From contig JAPNXP010000012.1 of the NCBI GenBank assembly GCA_028753945.1, positions 930,001 to 994,000 of the forward strand: 64,000 nt of DNA, given 5' to 3'. The position numbers and the translations under genes are program-made. The notes below the pieces were generated by a model. The model did no database searches. It saw nothing but the letters and a program-made list of their open reading frames with translations, and was not told the DNA's origin. This DNA comes from Hexactinellida sp. DTS-2022. Lineage: Eukaryota; Porifera; Hexactinellida. Numbering within the stretch: the stretch's first letter is position 1; the number at the start of each line of letters is the position of its first letter. This document shows, piece by piece, positions 1-64,000 of this stretch.

Positions 1-986
1 TTGGAAGTTTCGTTTTAGCATGTATATAATAGGTGATGAGTCAGCATTTTTATGTGCAGGTTGGGACCCGTTGGGTACTCACCCAACACCAACCAATACA
101 TTCGAAATATCAAATTCACAAAGTTGTAAAATCACTTTTCTTTGAAGATGTCATCATCACCTCAAGGTGTCAAGATCCATTTGTAGAGGTATTACGTTGC
201 ATAAAGACCAATTGATAAAAAGAAAGGCTGTTTCTATCTTGTATCATCTCTAAGATTAATGCTATATTAGTATAAATAATTATTCATATTATTTATTAAA
301 ATCAGACGCAACACTATACCGAGTATATATACCAACTAGTCATATTATTTGACCTACAGCAGCGTTAACAACTAAAGCGATAATTGTTACCGCTACTTTT
401 AAGGAAAGTGTTAAATTGCGTCAGCTTGCAGCATAACCATACTCTATCATTGCCTAGCTACGATTTGAAGAAGAATCAATATATTATTACAATTAGTATT
501 ACATTAGAACCTAACTTTAAATTGTGAAGTATGGCTAATAGCAGTAAAAAGCTAGGTGAGAATGACTAACGCAACTTATTTCTGGATAAAAGAAGTAACT
601 CATTTAACAAATTGACTTATTTCTGGATAAAAGACTTCACTTAATAACAAATGAACTTATAATGGATTAAAAACAACTAAACTACTAACAAATCAACATT
701 TGAATAACAGAATTTCATGGTGAATCCAATGGTGAAATAAAAATTGCGGGTTTAGTATAACATTTTTTAGTTATGGACCAGAAAAAATTTCAAAGGTGTC
801 AAAGTGGTATTTAAAAAATGGTCTTTCAAAAATTTGGCTCGAGGTGCACATCTGTAACATATGGGACACGGACACCGATGCTAAAATTTTGAGCTCCGGA
901 GAAATCTAACTCTGGCCTGTAGAGCGGATACGGACTAAAAAACAAACAAACAAACCAAGGCAGTAAGATTAGAACTGGGCCACTAT
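1..986. repeat. Interspersed repeat family A, partial copy
   Basis: No gene is seen. The stretch matches other parts of the window at 19720-20150 (opposite strand), 33500-34350, 35366-37620 and 53160-53870. Shared blocks include a start like TTGGAAGTTTCGTTTTAGC, a 'TCAAGGTGTCAAGA' block and a late block about hearing 'GGTGCACATCTGTAAC'. The short reading frame at 33-215 falls inside this repeat and is not a gene. The last 35 bases match the 'GGCAGTAAGATTAGAACTGG' motif that forms a tandem array at 37.6 kb. Confidence 0.7.
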
Positions 987-1079
987 CAGGGCCGGCGGAA
1001 GCTAGTGAGAGGTGGGGCGGCCTTGTATTATGACAGAAAAAGTGGGGCGGCCCAGGCCGCCCCTCTTCCGCAGGCCCTG
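987..1079. mobile_element. hAT-type MITE, 93 bp
   Basis: Short non-autonomous element with inverted ends CAGGGCCGGCGGAAG and CTTCCGCAGGCCCTG. A sister copy at 52451-53070 has the same ends and a clear 8-bp target duplication. Here the left flank is GCCACTAT and no matching right flank is seen, so one flank has decayed or been lost. Confidence 0.75.
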
Positions 1080-1637
1080 CAGACGGTACGGTGCAACCTC
1101 TATAAGTGGGGGAGCTTGGGACGGGCAAAATTTTAATTGCCTCCCATTCCCCAGTTATAATTTTCAATGGATAGACACTACATATGGTCATATTATGAAA
1201 TATATACTTATGTTAGGTAACTAAACGAGATTAGCAACGGATAATTATGCTGTTCATTAGCAATCAATCCCCGCTCACACGAGATTATGCGCATTCACTA
1301 ATTAGTAGATTATATATACTTACAACTAATTTACTACTGTATTTCTCAGTCAATTATCCGATTGGGTCAACCAATCGTCCGATTCAGTCAACCAATTATC
1401 CAAATCCATTCTAAGGATGCTAACGATATTGATAATGATAGTAATAAGACATAAATTATATATAATGGTAATAGTGTTGATAGAGATTAGTATATTATAC
1501 TATAGATCTTCGAGTCTAGTAGCTTTAGCTAACAGTTAATACATGGTAAAATGCATTGAGTGTGGCAGCTTGTGTAATACTTTGTAAAGCTCCTGGGCAA
1601 AATATACAATAGTAATTGCCTTCTTGCTGATACAAAT

Positions 1638-2500
1638 TAGAGCCGAGTGATAAGACAAGAACACGACACTACACGAATTCGTGTTCGTGTCGTGTTAGGC
1701 CAAAGTTTTCGTGTTCGTGTTCACAGTTCATGTCTCGTGTCGTGTTTGTGTCGTGTTGGGCAAAGATTTTCGTGTTCGTGTCGATTTCGTGTTCAAAGTT
1801 CAGGTATCGTGTCGTGTTTGTGTCGTGTTCGGTTAAAGTTTCATGGGGGTTTTGTTATTAATATTATTAGGGCCGAAACGAATATTCGAAATGTAACGAA
1901 CGAACCTTTTTCTAAACGAACGAATATTCGAATATTCGTTCGTTTGGATGACTAAGCATTAAATCAATTTCTAGAGACAAAATACATTGGAAAATAGGTT
2001 TTTGATAACATTAGAATGGTATAATAATAGTTACAAAGTGTATTATACACAAGTTAACTAATAATCAGCTAGTTTGTGTGGGAATTATATTTACGATATC
2101 TCTAAGCTATACAAAAGTCTTGTTGTTGTCCAAAATTAGTTAACGAATATCCGTTTCAATCTAATATTCGTTTGCAAACGAACGAATATTCGTTCAATCA
2201 TTTCGAACGAATATTCGAGTATTCGGTATATTCGTTGCAGCCCTAAATATTATACAATACTTGTGGTATACAAGTTATTGTATAATATTCGTATGTTATG
2301 ATCATAATTCATTATATTTATTCATTAATTTTTCCAACTTTGTATTTCGTGTTGATATTCGTGTTTCGTGTTGACGTTCGTGTTTCGTGTTCGTGTTTCG
2401 TGTTGGCGTTCGTGTTTCGTGTTTCGTGTTCGTGTTCGTGTCACATGTTTCGTGTTCGTGTTAGTCTTAAAGAAAATTTTGAACACGACGCTCACCTCTA
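1638..2500. mobile_element. hAT-type MITE nested in mariner, rich in CGTGTTCGTGT
   Basis: Ends TAGAGCCGAG and CTCACCTCTA are flanked by a perfect 8-bp target duplication ATACAAAT (1630-1637 and 2501-2508). Both inner flanks (1660-1850 and 2345-2470) consist of runs of CGTGTTCGTGT and its variants in the same sense. The middle is interrupted by another hAT-type element at 1868-2245. Confidence 0.9.
1868..2245. mobile_element. hAT-type MITE, CGAATATTCG-rich, innermost of three
   Basis: Ends TAGGGCCGAAACGAATATTC and, reversed, TAGGGCTGCAACGAATATAC. Perfect 8-bp target duplication AATATTAT at 1860-1867 and 2246-2253. Subterminal regions are filled with the palindrome CGAATATTCG. It is the youngest of three nested insertions here. 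Confidence 0.92.
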
Positions 2501-3509
2501 ATACAAATGTAGTCCCATCTGGAGGTGTAGATGGTCCATGTTGACTGAGAGCTCGTTTTACGTGAGCTTTAACGCTGTTAAAGGTGAATTCGATGGGGTT
2601 TAATTCACATGAATAAGGTGGAAGTCGGACCAACTCGAAGTTCGGAGGGATAATTTCACCTAACCGGTTTTCTACACCTCTATGACAAGGAGCGTTATCA
2701 AGAATGATATACGTTTTGTTAACTCCTTGATGTTCAACTAACGGTTGTCAAAAATCGCAAACGAACAATTCTTGAATGAATTGATCGAAGTGGGATTGTT
2801 TAGCTCCTCCAACGATGATGGTGTGATGAATCAGTCCCACGTTTGGAGATACTGCACAAAGCATTGTAATATGTGGTGTGCGTTGGTTCCCTGTTATTTT
2901 CTTAGCTGGCAATCCTTTTACAGCTCTACCTCTTGTTCTTGATGTGTAGAGTCCAAACCCGCACTCATCAACATAACAAAAACGAGCACCCATCTTATGC
3001 TGGGACATCAACCATGTTGCGTGTTCCCTTCTTGATGCTTCAGTTCATCGCAATTCCTATTTATTGGAATTTGTTCCAATTTTTTCATTGTAATTAATTT
3101 CCCTTCAAGACATCTGGCTATCGTGCTCACTGAAACCTGTACTCCTTTTAAATCCAGTTGTTCTTTCAATTCGTTGAGCGTGATGTCTGGACGGGATTCA
3201 ACCTTTTCAAGTAAAATGAAAATCTGTATCATTTAATTTCTTTCCTCTAGAACCACCTCTATTCTTCACTTGATACTTTCTCAAACTACAAATCCTATAT
3301 GCAGTATCTACTTTTACAGCAAATAGTTGGGACATTTGCTTGTAGGTCACGCCTGCTTCGTGGGCATCAATTAATCTCCTCCGCACCTCGTTTGTAATTG
3401 TCTTGCCTCCTTTTGGAGGTACACTGTTACTTCCAACAGATTCTGAAGTTTCCAATGTTGTGTTCATTTTTGAAGAATCAAAGTTTGCATCTTGAAAGTT
3501 ATTAAGCAA
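2501..3509 (-). pseudogene. Tc1/mariner DDE transposase pseudogene
   Basis: Reading on the minus strand from about 3509, coding segments in three frames give an N-terminal HTH region (VRRRLIDAHEAGVTYKQMSQ), a linker, then the DDE catalytic region: first Asp in YVDECGFGLYTSRTRGRA, second in ILDNAPCHRG, Glu in LPPYSCELNPIE, about 35 residues after the second Asp. This is the layout of IS630/Tc1/mariner transposases, which cut and paste at TA. At least two frame changes and one in-frame stop (TGA near 2748, probably an old Trp codon) break it. The C-terminal end is separated by the hAT insertion and seems to resume below 1637. Confidence 0.85.
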
Positions 3510-3712
3510 ATTATTTGTTTGTGCCTCATATTTACCTGCTTATATAAATACACCAACCGTATACCAAAATGAAAAACAACTGTATTCATATTCATTGGAT
3601 CAATCGGATAATTGGTTGACCCAATGGGATGATTGGTTGACCGAATCGGACGATTGGTTGACCCAATGGGATGATTGGTTGACTGAATCGGATAATTGAC
3701 TGAGAAATACAG

Positions 3713-4480
3713 TAATACTGCTATATCTAATCGTTACTATTCATAATTGTTCGTGTACATATATTTACTTATCAAACGTATAACTTGGGCACAACACTTA
3801 TAACACATCCATTAATGTAAGTTCTAAGTCAGAATTTGTATATTTTGACAATTTAGTTAAATTCTGATCCACCGCCGATGATTTCTTAAAAAACATTAGA
3901 GTAGAGCATCAAAAATATTTATTCTATAGAACTCTAGAGTGTATTTATTAGAAATGCAGCATAATTTATAAGTATTATGTTAGAATTTGTCCATCTCCCC
4001 CCTATTTAAAGAGGTAATTTTGTATGGGGATACTAATTCCTTTAAAATTAAGGTCCCCCATTCCCCACTTCCTCGCTTATAGAGGATCATTTGTATGGAA
4101 ATGAACAAATGTGGACCAATTGAAGTTGTACTGTACTATGTACTTGTTTACGTATTACAGTAAAACCTGAAAAATCCGACACCGTTGGGATAAGGAAAAA
4201 ATGTCGGATTATGCAGGCTCTAATGCATAGTCCGACTCTCATTGGGATAAAGAAAGTGTCGGTTCTGCTGAATTCCGGATTATAGAGGGTCGGATTATGC
4301 AGGTTCTACTGTACAACATTAGCAAGTTAGTCTCAATTATATATGCGTTTTCTATGCGCCCATCAATTTCAAAACAATTCGGACAAACAAACAAACAATC
4401 AACAATCGAATTTGAATAAAGTTGATTAATAAGTAGTATTTAATAAAACATTTTCCCATAGGATATTAGGATCTAACGGC
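3713..4480. other. Spacer with one pogo-type MITE
   Basis: No gene is seen. It holds a pogo-like MITE (4158-4311) and a short CAAACAAACAA tract near 4380-4400 before the start of the broken NLR copy. Confidence 0.6.
4158..4311. mobile_element. pogo/Tigger-type MITE
   Basis: Inverted ends CAGTAAAACCTGAAAAATCC and, reversed, CAGTAGAACCTGCATAATCC, flanked by TA (4156-4157, 4312-4313). Related copies are at 7826-7967, 43358-43524 and 60154-60340. The ends and TA duplication are typical of non-autonomous pogo-like elements. Confidence 0.85.
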
Positions 4481-7400
4481 ATGGATCAAGTAATTATCGA
4501 CACCGAAAATATCAATGAGCTGTCGAAGGAATTAACGACAGGCGACGTAGCGAAGCTAAGAATACAAATGATAGTACCCGCGGGGATTTGGATGAAGATT
4601 GTGACGGAACATCCTTCTTGTATGCCATTTTGCACTGGGAAGGGTTTAAACCGTATTCGTTATACCAGGCATTAAATAGTATGAAACGTCCGGACCTATT
4701 ATCGATTGTAAGCAAAGTTCCAAGGTTATGTGTCTCACAAGAAAATGTTTCATTCGCAGAGGCAGAGCCATTATCAATGAAAACATTGTTACAGCTGTTG
4801 AAGGAGGAAATACCCCAGAGGAACTGGCAGGTCATAGCTATGGGCTCTAAAATTAGCTCACAAAGCAAGTATGAATTTGAAAGCATAATTATGGAGTGCC
4901 TCGAAAGTGGAATAATCAACAAAGATCTAAGTAATCTTGAAAAATTCTGAAAGCAGTCGGTCGTTTGGATGTAGCTTACAAAATTAAAGAATACCAACCC
5001 ATTTTCGTAGGAATATCAGAAGATGAGTTCACAGGGAAAAAATGAAAAGGGCATTAAGACTGGAAGGTGCTGAAAGTAAACAGTGGGACAAAAACTGAAA
5101 CATTTCCTTACATAACATACACAATGGTGACACAGATATTGGGAGAATATGAAAAAGTGAGCTTAACGAGTGTGTAAGTAGAATTAACCATTGTTAAAGA
5201 GAACTTCGTCCCGTGAACCTGGAAGATGAAACAACGTTTAATGAGATAGCTATCTGAGGAAGATCGCTACCAAACAAATCAATATAAGTCCGGTGGACTT
5301 TACAAACGGATTGACAACATATACCGCATAGAAACCAGAGATTTGGGGCATAATTGGCAACCCCGGATGTGGGAAAACATTCCTTTCAAAGAGGATAGCA
5401 TTAAAATTCGCAGAGGCTGAACTCAAACAAATTTCCTACTCCATTGCTATTCCTTGTCGCAACACCAATTGGCATTCGATGGAAACCAGTCGCGTAGAAG
5501 AAGACAAATCAGTCACATCTGAATTTGTCCAACGATGGCTGTGCTTAGGATTGCCAGCGACATCCGATTGGACGAAAGACCTCGCCAAGCACATAGCCAA
5601 ATCGGATGGGGAGGGTCTGTTGCTCATCATAGATGGACTCGACGAGTTCATAAGAAGATCCCGTTTGACAAGTCTCTGCTATACTCACTGCTAACAAGAG
5701 AAGCGCTGCGTCAGTCCACCATCATAGCCACAACGAGACCAGGGGTCTGGACAGACATTAGCGCGCACAGTGCATGAGTGCACGCTACATAGCCGACAGT
5801 AACGAGCACTTCTCGGTCTACCGAATGGTTGTGCGTTTCCTCTGTGGTCTCCTAGCTAATCGGTCAGCTGCTCTGCTAACCATTCTGTGTAGAAAGTTGA
5901 TTCCTGACACAACTGGAAAATATACCCATGTATCACCAATTAGGATTTGAATTCGGTAATCCATTATTGCAATACGCAAGATGTTATGACTTTACGAAGA
6001 AATACTTCAAATTAATCCCCAATCTTTCCGAGACGAATTCTCTCCATATCCACCTCGCCACCAAGCAAATCCTTCCCGCATCTGTCTCGCTGTATCTCGA
6101 TGAGAAGACATTACCCGTGTCCCCTAACGAGTGGAATTGCTTCACACAGTCACTGCAGCTAGTCAAACGTATTAGACTCCTCTACATACACACCTCGCAT
6201 GTGAGTATAGAGCAGTTTGAATCTGTAATTAAGCAAATACGAACTTATCCACTATCCCAGTTAGCAGTTAAATTTGCTCTTGAATTTGAAACTCTAGAGG
6301 ATTATGAATGAAAGAGTCTATGAGTCCTAAAGTCATAGCCTACTTTAACCTCAATAATTCAGCAGAACTCAGTCATACTACTCGCATTAGCATAGAACTA
6401 TTAATGGGTGAAATAGAGAATTTGACAGATATCGATTTGTTCACTTCTCCTATCAATCAGCATATTAATAGCATGAGACTGTGGGGGAGTAATTATAATT
6501 GTTCCAAAGAATTACTCCACCAACTAGCCAACTCTGTGTATCTTCCGAATTCTTCCAGTACCTGTCTATTGAACCTTTTGGCCTTATCCTACCTAGAATA
6601 ACCCAAGCCACTCAATTAAAGGGCCTATACACAGATTGCTTTATATCTGGAGACAATGAGCAGCTAATACAGAAACTAATGCCTAAACTCACTCAGTTAA
6701 GGTTCAGGTATACTCTAGAGCACTTCTACCAAATATATTTACCCGAATTAATTAAATTTTTTACAGCGGATTTACTTCATCTTCTAAATGGCAAAAATGC
6801 AATAATATTCGATCTAGGCAACTCAGTGAAAAAATTTTTTTCTATAAAATCGTATTTTGCGGAACGGATAAGTATTTTCCTGTTAATTATTAACAGTAGA
6901 TTGTTGTTGCATTGCATGAAGAAACTTCTAAACTATCATATGAGTGCAAGAATTCTTTTAATCACTTATGAGTCAAATTTTTCATCAATAAATGTGGACA
7001 TCACTTTTTTCATCATCAATAAACTTAATAAAAATAAAAATAAAAGTTACAAATGAAATCGCTGCACTCATATGATAGAACTGATTGAGAGCTGTCCAAA
7101 ACCATTGAGATTTTGTTTCTATGTAGTATATGAGTCATAATATGACTTCCGCAATGGCAATAATTGTGTTTGGAGATAGTGGGGTTTGAAAAAAAGTTTC
7201 CCCTATGGCAGTGGCTTAGGTGGAAGACACTAAAAAGTCTGTATCATTGAAGGTTTTTAATATTTTTCCATAGGATTTGAAATTAGGATGCGATATATGC
7301 TTTTCTATCCAAATATAAGATATAACCTAAATGTGGCATTGTCCCGAAATTATCAAGTTTCTATGGTATACTGCAACCGGAAACCAAAACCAGAACCCCA

Positions 7401-7800
7401 ATATTTTTTTCAAAACTCGAAGCGAGTCAAACTGGAGAAATAATTGGGATTTTTCTTTGAAATTTCGTGAGAGTCCACATGGGTATCCACCCAATCAGAA
7501 AATGCAATAAAAACGAGATTTACCATAGTTTGGGATTTTATCGAAATTTTGGGATTTTGTAGAGGATACCTGAACCTTAACAGAAATTAAATATCGTGAC
7601 TACTACCTGCTACCTCACATGGCACATCTAACTCAACTCACATATCTTGATATGGAGACTGGATTTGACCAATCGCTCTCAGCCATTCTACTCCAAGTAC
7701 TGAATAACAATCATAAGATTCATAACACACTAAGGGTAGTCACCCTATGGTGCTTAGAAAAGATAGGATTCAAGAGTTGACAGAATTCTTAAGTCTGAGC
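4481..7800 (+). pseudogene. Broken NACHT-LRR (NLR) receptor copy
   Basis: A decayed paralogue of the intact gene at 13696-17064. Matching blocks in order: N-terminal death-fold region (4481-4950, with one frame change near 4590), NACHT Walker A (GNPGCGKTFLSKRIA at about 5360), Walker B (LLLIIDGLDEF at about 5620), sensor-1 segment TIIATTRPGVW, then a jump. Relative to the intact copy roughly 600 bp after the sensor (winged-helix region) are missing, joining near 5775. LRR-side blocks follow at 5928-6700 and 7580-7800. Several stops and frame changes are present, and a TTAA-flanked element (6701-7576) sits within the LRR region. It probably makes no receptor. Confidence 0.9.
6701..7576. mobile_element. 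TTAA-flanked non-autonomous element (piggyBac-like) in NLR pseudogene
   Basis: The intact paralogue reads CAGTTAACAGAAATT once at the matching place. Here TTAA occurs at 6697-6700 and 7577-7580 around 876 bp with inverted ends GGTTCAGGTATACTCTA and, reversed, GGTTCAGGTATCCTCTA. The TTAA duplication points to the piggyBac type, although a TA-duplicating element cannot be ruled out. No transposase is encoded. The reading frame running to 7056 enters this insert and is accidental. Confidence 0.8.
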
Positions 7801-7825
7801 TAGCTAAAGTACTGAATTTGTATTA

Positions 7826-7967
7826 CAGTAGAACCTGCATAATCCGACGCCGTTGGGATAGGAAAGAAGTTGTCGGATAATGCAGGCTCTAATGCATAGG
7901 TTGACGCGAAAACCTCGGTTCTGCTGAATTCCGGATTATAGAGGGTAGTATTATACAGGTTGTACTG
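7826..7967. mobile_element. pogo/Tigger-type MITE
   Basis: Ends CAGTAGAACCTGCATAATCC and, reversed, CAGTACAACCTG, flanked by TA at 7824-7825 and 7968-7969. It lies directly after the last recognisable LRR block of the broken NLR copy and may have cut into it. Confidence 0.85.
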
Positions 7968-7969
7968 TA

Positions 7970-8757
7970 CGTCTATGGGAGCATCTCTCAACTTTTTCGC
8001 GTCTAGACAAGTTTCCTTTAAAAATTCCGAGCCTGGATGAAACCCAAATATCTTTTCAGAGAATGTTTATAATCTATGAAATGTGCTTTCAGGTCAAATA
8101 TCTTTATTTGTAATGTCCCAAGAGTCTGCTACAACTTATAATATCAATCGATAATATGCTTTGAGTTAATTAAAAACGTCAATTTATTACTCCCTTATTA
8201 TTAACAGAAATGAGATATAGATTAACTATCATGTATGGTTAGTATTTAGTTCATTAATTATTAATGGTTACTTGGGTTACAGAAGAATTTGCCTGAGAGT
8301 CACTTTTTGCTCAATTTAGATACTGGGTTTAATCTACTTATATATAAATAGAATTGATTTAGCTGTAGGCATAATTTTACAAACTTGAATCTAACAATTA
8401 TTATCTATCTATCAATTTGAGAATCATTACCATTTCTACGAGTCTTTTCACCTAAACTTCCAAGTGAGTTTATTTTAAATAATATAGTGAACTCGTCTAT
8501 CCGTGTATTATACACTCACGTTCCAAAGTATTCGTACCGATCTATAATTTCTGAACAAGTGGCAAATACGGTAATATATATTCTACTTCACGTGTATCTT
8601 ATCTAATTTAATATATTGAATATAAGTTTGGCAAATAGCTGGTTATACAAATTATTTCTTAGTCGACATGCCCAAAGTGGCTGCATATTCCTGCTACAAA
8701 TATTAACCCTGGCAAACCGATTATTGAGACTCACCATGCCGAAATAAAATTTATTTG
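7970..8757. other. AT-rich spacer, no gene seen
   Basis: No coding segment, RNA gene or delimitable element was recognised here. Confidence 0.5.
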
Positions 8758-9020
8758 ATACGAGCCCTTTGGTCTCGGTCGCTCCGCGACGGATAAATCC
8801 GTCTTTTTATATTAATATCATACGTTTATAAATGCGAAATTCGAAATCTGCAACTTGTTTACCTATAATCCCCGTTGGAAGCTGGCTTCTGGGTTCATTT
8901 TGAATTTTAATATTTGTTTACATATTTTTGTAAAGAACAATAAATATTCAACAATAAATATTCATAATTTCATATTAGAAATTTGTAAATGCAAAATCAA
9001 ATTCAACATCCTATACTTGT
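8758..9020. repeat. Hairpin-tailed repeat (family B), partial
   Basis: Starts with the GC-rich tail 'GAGCCCTTTGGTCTCGGTCG', then GTCGCTCCGCGAC, and continues into the 'CTTGTTTACCTATAAT' unit also found at 10048-10608 and 43987-44530. The microhairpin block is shorter than in those copies. Confidence 0.65.
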
Positions 9021-9776
9021 TTCAACACGGTTGATCATTTTAATAAAAAAATTGGGTTAATTTTTATTTAAATTAGATTTTTGATTTTAATTAATTTTTT
9101 AGAGTAAATCACAGTTATATTTGGGTTAGTATTTTCTGATTTATTCTCTTCATGTAAGCTTAAATCTGGGGTCCACGGATATAATATACTGCTTAGGGGG
9201 CCACAGCTGAAAGAGGTTGGGATATAATCTGCTAAATGTCACTCTATACAACGATCATTTGTAAATAGGTTAGCGGGCTGTTAAAATAATTCCTATGTGA
9301 TTTCCCATCATATAACCAACATGTGTATAAGGCCTTCAAACGTTGCGTAACGCTTTCAAGGGGAGAAAGATTACGAATGTGACAGATAGTACTTTTTATT
9401 ACAAAATGGCAAAAACGACACGTAAGGAAAGGGATTTATAATTTCCGTTAATTTTCCGTTACATTTTACAATATTTAAATACAATTAGCATAACATTAGA
9501 AGAGTATTTGCTTTAAATACAAGCAAGGGCCGCAGGCCCGAGTGCACATATTTAATCTCAAAAGGTGACAAACCTTTAGCCAATTTAATTCGAGGTATAC
9601 TAGAATAATATTCTCCAATTAATTTTCTTTTTCCTTATGTCACGTGTATATACCTAAAGTTGGGATCCACGGATAATACTTAGCTAGTTTAGGGATTACA
9701 GCACAAATGGTTGGGATTCTCTGTTCTACAACAATAGGATTACTGTTCTTGCTATGTATATTCTGTACAGTATACG

Positions 9777-10702
9777 TTATTATAGGAAATTATACGCGAT
9801 TTGGAGCAACCATTTTCTAATAGTACATGAAATTAGCGCGCAAATAATATTAGAAATAATTCAAGATTGTTAATAACAAATATTTTGATCAAATACTATT
9901 TCTTCTGCCAAATAGGCTTCCAATCTATTTGATAGACAAGGCATCTTCTCAACACAGTTGCACATCGGAAAATATGTAGCTTTGTAGTTCATATCCATAA
10001 TCCATTGTATAACTGTGCTGGAAATATAACATTGCTAAATATAAATTACGACCCTTCGGTCTCGGTCGCTTTGCGACAGATCGGTGCTACGCACCTCAAG
10101 TTAACGGCCGCTACGCGGCCTTACTCCTCACTAAACAATTGATTACATAGTTAGTAATATTGGTCATAGTTATATACTTATAATACCCGTTGAAAGCTAA
10201 CTTCTAGGTTGATTTTGAATTTTCATTTATTTGTTTACCTATTTTGTGTAAACAACAACAACAAATATTAATAATAGAAATTTGTAAATGCGAAATTTGT
10301 GTTCAGCATACTTGTTTACCTATAATACCCGTTGAAAGCTAACTTCTAGGTTGATTTTGAATTTTCATTAATTTGTTTACCTATTTTGTGTCAACAACAA
10401 CAACAAATATTGATAATATAAATTTTTAAACGCGAAATTCGTGTTCAGCATACTTGTTTACCCCCTTATAACATTTGTTTACCAATTATAACATTTGAAA
10501 GTTAGTTTATATCTCATTTATAAATGCGGTTTCTATTCCCCCATCACTTTAATACAATCCGAACAAACAAACAAACAAACAAACAAACAAACAAACAACA
10601 ATCGAGATTTAATAATATAGATATAATTGTGCTGGAAATTAACGCGATTTAAATTAGCGCAATTTGGAGAAAATTTAATGTAGCGTTAATTTCCTATAAT
10701 AA
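9777..10702. mobile_element. TTATTATAGGAAATTA-ended element with family B repeat inside
   Basis: The ends TTATTATAGGAAATTA and TAATTTCCTATAATAA are inverted relative to each other. They resemble those of the elements at 11079-11492 and 54006-54388, including internal GAAATTAACGCG words. The centre is occupied by a family B repeat (10048-10608), which probably inserted later because the phrase 'TGTGCTGGAAAT' occurs on both sides. Confidence 0.5.
10048..10608. repeat. Family B repeat with three triloop hairpins
   Basis: The left end carries three consecutive small perfect palindromes with 3-nt loops: GTCGC-TTT-GCGAC, GGTGC-TAC-GCACC and GGCCGC-TAC-GCGGCC (about 10068-10122). The body has two near-identical units of about 130 bp (10175-10440) containing 'CTTGTTTACCTATAATACCC'. 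The right end is a CAAA microsatellite (10561-10600) then CAATCGAGATTT. The same structure, reversed, is at 43987-44530 and tail-only copies are at 8758 and 53460. Class unknown. Confidence 0.7.
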
Positions 10703-11078
10703 TTGTAATCTGCTAAAGGTCACTCTATATAGCAGCCTGCAAAAACATTAGCAAACTGTGTATACCATTTAAACGTTAAGAACGCTTCCAAGCGGGATTA
10801 GATTACCGGTGTGCCAGACTATTTAACATGATGTAGGTCAGGGGTTCGCAAACTTTTGCAGTATACCGGCCACATTCAGGTAAGGACATTTCATTACCGG
10901 CCGCATCTAAAAACAAATGTTTTTTCGTATTAAACTATTTGGCTTATAGCCTTTCTATACATATAAGTATCACCAGCGGTTCCAGAAATGTCAAAAGTGG
11001 ATGCCCAAGAAACAAAGCGAGCGTAGCGGGGCTTATAAGGGACTCCTGGGTGCTTACCCCAAGAATTGTTTTAACTTA

Positions 11079-11492
11079 CCTTATTATAGGAAATTAACGC
11101 GCCTTGAAATTAACGCGAATCTCTCCTAATCGCGTTAATTTCCTTCGCGATAATTTCATGGAGCGTTAATTTCCATGACCTTAATTTCCTGCTATTTATC
11201 AAAATTATACAATGGATGGACATACTTCCGAGCTACATATTTTCAGATGTGCAACTAGGTTGAAAGGATATTATACCATGTCTATCAAGTAGACTGGAAA
11301 CATATTTGGGCACAATAAATAATATTTAATCAAGAGATTAATAACCCTGAAATTTTTTCTAAAATTTATTCGCGTTAATTTCATGTAGTATTTGAAAATG
11401 TTCAGCTCCAATTCGTGTTAATTTCATGGCAAGTTAATTTCCTTCGCGTTAATTTCATGGGCTTCATGGCGCATTAATTTCCTATAATAAGG
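11079..11492. mobile_element. TA-flanked palindromic MITE
   Basis: Perfect inverted ends CCTTATTATAGG / CCTATAATAAGG flanked by TA (11077-11078, 11493-11494). The arms are full of GAAATTAACGCG and its complement. A full sister copy is at 54006-54388. Confidence 0.85.
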
Positions 11493-12341
11493 TATATATA
11501 ATTCACTGGTGTTTGTAGAACAAATTAGCTAGAAAATCAGGGTGGGTCAATCGACAGATACTTGACCCATAGCCAGGTGGTGGGTCCCATTTAAAAAAAT
11601 ATTTCATGAAGTACCTGGTACTTCATGGAGGGTACGAATCAATATTATTGCGAAATTTTACAGCAAATTATCAAGAATTTACACTAAGGGTAATTTTTAT
11701 AAATCTTATCACACCTAAAGGTGAGAATTTCTGACTAATTAAATTGTAAAAAAAATGTGTTTTGGGTAAAAATGCTCATAGGAGGACTTCAGGGACCAGA
11801 TGTAATTAACTTCGTATCAATTTGTGCTAATCTGACATAGGTGACAACTCCAGAGTGTCACTTGTGGCAAATACTGAATGGGTGTAGGGGTCCAAAAGCA
11901 ATAAATTCGTTAAGTACTTGGTACTTCGTGAGGGGGGGTGGGTGGGTATGCCCTAAAAATATATTTTTCCATGAAGTCACCTATGGGCTATTAGTATTCT
12001 TAAGATTGACCCCCCCCCTGATACATTAGGAGTACTATACACAAGTTTATAGCTAATGTTTATACGATTATGTTCATAAAATAATAATAAAATATATCCG
12101 GACGGAGGGTAAATTTGTACTGACGGGAATGATAATCAAGTTATTTATTTTATATGGCCTAAACTGTGTGCATGTAATTAAATTTGGTTAGAGTAAAGTC
12201 AGTTTCATGGCAATCATATAGTATCTAGAATATAAAACAAAAATATATCAAATTTCAAGTATTAAAGCATGTTAAAAATTTCCTTAAAATGTACCAATGA
12301 TTCGAAATTGTCCTCGTAGAACATTTTTTAGGCATTGCTGC

Positions 12342-12608
12342 CAGTGGCGCAAATAGGGGGGGGGGCGTGCACCCCCCTGTAAAAAATGAAGGGAGCAACA
12401 TGAATAGTGCGGGTGTTACCGTGCCCTCTGGTTAGTTTGCACTTGTTACTCTATTGGTTACATGAATGGCTACAAATCGATATCTAGTTATCTCACAACC
12501 TAATTTTTTTCTTGGGGGAAAGCCCCCCAACCACCCAAACGGTCACTCGCTACACTCACTCCGCGCCCACCAACTTTAACCTCATACTTGTAAAACTTTG
12601 CGCCCATG
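12342..12608 (+). mobile_element. hAT-type MITE (CAGTGGCGCAAA family)
   Basis: Starts CAGTGGCGCAAA and ends CTTTGCGCCCATG, with flanks ATTGCTGC and AATGCAGC (6 of 8). Related copies are at 17568-17838 (reverse) and 25893-26193. Nested in the hAT-type element 10839-12681. Confidence 0.75.
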
Positions 12609-12689
12609 AATGCAGCTACCGCCGCATCCACGAAGCAATCCGGCCGCACGCGGCCTAAAAAGGAGAGTTTGCGAACCCCTGATGTAGGA

Positions 12690-13695
12690 AGTATAATTTT
12701 CGTTATATACAGCGTTCAATTTACATAACGACAACTTTTTTTGTGCGCCTTGGTTTAGTAGGAGCTCAGTCTCACGCCTAAATTACTCTATTTGCATTAC
12801 TTCCGATGGGGCCAAATCCATAGGGAATTAGAGATTTAAAATTTAATCCCAGTCCCATTCAGAATTGGATTGGTATGTTTCGATTTTCGCTCGCCTTGAA
12901 TAGTTTCGTTCAAAGCCTGGATGAATCCCTAGCCGTTACAAGAAAGTTCCAAATTACAACCGGCATATCATTCGGAGAGGAATATGCTTGAAATACATTG
13001 CGAGTGCTAGACTGCTAGTTACAAAACGCGCATCGCTCGAAAGAGCAGCCTAATAGGAGTAATATCGAATGAATCTTCGAATAAACTGAATTGGTAACAT
13101 GAACTTACTCATATATTAGCACTTCTAACGTTAATTATCGCGTAAATAGGCCTAAAAGACTCAAATTTATCAATGTGAAGTTATAATAATCATGTTTTCA
13201 AACCAACATGTGTGAAAAACACATTTTGGATAATTAAAATAATTTAAAAAAGCAATGAAGCTATATTATATACCAAAATAATCGAAATTGGCGACATCCT
13301 ATCCCTGATAATGTATTTATGCCCTCTACAGAAGCACCATTCCTTTTGAGGTGTAGAATTAGTTGGATATTTGCCAAGAACATTTGAAATGTGTCCACAC
13401 TTTCCTGCAGAAGTGTCATGCTAAAAACTTATTGTCGTCAAATGTCGGGTGACTGTATTCATATTTCAGCACCTCGGGAATTTACATTGGTTTACATTAG
13501 AAAGCACCATTGTCAATGGATACGTTAGTAGAGGTTCAGTTAAATCAATTCTACGGGTACTAGCTAACGAAAATCAAATACATTGAGACGTTTCCAATGT
13601 TTACATATTTATACCAAGGCTGGTCCAAGTGCATTCTTATATGAATACAATTTCGATGCCTTTTATAACATTTCTTCCTTTAGGTACTTAAGCGA
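12690..13695. other. Upstream region of the intact NLR gene
   Basis: No gene or delimitable repeat is seen. A pyrimidine-rich stretch ending CTTCCTTTAG at 13675-13683 lies just before the receptor start codon and could be a splice acceptor of an upstream untranslated exon. No clear TATA-type promoter was picked out. Confidence 0.4.
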
Positions 13696-16600
13696 ATGGC
13701 ACAAAAAGTGTTAACAGAAATAAGAATTCTAAACGAATTGTCCAACGAATTGACCGTGGAGGACGTTTCCAGATTGATTTTTTTCATGAATCTCCCAGCC
13801 GGACTTTGTGAGGAGAATTGCGATGGAGGCAGTTTCTTGAGAGCCATGCGTCGGTGGGAAGATTTCAATCCGAATGTATTTCACCAAGCATTAACCAGCA
13901 TGAAGCGTGCAGACCTCATAGCAATCGCTAGTAAACTGCCTTGGTTATGCAAATCACAGCCAGCATTAGAAAGTGAGTCATTTGCAGAAGAATTGTCCAT
14001 GAAAACGTTTCTTCGATTACTACGAACAGAACTAACAAAGAAGGAATGGAATGTCATTGTGATTAGCATTAGCAGTTATTTAAGCGGGAAAGATGATTTT
14101 GACAGTGTCATCTCTGTGTGTCTGGATTTGCGGTTAATTAATGCGGAACTGAAGGTACTGCAAGAAATGCTAAAAGGGATAAACCGAATGGATGTTTGTA
14201 CGAAAATAGGACAGTATGTGGCACTATTCGCAGGCATGAGTGAAGAAGAATTTATCTTCAAAATGAAGAGGGAATTAGTGACACAGGCCAAAGAACTGTT
14301 GGAATGGGAAGGGAAATTAAAACGATTCCTTGAGACTCGAAATAAGAAAGTGAAAGAGATGTTGGGTAAATGCGACTCCGTGTCTCTAGCCAGTGTGTAT
14401 GTTGACCTGACTATAGTGAAACAGGAACCCAGAGAGGTTAACCTGGAAGATGAAACAACCTACAACGAAATAGCATTTTTAAGGAAAATTGCTAATAAGG
14501 AAATAGACATTGTACCTGTCGACTTTACTGAAGAACTGACAACCTACAAATGTTCGGATAATGAAATATGGTGTTTGATTGGGAATCCTGGGTGTGGGAA
14601 AACTTTTCTTTCAAAGAGAATTGCACTTCGATTTGGTGATAATGAATTGACAGATATTTCCTATTCCATTGCTATCCCGTGTCGCAACGGTGAATGGCAT
14701 TCGATGGAATCCACCCGCGTCGAAGATAACAAAGAAGTGACACCTGAATTTGTCCAGGATTGGCTGTGTTTGGGATTACCCGTGGCATCTGATTGGGCCA
14801 GAGATCTAGTGAAGCATCTAGCAAAGTCTGATGGAGAGGGGCTCCTATTGATACTTGATGGACTCGACGAGTTCACTAAGAAGATTCCATTTGAAAAGTC
14901 ACTACTCTACATGCTGCTAACCAGACAGACTCTGCATAGAGCCACAATAATAATAACAACAAGACCGGGGGCTTGGACAGATATTTCATCTCAGTACACA
15001 CTACTCATTGACAGGTTTTATCAGGTGCTAGGCTTTTCCCCAGAGAATAGAGACCTCTACTTCGAGAAGCAAATTATGGATCTTAGAAAGTTGGGAGTGT
15101 GGTTGAATTTATTGTCTCGCTATGACGAAATTAACCAGCTTTCTCTGATACCCGTGAATGCGTCCCTCTTCGCGGCCCTCCTGAAGGACGAGTCGGTGAC
15201 TATCGAGACGCTAACACAACTGTACAGAGAACTGACCTGCTACTTGATACGCCGACAGCTCACCAGGATGGCTCTGAAGGAATTAGCCAAAGTAATAAAG
15301 TTGGAATTGTTTGATGAATGCGTGTTGGATTGTCTCTACAAGATTGGACGAATCGCATTGCTGGGTGTAGCCAGTCGGGAACTGACTTCCACGGAAACTG
15401 TCATCATGACGATTAACCATGTGGAGATGGAATGCCATTGTTTGGGATTAGCGCACGAATTCTACACCAAAGAAGCGGTAGGCATTGTGAAGAAGGTGTG
15501 GGCGTTTGCGCATTTAACCATGCAGGAGTTCTCTTCTGCTATATTCCTGAAGTCGACTTCCTGGACCAAACAGTGCTTGAGTGTGCGCTATATAGCTGAT
15601 AGTGATGAGCACTTCTCAGTTTACAAAATGGTTGTCAGGTTTTTATGTGGACTCCTTATCGAGAGATCAGCTGTTCTCCATACTATTCTCTTCCGGAAAT
15701 TAATGCCTGAAACGGTTGAGAATCTACCTTTTTACCACCAAATGGGATATGACATTACAAATCTATTATCATTGACAGGCTGGTATGAACATACTAAGAA
15801 ATACTTCGATCTTATTCCCATTGTTATCGAGTCCAACTGTTCCCACATTCATAATGCCCTGAAACTATTCCTTCCCCCATCTGTCTCGCTATACCTGAAT
15901 GGTAGGGTACTCCCAGTGTCCCCCAATGAGTGGCTGTGTTTCATTCAGTCATTGCAACTGGTACACCACATTAAGCTGATTTATGTCGACACAAGGCATA
16001 TCAGTATAGAACAGTTCGAATCACTGATGAAAGATATTAAAACTTGCCAACTCGACCAGTTAGTGATCCTATTTCGACAAACAATTGAACAAATAAGCGC
16101 GAAAAGCCTAGCGTACACTGAGTTAATCAACGGAACTGATCTGAATGTTCGTACTCGTATTTCTATAGAGCTATCCTATTGTGAAATAGAGGAGCTTACA
16201 GATATCCCTTTGTTCTCTCCTCCTACCAATCAATATATTAATGGCGTGAGACTCTACGATAGTAAATGCTCCAATGAATTACTCCACCAACTAACTAACA
16301 ATGTTGTATCTTCCCAACACTTTCAATACCTGTCTATTGATGAATCAGAATACGCAGACATCATCTTACCTGCACTAACTCAAGCCACACAGATAAAGGG
16401 ACTATACATCGATACTTACTCTCTATCTAGAGACAGTGAACCACTGATGGGGGAACTAGTGCGTAAACTCACACAGTTAACAGAAATTAATTATCTGGAC
16501 TACTCCCTCCTACCTCACTTGGCACATCTGACTGGACTCACCTATCTAGAGATAAAGTCTGGAATTAACAAATCATTATCTGACAATCTACTGCAAGTAC

Positions 16601-17064
16601 TGAATACGAATTGCAACACACTAAGTATACTCGAGCTATGGAGCTTAGAAGAGATAGGATTCCAGAGATGGACAGAATTCCTAGCTGCTCTGAAAAGCTG
16701 TGCTAATCTAGTCAAGCTAGGACTGTGCTTTACTTCCATCTCATCAGATGATAGTTCTCAATGGGCACCCACACTGAGATGTCTTCTTTCATTGCTTTAT
16801 CTAAACTTACAGCAGGTAACCCTGTCTGATGCTGGAGTGTTGGCTGTGTGCCAGGGACTAGCCAAACATCGAACCATTAAGGCATTATATATAAAATTCT
16901 GTGGCCAGAGCTCTCAGTCGTGTGAAGCACTCACTAACCTGATCCCTACTCTCAGACAGCTGGAGATACTGGTAGTAGATAGGCTCTCACGCCCAGATCC
17001 AGTACCTATAGAAGTACTGAGACTAGTCGCGAAGGAGTACTCTATCAGAGGAAGCTTTACATAA
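13696..17064 (+). CDS. NACHT-LRR (NLR) innate immune receptor, death-fold N-terminus
   Basis: Single uninterrupted exon of 1122 codons. Residues about 8-75 and 95-170 have the helix pattern of death-fold domains and look most like a tandem DED pair (LTVEDVSRL; MKRADLIAIASKLPW; INRMDVCTKI). This is my inference. The NACHT NTPase follows: Walker A GNPGCGKT at 296-303, Walker B LLLILDGLDEF at 383-393, sensor-1 ATIIITTRPGAW near 416-427. From about 800 to the end are ribonuclease-inhibitor-like leucine-rich repeats (LLYLNLQQVTLSDAG, LTYLEIKSG). NLRs of this layout are cytosolic sensors that oligomerise through NACHT and recruit death-fold partners, and they are greatly expanded in demosponges. 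No transmembrane segment was noticed. Decayed relatives lie at 4481-7800 and 18785-19161. Confidence 0.93.
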   Translation: MAQKVLTEIRILNELSNELTVEDVSRLIFFMNLPAGLCEENCDGGSFLRAMRRWEDFNPNVFHQALTSMKRADLIAIASKLPWLCKSQPALESESFAEELSMKTFLRLLRTELTKKEWNVIVISISSYLSGKDDFDSVISVCLDLRLINAELKVLQEMLKGINRMDVCTKIGQYVALFAGMSEEEFIFKMKRELVTQAKELLEWEGKLKRFLETRNKKVKEMLGKCDSVSLASVYVDLTIVKQEPREVNLEDETTYNEIAFLRKIANKEIDIVPVDFTEELTTYKCSDNEIWCLIGNPGCGKTFLSKRIALRFGDNELTDISYSIAIPCRNGEWHSMESTRVEDNKEVTPEFVQDWLCLGLPVASDWARDLVKHLAKSDGEGLLLILDGLDEFTKKIPFEKSLLYMLLTRQTLHRATIIITTRPGAWTDISSQYTLLIDRFYQVLGFSPENRDLYFEKQIMDLRKLGVWLNLLSRYDEINQLSLIPVNASLFAALLKDESVTIETLTQLYRELTCYLIRRQLTRMALKELAKVIKLELFDECVLDCLYKIGRIALLGVASRELTSTETVIMTINHVEMECHCLGLAHEFYTKEAVGIVKKVWAFAHLTMQEFSSAIFLKSTSWTKQCLSVRYIADSDEHFSVYKMVVRFLCGLLIERSAVLHTILFRKLMPETVENLPFYHQMGYDITNLLSLTGWYEHTKKYFDLIPIVIESNCSHIHNALKLFLPPSVSLYLNGRVLPVSPNEWLCFIQSLQLVHHIKLIYVDTRHISIEQFESLMKDIKTCQLDQLVILFRQTIEQISAKSLAYTELINGTDLNVRTRISIELSYCEIEELTDIPLFSPPTNQYINGVRLYDSKCSNELLHQLTNNVVSSQHFQYLSIDESEYADIILPALTQATQIKGLYIDTYSLSRDSEPLMGELVRKLTQLTEINYLDYSLLPHLAHLTGLTYLEIKSGINKSLSDNLLQVLNTNCNTLSILELWSLEEIGFQRWTEFLAALKSCANLVKLGLCFTSISSDDSSQWAPTLRCLLSLLYLNLQQVTLSDAGVLAVCQGLAKHRTIKALYIKFCGQSSQSCEALTNLIPTLRQLEILVVDRLSRPDPVPIEVLRLVAKEYSIRGSFT

Positions 17065-17567
17065 GTTTTTATAAGAATAGAGCTATCTTCCATGCAATAG
17101 CTCTCTATGACTCTATGTGTTCGCTCAAGGGTCTCACTGTGTATTAGGCACACCGTTGTTACTCTGGCAACTTATCTTAACTAATTCACTGTTTGTAATC
17201 AGTTGGTGACCTTGTAATGTAATTAAGTCACTCGTATTAATGTCCGTTTTCAATCGAAGGTGTTCTAAAATGATCTTTTGTATTTGCATTATTTTAATTG
17301 TTATTTATGTTTTATTATTGTTTATAGATTGCAAATTTTCGATTAAGCGCTACTGTACGCTGGGCATATTTATTGCTTCTTATAAATAGTTTTTGTAAAA
17401 TAATTGGGCGCTACTGTAAGCTGGCCAATCATTATAGAAATATAAACTAATTAATTGATAAACATCTCCAGGTAGAGTATAGTATCTCTGTTTTTACAAT
17501 TCAATTATATTTGATATTTCAAGGATTATTTTTGAGTGCATGTCTCAGAAAAGAAAATATTGTCTTG
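17065..17567. other. 3' flank of NLR gene, no gene seen
   Basis: AT-rich sequence with no recognised gene. It contains a short local repeat 'GCGCTACTGTA' (17347 and 17407). Confidence 0.4.
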
Positions 17568-17838
17568 CATAAGCGCAAAGTTTTACAATTCTGAGGTGAA
17601 AGTTTGGGGGGGCGCGTAGTGAGTGTTTTTGCGGGTCTGGGGGGCTTGCCGCTTAGAAAAAATTTGATTGCAACGACTGACATTTTTTGAATGAATTATA
17701 CGTATATTTACTATCCTAAATTACATTGAACATTTTATTTTTTATCCAGAGGGCACGGTAACAACCGCACCATTAATGTTGCCCCCCTTCAACTTTTTAC
17801 GGGGGGGCGCATGCCCCCCTCCCCTGTTTGCGCCACTG
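17568..17838 (-). mobile_element. hAT-type MITE (CAGTGGCGCAAA family), reversed
   Basis: Reads CATAAGCGCAAAG at the left and TTTGCGCCACTG at the right, i.e. the reverse of the copy at 12342-12608. Target duplication TTGTCTTG/GTGTCTTG (7 of 8) at 17560-17567 and 17839-17846. Confidence 0.85.
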
Positions 17839-18118
17839 GTGTCTTGTATTTGAGTAAATTGGACCAAGTTGAACTGTTAAATACAAATTTATTGAATTAA
17901 ACTTATTTGTTTAAAAAGCAGGCTTCGCAAAAGTGAACTTTTGATGATAAAATGAAAACTATACTAGAAAAGGTGTTGGCAGTATACATATAAGTATAAT
18001 CTATCCTTTATCTCTTATTATTATTATTATTGTCTGACTATATTCTAATTGTCTCCTATAACTTACCCTGCACTGATGTTACCCAATTAATTGCTGTGTT
18101 TGTTAACAAGGCTCTATA

Positions 18119-18450
18119 ATGTCTGAACTAGCAGGGGCTAGTGCGAGTAGAGAAGCGATAGGAACTGGTATAGGACAGCTGGATGCTGATAAGAGGGTCA
18201 TATACAAAGTAGTGCTTACAGGAGGTGAGTAGTAGCTACTATTATAGAACGGTATTGTTTGTGTTCTCATTTGAATCAACAGGGGACAATACAATGGTGC
18301 TTGGAGACCTAACTCAGCATTACTGAACTGATGTTATCCTGTAATCAATTAATCAATTAACTAATTAATTATTGCTAAATAGGTCCGGTAGCCGGGAAGA
18401 CTACAACTTCTACTGAGCTCCGTTCCTTCTTTGAGAATATCGGATGGAAG
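18119..18450 (+). pseudogene. Two 5' exons of a Ttd14-like P-loop ATPase gene
   Basis: Exon 1 (18119-18224) starts ATGTCTGAACTAGC and ends ...VIYKVVLTGG. A GTGAGT...AATAG intron (18225-18382) follows, and exon 2 (18383-18450) continues in frame as GPVAGKTTTSTELRSFFENI, ending at a GTAAAA donor. The Walker A GGPxxGKTT after KVVLTG and the following FFENIGWK are characteristic of the NadR/Ttd14-type AAA domain. Known members have GGPCGGKTT. No later exon was found before the orphan LRR tail at 18785, so this appears to be a truncated duplicate. A long downstream intron cannot be excluded. Confidence 0.6.
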
Positions 18451-18473
18451 GTAAAACACAACACAAAAACACA

Positions 18474-18640
18474 AGGCGTATATATATATATATTTGTGTG
18501 TCTATTTGTTTGTATGTTCCGAGTTGATTGAAGAAACGGTTCTCAAATCTGATATTGGTATAGAGAATAGAGAATTTCAAATTGCTAAATTCTACTATTT
18601 TATGGCTATTTACTATTTACACTAAATTAAATTAATTCAG
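18474..18640. repeat. Interspersed repeat shared with 49.8 kb
   Basis: Starts with a TA-rich microsatellite, then shares GAGTTGATTGAAGAAA and 'AAATTCTACTATTTTA' in the same order and spacing with 49780-50170. Ends could not be defined. Confidence 0.5.
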
Positions 18641-18784
18641 AAATACGTAACTCGAATTCATCGCTGTACTGGTATTTAGTTCGCATTATGAAAAATCTAC
18701 TTGAAAATAGTGAAAAGGAGATAAATTGTAGTAGTTAACTCCTCTACAATGCTGTGTTAATATAGCTAAGCTAGATATACGCCA

Positions 18785-19161
18785 TACTTCCATCTCATCA
18801 GAGGATACTTCTCAATGGACATGTTGCAGGCCAAATGCGTTTCCAGGCGAAACGCGTTTCGCCTGCAACAGACACACATCATGAGATGTCTGCAGTCATT
18901 GCTTTATATAAACTTTTCCTTTGTTAAACTATCTGATGCTGAAATATTAGCTATGTGTCAGGGACTAACCAAACATCCATCAATTAGGTTTTACGTGTAC
19001 ATAGTTGTGGACCGTCCTCTCAGTCGTGTGAAGCACTCACTAACCTAATCCCTACTCTCAGACAGCTGGTGACACTGGAGATAGACCTACTCTCCGAACC
19101 AGATCCAGTTCCCATTGGAGCACTCAAATCAGCTGCAGAAGAGTACTATGTTGCTCTATAA
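18785..19161 (+). pseudogene. Orphan LRR tail of a third NLR copy
   Basis: Matches the C-terminal LRRs and stop region of the intact NLR: TSISSEDTSQW, LSDAEILAMCQGLTKHPSI, then NLIPTLRQL, ending TAA at 19159-19161. The frame is broken, and a 49-bp palindromic insert (18822-18870) sits in the first repeat. There is no NACHT region upstream, so this is the tail of a lost gene. Confidence 0.85.
18822..18870. mobile_element. 49-bp palindromic micro-insert in LRR tail
   Basis: TGTTGCAGGC at the left is mirrored by GCCTGCAACA at the right, with an inner pair GCGTTTC/GAAACGC. It interrupts sequence that is continuous in the intact paralogue and is flanked by GACA on both sides (18818-18821, 18871-18874). 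Confidence 0.65.
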
Positions 19162-19719
19162 GATTTACCTCTCATAAAAACTTTCTAGATAGTAGATACT
19201 ATGTATGCTTTACTAAATGACATATAATTTACCATAACATTATTAATTGAAATTTATCCATAAACGAAGTGATAACTGAAATTTGGGTTATTAATCTTAT
19301 TATCAATGCGATGTTAAATTATATGTAATATTAGATTCCACTTAATATTTAGAATCAACAATGGAACGGTTGTAAATTCTATTATGATTACGGTATTGCT
19401 TCGAATAAGCGCCCGGCGCTTATTGTTTTCGTGGACCAAATTTATCTTGAAATTTTGTTAAAAAATCCAGAAAATAATATTTAGGTCCGTTCTAATGGTT
19501 CTCACCGACAGTTGTCAATATCAATGGAATTATACTCCACAACAGTATCAATATATTGGCATAGTAAATCGCCAATTGTATTTTGAGTTATTCGAAATAA
19601 TTAAACTTTATAATAAATTTTGAAATTGGTGCAATTGGTGTTAAATTATGAAAATTTAATAATTATTTATACGAATTAGCTAAATATAATAAATCTCAGA
19701 GATGATACATACAAGATAG
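19162..19719. other. AT-rich spacer, no gene seen
   Basis: No coding segment or delimitable element was recognised. Confidence 0.45.
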
Positions 19720-20160
19720 AAACAAACTTCCAATTTATCAATTTATCCTTATGCCACGTAACACCTCTACAAATGTGTCTTGACACCTTGAGGTGATGAT
19801 GACATCGTCAAAAATGTGTTTTACAATTTTGTGAATTCGATATATCGAAGGTATCGGTTGGAGTATAGTAATCACTCAATATGTACTGGAAAAATGTTGA
19901 CAAAACTCAAACTGAATGACTATGAAATGAAGTGAGCTAGAAGGAAACTTCCACCGCTCTAAGGGTCGTTGCCTTCCGAAACACCTTTCTGAAATGGTTT
20001 AGCACCTTTATAGTGATGATGACATGAGAAAAATCGAAAATTTCAGTTTTGCCGACAGATTTTTATTTTGGAGGCACTATCAAACAAATAACCACCAAAT
20101 ATAGTGCCTCCAAAGGAACATGCTGTGGGTACAGCGGTAATTTTAGATTTTTGTATCATG
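19720..20160 (-). repeat. Family A repeat with degenerate hairpin
   Basis: Reverse-oriented copy of the family seen at 35.4-37.6 kb (TGACACCTTGAGGTGATGAT at 19776). It ends in a worn version of the long hairpin at about 20050-20150, in which one arm is mostly lost. Confidence 0.7.
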
Positions 20161-20288
20161 AAATAACACAGTTAGTATATATAGACACAAACATTCCACA
20201 ATCAAACACGAATAAACTTTTGATAAAATTATTCGATATTTACCATAAATTTTAAGATTTAAAGGTAATCACGCGATTTGGTAGCGAT

Positions 20289-21012
20289 TAGGGGTCTCCA
20301 TCCCGTGATCCCGGGATCCCGATCAATTTTTGCCCGGGATTCAATCCCGGGATTAGACTTTCCAATCCCGGGATCCAGATATATTATGAGTATAGCAATG
20401 ATAGTGAAGCCTGATGTGAATATTATCTTCTCGCATGACATATACAGTCAGGTCTGCTTATTATGAACAATATTTCTTCTGATAATATGAAGATTTATTA
20501 TTATGAACAAACCCTAGTCCCAATTTAACAACTTACATAGAGTTTGTATTAAGTTGAGTTCACTTATTATGAAGTATCTCTATTATGAACACAATTTTTG
20601 GTCCCTTGAATGTTCATAATAAAAGAACCAGACTGTAATTATATACTTTAATTCATTTTTATCGCTTACATTTCTTGGTAATCAATTATTCGTTACTTGT
20701 TCAATTAAATGCGGCATTGTCATTAGGTGAATTTTTGATAACATGATCCTTTGTTTATTAACTACAATCTTGAACCATTTCATATAAATATAGATTTAAA
20801 TTCCTATCAGGAATAATCAGAAAAATCTTAATTAAAATATTATTATTACTATACTACGATCTTATGCTCTCTATATTTATGTAATGGAGTCATCAATCAA
20901 TACACAATTACATTCATTCAACATATTTGCATGATTGGTCAAGTGTCAATAAATCATTTAATCAATCCCGGGATCCCGGGATTGGAAAAAGGCTCCGGGA
21001 TTGAGACCCCTA
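20289..21012. mobile_element. hAT-type MITE built on ATCCCGGGAT
   Basis: Ends TAGGGGTCTCCATCCCG and, reversed, TAGGGGTCTCAATCCCG, with a perfect 8-bp duplication GTAGCGAT (20281-20288, 21013-21020). Both subterminal regions repeat the palindrome ATCCCGGGAT. A pogo-type MITE (20455-20635) is nested in it. The short frames here are accidental. Confidence 0.92.
20455..20635. mobile_element. pogo-like MITE nested in hAT element
   Basis: Ends CAGTCAGGTCTGCTTATTAT and, reversed, CAGTCTGGTTCTTTTATTAT, flanked by TA (20453-20454, 20636-20637). Internal words TTATTATGAAC are repeated. Confidence 0.85.
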
Positions 21013-21020
21013 GTAGCGAT

Positions 21021-21647
21021 GGGGGGGGGGGCACATTCCAGCTTTGATATGGAAATTTTCCAAATAATAGGGTCATGTGATTCCTCAAATTAATGGAAAA
21101 TTAACGCTGAGTACAAATAGGTGATTATAAGAGGATTAAATCTGATTTGAAAAAGTTAGTTGCGGGGAATGTAGGGAATTTACTGGACGAACATACACTG
21201 CCATTAGTTTAAAAATTTTTGACCTTTACCTTTATATCACCATATTCCTCACATACTTATTTAATCACACCAATATACCAATCTTTGTCATACATACGTA
21301 CATGCGACATAATCACTTATAGTTAGGTAAGGCAGCTGTGTAGATTATATAGACTTTGTCACACGATTTCCTTTGAATTCCTATGTTATTGTGTAATCTA
21401 ATTGGTCACTAATTCGCTTTGCTCCTATAAATGTTGCACTTATTGGAGTGTATTTATGGTAAATACATGTCCATGGTATAGTTTTGATGTTATCTTATCT
21501 AAAACAGAATTAAGTGTACTACAACATAATTTAAGAGCTTTATCTATTAAGCATTTAACTCACTTTGTTTTAAATGTCTCTCGCAGATGAGACACTTTAT
21601 GTTTGGAAATGGAAAAAATTTTGACGGAAAAAGACTTGCGCTTGGAG
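21021..21647. other. Spacer, no gene seen
   Basis: A G-run at about 21022-21032 and AT-rich sequence. The short open frame near 21402-21590 has no recognisable protein features. Confidence 0.4.
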
Positions 21648-21803
21648 CATAGGCGTCATAACCCGCCCGGGTGCCCGGAAATGTCCGGGCGGCCCGGTAG
21701 GGTTGCCCCTATGCTACTAATACTATACCCGGAGTTTACCCGGACATTACCCGGAATTTCCGGGCGGTCCGAAGGATTGGCCTTTGCATTTAAGACGCCT
21801 ATG
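21648..21803. mobile_element. Small MITE built on CCCGGA words
   Basis: Ends CATAGGCGTC / GACGCCTATG with a perfect 8-bp duplication GCTTGGAG (21640-21647, 21804-21811). The interior repeats TTACCCGG and TCCGGGC. The 80-codon frame overlapping it is not a gene. Confidence 0.88.
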
Positions 21804-21811
21804 GCTTGGAG

Positions 21812-23100
21812 TTGTCGAACTAAAGTTAAACATTTGAATAGGTGATCATATATGACCTTCTTATGGTCGCTGTAAACTTGTTCGGGCGGTAACTCTTTTT
21901 ACTGTACCTCCAATGCCATCGCAAGTTGATTTCCGTGGAAGGTAGCGAAAAAAATTGATTTCAAATTTTAGATTCGATGTGATGCAAATATATAGATAAT
22001 AATCAAGCTAAAACACTTTATGCTGTGTCTGTAATATTAACTTCACAGCTCATTAGTTTAATCTATTGCATTCCTATAATACATAGCAACAATACTAATG
22101 CACTTAAGATACTACAAGTGTAGTGTATCTGAGGTCAAACATACCACAAACCACAAATTTGTGATGCATATATCAATTGTATAATGCTGTTGGAATTAGT
22201 GATAATCACGAATTATTCAGGAGCGCGAGACGGTCCTTTTGGAGTATGATTTTGGAGCGCGAAAATTTGGAATCCTCTCCTTTACGGTAACATTGATTTG
22301 TGATTTTGGCGTATAAAAATTGCATCAAACCAGGTTTGGAGCGTATTTACAAATGGCTGTATAATACACTGGTGATAATAATTATATAAATAGGAAATAT
22401 TTATCAATATGATAGAAATAGAGTGTGGTTTTAGCCAGTATGATGTTTTATAAAAACATTAATAAATTGTAGCATCACATAAAAAGCGTTTCGAGGAACA
22501 AAAATGTGAATAACTCATTGGGAAGAGATGGAAACCATAGTGAAATTTTCTACACAATTACTTAAGACTACATACAATAAATTACCAAAAAATAAAAGAG
22601 ATCTGAAAATACACATTTTTGCTACTTCATGATTCCGGTTCTACTTCCGGTATTGGTTTCAGTTCAAATTTTCACTAATAAAACAACTGATAACTTAATA
22701 TATCCATCTGATTTGAATTCTCCATATATTAAAACATAAGTATAGCAATTAGTAAAAGAATTGGATAATTATATCAAAAGTTATACGAGTTTGAAGTGAG
22801 ATGGTGCTTCAACATTTTGAAAAATGTTTGGATAATCAACAAAAAATGAAAATCTGTGTCGTCATAAATCAAAAATCACTCAACCGATTGGTCTAAGATT
22901 TTGAGGAAAGTCTAGACTTGCTAGTAGCTTGTTACACAGCAATTTACAGACAAATCGATTGATAGTGGTGAAATGACTGGTTGATTTGACATGGAATTCC
23001 TCCATAGTGTTTAGACTCATTTAACAAGTTGTATGGAACAAAGGAACGATTGTTGATTTTAAATTATTTCTATCTAGAACGATCTTGAGTTTAAGATAGT
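21812..23100. other. AT-rich spacer, no gene seen
   Basis: No gene, RNA or delimitable element was found in these 1.3 kb. Codon-like open stretches are short and AT-driven. Confidence 0.4.
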
Positions 23101-23102
23101 GT

Positions 23103-23237
23103 GGTGCTGTCACGAAAAAATTGGTCCGGGCCAAAACTGGTCCGGTCGGACCAATTTTGGCTCGGCCGAAAATGGTCCGGGACCATTTTTGGCAGTCAAA
23201 ACTGGTCCGTCCGGACCAATTTTGGCGTGACAGTGCT
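23103..23237. mobile_element. MITE built on GGTCCGGACCAATTTTGG
   Basis: Ends GTGCTGTCACG and CGTGACAGTGC are inverted. The interior is reiterated GGTCCGG and CCAATTTTGG in both senses. It interrupts the start of the hammerhead-bearing repeat: the uninterrupted flank TTAAGATAGTGTGGT is seen at 43314. The target duplication is unclear. Confidence 0.7.
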
Positions 23238-23446
23238 AATTAGTATAGCTAGTGTTGCTAGTATAGATATTAGATAGTGTTGTTACTTGTTAGTATAGAT
23301 AATGTGTTAGTGTAGTATCTGGGGCCGCAGTGGTACAGAGAGACAGACCACTGGCGGAAGGAGGCACAGTCGTGGACTGTGGCAATACGGATGCGTGACC
23401 ATCCGGCACCCACAGACGTGGAGGTCATGACTCATGGGGTCGAGGG

Positions 23447-23617
23447 CAGGGCCGGATTTACCATTAGGCTAAGTAGGCTATAGCCTTCGGGCCACTACAG
23501 GACCAATGTACAGGACACCAATGGGCCACTACAGGACCACTACCGACCAATGTCAATCATGTTCGGGCTACTTGTGTGGTTCAGCCTTCAGGCCACTCAA
23601 GGGTAAATCCTGCCCTG
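23447..23617. mobile_element. hAT-type MITE inserted in a hammerhead
   Basis: Ends CAGGGCCGGATTTACC / GGTAAATCCTGCCCTG with a perfect 8-bp duplication GTCGAGGG (23439-23446, 23618-23625). The target is exactly the hammerhead cleavage triplet GUC plus the first strand of stem I. Confidence 0.92.
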
Positions 23618-23665
23618 GTCGAGGGTCACTCTCCTGACTAGTCTTTGGAATGGGACGAAACCCCA
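23616..23665 (+). ncRNA. Hammerhead ribozyme, degraded copy
   Basis: GTC cleavage triplet, stem I GAGGG/CTCTC, then CTGACTAG where the core should read CTGANGAG, stem II GTCT...GGAC, then GAAA and CCCC. The core change should abolish catalysis, and the upstream stem III strand is separated by the hAT insertion. Confidence 0.75.
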
Positions 23666-23730
23666 CAAAAAGCAGTACGGCTGGCTAGTCTACAGTTACC
23701 CATAGTGGAACAGCACCACTTTACTACAAG

Positions 23731-25139
23731 TAGTGACCTACGTTATATAAGGCCTATGCACCAACTTTGCGAAATTGGACCATGGATTAAAGGAAGGCTA
23801 TTGATAAATAGGTTATTTATCGTTATCTAAATAACTAGTACCTCATAAATGTTCTATAACTATATAGGAACATGATATCAAGGTATACATAGCACCCGTC
23901 AGAATTGAGCTATGTCATCATTTGATTACGTAATCGCTATTTTTGGTGGGTAATATCGTGTTTTTGTAGCCTGCTTTTAACATAGTTAGACGCGTTATAA
24001 ATGTTCAAAATTGGAACATGATGATACCCATAACTAGTTAGATGAAATATATCGAAATTATCAATGAAATGTTGACACATTCCTCGGTTACCAGGGAAAT
24101 GTATATTTCCTAAATGGGCCATAACTCAAAAACTATCTATTTTATGTAAACTAGGCTAGTGCTGATCTATCCGCAATAGGTAACTTCTTATTCATTGATA
24201 ATACATTTTCTAGGCCTAACTTCAATATTCTTTGAGATAATGAGATTATTGACACTTAATTCTTTATATGGTAAAACACTATTATCTCAAAAATTATTGT
24301 AGTTAGGCCTAGAAAATGTATTATCAATGAATAGGAAGTTACCTATTGCGGATAGATCAGCACTAGCCTAGTTTGCATAAATAGATAGTTTTTGAGTTAT
24401 GGCTCATTTTAGGAAATATACATTTCCCTGGCAACCGAGGAATGTGTCAACATTTCATTGATAATTTCGATATATTTCATCTAACTAGTTATGGGTAGTG
24501 TTGTAAATTTCCAAAAAATTTGTTTTCTATGGAAATTTCTGGAAAGAATACGTATTTCAAATTATGCTTAGGAACTTTATTTGAAATTGCCAAAATTTTT
24601 GTGCTTCTTAAGTTAGACTGTCATGAGGGAAAATAACAAGCGCACAGTAACAACTCTACATTATAGATATGGTTTATCAAAATTAAAAAAACTAGGTACC
24701 TATAGGCTATATATAATAATTTTTCCTTGTAAAATTTCCTGAAATTTAGCTATTTTTAGGAAATCCCGGAAAAATCCTGAAATTTTAGGAAATTTCCTAG
24801 GAAATTTTCTGACCTTACAACACTAGTTATGGGCATCATCTTGTTCCAATTTTGAACATTTATAACGCGTCTAACTATGTTAAAAGCAGGCTACAAAAAC
24901 ACGATATTACCCACCAAAAATAGCGATTACGTAATCAAATGATGACATAGCTCAATTCTGACGGGTGCTATGTATACCTTGATATCATGTTCCTATATAG
25001 TTATAGAACATTTATGAGGTCTATCACTACTAGTTATTTAGATAACGATAAATAACCTATATATCATTAGCCTTCCTTTAATCCATGGTCCAGTTTCACA
25101 AAGTTGGTGCATATGCCTTATATAAAGTAGGTCACGCTA
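23731..25139. mobile_element. Long inverted-repeat element, about 0.5-kb arms
   Basis: The two halves mirror each other from TAGTGACCTACGTTATATAA (left) to TTATATAAAGTAGGTCACGC (right), turning near 24260. Arms carry TTCAAAATTGGAACATGATG and GATTACGTAATC. No protein is coded. Single-arm relatives lie at 26990-27445 and 34480-35060. It interrupts the hammerhead repeat and is itself interrupted at 24496-24825. Confidence 0.85.
24496..24825. mobile_element. hAT-type MITE (TAGTGTTGTAA) built on GGAAATTTCC
   Basis: Ends TAGTGTTGTAA / TTACAACACTA with a perfect 8-bp duplication GTTATGGG (24488-24495, 24826-24833). The subterminal sequence repeats AGGAAATTTCC. It lies in the right arm of the long inverted repeat, so it is younger than that element. 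Confidence 0.92.
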
Positions 25140-25462
25140 CCCCAGTATAGTATTAGTATTAGTATAGATAGTGAGTAATATACTATATGTACTGTATAGC
25201 TAACAATGTACTATTAGTAGCTAATTTGGTTATTACTTATTAGGAACAATTGCACTAAAATAATTAGTATCCAAGTGAACACCGAAGAACGAACGTGGAA
25301 CGTTACAAGCTGTAATACTACAGTCTACAGTAGACTCTCATTAATTAAACCTGTGTGAAAATGTTCACGAAGTTTTAGTAATATTTAATGGTAGTCAAGA
25401 GTAGACTCACGAAAATGCAAATATAGGTTAATTAACGTAAACAAGGTTTAATTCCCCTAGCC

Positions 25463-26405
25463 ATGGCCTACTATAATACGGCTATACATGCTGCCGAATC
25501 AATAGTAGAAAATAAGAGTCAGTTTTTGTAATTGTATTCTAAGCTAACTATGCTTCTTAATGGCGCCTAAACAGCTTAAACACAAATCTCATTTCTCAAA
25601 ATAGACTCCATTGGACTCGCAATGGTTGATTACACCATACGCATCGCAAATTATGTAGGAAATAGGAACAGGGGCGTAGCTAGGGGGCGGCGGCATAAAT
25701 TGTAGTCTAGTTTACAACACAAAAAGAGTCGACGATAATAATTATCTTTGATAATGATATTCAACAATAGGAAACCAAACATTACATACCCTTTTGTTTC
25801 AATTAGATTGCGTTGATTCAATTCAATTCAATTTGATACATCCATGTTCAGTTGTTAAAGTCGCAGCATTTGTCAATGAATAAATAATACAACAGTGGCG
25901 CAAACAGGGCGCGTGCGCGCTCACGCAAAAAGTTGAAGGGGGGCAATATTAATGGTGCGGGTGTAAATTCCATCGATATTTGCAATTTTATTGCCAATAT
26001 ATTTAGATATTTACATTTTGTATGAACTTATTACACTATTGGTTCCATGAATGGTTACAAATCGATATCTGGGTATCTCACAATCAATTTTTTTTCTGGG
26101 GGGCAAGCCTCAAGACCACCCAAAGGGTCGCTCGCTACACTCGCTCCGCGGATCAAAATTTAACCTCATACATGGAAAAACTTTGCGCCCATGATACAAA
26201 CAATAAATAATAGTTGTAAATAACACCATAATTTACTGAAATAGACATATAACTTGAAAGTGACATGAGTGCCGAAGGGCGGCATAAGTGTAAGCTACGC
26301 CTCTGAATAGGAAGCATAGTTTAGCTTAGAATAAAATTACAAAACTGGACTCCTATTTTCTACTATGATTCGGCAGCATGTATAGCCGTATTATAGTAGG
26401 CCATG
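25463..26405. mobile_element. Foldback element with long inverted ends
   Basis: Left ATGGCCTACTATAATACGGC and its reverse at 26375-26405. The inverted arms extend over roughly 100 bp or more, including TATGATTCGGCAGCATGTAT on the right. Related to 31937-33021. A hAT-type MITE (25893-26193) is nested inside. Confidence 0.75.
25893..26193 (+). mobile_element. hAT-type MITE (CAGTGGCGCAAA family)
   Basis: Starts CAGTGGCGCAAACAGG, ends CTTTGCGCCCATG. The flanks share ATACAA, an imperfect target duplication. The 62-codon frame across it is accidental. Confidence 0.7.
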
Positions 26406-26989
26406 CTAAGTCTACCAGGGATGTTTTCGAAGTAAATTCAGTAGTATATTTTCAAATCTTATTGTAAATACAGGTTGCTAGGAAATAAAAACCGTAAGTT
26501 GTTCAAAGCAAATTCCATAAGCGCGATATTATAAGTAAGGTATACGTATAATACGTATTACATTATACGTATTACGTATCCAATAAAAGACGTATTAAAC
26601 AACTAAGGTATTTAGAAAGAGGTACCTTGGAGATACAATTACCTGGCAGCAAACAACTAACCATAGAGTGTATACGTGTGTGTAAATATCTAAACCGTAC
26701 ACATGGAATAGCCCTCATTTATCTAAATGTTATTTGACTATTCTCTTCTATTAAAAGGAAAAATAACTACTGAAGTAATATAGTGTACTATTTAGGGAGT
26801 GTAGATCTATTTACGGAACTGTTACTAGAAAATTGATCCCCGAAAAAATTGGTTCGGGGGGACCATGGCCTACTTAATACACGGCTATATATGTCGCCGC
26901 TCGCCGGAAGGCCATAAAACAAAGAGGCCAGTTTCTAATTTTCAAAATGGAAAATTGATCTTTATTCGAATAATTAGCAATGATAGAGC

Positions 26990-27445
26990 TGAAAAGTGTA
27001 TTATAACTATATAGGAATATGGTATCCAGGTATATATATAGCACCCTCCAGAATTGTGATATGTCATCATCTGATGATGTTATGGTTATTTTGGTTGCGA
27101 ATTATCTTGTTTTTCTAGCATACTTTTAACATAGTTAAACGTGTTATAAATGTTCAAAATTGGAACATGGTTATACCCAGAAGTAGTAGAATAAAATATA
27201 CCGAAATTATAAATGGAATGTTGACACATTCCTCGGTTGCCATGGAAAATGTATATTTCCTAAAATGTGCCATAACTCAAAAACTATGAATGTTATGTAA
27301 ACTAGACTGGTACTGATCTGTCCGGAATAGGTAACTTCCTATTCATCGATAATACATTTTATATGCCTAACTTCAATAATTTTTGAGATAATTAACACTT
27401 AATTCATTATTAGGTAATGACTCACTATCTCAAAAATTGATTTGC
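26990..27445. repeat. Single arm of the long inverted-repeat family
   Basis: Same order of blocks as the left arm of 23731-25139: ATAACTATATAGGAATATGG, TTCAAAATTGGAACATGG, 'TGTTGACACATTCCTCGGTT', ending near the turn point. The second arm is absent. Confidence 0.7.
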
Positions 27446-27666
27446 ATAATACACCTCCTGTAGAACTCTATACATCAGAACACATTGCAACAAGTTTAGA
27501 GTTTGCACTAATAATTCGGCGAAAACAAAACAAGAGTGCATACACAACTAATTCAATTCAAAGTTAACAAACAATTATAAAGAATTCAGGAGAGTCTCTA
27601 AACAGGTACAAGTTAGGAAAGGAATAAGAAAGTAGAAAAAGTTAGATATGTAGTTATTGTCAGAAT

Positions 27667-28916
27667 TCAAAATAATTGGATGCAATGTTCGGGGTTATCA
27701 GATGTGATAATAATCCTCCCTTCTACATCCAATGTTATTCCCTTTGGCCCTATGAACTCTCCTCTCTTCTGTCCTTCTCCACCGAATCTGTGGATCAGAT
27801 CTCCTCCAAATGAGAAGATAGAAACACAATGCCTACTAAAGTCAGTGATGAGAATATTTGAGAATTTATCCAGAATGAAAGAAGAAGGTGTACCAACCGG
27901 ATTACCTCTACCGATAGGAATCATCTCCCGAATCAATTGATGAGAATATGTGTATAGAGACACACAGGGCTTACGACAAGACAATACTACAATCTCATCA
28001 GAAGTTAGTTTGACATCTTTAGCTCTATAAATATCATTAATAAAAGAGTTGAATTTGAGATCAAAATTCAAACATTGAATTCTAGCATTTTCAAATTCAG
28101 CTATATATATATTCTGTCTCTGTCAGTGGAAATATCAAGTCCTCTTGGTTGGTTAAACTCCAATTCATTCTTTCCTTTCTTTCCAACTGAATTAAGATAT
28201 TTCCCTTCTGTAGAATATACATTGAGACAATGAGAGCTATGTTGTGTGACATATGCCTTGTTCTGTTTGATACAAATACCAAGTGGTAAGTTCATCTTTT
28301 CAATGAATTGGAAGATAAAATCAAATGATTTGTTATAAACTTGAACACGGTGATTACCTCCATCACAAATGTAAATACAATTATTCACAGGATTAATAGC
28401 TATACCATTTGGATAACAGAACACACCAGGTGAAGAAGACTGTGTATCGCTATGTTTCCAAAATACCGCAACAGGATCTCCTATTTGCTTGTAGTCTCGT
28501 ATTCCTTCTTTCACAGCATTAAGTCGTATCTCACCTGCTACACTCAGTTTCTTATCTAGCTCCACATCCCATTCCAATGACACACTCTTGTGGGTATCTT
28601 GTTCTGTTAGGAGTTTAGTTTCTAGTTCATTAATGCGTGTATTAATAGGAGCCAAAGACTGATCAAGAATTTCTTTATTTATATTATTCGTAAGTGCGCT
28701 CTTAAGTGCTTCTTTAGAAACAGTTAACTCCTTGATTTGCAGAACTAATTCACCTCCTATGTACTCGTCTACCAATCTCTGTAACTCTGCTATCAGATCG
28801 GCTTCTCTAGCCTGTAGCAGCTCGTGAGCTCTTAAGAACTTAGTGTGTATCTCGCTACGCACTCTCTCCACGTGAGAGAGGAAGCTCTCTTCTCCCACAC
28901 CATAAGCACTAGCCAT
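27667..28916 (-). CDS. Coiled-coil/NHL-propeller protein (TRIM-NHL-like, no RING), one frameshift
   Basis: Starts at ATG 28916. The first about 130 residues are helical and charged (coiled coil). The rest is NHL-type beta-propeller: PNGIAINPVNNCIYICDGGN, QPRGLDISTDRDRIYI, then after a frame change FILDKFSNILITDFSRHC and GPKGITLDVEGRIIITSDN. NHL propellers bind protein or RNA. In TRIM-NHL proteins they follow a coiled coil, but no RING or B-box is present here. The two parts are offset by 2 nt within an AT dinucleotide run at about 28098-28112 (a stop at 28101), consistent with one extra TA unit. It may be a recent pseudogene, a polymorphic microsatellite or a sequencing slip. Confidence 0.75.
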
Positions 28917-29190
28917 TGCACAGTGTTCTACAAATGAATATTAAATTCATTTCAGATTACGAATACATAGTATCGAAAATAGAGACATCTGTAGCTATTC
29001 TAGTTAATAGCTTGTTTATCCTCAGAATAGTAAATTCTAAATGTGAATAAGATTTTTGAGCGCACTCTATTCGCTCCTTTTGTATCTAACAGATTCAGGT
29101 TCAGGTTCGGAGATCGCTACTAATGTAGGAATCAATCGCAATCCAGTTATTTAAGACCCCATACCAACATAATCGTAGGCATATTACACT
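28917..29190. other. 5' flank of the NHL gene
   Basis: No further gene. The start codon lies close to a stretch ACTGTGCA that is probably untranslated leader. Confidence 0.35.
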
Positions 29191-29491
29191 ATCATGCCTG
29201 CCAACCGTACAGGGATTTTAACCATTCTGTACTGGGGAGGGGGTAAGGGATTTATTCCATTTGTAAGGGATTTTTAATTTACTAATTATTAGTCAAATAA
29301 TTCGGATTAATGCCCAAAATGTCTACAGTGATGAAAGTCATATATTCTGCCATGCATTCTGCATTGACCACATAAGGCACAACTTGGTTTATATATTTAT
29401 TCAAGCGTACAGGGATGTTGGCCAATGTACTACAGGGGGAAATTGGAGCCCTGTACAGGGATATGACTCAAATAGGTTGGCTCCCATGCGC
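29191..29491. mobile_element. Probable MITE with GTACAGGGAT words
   Basis: ATGCCTGCCAACC at the left is mirrored by GGTTGGCTCCCAT at the right. The interior repeats GTACAGGGA. Flanks share CTAT in weak 8-bp duplicates (5 of 8). Confidence 0.5.
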
Positions 29492-29498
29492 TATGGCA

Positions 29499-29613
29499 GT
29501 GGTTCCCAACCGGGCCCACGGCCACGAGGTGTATTACGGTCACTGGGAGGGGGCGCACAGAATGTCTAATATTTACTACAGGGGGTCCAGGGTTTAAAAA
29601 GGTTGAGAATCCC
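29499..29613. mobile_element. Probable hAT-type MITE
   Basis: Left CAGTGGTTCCCAACC mirrors right GGTTGAGAATCCCTG. These ends are typical of hAT elements. No clean target duplication is visible. Confidence 0.55.
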
Positions 29614-30012
29614 TGTACTAGGACCCGTGACTTCGCTTTTGTTCAAATAAATATCTTTTCGAATTTACTTGCCAGCTGTTTATAAATACAGCATATAGTA
29701 GCATACAACACAATTATTATAGAGCAGTGAAACTTCCATTGAAAATTGTTAAATGTATTTGTTGGTGCAGATATTTTCTGGTTTGCAGAGATTATGTGTG
29801 TAATATCATTAATGCTGTATAAAGTATAAAGATTACTAAGTAGTTTAAAAGAAACACATGGATATTCGAGGAGTAATTAGATCGACTCCAAATATGTGAA
29901 CTTTTTCACAATTTGGAAATTGTGTTAATAGGAACACGGACTACTAACCATAGAGTGTATATGTGTGTGTACAGTACATAGTACATATCTAAACCGTACT
30001 CTACGGAATAGC

Positions 30013-30288
30013 CAGTGGCGGACACTTAACGAAATATTGGGGGGGGCGAAATTAATTGGGACTCACCACACTTTCAGTATTATTAGTAGTGTCTTTTCTC
30101 AATTTCGCTATATAATTATGCTATTTTGGTGTTGTTGTTTCTATTACAATTTGTACGCACTCCTTCCACTTTTGAAGTAAAGATTCCTTTTATTTCCACT
30201 TTTTGACTCAAATTTCTTTAAACTTTATTCTTTCGAAATTATTGGGGGGGTGATTGCCCCCCCTCGCCCCCCCTAGTGTCCGCCACTG
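30013..30288. mobile_element. hAT-type MITE
   Basis: Ends CAGTGGCGGACACTTA / TAGTGTCCGCCACTG, with a perfect 8-bp duplication GGAATAGC (30005-30012, 30289-30296). The short frame overlapping 29965-30180 is not a gene. Confidence 0.93.
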
Positions 30289-30642
30289 GGAATAGCCATA
30301 ATGTATCTAAATTATATTTGACTTTTCTGTAATAAAGGAAAGGAATTACAGAAGTCATATCCTGTACTATCAAGGGAGAGTAAACAGTCTATGACTCATT
30401 TTCTATTCAAATTCTAGAGAAGTGATCGGCTTGCGGTATTCAGATTTTGAGGCAATAGTGAGCCGCAAAATCTAAACACCGCAAGCCGATCTAAATAGAC
30501 AGTTTCTAGGAGCGAAGAGTTAGAAAGAGGTACCAAAGTGTATCTTGTTGACTTCGGCTTACTAAAGTTATCCTCCTTGTCTGAGTAGTATCGAGGGTGT
30601 TTAGTTTCAAGTTTGGATCGGAGCAGGTGGGGTTGTTAACAG

Positions 30643-31017
30643 CTAACTAGCGGGTTTTACCAGTTCGCTATTATCTAACAAAAAGCTTAGGTCACTGGCA
30701 ATAGAGCTGAGGAGTCCCCCGTGATGGGACTTGTAGCTTGGAATGTTATAAAAGTCCGTATCCATAGGTGTGTTGCGGGAGGCGATAAGGTATATAAATA
30801 ATCTCATTGTAATGCACACTAATAGAGAAATCTAGCAAAGTATCATTATACAAAAGCTAACGCCTAATCTAATGTATAATCCTAGTTGTTTAAAGTTACG
30901 AATGGTTGGGTAAGATCTGCTAATATCAATAACCGTAACAGGTGTGCCGGAATGAAAAAGTGGTTTGTGAAAGAAGTTGTCGAAGAGCGGAGCTTTGGAG
31001 CTGGAGTTGGACTGCAT
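30643..31017 (-). CDS. Possible small two-exon gene, 97 codons
   Basis: On the minus strand exon 1 (31017-30900) reads MQSNSSSKAPLFDNFFHKPL... to a GTAACT donor. A candidate TATTAG acceptor starts exon 2 (30818-30643), which stays in frame through SHHGGLLSSIASDLSFLLDN and ends at TAG. The region is richer in GC than its surroundings. I do not recognise the protein. No domain, signal peptide or membrane segment is evident. Splicing is inferred only from GT-AG signals and frame agreement. Confidence 0.35.
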
Positions 31018-31206
31018 TAGTATCGGCGGATAAGCCGCAAAGTCGCAGCGAATGAGTGTGTACTGTGTAGAGGAGACCTGTCTCTATTCGAGTTCTCAAC
31101 AAGATTCGAACTGCAGAAAATATTTTCCCAGCGACAACTACGTAGTTGTCCTATATCAAATTGTGTTAGTTTATGTAATAATTGAGGTGTTAAGAATAAT
31201 AATATC

Positions 31207-31442
31207 ATAGGCGTCAAGTTTTGGAATATTTAATCAAAGTTGGAGAGGAGGCCAATGGGAGGTTTACTAAATATTTCCAGATTTGTTTCTGTGCAGAAAC
31301 AAAATCTGGATATATTGAGTAAAACAAACGTGATTCTCACCCTCTATCATCCCTTGGTCGATGAAAAGGACCACTTTCATACAAAAATTAAATTCACCGA
31401 CAGGCCCGGTAGTCGCCCCCCAAACCCCAAACTTGGAGCCTA
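31207..31442. mobile_element. Possible MITE
   Basis: CATAGGCGTCAAGTTTTGG on the left is mirrored by CCAAACTTGGAGCCTAGG on the right. The target duplication is not evident. The short frames on both strands here are accidental. Confidence 0.4.
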
Positions 31443-31599
31443 GGTTAATGTACAACAGGAATAATACTTATAGGGCAGTGTTTCTCAAAATGGGGGTAGC
31501 GACCCCTATGCGGTCTTGGAACAATTTCTAGGGGGTTGAGACTTGAGAGATACAATTAATTTCCCAAAATTCATTACCAAGCTAAAGTTTATCCCTCCT

Positions 31600-31910
31600 G
31601 TTATAGATATCACCTGTAGCCTTCAGGAGTATAGTCCTTGGGAAAGACTATAGGTGGCAGTACGGGCAGACTCATAGGTAAGTGAGTATTCACAGGCCGG
31701 CAGTACGACTGGTAACCATAGTCTAGGACTATGGAGAACATGGGCAGTACGGCACTCGCAGGAGCTGCGGGCTGGAGCGAGAGGTGCGACAGTACGCATG
31801 GTGGTCGAGGGTTACCCTCCTGATGAGTCTCTGCAATGGGACGAAACCACACACGTAACATCCTTACGGGATGGGGTCAGCTAGAGCGGCTAGTCTTCGA
31901 TACTAGGACG
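31600..31910 (+). repeat. Hammerhead-bearing repeat, second type
   Basis: GC-rich block in AT-rich surroundings with repeated words CAGTACG and ACTATGG before the hammerhead at 31801. It resembles family H only in the ribozyme, so the carriers differ. The ends were not defined. Confidence 0.6.
31801..31850 (+). ncRNA. Hammerhead ribozyme, type III, intact
   Basis: All conserved parts are present in order: stem III strand GTGGT, cleavage triplet GTC, stem I GAGGG-TTA-CCCTC (perfect), core CTGATGA, stem II GTCT...GGAC, core GAAA, closing stem III strand ACCAC. Each invariant base (C3 U4 G5 A6 N G8 A9; G12 A13 A14; A15.1-U16.1) is kept. Stem I closes on three bases, so self-cleavage as a monomer may need partner or dimer contacts. 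Confidence 0.9.
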
Positions 31911-31936
31911 TGGCCTCATCTCGTAACACTCCTTCC

Positions 31937-33021
31937 ATGGCCTACTATAATACGGCTATACATGCTGCCGAATCATAGTAGAAATAAGAGTCCAGTTTTG
32001 TAAATTTATTCTAAGCTAAACTATGCTTCCTATTGGCATAATTTGTAACGTGTATGGGGTAATCAACCATTTCGAGTCCAATGGAACCACTTTTGAGAAT
32101 CTCAGATTTGTGGTTAAGCTGTTTAGGCGCCATTTAACGATGACACCACAAATATACTATATATACAATTCGAGTCTAAAGAACTAAAGAAAAAGAAAAT
32201 AATTTGCTAATATACTTAGAATACATTTTCCGAATATATAATGACAATGAATATGTATAAACCAGCAATTATATACGTTTTATGGACGAAAATAGTAAGT
32301 TGTAATTCGGATAATACTTGTATTTTAGCATGTGGTTAAGTGCTCGACAAAATAAAATTTTGATGGTGGCTAATTAAGCCACCACCTCACTTTTTCTGGT
32401 GGCTAATGAATAAACAACGGCCGGTTAAGCAAACCACTGATGACTTAACAAAGTTTTGATGCCGTAAAACAACACTAATGTTAATAACAAATGATGCAAC
32501 GAAACATATAATGTACATAAAGTCAATAATCCACAATATATTGTAGATTAGCCACCAAAGGCAAAATTTGGTGGCTTAAATCAGATTTTTGGTGGCTAGC
32601 GCCACCAAACCACCATATTTGTCGAGCACTGATGTGGTTGCTTTATAATTTTTGAAAAATTTTAGAATATCGCCATTTTGTGATTTAGTAGCCTTTGGGG
32701 TATGAAATATATCCCTATTTTAGTATTCCTATTATAAAATTATTAGAAAGTAGGAAGTAACTGAAATTTATGATATTTGAATTTTTTTTCATTTTACCAA
32801 AAATTGTTACCGTCACCATTAAATGGCGCCTAAACAGCTTAACCACAAATCTGAGATTCTCAAAAGTGGTTCCATTGGACTCGCAATGGTTGATTACCCT
32901 ACATACAATACAAATTATGCCAATAGGAAGCATAGTTTAGCTTTGAATAAATTTACAAAACTGGACTCTAATTTTCTACTATGATTCGGCAGCATGTATA
33001 GACGTATTATAGTAGGCCATG
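31937..33021. mobile_element. Foldback element with about 210-bp inverted ends
   Basis: Left arm from ATGGCCTACTATAATACGGC to about 32145 (TTTAGGCGCCATTTAACG). The right arm mirrors it from 32815 to 33021. Perfect 8-bp duplication CTCCTTCC (31929-31936, 33022-33029). No transposase is seen. A hAT-type MITE sits inside (32338-32631). A frame at 32715-32933 is accidental. Confidence 0.88.
32338..32631. mobile_element. hAT-type MITE built on GGTGGCTAA words
   Basis: Ends AAGTGCTCGACAAAAT and ATTTGTCGAGCACTG, with an 8-bp duplication ATGTGGTT (32330-32337, 32632-32639). Interior words TTTGGTGGCT occur in both senses. Confidence 0.88.
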
Positions 33022-33514
33022 CTCCTTCCTATGTCACTTTTTTCACCATTTTGTGAAAAAAATTGAATTCAATTCAAATTCTACAAATAATGATAAAGAA
33101 TGGCTAGCGACTTGTTAGGTATAGAATATGAAAAGTAAAACAAAATTGTAATCCCAAATTACACTAAACCTGAAGCGCGGGAATATCTACTACGATCAGG
33201 GGAGGCGTACTCTCCTAACTAGGGACGGTGTCTTTGCATGGACAGGAGGTCAATCCACTTTCGGATCTTAAATACAGGAAATTATATACAAAAATAGCAC
33301 CAGTATACAACAATATCTGCCAATAGTTGGTTAGTATATTACAATTAATTAATTTACTTTGCACCTTACAGTGGTGTTCATATAATAGCAAATCGGGCTT
33401 ACTTGCTAATAGACACATTTTGGGGTCCACAGGTCAAAAAGTCCATGATCTACATTTTTTCCAGGCCATGATCTACAGTTTATTGTTACGTGCTACCTAT
33501 TAAGCTGTATTAAA

Positions 33515-34358
33515 AAAATCCAAAATTGCAGCCTGTGCCGACGCATGTTCCTTTGGTGGCACTATATTTTGATTGTGGTTTATTGATAGTGCATCCAAAG
33601 GAACATGCTGTCGGCACAGGCTGCAATTTTGGATTTTCTTTCGCCAAGTCATCAACGCCTCAAGGTGACAAGAACCATTTGTTAATTGGTCCGAGTCACA
33701 AGGAACGGTAGATAAATTTGAAGTTAGTTTCTATCATAAACCATCTTGAGTTTAATGCCATTCATTCATTATGTATTGATAATAAGTTATATTATTAGTT
33801 ATTTATTTTAGTAATGTTATCCATGGTTGGTTGAGTTGAGTCAACAAATTCCTTATATTATATTAATTAATTTAATCCATTGTATAGTAATACTACAATT
33901 AAATAGAAGCCAGCTGGAATTTATAAGTTAAATCAATATAATTATTACAAGTTGAAACAATAGAAATAGATTTAACACTTTACTGAAATTGAAGTGTGAG
34001 TAAACAAAGAAATTTCAACCCTCATTTATGGCAGAAATTGACCCCTTTATTGAAAAATATCTTCTCCCATCAGACGCAGAATTTTATGGCGAATCTAAAT
34101 GTGAATTAAAATTTTGGGGGTTTAGTAAAACAATTTTTGAGTTATGGACCTGACAAAATTTTAAAGGTGTTAAAGGTGTGTCAAAAATTTCTTAATCAAA
34201 AGTCGCAACCCCAGGTGCAAATTAGACGGTCCCATCGCACCTACATGCCAAGTTTTAGCCCTCAATGTATACAAGTGTGGCCAGGGCACCTGCTACGGAG
34301 AAATATAAATAATAAAATCCAAAATTGCAGCCTGTGCCGACGCATGTTCCTTTGGTGG
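33515..34358. repeat. Family A unit with long hairpin
   Basis: A near-perfect palindrome at 33521-33640: TCCAAAATTGCAGCCTGTGC is mirrored by GCACAGGCTGCAATTTTGGA, with about 50-bp arms containing CATGTTCCTTTGG. About 0.7 kb of family A body follows, up to the next hairpin start at 34316. Confidence 0.8.
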
Positions 34359-35365
34359 CAGGGGCGTAACTACTATAGGACAAGGGTGGACAAAGTCCAG
34401 GGGCCTCAAGCCCCTAGACCGGCCTAGGGGCCTCCGAGAGTTCCGTAGAACAGTCATAAAATATTATCAATTATAAGAATGTACAGCGAGAATTAGTTTT
34501 TATCGTGACCTTCGTTAGATAAGGCCTTACTACTACTCCGAACCATGGATTACTTAAAGGCCATTGATTATTAGCTGACATATCTTTATCTCAGTAGCTA
34601 GTATTGACAGACCTGAGAAATGCATTATAATTATATAGTAAGTTAGGAACATGATATCAAGGCATACATAACACCCTTTAAAACTGTGATATATCACCAT
34701 TTGATTGCGTAATCGCTATTTTTCGTGGGAATTATCGTGTTTTTATAGCTTGCTTTTAACACAGTTATGTGCCTTATAAATGTTCAAAATTGGAACATGA
34801 GGATGTCCATAACTAGTTGAATGAAATATATCGAATTATAAATGGAATGTTGACACATTCCTCGGTTTCCAGGGAAATGTATATTTCGTAAAATGAGCCA
34901 AAACTCAAAAACTATCTATTTTATGTAAACTATGCTAGTACTGATCTATCCGCAATTGGTAACTTCCTATTCATTGATAATACATTTTCTAGGCCTGACT
35001 ACAATAATCTTTTTGATAATGAGATTATTAGCACTTAATTCTTTATATATCTCGGAGAAGAACATTCTAAATCCTTTTGTAAACCTCTGTTTATTTTATG
35101 TTTCAACCTACGTGTATTGAATTTAGATACACATGGATAGTCAAATTTAGGATTACTAAAATTATGATTAATATTTTAAGTTGAGGTTTGATGCTTAGAA
35201 AGCAATTGTCTAGGAAATGGGAGGGGCCTCAAAATTTTATTTGTCCAGGGGCCACCAAGCGCCTAGTTACGCCACTGTTTGGTGGCACTATATTTTGTGG
35301 TTTGTTTATTGATAGTGCCTCAAAAGGAACATGCTGTCGGCACAGGCTGCAATTTTGGATTTTTT
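34316..35365. repeat. Family A hairpin split by a hAT element
   Basis: The left arm is at 34316-34358 and the right part at 35278-35365. Between them is the hAT-type insertion 34359-35277. Removing one TTTGGTGG copy restores the order seen in the other hairpins at 33521 and 36418. Confidence 0.88.
34359..35277. mobile_element. hAT-type element, 919 bp
   Basis: Ends CAGGGGCGTAACTA / TAGTTACGCCACTG, with a perfect duplication TTTGGTGG (34351-34358, 35278-35285). The interior 34480-35060 is one arm of the long inverted-repeat family (23731-25139). Either that repeat inserted here or this element captured it. Confidence 0.92.
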
Positions 35366-37620
35366 TCGCCATGTCATCATCACTATGAAGGTGTTAAATT
35401 ATTTCAGAGAGGTTTTTCGGAAGACAACCTCCCTTAGAGTGGTGGAAGTTTCGTTTTAGCTCACTTAATTTCAGAGTTATTCAAGTTTTCAGTCAATGTA
35501 ATAGGTAATGAGTTATCATTTTTTATGTGCGTGTTGGGTAATCACCCAAAACCAACCGACCCATTTGAATTATATAATTCACAAAATTGTGAAATACAGT
35601 TTTTTTACGATGTCATCAACACCTCAAGGTGTCAAGACCCATTGGTAGAGGTGTTACGTGGCATAAGGATCAATTGATAAATTGGAATTTTGTTTCTATC
35701 TCGTATAACCTCTGAGATTTATGATACCGTATTTAATTAATTAGTATAAATAATTATTAATTTATTAATAATTAAACACCATTATTATGTACAGCAAAAT
35801 AAATGAAGTTCAATTATTTGCAATTATTTTTAATTTCAATCTAATTTCACTATCATATTTGTATTCAGCGCACTCGATAACCCCAATAATCTAATTCGAA
35901 CCGTCTCTATAAGTTAAACACAGAGCGAATTAATTAGAAATAAATATGTCATGTATCCATTGTGCAAGAATATTCTAAGCAGAAATAGATATAATCACAT
36001 AATCTGTCGTTGTTATGGAATGTAAAATCTTAGTTTTCATTTGGAAAATAGAAGCCTACTCGATCTCACAAGTTGAATCAATAGAATTAGATTTAACACT
36101 CTCAATTGAACTGAAGTGTTTGTAAACAAAGGGAATTTGCAACTCAATAGTGGCACAAATGAAAGGCAATTTGAAAGTTCGTGCACTGTGACAAGGTGTA
36201 GAATTTAATTATCTATCGAATGCATATAATTTGAATATTCGCGCACCATTTATTGTTCCTTTTCTAACATTAAACAGGTGTAAAAATGTGTCCAAAAAAA
36301 TGTAATCAAAGATCGTTACCCCAGGTGCACATCTGTAACCCATGAGACACCTGTCCTCAAAATTTCAGTTCTTAGTTTATTAACTCTGTTCTGTGTACGA
36401 TCTACGGAAGAATAAAAATCCAAAATTGCAGCCTGTGCCGACGCATGTTCCTTTGGTGGCACTATATTAAGGTGGTGGTTTATTGATAGTGCCTCCAAAG
36501 GAACATGCAGTCGGTACAGCTGCAATTTTGAATTTTTTTTCCGCCATGTCATCATCACTATGAAGGTGTTAAATTATTTCAGAAAGGTGTTTCAAAAGGC
36601 AACGACCCTTAGTGAGTTGGAAGTTTCGTTTTAGCTCACTTCATTTCAAAGATATTCAAGTTTAAGTAGAATATAATAAGTGTTGAGTCAGCATTTTTTA
36701 TGTGCGTGTTGGGTGATCACCAAACACCAACCAACCCATTCGAAATATTGAATTCACAAAATTGTAAAACCCATTTTTTTAACGATGTCATCATCACCTC
36801 AAGGTGTCAAGACCCATTTGTAGAGGTGTTATGTGGCATAAGGATCAGTTGCTAAATTTGAAATTTCTTTCTATCTTCTATAATCTCTGAGTTTTATGAT
36901 ACTTAATTAATTAGTATAAATAATTATTAATATTATTTATAATTTAACACCAATTTCAATGTCAACTTACATTTAAAAAGTTAAATTATTTTGTCATAAA
37001 TAATTAATAAATAAATTTGGCTATCAAATTTCCATTCCGCACGCTCGATAACCCCTAATAGACAAATTGGAAGGATCTATGTAAGTCATAGTATACTCAC
37101 TGAATTAATTTTAATTAATTACGTCAGTATATTTATAGGGCAGCAGTATTCCTGCAGTAAATATAATCACATAATCTGTCGTTGTTAAGGAATATATACG
37201 TAATCTTAATTGTCAATTAGAAAATAGAAGCCTACTCGATCTCACAAGTTGAATCAATATAATTATACCGAGTTGAAACAATAGAATTTGAATTGACACT
37301 TTCAATTGAAATGAAGTGTTAGTAAACAAAGGAAACTTGCAACTCAATTGTGGCACAAACGAAACCCAATTTAAAAATTCGTGCACTGTGAAAAGGTGTA
37401 GAATTTTATTCTCTATCGAATGCATATAAATTTAATTTTCGGGTACTATTTATTGTTCCTGTTGTAACATTAAACTGGTGTAAAAACTGTCCAAAAAAAT
37501 GTGATCAAAAATCGTGACCCCAGGTGAACATTTGTAACCCATGAGACACCTGTCCTGAAAATTTCAGTTCTTAGTTAATAAAACTTTGTTCTGTGGAGGA
37601 TCTACGGACCCAAAACTAAC
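35366..37620. repeat. Two tandem family A units of about 1.15 kb
   Basis: 35380-36545 and 36555-37620 align in order: 'ATCATCACTATGAAGGTG', GGAAGTTTCGTTTTAGCTCA, 'GATGTCATC', CCTACTCGATCTCACAAGTT, 'TTTGCAACTCAA'-type blocks and ACCCATGAGACACC. A long hairpin (36418-36545) separates the units. No coding potential beyond accidental short frames. Confidence 0.85.
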
Positions 37621-37995
37621 CAAGGCAGTAAGATTAGAACTGGGCCACTATACTATAGTTTAGTCGGCACAGTAATAATATACCAAAGCACTAAGACCAA
37701 TACTGGGCCACTATACTATAGTATAGGCAGTGATTCCAATACTGGGCCACTATACTATAGTATAGTTGGCACAGTAATAAAGGCAGTGATTCCAATACTG
37801 GGCCACTATACTATACATAGGCGTAGCACGCGGTCCGGCTGGTCCGGCCATGGCCGGACCAGTTTTCATTTATTCTACTATATTATATAGGAGGGTCCGG
37901 TTTTGGCCGGACCACTTTAACTGTTTGGCCGGAGAGTTTTCAGAGCCGTGCGACGCCCGTGTTATAGTATAGTCGGCACAGTAATAACTGACATT
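37621..37995. repeat. Minisatellite of about 60 bp, GGGCCACTATACTATAGTAT
   Basis: Four units of GGCAGTGATTCCAATACTGG followed by GCCACTATACTATAGTATAG and GTCGGCACAGTAATAA. The same motif flanks elements at 957 and 53190. A CCGGACC-rich palindromic insert (37816-37961) with ends CATAGGCGTAGCACG / CGTGCGACGCCCGTG lies in the last unit. Confidence 0.75.
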
Positions 37996-38256
37996 TAATT
38001 TGAAAAGTAACATGATGAAACTTCGATTAACCGAACTCTTCTATCATCAGAAGTTGATTCAGAACACCCCAGGCTGGTCCCAATGTTGTTACATAAATTA
38101 GCGAGTTTGGGTAAAAGGGGTAATGTTTAAAATACAAGCGGGTTATAGGCCGAGGACAAATGTAAGGACAATTAGCTAGAATCAATAAATATTATAAATT
38201 GACGAGTGTGAAGTTAGCAGCTAAAGTAGCCGCGAATTGTGAGCAGTGTTTAGCCG

Positions 38257-38710
38257 TTGATATCTCGATGACCAATTGACCGTTCTGTTCCAAATTTGTT
38301 GAACAGATTAGTGGCATGTGTTATATTCTATAAATGAAATTTGAAACTTATAACTCAACACATGACCTGTTGATGACTTTGCAAAAATTCATCATTTTTC
38401 CTTAAATTTGAAATAAAACTCACAACTGAGCACACATTAACTCTTATTATCTCGATAACCAATTGACCGTTCTGTTCAGAATTTGTTTAACAGGTTAGTA
38501 GCATGTGTTATATTCTATAAATGAAATTTGAAATTTATAACTCAACACATGACCTGTTGATGACTTTGCAAAAATTCATCATTTTTCCTTAAATTTGAAA
38601 CAAATCTCTCAACTGAGCACACATTAACTCTTATTATCTCGATAACCAATTGACCGTTATGTTCAGAATTTGTTGAACAGATGAGTGGAATGTGTTACAT
38701 TCCCTGATGT
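38257..38710. repeat. Tandem repeat, period about 187 bp
   Basis: ATCTCGAT(G/A)ACCAATTGACCGTT begins units near 38262, 38450 and 38636. Each runs through CTCAACACATGACCTGTTGA and CAAAAATTCATCATTTTTCC. The third unit is partial. Confidence 0.85.
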
Positions 38711-38880
38711 TTAAAGCCCACCTTACACGATGCAACAGCTAACATGCATTTACCTAAAATGTTTGAAGCAAATCATTGAATTTCATGCAAAAGTATGATT
38801 GAAAACTTCAACATACACGATACAACTAAATTTGAATGCATAAACATGCAATTTGTTGTATCAAGTATGGTGGGCTTATG
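38711..38880. mobile_element. Small inverted-repeat element
   Basis: AAGCCCACCTTACACGATGC at the left is mirrored by a TTGATACAA-type arm ending GGTGGGCTT at the right. The target duplication is uncertain. Confidence 0.55.
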
Positions 38881-39133
38881 CCATTAAAAATTAATAAAAG
38901 TTTACCTTAATTAATATCAAATTGAGCTCGAGAGCAACAGTTACAGTTATCTGCAAAACCGGACCACTAAATCCGTGGCACTGCCCTCTAAAATGATTTT
39001 TGTTTACATTTCCCATATACGTACCTTTATATAATTTCACCCATCTATTGATAATACGTATTATAATTTAAATACTAGTAAAATTCTACTCGCTCTGGTA
39101 TATGTACTAAAACTTCTATAAAATACTATTTCA

Positions 39134-41520
39134 CTATACTAGTCTCAATCTCAACATTCCTTTTCTAACAATTTCTTCAAGGCTTGCTTTTTCCATTTTC
39201 ATCAAGGCCTTTTTTGAAGTTACTTTAAGAACAGGTTGATAATGGTCCATGAATAATCGAAAATATAATCTCTTTTCTGTCAATGGATGATCATCATGCC
39301 CATTAACAAATCCATGACCCGAAAATTTTAACCATGAAGATAGCGAATCACGATAAACAAAAATGTCATAGAAATAATTCTAGAACTGTACCCCAGGTTC
39401 CAACACAATCTATTTTGCTCTTCTGTATATATTGTTAGATTGAATAGCATCCTCCGTCTAACAGTATGTCGTTATGTGCGTAGCAATAATTTGTGCAATC
39501 TTCTCTATGATCGCCTTTCATATTTTCAATCAATATTTCTCGAATTTCTTTATGATAGTGATCGCTTCCAGTTATAACATAGGAAATTGACCGAAATAAA
39601 CAATTTCCATCAGGACAAATTCTTTTTTCTTTCGAAGGCGTTAACTCACGAATTTGTAAACTTTCATATGATGATTCATCCTCATATGACACCACACGCA
39701 TATGTTAGCTGTAAGAATTTACATTTTTCTCTCTGCCAAAGTTGATTTACTGGTGAGAACTCTCCGTGATTATAATAGCTAACTTCTTGCATTTTATTAG
39801 AAAGCAGAATCGATTCATCACTTGAAAGTTCATCATCTATACAACTTGGAATAGCAGGTACAGGGTTATGGATCTCCCTAAATATCGCCCTTCCTTTCCT
39901 AAGAGTTATAGATTTTTTATCCTTTCTATGAATCGTGTTTCGTTTAGTAACCGAAACTTTACTTTCTGCTTTTGGAACGTCGAGAGCTTTCTTAGTATAA
40001 TTGCTAGTATTTCTTGTTTTAGGAAATTTTAAATTAGTTGTCATGAAATACTTAGTTTTGCTTTCCTTCCGCCTTTTCCATTTCTCTTCTGTAAATTTAT
40101 TATCCTTACTTTTGCGAGAAATTTTATTAGTCTTCAGGATTTTTGAACTCAGAGGCTTAAATGCAAAATCAAATGCTCTAATTTTTCCATTCAATCCTTG
40201 ACATATTTTTCTCAGGAAGTCACCTGGCCTCAAATTAGTTTGGTTTTGAAGAATATTGATCTTCAGAATTCTCATCCAGTTTTCAGCAACAGCATTGCTA
40301 TACCTAACATCACTTCCATTTGGTACCATAACTGGACCTAAAATCAAACTAGTCCAAAGAGGACATATTGGCATGTAATGAGTTACTAAAAAATTTGATA
40401 TTTGAGGTAGGAAAAATTGTCATAGTCCTCAAGGAAATAATAATCATCATCTTTATGCTGTATTTTAAAATAATCTATTCGTTCTTGACATTTAATTAGC
40501 ACACTATTGAAATATATTCCAAATGGTGATTTACTCTTATAACTATTGCTGTCTCCCATATCATTAATGTATTCTTCATCCAATTCAGCAACATATTCGA
40601 ATTCAATATCGATATCTTCTTCTTAGGATTCAATAGCTTTTTCAATTTTATAAAAGTAATTCCGAATCTCTGGATATATGGTTTTTGCCAAACAAACCAT
40701 ACATAAAGCATTGAAAAGATGTTCGAATTCATCGAAATTTGTACATGCTACTAATCTTGCCATTACAAACAAAAATATTCTCTTCATAGGTTTCTAAATT
40801 TTCATGGTGTGTTCTAGTTTATAACTAATGCGATGCATTACATGGGCAGAACATATATGAAGTACACTTTTATTCCATGAAATTTTGGATTGAGAGGTAT
40901 GTATGTATTGCCAACAAGTATTAAGATAATCTTCTAGGTGTTGTTTGTTAAAAATTTTGCAAACACTATGTAGCATTGGCCAACTGAAATCTACTTCGAC
41001 TTGAGATGGGAAAATATCTCGGTTCAATATCCTTCTAACATCGTAGCACCATCTGTTTAAAAAAAGGGTAATCTCAACATTGGTTTGTCCGCTAGTTAAC
41101 ATCTCAGCTAAGGGAATTGGACATAATTTTGCTTGAGGGTGTTGTAATGTTAAAGCATAGTACAAAAAGTTCTTTTGATGGCGATCTAGCTTTCTAACAA
41201 CAGATCCTGTTGCATCTAAATGCAGCGTCAACTTTGACTTATCCATCAACTTCAAAAAAAGCAACTGTTCTTCGCTATACATGTGTATTACAAGTGGATA
41301 TCTCGATATCATTTGAATATATCCGTTTAAATTTTTCCTTTTATTGTACTGTTATAGGTTTTCTTAGTGATGATTATATCTTGCCACATATCATCACTGA
41401 ATCGATGATTCCTCAGATATTGTGATTTGACTTTCCGCAAAACTTCTTGTGAATGTAATTCGTTCAAATTTCCATGTTTTGCAACATCTAAACTGTGTGA
41501 ATTATTAAATAAATCATAAT
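39134..41520 (-). pseudogene. Broken DNA-transposon transposase with OTU peptidase domain
   Basis: On the minus strand from about 41520: a leader (HSQEVLRKVKSQYL), then LTLHLDATGSVVRK with the likely first catalytic Asp, IPLAEMLTSG, VEVDFSWPMLHSVCKIFN with the likely second, PLWTSLILG...RYSNAVAENWM, a basic linker (40200-39850), and an OTU cysteine-peptidase domain: PDGNCLFRSISYV (Asp-Gly-Asn-Cys box) and MDHYQPVL (His box) ending at a stop near 39134. The DATGS and DFS motifs recall MULE-like DDE transposases, but the superfamily is not settled. Several frame changes break it, for example between 40794 and 40732 and around 40374-40386. Confidence 0.65.
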
Positions 41521-41586
41521 GATAATTTATTGCTGAGTTGCATTGGTGTCATTTGAAGGGAAGTTCGTAACAAGCTTCGGACAAAA

Positions 41587-42222
41587 ATACTCACGACACC
41601 ATGGGGCATAGCTGTGACAGACGAAGATATACTAGTTACTGACCAAGGACACCATTCTCTGTTCCAGTTCGATAAGAAAGATCTGAAACTAAAGAACAGA
41701 ACTGGAACTGAAGGGAGTCAAGAAGGACAGCTTTTAAATCCACACGGTCTCTCCATCGACACAAATGGAGATGTGTTTGTTGCAGATAATTTGAATCACA
41801 GAATAACAAAGTACTCCAAATCGCTTCAGTACAAAACGTGTTTCGGAATTAAGCAACTAGATTGCCCACAAGATTTGGAACTAACTAAGGAATGTGTCGT
41901 GGTGCTGGACTGGAGTCCAAACTGTGTTAAGTTCTTTTCAAGGAATGGATCACTCCTCTGTTCCTGTATCTTTCGGGGACGAGATTGTTTGGTGTGTCGG
42001 CCTTGGTTCTTCTGTTTGGATCTAGCTGGGAATATCATCATTAGCGACCATGAACACCATGCTATAAAGATATTTTCAAAAAGCGGACAGCACATCCATA
42101 CCATTGGGAAGGAAGGAAACAAAATAGGAGAGTTTATTGAACCATTTGGTATAGCCATATCTCAATTAGGAACAATATTTGTTGTTTCTCGTAATCCTAA
42201 TTACTCATTACAATGTTTCTAA
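41587..42222 (+). pseudogene. Orphan NHL beta-propeller fragment
   Basis: Open from about 41587 (TTPWGIAVTDEDILVTDQGH) to the stop at 42220-42222. At least four NHL-type blades: NPHGLSIDTNGDVFVADNLN, CPQDLELTKECVVVLD, FFCLDLAGNIIISDHEHHAI and EPFGIAISQLGTIFVVSRNP. The coiled-coil N-terminus seen in the relative at 27667-28916 is missing, and the decayed transposase abuts its 5' side. It could be the last exon of a gene with distant exons, but none was found. Confidence 0.65.
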
Positions 42223-42587
42223 TTTGTTCGTTTGTTTGAAGTTTGCTAGAAAATATATACCTATTGTAACTATTTATCCCAATTTAAAGTTCCTATTTAA
42301 CTTAATACGAATTTCGGATAAGTGCACATTTTGACGGTCCTTTGGTAAATAACGAGGTTCTATTGTGCTTGTTTATTATTTAACTAAACCAGTAAATAAG
42401 GTATTTTAATTAATAAATTAAATAAAAATACAATGCATAAGTTACAGGTTTGTGGTATTTCTGTACAAACAATAAACTCTGTGTGTCTGTGTATAGAGCT
42501 GTAGTTCCATATTTACAAGTTTGCAAAAATTAAAAAGATTCCTTCAGGTAGGTGTCAATAACAGCTGTTTATAACTTGGACTCTTTT

Positions 42588-42983
42588 CAGAGTGGACCAT
42601 GGGTCAACATTGGTGACCCATGACCCATGACCCATGACCCATCGAGTGACCCATTGACCCATCAACTAACGCTTTGAAGTTTGACCCATCGTGTTACCCA
42701 TTGACCTTTTTAAATTTTAATTTTTAAATTTTTTAAATATCTAAACATTATGTAACACAATGCGACTTACAATATATGTATGATGCTTGTCAATCAATTA
42801 ATTTTGGTAGACTTCTAATACCAAAGAAATACCCTGTAATGTTTCTGAGTTAATTTGATTCGTACTATAACTGGACGAACATCGAAATTCCAAATGGGTC
42901 ATGGGTCACAGAGCCGTGACCCATGACCCATCAATTTAAGTGACCCATCTGACCCATGACCCATGACCCATGGGTCCACTCTG
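42588..42983. mobile_element. hAT-type MITE built on GACCCATG
   Basis: Ends CAGAGTGGACCATGGGTCAA / GACCCATGGGTCCACTCTG, with a perfect duplication ACTCTTTT (42580-42587, 42984-42991). Subterminal arrays of TGACCCA. A diverged sister is at 52093-53101. Confidence 0.93.
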
Positions 42984-43357
42984 ACTCTTTTATGAATTTC
43001 TACATTTTAAATAAATCTCAGATATTGAGACAAATGGATTACAATAAATACATTTAAAAGATTACATACTATATCAACCAACAAAGAGATTTTGAGGCAC
43101 TGTAGAGACATTTAGCAACAAAAATGCATTTTGGCGAAGCCAGGTTTTTATATTGAAAAATGTTGGCCGATATGCTACAGAATATTCTCGTCAATAGGAA
43201 CATCAATCGAAATTAGTCTGTAAAATCCAAAATTCGTATTCCCCGGAGTCATTCGCATACATTTATATATGCTAGGGGAATTAAACCTTGTACTCATAAA
43301 ACCAATATTAAGATAGTGTGGTAGTATAGATAGTGTTGTTACTTGTTAGTATATATA

Positions 43358-43524
43358 CAGTAGAACCTCGTTAATACGAACACGGTTAATACGAATTTCC
43401 GGATAAGACGAACAACAGTTCCACAAAATCAGGTCCCTACAATGGCTATTCAATGGGTATTACTCCGGATAAAGCAAACGAATTTTTTACCGTCCGTTGG
43501 TGTTCGTATTAACGAGGTTCTATG
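43358..43524. mobile_element. pogo/Tigger-type MITE
   Basis: Ends CAGTAGAACCTCGTTAATAC and, reversed, CATAGAACCTCGTTAATACG (one base lost), flanked by TA. It splits the 5' part of the hammerhead repeat. Confidence 0.85.
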
Positions 43525-43659
43525 TAGTGTGTTAGTGTAGTGTCTGGGCCGCAGTGGTACAGAGAGACAGACCACTGGCGGAAGGAGGCACAGTCGTGTA
43601 CAGGTGTACTGTGGCAATACGGATGCGTGACCACCCGGCACCCACAGACGTGGAGGTCA

Positions 43660-43711
43660 TGGGGTCGAGGGTCACCCTACTGATGAGTCTTTGGAATGGG
43701 ACGAAATCCCA
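43660..43711 (+). ncRNA. Hammerhead ribozyme, type III, nearly intact
   Basis: TGGGG + GTC triplet, stem I GAGGG-TCA-CCCTA (first pair G-A mismatched), core CTGATGA, stem II GTCT...GGAC, GAAA, stem III TCCC. The catalytic core is complete. The single stem I mismatch next to the core may lower activity. Confidence 0.85.
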
Positions 43712-43803
43712 CAAAAAGCAGTACGGTTTGCTAGCCTACAGTTACCCATAGTGGAACAGCACCACTTTACAACAGTTAGTATAGTATTAGTATTAGTATA
43801 GAT

Positions 43804-44900
43804 CAGTGGTTATCAAACTGTGGTACGCGAGCTCCTTCTAGTGGTACGCGGAGCTATAGGCGGAGGGAGGAGGAGTCAGGGGAAGGGGGGCACTTGCTCC
43901 TCCCCTAATTCAGCCATTTGAATTGTTGGCAGTTTATTGTTGATATTATTCAACACCGTCAATACCTTCAATTCTCTAATGTTGCTAGAGTACACATCTA
44001 TATTATTAAATCTCGATTGTTGTTTGTTTGTTTGTGTGTGTGTGTGTTTGTCCGGATTGTATTAAAGTGATAAGAAACCGCATTTATAATTTTGATAGAA
44101 ACTAACTTCCAAATGTTATAATATGTAAACAATTGTTATAATAGGTAAACAAGTATGCTGATCACGATTTTCGCATTTACAAATTTCTATTGTGAATATT
44201 TGTTGTTGTTGTTTACACAAAATAGGTAAACAAATTAATGAAAATTCAAAATCAAATTAGAAGTTAGCTTTCAACGGGTATTATAGGTAAACAAGTATGG
44301 GTTCAGCACGATTTTCACGTTTAAAATTTTCTAATATGAATATTTGTTGTTGTTGTTGTTACACAAAATAGGTAAACAAATTAATGAAAATTCAAAATCA
44401 TAACGTCCCTTTCTACCATTTTCCATGGAAAAAAGTGTGAGGAGTAAGGTCGCGTAGCGGCCGTTAACTTGAGGTGCATAGCACCGATCTGTCGCAAAGC
44501 GACCGAGACCGAAGGGCTCGTTCTAAATAAAATAGTATTTTGTTTTTGTAGCAAATTATGCTTCCTGCAGGTAGATTAGTAGTTAACATTAACTCTGCAA
44601 AAAAGTCCTGGGGTATACTCCCCAAATCCCCTTAGGTCGCTCGCTACGCTCGCTGCTTGTACATTTGACCGCGCAGAGACTTTCTCCTAGCTACGTCCTT
44701 GAGAGGGTGGACATCATGATATTATACTTTAAAAATACATCAAAATTGAAATGTTATTAAATACAATGGAAATGTACTTTAGTACGATATGCTGTACGTC
44801 GTTTTCAGGGGTGTATTTAAATATCGATCATTATGGTGGTACGCGGAGACCCTAATATTTGATGAAGTGGTACGCGCTGTGAAAAGTTTGAGAACCACTG
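43804..44900. mobile_element. hAT-type element, 1.1 kb
   Basis: Ends CAGTGGTTATCAAACTGTGG and, reversed, CAGTGGTTCTCAAACTTTTC, with a perfect duplication GTATAGAT (43796-43803, 44901-44908). Sub-ends carry GTGGTACGCG. A reverse family B repeat (43987-44530) occupies the middle. Confidence 0.93.
43987..44530 (-). repeat. Family B repeat, reversed, with three microhairpins
   Basis: From CTCGATTGTTGTTTGTTTG through 'AGGTAAACAAGTATG' units to the hairpin block GGTCGCGTAGCGGCC, GGTGCATAGCACC, GTCGCAAAGCGAC and the tail GAGACCGAAGGGCTCG. Compared with 10048-10608 the hairpin stems are retained although loop and flanking bases differ. Confidence 0.75.
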
Positions 44901-44948
44901 GTATAGATACTAGTGAGTAATATATACTGTTAGCTTGTGTTAGTCCTT

Positions 44949-45190
44949 AGTAGCTAATTTCGCTATTACTATTAATCCAGCAGTCCCTCTCTCCCAGCCT
45001 CTAAGTTCTCCTGTCCCTTCAGTCATTCCCTGGAAACTGATAATCTCGATCAGATCCGTTCCCATTTGCAATCCTGTGTAATAATAGCCAGGTTGTAAAT
45101 CTACCAGACCTTGTTGGATTGAGAATAAACTAGGATTCCTGTCAATGGATTGTCTCGGATAAGAATAATTAAATTGAATTCCAAATTATT
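44949..45190 (-). pseudogene. Unidentified coding-like fragment
   Basis: On the minus strand a frame runs from a stop near 45190 to another near 44949 and reads IDRNPSLFSIQQGLVDLQ, then YYYTGLQMGTDLIEIISFQG and GTGELRGWERG. Composition is protein-like and more GC-rich than the surroundings. There is no start codon or clean splice site. The left end merges into the family H tail. Family not recognised; possibly the remains of one exon. Confidence 0.3.
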
Positions 45191-46070
45191 GCTTAAGTTA
45201 ACGTTGGTACTAAGAAGTCTGTGATTAATAATCTTATTTTCACAAACATTTTATAGACACTATTTGGTGAGATTGCCCCATAAACAGCTTAGCTTCTTAT
45301 TTGTTTTATATTTAGACTTTAAGAAGTTTTAGAATCGTTATTGAGTGGCGTCTGTTAAGTATTACTATACACTTAATAATGCAGAATACTAAAATCATCA
45401 AATACAATCAAATATTTTATGTTATGAGGGCGCAAGTAGGTACGCCTTTGACGTTGAAAATATTTTTGAATATTAGAAGATTTATATTGAAATAATTTAC
45501 TATCAGTGACATATTTGCTAAAGTAATGACACCACCAAGCATACCATTGTTGAGGTATAGAGTACTTAAAATCGATCTAAGGGGTAAAACCAGTGAATCG
45601 CAGTACAAAATTGTTCATAACCATGAAAATACGCATGTAAAAGACTCAAAACCATGTACAAACGTTAGATATGGTCGTTTTGTCTTGCTAGGCCCAAAAT
45701 GAAAAATCTGGGTATGTTATGTTTTTAGGGTTATTTCCGATATATTTCCATGCGTGGACACCCTTAAAAAATATATTTAAATTAATTTATTAAAATGCTT
45801 TCTAATATCTAAACCAGGGTATCAAACTGGTTGCTCACGAACACTTCCCGGCCGCGTAGCTGGAAAAACAATGTAAAATTCCAACACCCTCTTTCATATC
45901 CAATGTATTTGTTCTGTTTCTGTAATGTGTTTAGTAATGCTCTAATATCTCATTATCTGTGAAATGGGATTAATTAACTACCCTTTTAACTAATCTCTTG
46001 GAGGTAGTATATCATAATAATTTATAATAAGTTACAGCTGTTAGATTACAATTGTCCTTCGATTTCTAAT
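45191..46070. other. Spacer upstream of the G-patch gene
   Basis: No gene seen. A possible MITE end 'CAGGGTATCAAACTGG' at 45816 resembles hAT ends but has no partner. Confidence 0.4.
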
Positions 46071-47519
46071 ATGAGTTCCGCAGCAGAAAGTTATCCCATT
46101 CCTACCTTGGAATTATCTCCTGATCGAATATTTCAACCGCTGGTGTCTGATGATATTATTTCTGAGCCAACGAACAGTTCCAAACCTTGTTGTAATTCCA
46201 TCGAATTTCAGTCTGATTTCTTAGATGGAATAGATTATTCCGCACTCGACTCGATTCTGAATTTTCCTGCAGACAACCAGACTACTGCACCTGATTTTAT
46301 TGGGCCAAAGCTCCAACCTCTATCTACTGATGGAGTCAATTATATTAACGTAGATTCTAGCGATCCCTCTCCTATACATTATACTAATGATGCTCCTTAT
46401 ACACCGCCGAATTATCGAAAATCTTCGATACAAACAAAGAACGATTACAATTATAAATCCTATCCCTGCCAAGTATGCGGTAAATTTCTTTCTCACAACA
46501 AAGAGTTTGGATTTGAAAGCAAATTCTTTTCACACCTCAAAACTCATATTAACATATTTTGCCCATTGTGTTATGTTTCCTGCCGGATGCCGGATATAGA
46601 CCAACATATCAATAACCACACATACTATGATAACATCACTCAATGTCCCATATGCTTAATCAAAATACCTAGAATGTGTCGACACCTAAAATTACACATT
46701 GAACCCATCAAGTGTCCGATCCCTGCTTGTGCTCAATATATACATTTCTCTCATTTCAAATATCACGTTAGTCAGCATGCAAAGGAAATTTTTCATAAAA
46801 GAGTCAAAGTTTCGACAAATAAATCAGCTAAGCTGACTAGGAGTAGGAAAAGATTGAACAAGACAAAATATTTTGATCCAACACAAGTTAACTGTGTCAA
46901 TCATCTTCCCATTAATTATATTAATGAACCAGGCATGCCAATGGAATTGACTGATAGCTATATTCCAAATCCTAGACGAGCTTTTCCATATATGGTACCA
47001 TCAGAAAGACTAAAACGTTTATTCCCCGCTGTGAAAAACGATGTAGGGTATTGGGAGAAGCATACCAAAGGTATTGGAACGAAACTAATGAACAAAATGG
47101 GTTACGTGTCTGGTCAAGGCCTGGGTCTACGGGGAAATGGGCTCCTGGAACCGGTAGAGGCCGTCCTACTTCCCAAAATAATAAGTTTAGATGATGCCTT
47201 ATGGTTCATAAAATCTGATACTGTTAATGATGACGATAAGAAGACTACACAACTACAGGACACTGCAAGGCAGTTGGAAGATAGAATCCTAGATCGAAGT
47301 TTGGCTGATAAGAGAGAACAGCTGTGCAATATAATTGATATTATTGAGGCTCATTGCGATTATCTTAAGATTATTCAAAATAAAATTGAGAAGGAAAGGA
47401 GACTTAATAAACTGCCGAACCCACCAAAAGATGTAATTGAAATCGATTTTAGTGATGAGGAATCGTTTGAAAATTCGCTTGTTGATACTCTCGTCATATT
47501 AAGTGATGATGAGATTTGA
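46071..47519 (+). CDS. Zinc-finger and G-patch protein
   Basis: Intact 482-residue frame in one exon. Residues about 133-236 form a run of C2H2-like fingers (CQVCGKF...[33 protein letters not shown]...[15 protein letters not shown]...HVSQH). A basic stretch follows ([13 protein letters not shown]), then a G-patch at about 327-370: [20 protein letters not shown], followed by [10 protein letters not shown]. The acidic C-terminus ends in IDFSDEES and LSDDEI. The G-patch and its flank resemble ZGPAT-type proteins, in which the G-patch activates DEAH helicases or binds RNA in the nucleus, but the fingers are not the single CCCH finger of ZGPAT. It converges on the RS-rich gene at 47704-49562, 184 bp away. 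Confidence 0.88.
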
Positions 47520-47703
47520 AACGGCTAGTTATAATCGGCTTGTTTCCCTTTTATATCATTATATTACTGAGCTTATCAATTAAATGAACACTCTACATTA
47601 TACTAACTAGCGCGCTTCGCTTGCTAGGTCGCTTCGCGGCAGAACACAACCACACACCAACCGCTTTGCGGTTGGTGTGTGGTTTATATACTCCTAATAT
47701 TGA
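47520..47703. other. Convergent intergenic gap with hairpins
   Basis: Contains two palindromes: GCGCGCTTCGCTTGC-like words near 47610 and a strong stem ACCACACACCAACCGC-TTT-GCGGTTGGTGTGTGGT at about 47649-47683. The second could end transcription from either side, or be a repeat remnant. Confidence 0.5.
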
Positions 47704-49562
47704 TTATATAACTGTAATATAGCTCTGATTGGTAAACAACCTCTTTTGACTTGACACTGCTCTGCCGGTTGCTAGATGAAGGCCGATCAGGAGAGGAACT
47801 AAACTATCGTATGAACGCGAATCACTGCGAGACCTACTGTAACTGAGGTATCTATTATGAGATCTATCGTACGATCTACTGTGGGATCTTTTATGAGATC
47901 TATCGTACGATCTACTGTGGGATCTTTTATAAGATCTACTGCGAGGCCTCCTGTAATAATTGCTGCGAGATCTACTATAAGGCCTGCTGCGAGATCTACT
48001 ATAAGGCCTGCTACGAGATCTACTATAAGATCTGCTTCGAGATATATAGGGAGATCTACTGTCAGACCTCCTATAAGGCCTGCTACGAGATCTGCTGTAA
48101 GATCTTTTGGGAGACCTGCTACGAGGCCTGATGTAAGACTTTCCGCGAGGCCTGCTATCAGACTTGTTTTCAGACTTACTGTTCGAATTATTATTAGACT
48201 TGATATCAGACTTACTGCTCAACTTACTATCCAACTTGCTGTTCGACTTATTATCCCACTTGTTCGAATTACTATCCAACTTGCTATCAGACTTGCTATC
48301 AGACTTGCTGTCAGACTTGCTGTTAGATCTACTCCCCCTACTGTAGCATTTATAACTAGATCTTTGACTAGAACTGTCACAAGAACCACAAGAACTGGAT
48401 CTTCGATACTGGTGCGATCTACTGTAATATGAACTATCTGAGCTATCATAAGGGCTGCTAGAGAAAATACTAGAATAATCACTATATCTAGTAGATGAAC
48501 TTTTGGCAGAATTGATTTGGGATTGAATTTCAAGTGTATTTGGAGAAATACTGCGCGGGTTACTTTGAACGGAATTTTCTAATTGAATATCTGGTTTTAC
48601 TTGAGGTATATTGCAAATAATACTGCAAGAACTTATTGGTGAAATTGTGGCCAACTTCACTTCAATTTAGTTATAGATTTCATTTCAGAGGATTTCTCTG
48701 ATATACTGCAATATTTATAACTTTTAGGTAGGCTACTACTATCAAGAGATTGTACGATTTGAGTGTCAGAGATGTTAGGACTTATCTTGGGTGGGGTAAC
48801 ATTGTTACTGTCTGACGGGTCTAAACTGAATGAAGAGATGCATTCATATATGTCACTATCTGACGTTGTGTGTGTAGGCAAATCAGGAGGATGTAGTTTG
48901 ATATTGCTTGGAGATATATCTTTAGTCGATTCTTGAATCAGTTCAGATGTATGGGAGGATAATACTAGGGACTGAGTAGGAACTGATACCTTCAAGGAAA
49001 GAGATGTAATTGTCTGTGCATCCGCATTACAACTTTGTTCCTCGTCTGTGTATTGTGAAGAGTTTACGTTTATAATTTCTTTGTTATTCGAGTTGGACAC
49101 GTTTTCTAGTGACGGGGTTGCTTGTTTTTGTGATTCAAAATAATCTAGGACTGCGCAGAAACGATTTAAGGGAGGAGAAGGAGGGATTTCAGTGTCAAAA
49201 GACTCATCAAACGCACAAAAGTTGAGAAGCAAAGGAGGTGCAATATCACTTACTGTATCTTCTAGAATGAACGAATCTTGTATCGCGAATTCTTCTTCAT
49301 TATATTCATCGTATTCATCTAGTGAGAAAGTAAACTGATTATGCACCACTGTGGGTTTATATAAGAGAGGAGAGTTGTTAGTTATTTCTGAAAAGCATGA
49401 TGTAAGAGAGGGATTGGAGTGGTTAGCTGGATTGGAATTACATTGTGTTAAGTGTATGTTGATGTCAGCCAGGTAGAAAAACTGGAAACAGAAAGGACAA
49501 CCTTCTTCCATTATAGGACTGCTAATCCCAGTGAGAATGGGAATAAACCCAGGGTATGACAT
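47704..49562 (-). CDS. Zinc-knuckle and RS-rich (splicing-factor-like) protein
   Basis: Starts at ATG 49562. The first 301-codon segment has a C2HC-type knuckle near the N-terminus (CPFCFQFFYLADINIHLTQC, residues 22-41) and then an acidic, Ser-rich, low-complexity region. It meets a stop at 48657-48659. In the next frame coding continues without an ATG from 48660 to 47704 and encodes a SKSDSKSD run and an Arg-Ser domain (RSYSRSRSRPYSRSRSRP), as in SR-family splicing proteins. The join is probably a 38-nt intron (GTGAAG at 48660 to TTCTTGCAG ending at 48623), which keeps frame, or else a frameshift. Nuclear RNA-processing role inferred from the RS domain. Confidence 0.75.
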
Positions 49563-50327
49563 CTGTATAATTCTAAACTGAACTATTCGATAAACACAAA
49601 AAACAATTTAAAAGTATGTAAGAATGAGTACGAGTGGAGACAAGAAAACAAAAACCTCAAATTAACACAACTCAATTAATATTATGAATAAATATACCAA
49701 TAATCGTCCCATAATTAGAGCGAAACGATTCCTCAATAAATCTTACAAATCATCCTCAACATCTATACTATTAAAACACAAGCCTTGTATATGTGTATAT
49801 ATATTTGTTTGTATGTTACGAGTTGATTGAAGAAAGTGGACGGTTTCCAAATGTGATTTTTGGCATATAGGGGTAACTTTTGGCACCCGCCAACAAGTTG
49901 AGGTTTCCACTCAAAATTTCTCACACCTCGACAAGTTATGACGTCATTGTCACATTTCGAGAACCCTGAAAATTCACTTAATCGCACATAATTCGCGCCC
50001 TTTATGAGAGAAAAATCTGAAAATTTAATAGAACATGGACATTAATGATGCGGACACGTTGGTCACACCAGATGACCAATATGCTTACTCATTATCGCAT
50101 GATGACGTAATCACTAAATTTCACATTGTTAAATTCTACTATTTTAGGCCTATTTACGAGATAAGGAGAGTACTCCAAAGTCTATTAATAATGACCCAAA
50201 AACTTCCTCAGAAAAAATAACGATATATTTAACACAAAGAATGCACCCAATTATTCGAATCCAGAAGAGACTATAGAAGTGTACGACTGTAACAAACGTA
50301 GATACAATTCAACCGAGCCATCCAAGT
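49563..50327. repeat. Spacer with repeat shared with 18.5 kb
   Basis: No gene. 49780-50170 shares TTTGTTTGTATGTT, GAGTTGATTGAAGAAA and AAATTCTACTATTTTA with 18474-18625. Confidence 0.5.
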
Positions 50328-51231
50328 GTGTATACCAAAAATCATTTTATTTTTGGACATAATAAATCCTACCTTGGCTTTCCTTTTATTTCTCGAAAAA
50401 GCAAAAAATTTATTTGTTTGTTGTGTAAGCATCAGTCTACTTTTACTTGCTATAGTAGACACGTGATGAACCACATCAAAGTTATTTGTATTTTTTGTGA
50501 AAAAGAGATGAAAACCTATGCTTTATTACCTCATCTATTTATAGAGCATTCTGTTCCTGAAGAGGAGCTTACAAAATGCCCCATTTGCAATAATAAGAAA
50601 AAAATGTAATATCAAGTTATTCAAGACTCTTTAAGTTCTCACATCCAATTAAGAAATGTGTGGTCTGTGATGAGCATTTTGTGGCACAAAAGTTTATTGA
50701 GCATGCAGACTTGTTTTTTTGGACCCAAACAAGAGTGTACTTGTCCCTTCTGCGAGAAAGAATTGCCTTATATTCAATTGGGAGACCACATAATAACACA
50801 CCCTATAGCCGAATGCAGAGGCGTGCTGGGTCCAAGGGGCCCAGGCGGGATTAAGGCCTTACTACTACTCCGAATTTTTTCGGAGTAGTAGTAAGCAACT
50901 TTCCGGCTGGTCCGGGCGGGATTCCCGCCTGCCATGTATGGCCAGCACGCCCCTGGGGCCCGAATGTCCTCTTTGTTACAAAGACATATCTTTCGATGAG
51001 GCGGAAGTACACATAGAATCTTGCTATCTTGAAAAAGACAGCGAAGAATCCTTTGGCACAGTATTCAGCTGCCCAAAGTGCACGCTCCGTTTGGAAAATA
51101 TGCCGGCTCATATAATTAAAAAACACCTGTCACTCAATTGTGTATTCTGCTACACAGTGATGTCTCAAGACGAAATGAGAGAACACATTGAGGCCTGTTG
51201 TCAGAAACATCAAAACGAATCAAATTTTTGA
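50328..51231 (+). pseudogene. Broken zinc-finger gene interrupted by a MITE
   Basis: From about 50370 (FICLLCKH...HVMNH) coding blocks with repeated C2H2/C2HC fingers can be followed: CIFCEKEMKTYALLPHLFIEH, CPICNN, a stop at 50607, then KKCVVCDEHFVAQKFIEHAD, a frame change within the T-run at 50714, CPFCEKELPYIQLGDHIITH, then the MITE 50816-50958, CPLCYKDISFDEAEVHIESC, CPKCTLRLENMPAHIIKKH, NCVFCYTVMSQDEMREHIEA and a stop at 51231. Finger style (CPLC/CPIC plus HIxxH) resembles the neighbour at 46071, so a local duplication is likely. Confidence 0.75.
50816..50958. mobile_element. MITE in zinc-finger coding sequence
   Basis: Ends CAGAGGCGTGCTGG / CCAGCACGCCCCTG. Flanks GCCGAATG (50808-50815) and CCCGAATG (50959-50966) match at 7 of 8. 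Host coding sequence reads ...HPIAEC | PLCYKD... on either side. The centre is a palindrome ACTACTACTCCG around 50860-50895 and GGCGGGATT words. Confidence 0.82.
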
Positions 51232-51656
51232 GACAATCATGGTTTTAATTAAAGTTTCAAAATTATCTAATTAATTACTTGAGGATTGTCAATTTGGATA
51301 TATTTAGCAAATTATATTCATTAAATTGGAGTTTTGCATTTCCTCCATACAAAATAAAGGAAAATGAGATGCAATGTATTTAGAAATTGTGTTAGTAAAT
51401 ATTTCGTCGATTTAGTAAACAATAATAAAGTATAAATACGTTAATTTAATTTTAAATAATTTCGTACATAACTCAATTATCCAAATTAATTATAGAATTA
51501 CGTTTCACTAATTTTGCCACACATTTATCAACGTGATTTTCAAAAGTTAACAAACCAACTGAGTTAGGGCAAACAGGGCAATCCAGCCTGTAGTGGAGAG
51601 TGAGAATATGCTTAATACAAACGCCGATGATCGCTGTATAAGTAAACTCTTTAATA

Positions 51657-51977
51657 AATAAACAAAATTGCAGCCTGTGCCGACGCATGTTCCTTTGGTG
51701 GCACTATATTTTGTTGGTTGTATATTGATAGTGCCTCCAAAGGAACATGCTGTCGGCACAGGCTGCAATTTTGGATTTTTTTTCCCGCCAAGTCATCAAT
51801 GCCTTAAGGTGTCAAGAACAATTTGTTAATTGGGCCGAGTCACAAGGAACGGTAGATAAATTTGAAATTTGTTTCTATCATAAACGATCTTGAGTTTAAT
51901 GCCATTCATTCATTATGTATTGATAATAAATTATATTATTAGTTATTTATTTTAGCAATGTTATCCACGGTTGGTTG
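51657..51977. repeat. Family A hairpin and flank
   Basis: Palindrome at 51661-51778 with arms AATTGCAGCCTGTGCCGACG / GGCACAGGCTGCAATT, then the flank GAACGGTAGATAAATTTGAA shared with 33700. It is cut off at 51977 by the nested element group. Confidence 0.82.
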
Positions 51978-52450
51978 CAGGGCCTGATTAACCCAAGGGC
52001 AACCGGGGCAACTGCCCCGGGGCCTCCACCACCAAAGGGCCTCCACCACAAAATTTGTACTTCATTTTTCACTGGACAATTGTAGTGGAAGGCAGGTGGA
52101 TCATGGGTCAACATTGGTGACCCATCGCATTTGTGACCCATGACCCATCAAGTATCGCATTGACCCAACGTGTTATCCATTGACCTTTTGAAATATCTAT
52201 CTTTAATATCCAAACATTATGTAACACAATATATGTATGATGCTTGTCAACCAATTAATTTTGGTAGATTTATAAAACCAAAGAATTACCCTGTAATGTT
52301 TCTGGGTAAATTTGATTCGTACTATAACTGGAAGTCCAAATGGGATCAAAATTCCAAATGGGTCATGGGTCATGGGTCACTCACAGAGCCGTGACCCATG
52401 ACCCATCTGACCCATCAATTTAAGTGACCCATTGACCCATGACCCATGAC

Positions 52451-53070
52451 CACAGTGATGTGCTCCGTTACTAAATCTTCCGTTACTCCGTTACCGTTAC
52501 TTTATATCTCCCGTTACCGTTACTGTTTTTTCACCCGTTAATTTTACTCCTTTACCGTTACTTTATTTCTTCCGTTACCGTTACTCCGTTACTTTTGTTA
52601 AGTTAATCCGTTTACCTTTATTCAGTATAGTTTACCTTAATGTAACGGTAACTGATTTAAAATAATGTCGTAAACTCGTAATGGCAATGGAATAAGTTTA
52701 ATGTAGTAACGGTTACTGTGTTACGGTAAAGTAATGGTAAGAGATACATATTATTAACTAACTGATTAAAGATAACGGTAACTAGTCAAAAGTAACGGAT
52801 GTCCGTTACCGTTACTTTTTCCTTTACCGTTACTTGACGACACCCGTTACCGTTACCGTTACCGTTACTCCATTACTAGTAACGGAGCACATCACTGCAT
52901 GACCAGGGCCGGCGGAAGCTCGTGAGAGGTGGGACGGCCTTGTATTATGATGATAATTGTGAGTATTGCAGAGTCTAAAAACACGCCCTCGAAATTTCAA
53001 AGTACAAAAAAAATCACAGAAAAGTGGGGCGGCCCAGGCCGTCCCAACCGCCCCTCTTCCACCGGCCCTG
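52451..53070. mobile_element. hAT-type MITE, third level, split by the next
   Basis: Its own 5' CA is at 52451-52452 and the rest at 52904-53070 (CAGGGCCGGCGGAAG ... CACCGGCCCTG). Duplication CCCATGAC at 52443-52450 and 53071-53078. The youngest element inserted across its first two bases. Sister of 987-1079. Confidence 0.88.
52453..52897. mobile_element. hAT-type MITE built on CCGTTACCGTTACT, innermost
   Basis: Ends CAGTGATGTGCTCCGTTACT / AGTAACGGAGCACATCACTG, with a perfect duplication CATGACCA (52445-52452, 52898-52905). The interior is dominated by CCGTTACCGTTAC and its complement. Confidence 0.94.
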
Positions 53071-53172
53071 CCCATGACCCATCGACCCATGGTCCGCCCT
53101 GGTGGAAGGAGTGTTAGGGGCCTCCACAACACTGGTTGCCCCAGGACCTCCACCTCTGTTGATCCGGCCCTG

Positions 53173-54005
53173 GTCGGCACAGTAAAAAACATCCAAGGCA
53201 GTAAGATTAGAACTGGGCCACTATACTATAGTATAGTCGGCACAGTAAAAACAACGATAAATCCAACAATGCAATCAATTTCCAATATGTAATGTATTCC
53301 GAAACCACTTGTATATTTGGAACTGAAATTTATTGAGCTACTTACTAATGGGAGTAGGTAAACATATTACAATGTGTAGCATTGTATTAATTAAGGGGAC
53401 TTTATGAGGAATATATTTTATACACCACATAGATGTATAATTCTAAATGATTAGTTTCAAGGCGTAGTAAGGCCGCGCAGCGGTCGTCAATTGAGGTGTG
53501 AAGCTCCGAACCGTCGCAGAGACCGAGACCGAAGGGCTCGTATGTTAAATACAGACACAATTAATTATAATTAGGTTAGTATCCATTGCATAAGAAAATT
53601 CTCGCACAAATATGTCGTTGTTATGGAAAATATAACAGTTTTCACATAGAAAATAGAAGCCTACTCGATCTCACAAGTTGAATCCAATATAATTATCGCA
53701 AGTTGAAAGCATAGAAATAAATTTAACACTCATTTGAACTGAATTGTTAGTAACAAAGGGAATTAGCAACTCAATTATGGCACAAACTAAGCCCAATTTG
53801 AAAATTCGTACACTGAAAAGGTGTAGAATTAAATTATCTATCGATGTATTTCCTCTGATATATTCACGAAGTTTATACGTTTATTAATTAAAGCTAAAAA
53901 ATATTAGAAATGGGATCAGTTAGTACTTGATATTATGACATCAGATACAGCACATTTGTATAACTACTATATTAACTAGGATTAGATAACTGTAAAATAC
54001 ATATA
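53173..54005. repeat. Mixed repeats: minisatellite unit, family B tail, family A piece
   Basis: 53190-53240 repeats the CACTATACTATAGTATAGTC motif. 53460-53540 is the family B tail with degraded microhairpins. 53640-53870 matches family A (AGAAGCCTACTCGATCTCAC). No gene. Confidence 0.65.
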
Positions 54006-54388
54006 CCTTATTATAGGAAATTAACGCCCATGTAATTAACGCTCCATGAAATTAACGCGAATTGGAACTGAACATTTTCAAATACATGAAATTAACGCGA
54101 ATATATTTTATAAAAAAATTTCAGGATTATTAATCTCCTGATTTAATACTATTATTGTGCCCAAATAGGCTTCCAATCTACTTGATAGACATGGTATATC
54201 CTTTCAAACTAGTTACACATCTGAAAATATGTAGCTCGGAAGTTTGTCCATCCATTGTATAATTTTGCTAAATAGCAGGAAATTAAGGTCATGGAAATTA
54301 ACGCTCCATGAAATTAACGAGAAGGAAATTAACGCGATTTGGAGAAATTCGCGTTAATTTCATGGCGCGTTAATTTCCTATAATAAGG
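54006..54388. mobile_element. TA-flanked palindromic MITE
   Basis: CCTTATTATAGG / CCTATAATAAGG ends flanked by TA (54004-54005, 54389-54390), with GAAATTAACGCG words inside. Sister of 11079-11492. Confidence 0.87.
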
Positions 54389-54390
54389 TA

Positions 54391-55075
54391 TACAGTGGTT
54401 AAGAATTCATATTTTAGAAGGGTGAAAGTAGAGGAAGCTCGTACGTTTGTAAATTGGTGCGTCTGCCTGCGGGCGCCCCGGAACACCATATACGCATTTA
54501 CTTTCAAATTTACGCACTGAAACGTTCTGTGACTAAGACAAGTTAGTTTAGCTAATGAGGCTTTCTCTAATTGAAGGTTAATTAATATCTAACATTCTAA
54601 AGGGAGGGTCAGGCGGGGCACTGCCCCCGGCATCGTACCAAAGTAGGGAACCCATCCACACTAGAGGAAATAACACGGATAACTCAACCGGTAGACAATA
54701 AATATTTACATTAATATTTAATCCTTTATATCTAAATAATCTAATACTTATATGATTGCTAGCATGTGTAACTGGATATGATATATGCTCCCTTTCCGCC
54801 ACATAATGTCCCCTTCCGAATGTGACGGCCTTTGTGAGAGAATCGAAGCGATTTAGCTCCAGTGGAGCCAAGCTGTGACGATCAATAAACATGCTTCATC
54901 AATGTCGTGATTTTACAATACTTTTTAGAACAAAAGATAATATGAATTTGATTCAAGTTATTTGCATAATTTATGTCCTAGAAGGCTCACGAAATTGTCG
55001 GCATCCGTGACCAAGTGTTTTCTAGGTAAGATAAATGGATTAGTAGTATTAGTGAATGGGACACCCTTTTAGAGA
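54391..55075. other. Spacer before the Ginger element
   Basis: No gene accepted. The minus-strand frame 54578-54892 has no recognisable domain. Confidence 0.4.
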
Positions 55076-55079
55076 GCAC

Positions 55080-55121
55080 TGTTGCATAGGATTCTGACCC
55101 GCGTAGGATTCTGACCCGCAA
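55080..55121 (+). repeat. Left terminal inverted repeat of Ginger element
   Basis: 42 bp identical to the right end. It contains the direct repeat ATAGGATTCTGACCCGC / GTAGGATTCTGACCCGC, a likely integrase-binding word. Confidence 0.9.
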
Positions 55122-55265
55122 GTCGCAATTTCATTTTTGTGTAATCTGTGTTCTATCCCTAGTATCTCGGTTACATATAAAAAAGCTACTTTCTAGTATT
55201 TTACTTACCCTAATTTTATTATTGTTTCTAGATTTTCAACTTCAAATTTGACATTGACAATTATT

Positions 55266-58200
55266 ATGGATGCGAGCGAGTATCAGACAGTTCTTGGATA
55301 CCTCCAAACTCAAGAGATTCCTAGCGAAATCAAGAATGATCGCTATAAGAAGAAGAATTTTATCAGGAAGTGCAAGGGGATTTGCGTTCAAGACCAAAAA
55401 CTGATGAAGGTAATAATTTCTCAAACTATTTTCAGATGGTATTTCTAATCAATATTTTATTTAGAGCCTGAGGAAGAAGAACGGAACCTTAAAATATCTC
55501 GAGATTCCAATTGACACAGAAATAAATGACATTATTGGCTTCTACCACAATGTCACTCACCCCGGAATCAATACTACTCTTGACGGGATTCGAAACAAAT
55601 ACGATTGGAGTGGCATTTACAACGACATCGGGGAATTTGTAAGCTATCTTTTCGCATTAATTTCAATAGAATTCATTTTTAATTAGTGTTCGTCATTTAG
55701 ATCAAAACTTGCCACACCTGCCAGACTTCTGCCGCTCTGTTACCTCAGCCTCAGCGCGAACTCCAGCCCATCGCCCCTCCAGAGGAACCGTGGTATCATT
55801 GCGGGATAGATCTTGTCTGCAATATGTCCCGCACAGCATTTGGATTTCAGCATATTTTGGTAATCGTATGCTACTTGAGCAAATTTGTAATCGCCAGACC
55901 CCTCAAATCCAAGACATCAAGGGAAATATTGGACTGTCTACAGGATATCTATCTATCATTTGGTGTACCCAAAATCCTCCAACATGATCAAGGAACTGAA
56001 TTCTCAAGCAAGGTATATTCTAATGCAGTTTTGATGCTTTCCAAATTGTGAATATTATCGTTAGTTATTAATATATTATCTACTAATAATATAATATATA
56101 GAATGTATAACCTTCATGAACAAATAATGTGTTTATTTACAAATGCATACAAATACTTCGACATAAGTACAATTTCATTGGATTTGTGAGAGTGGTGGCG
56201 TGTACTTGAGTAGCTGACTTAAATTCATTTTTTAAATACTGTTCCTTCAGGAATTTCAGGATTTCCACAAGAAATTAAATGTCGACACCCGAAGAACCAC
56301 TGCCTACCACCCGCAGAGTAACGGACTTGTCGAAGCTCACAATAAAATTTTGAAAACGTAAGTTCTGTAATTAACTAATAATTCTTAAAAATTAAATAAC
56401 CAACAAATTATTTACTTACTCAATTTATTGAATGTTGAGATTATATTCCCAATTCATTACTAAATACAATAATTATAATCAGGGAATTAAAGGATTCACA
56501 AACGAACTTATTGATCTTGAACTGGACGAACTGAATGAACTGAACGAACGCTGGCACTGTTATTGAATTTAATGTGAACGTAAACAAACTGAACGTGCGT
56601 CAATTTGAGATGGGTTTATTCAGTCCATTCGTGAACCTTACATTCTTTTGATAATAATATTTATTATTCAAAACTAGCCTTAAGTTAATTTTATTTAAAT
56701 AGCTTAAATTTCCAATATTATTCCAAACGCTTAAAATTCAATGCTTACAATAATTATTAAGCCTTGAATTTGATTTGTCCGTTGTTTTAGAAAAATTAAC
56801 TATATGATGTGCAATGGGGACAAAGAATGGGTAGATAAATTACAGCCAGCAGTACTAGCAGCCAATACTCAGACTAAACGATCCACAGGCTACACACCAT
56901 TTTATCTCATGTTCGGTAGAGATTTCGATTCCTCTAATCTACTTAATCTTATCACCTCTCCAAATAACCCCGGCTTCAAATCACCAACAATTATTGAAAC
57001 AGAAACAGAATTAGCCCACCCGAATATTACCCCAATGGACATTGATGAAATTACAGATCCTTACGAACTCCCAAATAACGATAACGAATGGGCAGAAACA
57101 ATTGCTGCAACTCGTAAGACGGACAAGAAAAATGCAAGACAAAACATCAAAGAAGAGCAAAAAGTCCAAAAGAAAACCTACGACCGCAAAGTCAAACGCA
57201 ATAGGTGTGTTGATATGTCTTACTATGTTTCACTTTGCTATTGTAAATCTAATAAAAATCATTTTTTAGAATTCCTTACATATTTCAAATGTATTGTGTT
57301 TATTGTTGTTTCCGAGATAACATCTTACGAAACATAATGAGGTGGGTGATACTATCATGTGATGTCTAATAATAGTAACCTTAGGTATTTGAATGTGTTA
57401 TTGTTATTGCGAAAGTTCTGGTTCAATTACGCAACTTCCGAAATTCTTATTGTGCAATGCATTGAGTGTACTGCTTTAGGTCAGAATTTGAAGAAGGAGA
57501 TCAGGTTATAGTACACAATATCAAGAAAGCAAAGAGACTCCCAGGAACAAAAGAAGCAAAGAAATACTTAGGCCCATATTCAGTAGAGAAAGTAACACCA
57601 AGCCACCTCGTAGCACGAAAAGATCCCAACAGCACAAAAGTAACAAAATTACCTCTCCATCTCTCTCGAAAATATTTCCCTCGCAAACAACCGGTAAGTT
57701 AACTTTAGTTGATTGTTTACCCTCTTACTAATGACTCATTCCTATTACAATTTAGGTTACACCAACGAAGAATCAAACACCCGACATCACATCAACCGGA
57801 TTTTCTATTTCGCATGCAATTGGTAAGTATTTTCAATTGTTTACTGCTATTATTAAAAATACGTTATTACCAAGCACGGTTATGAATCAGACACTGGCAG
57901 GGTTGTAAATAAATCATTTTAGATTTCAAATCAAATCAAATCAAATAATTAGCCACTCAAAATTATCTCAAATCAAATCAAATATTTGAAATATTTGATT
58001 TGATTAACAACACTAGTCATGATATTTCTACATACTATTCGAACTAGTTCAATCCTAAAATTTTAAACACACTTTATTTGATTTCATTTAGAACCATTTG
58101 AGGAGACCCTGACTTTAGGAGCAACTGAAGAAATCTATGAAATCCCTGAACAACGAGGAACAGAAGAAAGTATTGATGCTACACTAACAACCATAAAACC

Positions 58201-59380
58201 TCAAGTATTAACAGCCCTTAACAACCGTACCTATCTAACCCCACTACATAAAACGCTCGCCACCAAAGCTGAATCACTAACATCACTAAAATCACTATAC
58301 GATTACCATCCATCGACTGAACTAGATTTTACGACCAAAGAATCGATCGCCATCGCTACCGCTAATTGGTACAACGAATATCGCAATAGCCATCCCTGTA
58401 ACGATCCAATACAAATCAGAAAAGACTATGATTATCCACTCGCAGTTCTGTTACCTGTTGTGATTCAGTTAATATCACCTAAGCATCAACTAGAAGAGAT
58501 AATTACCATCGATACCAGTCCATCACCATCTAACCATCTGAATACCATCTCACAGATTGCTTCACTACCAATAGCATATCCTATTTGGGGGGGAGAGCAC
58601 AATGACATCATGCAATCCAATACCTGCTCAGTGGACAACATCCTAGCCATCCTAAGTTCTAAGAAAGCAAACATACTCGATGCATTGAACTTAATCGGAA
58701 CCTCACCAACTGACACCAAATTCTACCATCTGTTCAAACTGGCTGCTACTAATAAATTCGAAGAACTGCGAGATTATATCGCCAAACAACTCGGGCTGGA
58801 TATTCAATATGATTCAACTGGTTTGATGCAATCATACAATTTTTTTGGATCAGAAGGCAACATCATTCAATTCCTAAGAGCAGAAGACCTATGCAACGAC
58901 AGATACATTACCAACTTCAAATGCCACCACTGCACCAACATCTTTAACACCACCAATATGATAGGAAATATTGGCAGCGTATTCACTAATCTGGAGTCTT
59001 CTATAAACCGAAAACTAATTCCAACTAAATGTAAGTCCTGTGGATCAAGTGATGCAATCTGTGAGAGGTTATCTGGGCATTTTCAATCCATTCCTATACT
59101 GCTAACAATTGAAATTGGACACATTATAACACAAAGCAAACAAGTATTAATATCTGACATCGACCAACAATTTACCATCAGTCATCAACAACAGACATTA
59201 CATTATAAACTAGCTGGCTTTTCCATCTTCGTTAGCAACCACTTTTACTCTATCCTATGTGACAACGGACAATTTTATAAATATGACGGCATGAGAAACC
59301 CGACTGTCGAACTATGGGACTGTAACCAATTCATCGGATCACTCAATACTATATTCTACCTCTTGCACTCTTCTGACTAA
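55266..59380 (+). CDS. Ginger-type integrase fused to a USP-like cysteine peptidase, 8 exons
   Basis: Exons 55266-55409, 55465-55638, 55701-56012, 56251-56357, 56791-57204, 57480-57693, 57756-57822 and 58092-59380 all end in GT..AG introns and keep one frame: 906 codons, no stop. H2C2 finger H76/H80/C110/C113; integrase core D143 (HCGIDLV), D202 (QHDQGTEFSSK), E238 (HPQSNGLVEAHNKILK), a DX35E spacing; GPY/F motif GPYSVEKV at 415. The C-terminal 300 residues carry C656 (SNTCSVDNILAIL), paired CxxC knuckles (CHHC, CKSC), H861 (HFYSIL) and D876 (KYDGM), the order of a papain-fold USP peptidase. Integrase cuts and joins element ends. The peptidase role is unknown; ubiquitin or SUMO removal is a guess. 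Introns are 55-433 nt. Confidence 0.85.
57898..58015. mobile_element. MITE inside intron 7 of the integrase gene
   Basis: CAGGGTTGTAAATAAATC at the left mirrors GATTTGATTAACAACACTA at the right. The interior is AATCAAATCAAAT words. The ends resemble 24496-24825. It lengthens intron 7 to 269 nt without touching its splice sites. Confidence 0.6.
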
Positions 59381-59571
59381 TTCTTCTTCTTATTATTCAG
59401 TCGAAAGCGCTCAAAGGCAAGGTACATCGACCTTGTGGGGACCTCTGCTAGAGGCTAGTCAGGCTACGCAATCCCTATCATGGTGAGCCCAGATAATGGT
59501 AACGCGACCTGCAACGGCATGTCCCCAGTGGCGACTGACAGCGTAACACTTCCAACACTCAACCAACCCAA

Positions 59572-59624
59572 GTGTATTGCGTGACAGGCAACGCAACTGA
59601 CGAGTCCGGGCCGGGACGAAACAC
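59572..59624 (+). ncRNA. Hammerhead ribozyme, type III, in the Ginger element
   Basis: Stem III GTGT, cleavage triplet GTA (cut after 59576), stem I TTGCGT-GACAGGCA-ACGCAA (six perfect pairs, 8-nt loop), core CTGACGA, stem II GTCC-GGGCCG-GGAC (four perfect pairs), core GAAA, stem III ACAC. Every invariant hammerhead base is present, and A15.1-U16.1 pairs. It lies 191 nt after the stop codon of the integrase gene, same strand, so it would lie in the 3' untranslated region of that transcript. The surrounding 59397-59640 is distinctly GC-rich. Confidence 0.92.
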
Positions 59625-59835
59625 AAATTGGAACCAGAAGTAAGTGAGTTTCTAGACTAATTTATTGACTATAACATTAAAGTATATTCTATAACTGTCT
59701 AGTATAACGGCCACTTAGAATAGGTCCCCACATGACTTCCCATATTATTATTATCCTGTATATAGCTGTCATCTGTCATAATGGCCATTTTTGAACAGTC
59801 CCTAGGGTAGCCGTTATTTACAGGTTCTAATTATT

Positions 59836-60137
59836 AGTATAACAGTGCGGTCTGTTAGAATAGCAGTGCGGTCTGTTAGTATAGTAGTGCGGTCTGTTAA
59901 TATAGTAGTACAGTCTGTAATGTACTAGTGCGGTCTGTTAATATAGCAGTGCGGTCTGTTAGTATAGCAGTGCGGTCTGTTAATGTACTAGTGCGGTCTG
60001 TTAATATAGCAGTGCGGTCTGTTAGTATAGCAGTGCGGTCTGTTAATGTACTAGTGCGGTCTGTTAATATAGCAGTGCGGTCTGTTAATATAGCAGTGCG
60101 GTCTGTTAATATAGCAGTGCGGTCTGTTAGTATAGTA
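59836..60137. repeat. 21-bp minisatellite
   Basis: About 14 units of TATAGCAGTGCGGTCTGTTA(A/G), with a variant unit TGTACTAGTGCGGTCTGTTA recurring every third unit (a 63-bp higher-order repeat). A frame across it (60-bp periodic VRSVNIA) is an artefact. Confidence 0.92.
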
Positions 60138-60153
60138 GTACTTTCTTATAATA

Positions 60154-60340
60154 CAGTAGAACTCGGATAGTACGTACCCCCTCGGAGAAGAGAAATTAGT
60201 ACGTATTATCGGAGTGTACGTACGAACAGATTTGACACTACATAGAGATGCATATAAATTGACAAACTTTGTTCATACAAGTTAGGCGTATTAAGCCGAA
60301 GTACGTACTAAACCAGGTACGAACTAACCGAGTTCTACTG
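60154..60340. mobile_element. pogo-type MITE inside Ginger element
   Basis: Ends CAGTAGAACTCGGATAGTAC and, reversed, CAGTAGAACTCGGTTAGTTC, flanked by TA (60152-60153, 60341-60342). Confidence 0.87.
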
Positions 60341-60987
60341 TATATAAAAGTATAAATGGAGAGGATTGGATTGTGGCTGTAGGGGAGGAGGAGGCCACAC
60401 ATTACTTGTTTTCTTTCTAGAATATATGTCTTTCACATGGAGTTATTGGTAAATAGTGTAGAAGATATACCTCACAAATTCATTAATTGCTCAATTAGAA
60501 AGTTGGATGTACGTATGAATATAGATTGTGGTTACAGAAACCTAAGGGACAAGCTTCTACTTTTACATCCTATTCAACACAGTTTAATAATTATTACTCC
60601 AACTTATATTTTCTTTATTCTTAATAAAGTAATGTATTTATTACTATTTTCTTTGTCAATGAATTTTGTATTATTATTTATTAATTAAACTTAATTTGAA
60701 TCTGATTAACAATGCGAATAGAATCACTACTTTTGCTAAAGGTATTCCGTACAAAGAGAGTGGATGGATCTAAAATTAGAAATATCTTAGTAACATTGGT
60801 TCACATAACCAAGTTGGATAATTATCGACTTCAGTAGTTTACAAATTATCTAAGTTAGACAAGCTAAAAATATCGTAAAATAAGCTACGTCTATAGCAAT
60901 TCAATAATCATAGCTAGTATGCAATAATGTTATTGTGAAAACCGAGATAGGCTCGATAATACAATCATAATTGATATAATATAATCA
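60341..60987. other. Interior of the Ginger element, no gene accepted
   Basis: AT-rich. The frame 60437-60688 is hydrophobic but driven by A/T composition and has no recognised domain. Confidence 0.4.
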
Positions 60988-61139
60988 ATGCGGGTCAAAA
61001 TCCTACGGATGACTATCGTAGGATTTTGACCCGCACCATGGATTCGCTATTATAATTTTGTATTGCGGGTCAGAATCCTACGCTCTTGACTACCGTAGGA
61101 TTTTGACCCGCACCATGGATTTGCTATTACAATTTTGTA

Positions 61140-61181
61140 TTGCGGGTCAGAATCCTACGCGGGTCAGAATCCTATGCAACA
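61140..61181 (-). repeat. Right terminal inverted repeat of Ginger element
   Basis: Mirror of 55080-55121. Preceded by two extra inverted copies of the GGTCAAAATCCTACGG-type word around 60988-61110. Confidence 0.9.
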
Positions 61182-61185
61182 GCAC

Positions 61186-61746
61186 TCTGAATCAGGATAT
61201 TCAAATTTTAATGTATTCTGCTTTCAATAGCCAGTATTGTTGCAAACCCATTTGATATTAAAATAAGAGTGAGCATGAGGCCAGTTCAATGTTGCGTTAT
61301 AAAATTAGAGAATTGAGAGAATTATACAAAATAATTATTACAAAGACGAGAATATCTTGAGTACAAATATCTGAAACAGTCCTCATTTCAAGATACAACT
61401 AACTCAATTAATTGTTTATAGTTTCAGTAGGATACTCAAACATTCCTAATTTCCTACGTCCTCTGATGGAAATACGATAATTCCCTATTTTGTGAATGGT
61501 TCTATGTTAGCACCTTGATAGCTAATAATTATATTCTCCTGCGAGCCCAAACAGAAGAACAAACCGCTATTAACCTGTAGCTGATGCCTCGTGTGATGAG
61601 AGCTAACAAACAGATACAAGGACGACATTACACCACATAGAACATATGCTGGATCAACTGTTAATTAATTAACTAGATATCTAATAACGTAATAAGGATG
61701 TTGAATTGACTGTTCAGTCAGAGTCCGTGTATAGTGTAGAGTGCTA
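61186..61746. other. Spacer, no gene seen
   Basis: No gene or delimitable element recognised. Confidence 0.4.
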
Positions 61747-62272
61747 GCTCCGATTTGGGTACAATTTCACTATGTTACCTCATCTAGATATTTGTGAAGT
61801 GTTAGAGGTTATATTTTTATTAGATAGAGCTCTGAAAATAATGAGTATTGGTCCAAAGAGGGAGAGAATCGGATAAAAATTGACTTAGTTAGGCCAAATT
61901 TTGTGATATAAGCCAAAGTCTATGGGAAATTGAAAATAAGCAAGATTACTTGGAATATCGAATAAAAATTTGAAAAAATTGAATAAAATAATAAATAAAA
62001 ATTGAAAATTTATTCGTGATTGTAATTATATAATTTAGGATGATTCAGCATGGTTATAAGAGTGTCAAATAAGTTTTCAAATATTTGTTGTGCTATTTCA
62101 ATTTCCCATAGACTGTGGCTTATAACTCAAAATTTGGCCTAACTAGCCAATTTTTATCCGATTTTCTCCCCGTTTGGACCAATACTCACTATTTTCAGAG
62201 CTCTATTCAATAAAAATTCACAAAAATATCTAGATGAGGTAACATAGTGAAATTGTACCAGGAGTGGTACTC
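61747..62272. mobile_element. Foldback element with about 200-bp arms
   Basis: GGTACAATTTCACTATGTTA on the left (61758) is mirrored at 62240-62262. The arms also share GGCCAAATTTTG and CATAGACTGTGGC-type words. The centre is AT-rich. The target duplication was not found. Confidence 0.75.
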
Positions 62273-62340
62273 TGTTATTGTTGTTTGTTGTTGTTATTAT
62301 TATGTTATTATTATTATTATTATTATTATTGTTGTATTAT
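62273..62340. repeat. TTG/TTA microsatellite
   Basis: Run of TTGTTGTT then TTATTATTATTATTATT. Confidence 0.85.
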
Positions 62341-63080
62341 ATCTGTACTTAAAATATGCAAACTTGAATTGCTAGGATTCTGTTCGAATTGATTGAGAAC
62401 CTAGTAAGAGCCGTAGCTACATACTTTAATTATGTAGGGGATGGAAAATAGTGTAAAGTATACCCTCGCTAATCCGAACGGAAGATCCAAAAATATTTTT
62501 CAAATAAAAGTGGGAAAAAAACTTAATTACATTTACATTTTAAAAGTAACAAAACCTGTAACAAATTCAAGCGAGAATAATTTATATATCAATCTTACTA
62601 TCTGGACACAATAGATTAGCAATGACACAGTTTTGCCACATATTATGATATCATGAACTAACATTTTTATGAACTTTTGAAATTTGACATCGACTTATAA
62701 GCTTATAATTTAAGTGACATATGTTGTCATTTGTGTCAACTTGTACATTAAATCTTAGTCGTAAATATAGGATTATTGTAATTCGCCTAAAGTACTGTTA
62801 CAAAGCGAAGAGTTTCGAAAGTGCAGATATCTCCCAATTACATTGAATAGTTATATTAACCAAATAATTATTTAAGGTTTCGAATAATAACATATACATG
62901 CGTTTAATATTACTGTAGGATAACAAATAAAATGAATTTACTATTCTAAATTTCTATAAGGTAATCCGTATCAAGAGATAATAATCGTATACACTATTCT
63001 AATAAGCGAATAAGTTGCAGAGGGAAAGAATACATTATATTTAGTCTATAAACGAAAGTGGAGTAAAAAAATGTGTGTTA
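62341..63080. other. 3' flank of the Galpha gene
   Basis: No gene. Near 62460 a half pogo-like end (TACCCTCGCTAATCCGAAC) is seen without partner. Confidence 0.4.
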
Positions 63081-64000
63081 TCACACAGTCCCAATTATTG
63101 TACCCAAATGCCTTTCAATTAGATTCTCCTTAACAGCTTCGAATATCTTTTTTATTTGTTTGGTGTCGATAGCGCAGGTGTAGTGCGGCTTGACGTTTCG
63201 CTTGGGAGCTTTTTCGAAAAACATAGATTGTATGCGGGACTTGACTGCGTCTGGATTCAGATCTTTGCCTGTGTAATCCGGAAAGTATTTGATAAAAGAT
63301 ACTGTTTTGCACTTCTCCACGAATATGTCCATTTTATTCAAAAATAGAATCAAGGAAGTGTCTGCGGCAGGGAACCACTCCAGGTTTGCGACTTTCTGGA
63401 AGAGGTCGATGCTCCCGGCTAGTCGGTTAACCTCCGGGTCCTCTTCCATTTGCTGGTCGTACTCAGAAATCGCGGTTAGGAATATGACCGCGTTTACGCG
63501 CTCAAACGCGTGTATCCACTTCCTCCGCTCGTTCTTCTGGCCCCCTACGTCCATCATTCTGAACGAGTATTTGTTCCCGCCGTGCTTGAGAGAGAACATG
63601 TACTCCTTGATGCCTGTCGAAGGCGTTCTCTCCAGCAGAATGTCCTGTATAGAGGGGATGTAGTCGGGACTGAATATTTCATGCACTTTATGTAAAAAGT
63701 CTACAGCAGACTTCGTCAAATGGATATCCTCGTAATGTTCAATGCAAGTCTTAACACTAGAGTCGGCTAGCATCTTGTTTATGAGCTGCTGGTGCTCAAT
63801 GGGAAATTGAGCGGGGATTTCGTTCAAATCTACCTCAAGCAGACTGTCTATCTCTCTCTCCGAGATCGATGACTCATATTTCAATTCTAAAGTGTCCATG
63901 CCATTAATTAGGTACTGTATAGCATTGTAAATGTTCCGATATATGTTAGGACGCAGCTTAGACCTCGAGTCAGCATCAAAACCTTCCCCATAGTTTATGC
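63081..64000 (-). CDS. Heterotrimeric G-protein alpha subunit, 5' end beyond window
   Basis: Open from the window edge (frame IN YGEGF...) to TGA at 63081-63083, 305 codons without an intron. Seen: the helical-domain motif INGMDTLELKY, close to AMDTLKIPYKY of Gq; switch I with the conserved Arg, ERTPSTGIKEYMF; switch II MMDVGGQKNERRKWIHAFER; FLNKMDIF (guanine base recognition); and YTCAIDT (the usual TCAT region). The P-loop lies outside. Galpha subunits bind GTP and couple seven-helix receptors to effectors at the plasma membrane. The Gq class is suggested by the helical-domain match only. The C-terminal receptor-contact tail reads HLGTIIGTV, unlike EYNLV (Gq), CGLF (Gi) or QYELL (Gs). Confidence 0.93.
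   Translation of the reverse strand, partial: INYGEGFDADSRSKLRPNIYRNIYNAIQYLINGMDTLELKYESSISEREIDSLLEVDLNEIPAQFPIEHQQLINKMLADSSVKTCIEHYEDIHLTKSAVDFLHKVHEIFSPDYIPSIQDILLERTPSTGIKEYMFSLKHGGNKYSFRMMDVGGQKNERRKWIHAFERVNAVIFLTAISEYDQQMEEDPEVNRLAGSIDLFQKVANLEWFPAADTSLILFLNKMDIFVEKCKTVSFIKYFPDYTGKDLNPDAVKSRIQSMFFEKAPKRNVKPHYTCAIDTKQIKKIFEAVKENLIERHLGTIIGTV

What the first reader, a model, noticed from the sequence alone, without database searches (positions are those of the whole stretch)
59572..59624. Textbook hammerhead ribozyme downstream of the Ginger integrase gene
All invariant hammerhead bases and three well-formed stems occur on the coding strand 191 nt after the stop codon. Animal hammerheads are known from Penelope-like elements, satellites, retrozymes and some 3' untranslated regions. 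I know of none in a Ginger DNA transposon. Cleavage would remove the poly(A) tail from the integrase-peptidase mRNA, a possible way to limit transposase dose.
Basis: partly seen in the sequence, partly recalled or inferred. Interest (0 to 1): 0.85.

Follow-up and report, generated by a model that had tools for sequence, protein, structure and literature searches.

The report
Self-cleaving RNA motif inside a transposon
A well-formed self-cutting RNA (hammerhead ribozyme) does sit just after the gene of a cut-and-paste transposon in what looks like an animal genome, but three other hammerheads in the same stretch suggest it may have landed there with a short repeat rather than being a built-in control of the transposon.

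Summary
The hammerhead at 59572-59624 is real: full core, stems III/I/II of 4/6/4 bp, predicted cleavage after A59576, 191 nt past a stop codon; a strict descriptor gave no hit in 300 simulated windows. Rfam's only match there is type III, below cut-off (25.9 against 48.5 bits). It lies inside a 6.1-kb Ginger-like DNA transposon (55080-61181, inverted repeats, duplication GCAC) whose spliced 906-codon integrase gene is open. At such density a 6.1-kb element holds one by chance with probability about 0.10-0.27 (0.05-0.15 on the sense strand). So the motif is confirmed, but that it belongs to Ginger and tunes transposase dose is unproven; a nested hammerhead-bearing repeat seems somewhat likelier, though its target duplication and flank links failed chance tests. 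No second Ginger copy was found in the collections open to me. In native context a competing hairpin may weaken cleavage.

The parts
59572..59624 (+). type III hammerhead ribozyme; predicted cleavage between A59576 and U59577
   Evidence: descriptor, MFE fold, Rfam RF00008 25.9 bits, below gathering 48.5
59407..59618 (+). GC-rich noncoding block holding most of the ribozyme (GC 0.57 against 0.38 around it); possible nested repeat
   Evidence: best two-change-point segmentation; no null was run for it
55080..61181 (+). Ginger-like DNA transposon, termini TGTTG...CAACA, about 51-bp terminal inverted repeats
   Evidence: inverted repeat I2, ends checked
55076..55079 (.). left target-site duplication GCAC
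61182..61185 (.). right target-site duplication GCAC
55266..59380 (+). predicted transposase gene, 8 exons, 7 GT-AG introns, 906 codons open
   Evidence: script splice model; Integrase_H2C2 3.9e-07 and rve 1.2e-07 in exons 2 and 3
59834..60139 (+). 21-bp tandem array TTAATATAGCAGTGCGGTCTG, 14.6 copies
59555..59575 (+). competing hairpin (ACACU 59555-59559 with AGUGU 59571-59575) that sequesters the 5' strand of stem III
   Evidence: fold of 59540-59660 and pair probabilities
59676..59681 (+). possible poly(A) signal ATTAAA downstream of the ribozyme
   Evidence: motif search
31799..31852 (+). second hammerhead, type III, core intact
   Evidence: RF00008 53.7 bits, above gathering
43659..43712 (+). 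third hammerhead, type III, mismatch at the first pair of stem I
   Evidence: RF00008 48.0 bits, just below gathering 48.5; descriptor
23617..23662 (+). fourth hammerhead, core damaged (CTGACTA); insert of about 179 bp just upstream
   Evidence: RF00008 28.5 bits

Best explanation
59572-59624 is a genuine type III hammerhead of intact design. It most likely came in with a short, GC-rich, noncoding hammerhead-bearing repeat (retrozyme- or SINE-like), a kind of sequence that recurs in this window, and that landed in the 3' untranslated region of an intact Ginger-like transposon. When the transposase gene is transcribed through it, the RNA would cut itself after A59576, leaving a transposase message without its poly(A) tail and so lowering expression. 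A competing upstream hairpin would make cleavage partial. Shown by sequence and computation: the motif, its fold in isolation, the element, the open gene model, three sister hammerheads. Inferred: nesting, transcription, cleavage, effect on dose.
For: Motif beyond chance. Four hammerheads in 64 kb, all + strand; two lie in copies of one interspersed repeat, 23271-23734 and 43327-43780. The best GC segmentation around each hammerhead gives a GC-rich block (0.50-0.57 against 0.31-0.38; the segmentation was told to include the hammerhead and has no null), and no frame of 120 codons or more is listed through these blocks. Ginger's 3' part holds an apparent nested inverted-repeat element, 60151-60343. 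An 8-bp direct repeat GACTAATT (59375-59382, 59655-59662) brackets the block. Only one hammerhead lies in the element, so it cannot cut out a unit-length RNA.
Against: The 8-bp repeat is not beyond chance: 214 of 1000 random element positions gave 8 bp or more, and in these flanks an unrelated 9-bp repeat is longer. The block has no blastn match elsewhere in the window at E 1e-3, nor does its hammerhead match the other three at that level. Flank motifs shared with the other loci (GTTAGTATAG, GCAGTRCGG) were chosen after looking; an 8-mer test showed no excess, and 20, 29 and 32 of 400 random positions reach the same match length for three flank sizes. No empty site or second Ginger copy was seen, so residence in the Ginger family is not excluded.
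Confidence: 0.55

Rival explanations
1. The ribozyme is a resident part of this Ginger family: a 3'-UTR self-cleaving element that removes the poly(A) tail and keeps transposase dose low.
For: It lies inside the element bounds, on the coding strand, 191 nt after the stop, with core and stems intact next to an open 906-codon gene model. It is not a copy of the repeat that holds the other hammerheads (no blastn match). Rodent Clec2 genes carry a hammerhead in the 3' UTR (PMC6155905, figure-legend passage).
Against: Background density makes the overlap unremarkable; the block differs in composition from its surroundings; no second copy seen.
Confidence: 0.33
2. The motif is a decayed or chance hammerhead-like sequence without activity.
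For: Rfam score below gathering; stem III formed with probability 0.01-0.14 in the four longer contexts folded, and stems I and II at only 0.12 in one of them (59500-59660); folding energies not below shuffles.
Against: All core bases and three stems intact; 0 of 300 simulated windows gave a strict hit; in the two short contexts the ribozyme folds as expected with stem III at 0.70-0.74; helix I of 6 bp with an 8-nt loop and helix II of 4 bp match what is stated for most type III hammerheads, though loop II has 6 nt where 4 is given (PMC7936874, passage).
Confidence: 0.12

Closest known systems
Type III hammerhead ribozyme (Rfam RF00008)
   Same: core, topology with open stem III, 6-bp stem I, 4-bp stem II
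   Different: loops off the family consensus, score below gathering; found in an apparently animal genome, where type I is described as the usual form (PMC7761336, passages)
Retrozymes of plants and animals
   Same: short noncoding hammerhead-bearing sequences, repeated in the genome (seen here for 23617 and 43659)
   Different: animal retrozymes are described with type I hammerheads in tandem at low GC (PMC7229834, passages); here type III, single, in GC-rich blocks; long terminal repeats were not seen but not searched for in particular
Ginger1 DNA transposons (Bao et al. 2010, PMC2836005, passages)
   Same: H2C2 and DDE integrase, GPY motif, TGTNR ends, 4-bp duplication, size, introns
   Different: duplication GCAC, not CCGG or CCGT; 7 predicted introns against at most 4 in their table; OTU/Ulp1 domain not detected; hammerhead present (the word 'ribozyme' is absent from that text)
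HDV-like and insect genomic type III hammerheads (PMC7936874, passages)
   Same: type III in animal genomes, isolated copies (termites)
   Different: those have longer helices and a 4-nt loop kiss (GCCR with YGGC); here a possible 3-bp GGC/GCC, which 34% of shuffled loops also reach

Membership tests
Hammerhead ribozyme type III | CUGANGA and GAAA core, UH cleavage site, stems I, II, III with open stem III | tested here: met
Hammerhead ribozyme type III | Rfam RF00008 gathering score | tested here: not met
   25.9 against 48.5 bits; a curator's cut-off rather than a defining feature of the fold
Hammerhead ribozyme type III | loop I-loop II tertiary contact | tested here: inconclusive
   3-bp GGC/GCC possible; 34% of shuffled loops reach 3 bp. 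Stem I is 2 bp longer than stem II, a difference said to go with pseudoknots in type III (PMC3088659, supplement legend passage)
Hammerhead ribozyme type III | self-cleavage | not testable with these tools
   needs transcription in vitro
Ginger1 transposon | Gypsy-like integrase with H2C2 and DDE | tested here: met
   PF17921 30.5 bits, above its cut-off 25.5; PF00665 32.3 bits, E 1.2e-07, just under its cut-off 32.6; D, D, E read by eye in the translation
Ginger1 transposon | GPY/F motif | tested here: met
   LGPYSVEKV read by eye in the translation
Ginger1 transposon | YPYY motif near the N terminus | tested here: not met
   string not seen by eye in the translation; degenerate forms not tested
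Ginger1 transposon | TGTNR termini, 40-270-bp inverted repeats, 4-bp duplication | tested here: met
   TGTTG; about 51 bp; GCAC
Ginger1 transposon | duplication CCGG or CCGT/ACGG | tested here: not met
   GCAC; given as 75% and 24% of cases, so not fully exclusive. I therefore say Ginger-like, not Ginger1
Ginger1 transposon | C-terminal OTU or Ulp1 protease | tested here: inconclusive
   only weak zinc-ribbon hits in Pfam; phmmer to UCH-L5 E 0.67; AlphaFold model useless, pLDDT 32.7
Retrozyme | two hammerheads bounding a unit that is excised and circularised | tested here: not met
   one hammerhead in the element
Penelope-like element | reverse transcriptase with minimal type I hammerheads in terminal repeats | tested here: not met
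   element encodes an integrase and the motif is type III; no dedicated reverse-transcriptase search was run

The most novel reading that the evidence does not exclude
A family of Ginger DNA transposons carries a type III hammerhead in the 3' UTR of its transposase gene as a heritable, self-limiting switch: cleavage strips the poly(A) tail, and the competing upstream hairpin (ACACU/AGUGU against stem III) sets how much intact message survives.
Probability: 0.28. Interest if true: 0.8.

Novelty: new member of a known kind. Interest (0 to 1): 0.45.

Why it matters
In the passages I read, animal hammerheads are tied to retroelements, satellites and a few host genes. One that works inside a cut-and-paste DNA transposon would be a new setting, and a simple RNA means of self-limitation for such elements. 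Apart from that, four type III hammerheads in 64 kb of an apparently animal genome is itself unusual, since type I is described as the animal form.

Tried and rejected
Relatives: the 58082-59377 exon against viral contigs and genome contigs, an integrase exon against viral contigs, a terminal-repeat pattern against viral contigs, ribozyme patterns against genome contigs and viral contigs: no relatives. A general hammerhead-core pattern gave 28 viral contigs; at E up to 1 the five matches of 59381-59700 to them all lie within 59591-59627, at and around the core, so I treated them as unrelated; I did not test each for a full fold. Blastn of 59383-59662 against phages: none at E 0.01.

Nested-insert proof by target-site duplication: not beyond chance. 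Link through flank motifs: striking by eye, but 8-mers shared with the three other loci (27, 40, 33) do not exceed random positions (mean 29.9, 95% point 45), and 20, 29 and 32 of 400 random positions match h2 and h3 as well. Extra structure around the ribozyme: none beyond shuffles. Loop kiss: not beyond chance. The idea that the block is an exon (donor-like GTAAGT at 59640; acceptor-like tract before 59401 by eye) finds no open frame through it; left open. AlphaFold of 58544-59377: useless, so no fold search was made.

Full report
Observation. The sequence at 59572-59624 is a complete type III hammerhead: stem III GUGU/ACAC, cleavage site A59576, stem I of 6 bp with an 8-nt loop, CUGACGA, stem II of 4 bp with a 6-nt loop, GAA. 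It begins 191 nt after the stop codon ending at 59380. A strict descriptor found two sites in the window and none in 300 simulated windows; a relaxed one found four, all on the + strand, against 9 hits in 150 simulated windows. Rfam scores it 25.9 bits, below the gathering score of 48.5. Helix lengths and loop I fit those given for most type III hammerheads in PMC7936874 (passage); loop II has 6 nt where 4 is given.

Other hammerheads. The finding does not mention three more. 31799-31852 scores 53.7 bits and is the only one above gathering. 43659-43712 scores 48.0 and has a mismatch at the first pair of stem I. 23617-23662 scores 28.5 and has a damaged core (CTGACTA). The last two lie in copies of one interspersed repeat of about 285 bp. 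Each copy appears to have been hit later by a short inserted element; the one in the 23.4-kb copy landed in the ribozyme and left GGTCGAGG on both sides.

Host element. Inverted repeats of about 51 bp with ends TGTTG...CAACA, flanked by GCAC on both sides, bound 55080-61181. A splice model with seven GT-AG introns gives an open frame of 906 codons. Exon 2 matches Integrase_H2C2 above its cut-off and exon 3 the rve core just under its cut-off. GPY is present; the string YPYY was not seen. Bao et al. (PMC2836005, passages) describe Ginger1 with TGTNR ends, 4-bp duplications of CCGG or CCGT, a Gypsy-like integrase, and an OTU or Ulp1 domain. The element is Ginger-like; duplication sequence and YPYY are not met and the C-terminal protease is unproven.

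Does the ribozyme belong to Ginger? The background matters. With three hammerheads in the other 57.9 kb, 0.32 is expected in 6.1 kb and the chance of at least one is 0.27 (0.15 on the sense strand); counting only one of the three it is 0.10 (0.05 on the sense strand). These numbers are rough, since two of the three are copies of one repeat and one is damaged. The best GC segmentation around each of the four gives a GC-rich block (0.571, 0.503, 0.526, 0.521 against 0.308-0.380 around), but the segmentation was told to include the hammerhead and no null was run. Ginger's 3' part also holds an inverted-repeat element at 60151-60343 and a tandem array. These facts favour a nested repeat. Against it, 214 of 1000 random element positions give a direct repeat as long as the bracketing one, the block has no blastn match elsewhere in the window, and flank motifs shared with the other loci are weak on testing.

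Mechanism. If the gene is transcribed to the ATTAAA at 59676 or the AATAAA at 60623, cleavage after A59576 would leave the coding part without a poly(A) tail. This follows from hammerhead chemistry and is not shown here. A hammerhead in the 3' UTR of rodent Clec2 genes is recorded (PMC6155905, figure-legend passage), and a ribozyme put in the 3' UTR of worm genes is used as a tool (PMC10403566, start of abstract in a search listing). In the native context an upstream ACACU pairs with the AGUGU that includes the 5' strand of stem III; modelled stem III probability falls from 0.70-0.74 in two short contexts to 0.01-0.14 in four longer ones, at a cost of 1.7-3.2 kcal/mol, and in 59500-59660 stems I and II also fall to 0.12. 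Tertiary contacts are not in that model. With one ribozyme only, no unit-length RNA can be cut out.

Host. The window encodes a NACHT protein with weak DED and LRR matches, NHL-repeat proteins, a G-alpha and a G-patch protein, so an animal is likely; the species is not known to me. Type I is described as the animal form and type III as mostly of plants (PMC7761336 and PMC7229834, passages), with exceptions in termites and flies (PMC7936874, passages).

Verdict. The ribozyme is confirmed as a motif. Its being a working part of Ginger is open, at about 0.3. Of ten library searches, eight concerned hammerheads and two Ginger alone; only paired the two words. Their listings, many of them capped, showed no hammerhead in a Ginger element. 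Two hammerhead surveys and the Penelope hammerhead paper that I tried to open are not held, so prior report is not excluded.

Noticed in passing
31799-31852: Strongest hammerhead of the window (RF00008 53.7 bits), type III, in a GC-rich block 31395-31970.
   Followed up: partly
23271-23734 and 43327-43780: Two copies of an interspersed repeat of about 285 bp that carries a type III hammerhead.
   Followed up: partly
23438-23625: A short element, with inverted ends by eye, inserted into the hammerhead of the first copy and flanked by GGTCGAGG on both sides, so that the cleavage triplet is duplicated.
   Followed up: partly
23672, 31657, 31744, 43718, 59863-60122: GCAGTRCGG occurs 12 times in the window, all on the + strand and all within about 600 nt of one of the four hammerheads (expected 0.23); the motif was chosen after looking, and 8 of the 12 are in one tandem array.
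   Followed up: partly
59834-60139: 21-bp tandem array, 14.6 copies, downstream of the ribozyme inside the transposon.
   Followed up: no
60151-60343: Short element with 28-bp inverted ends, nested in the transposon; a similar end (ACAGTAGAAC) is seen at 43357-43526.
   Followed up: no
61758-62259: Long near-perfect inverted repeat in three adjoining arm pairs.
   Followed up: no
13684-17064: Single open frame of 1126 codons with a NACHT domain and weak DED and LRR matches, NLR-like.
   Followed up: no
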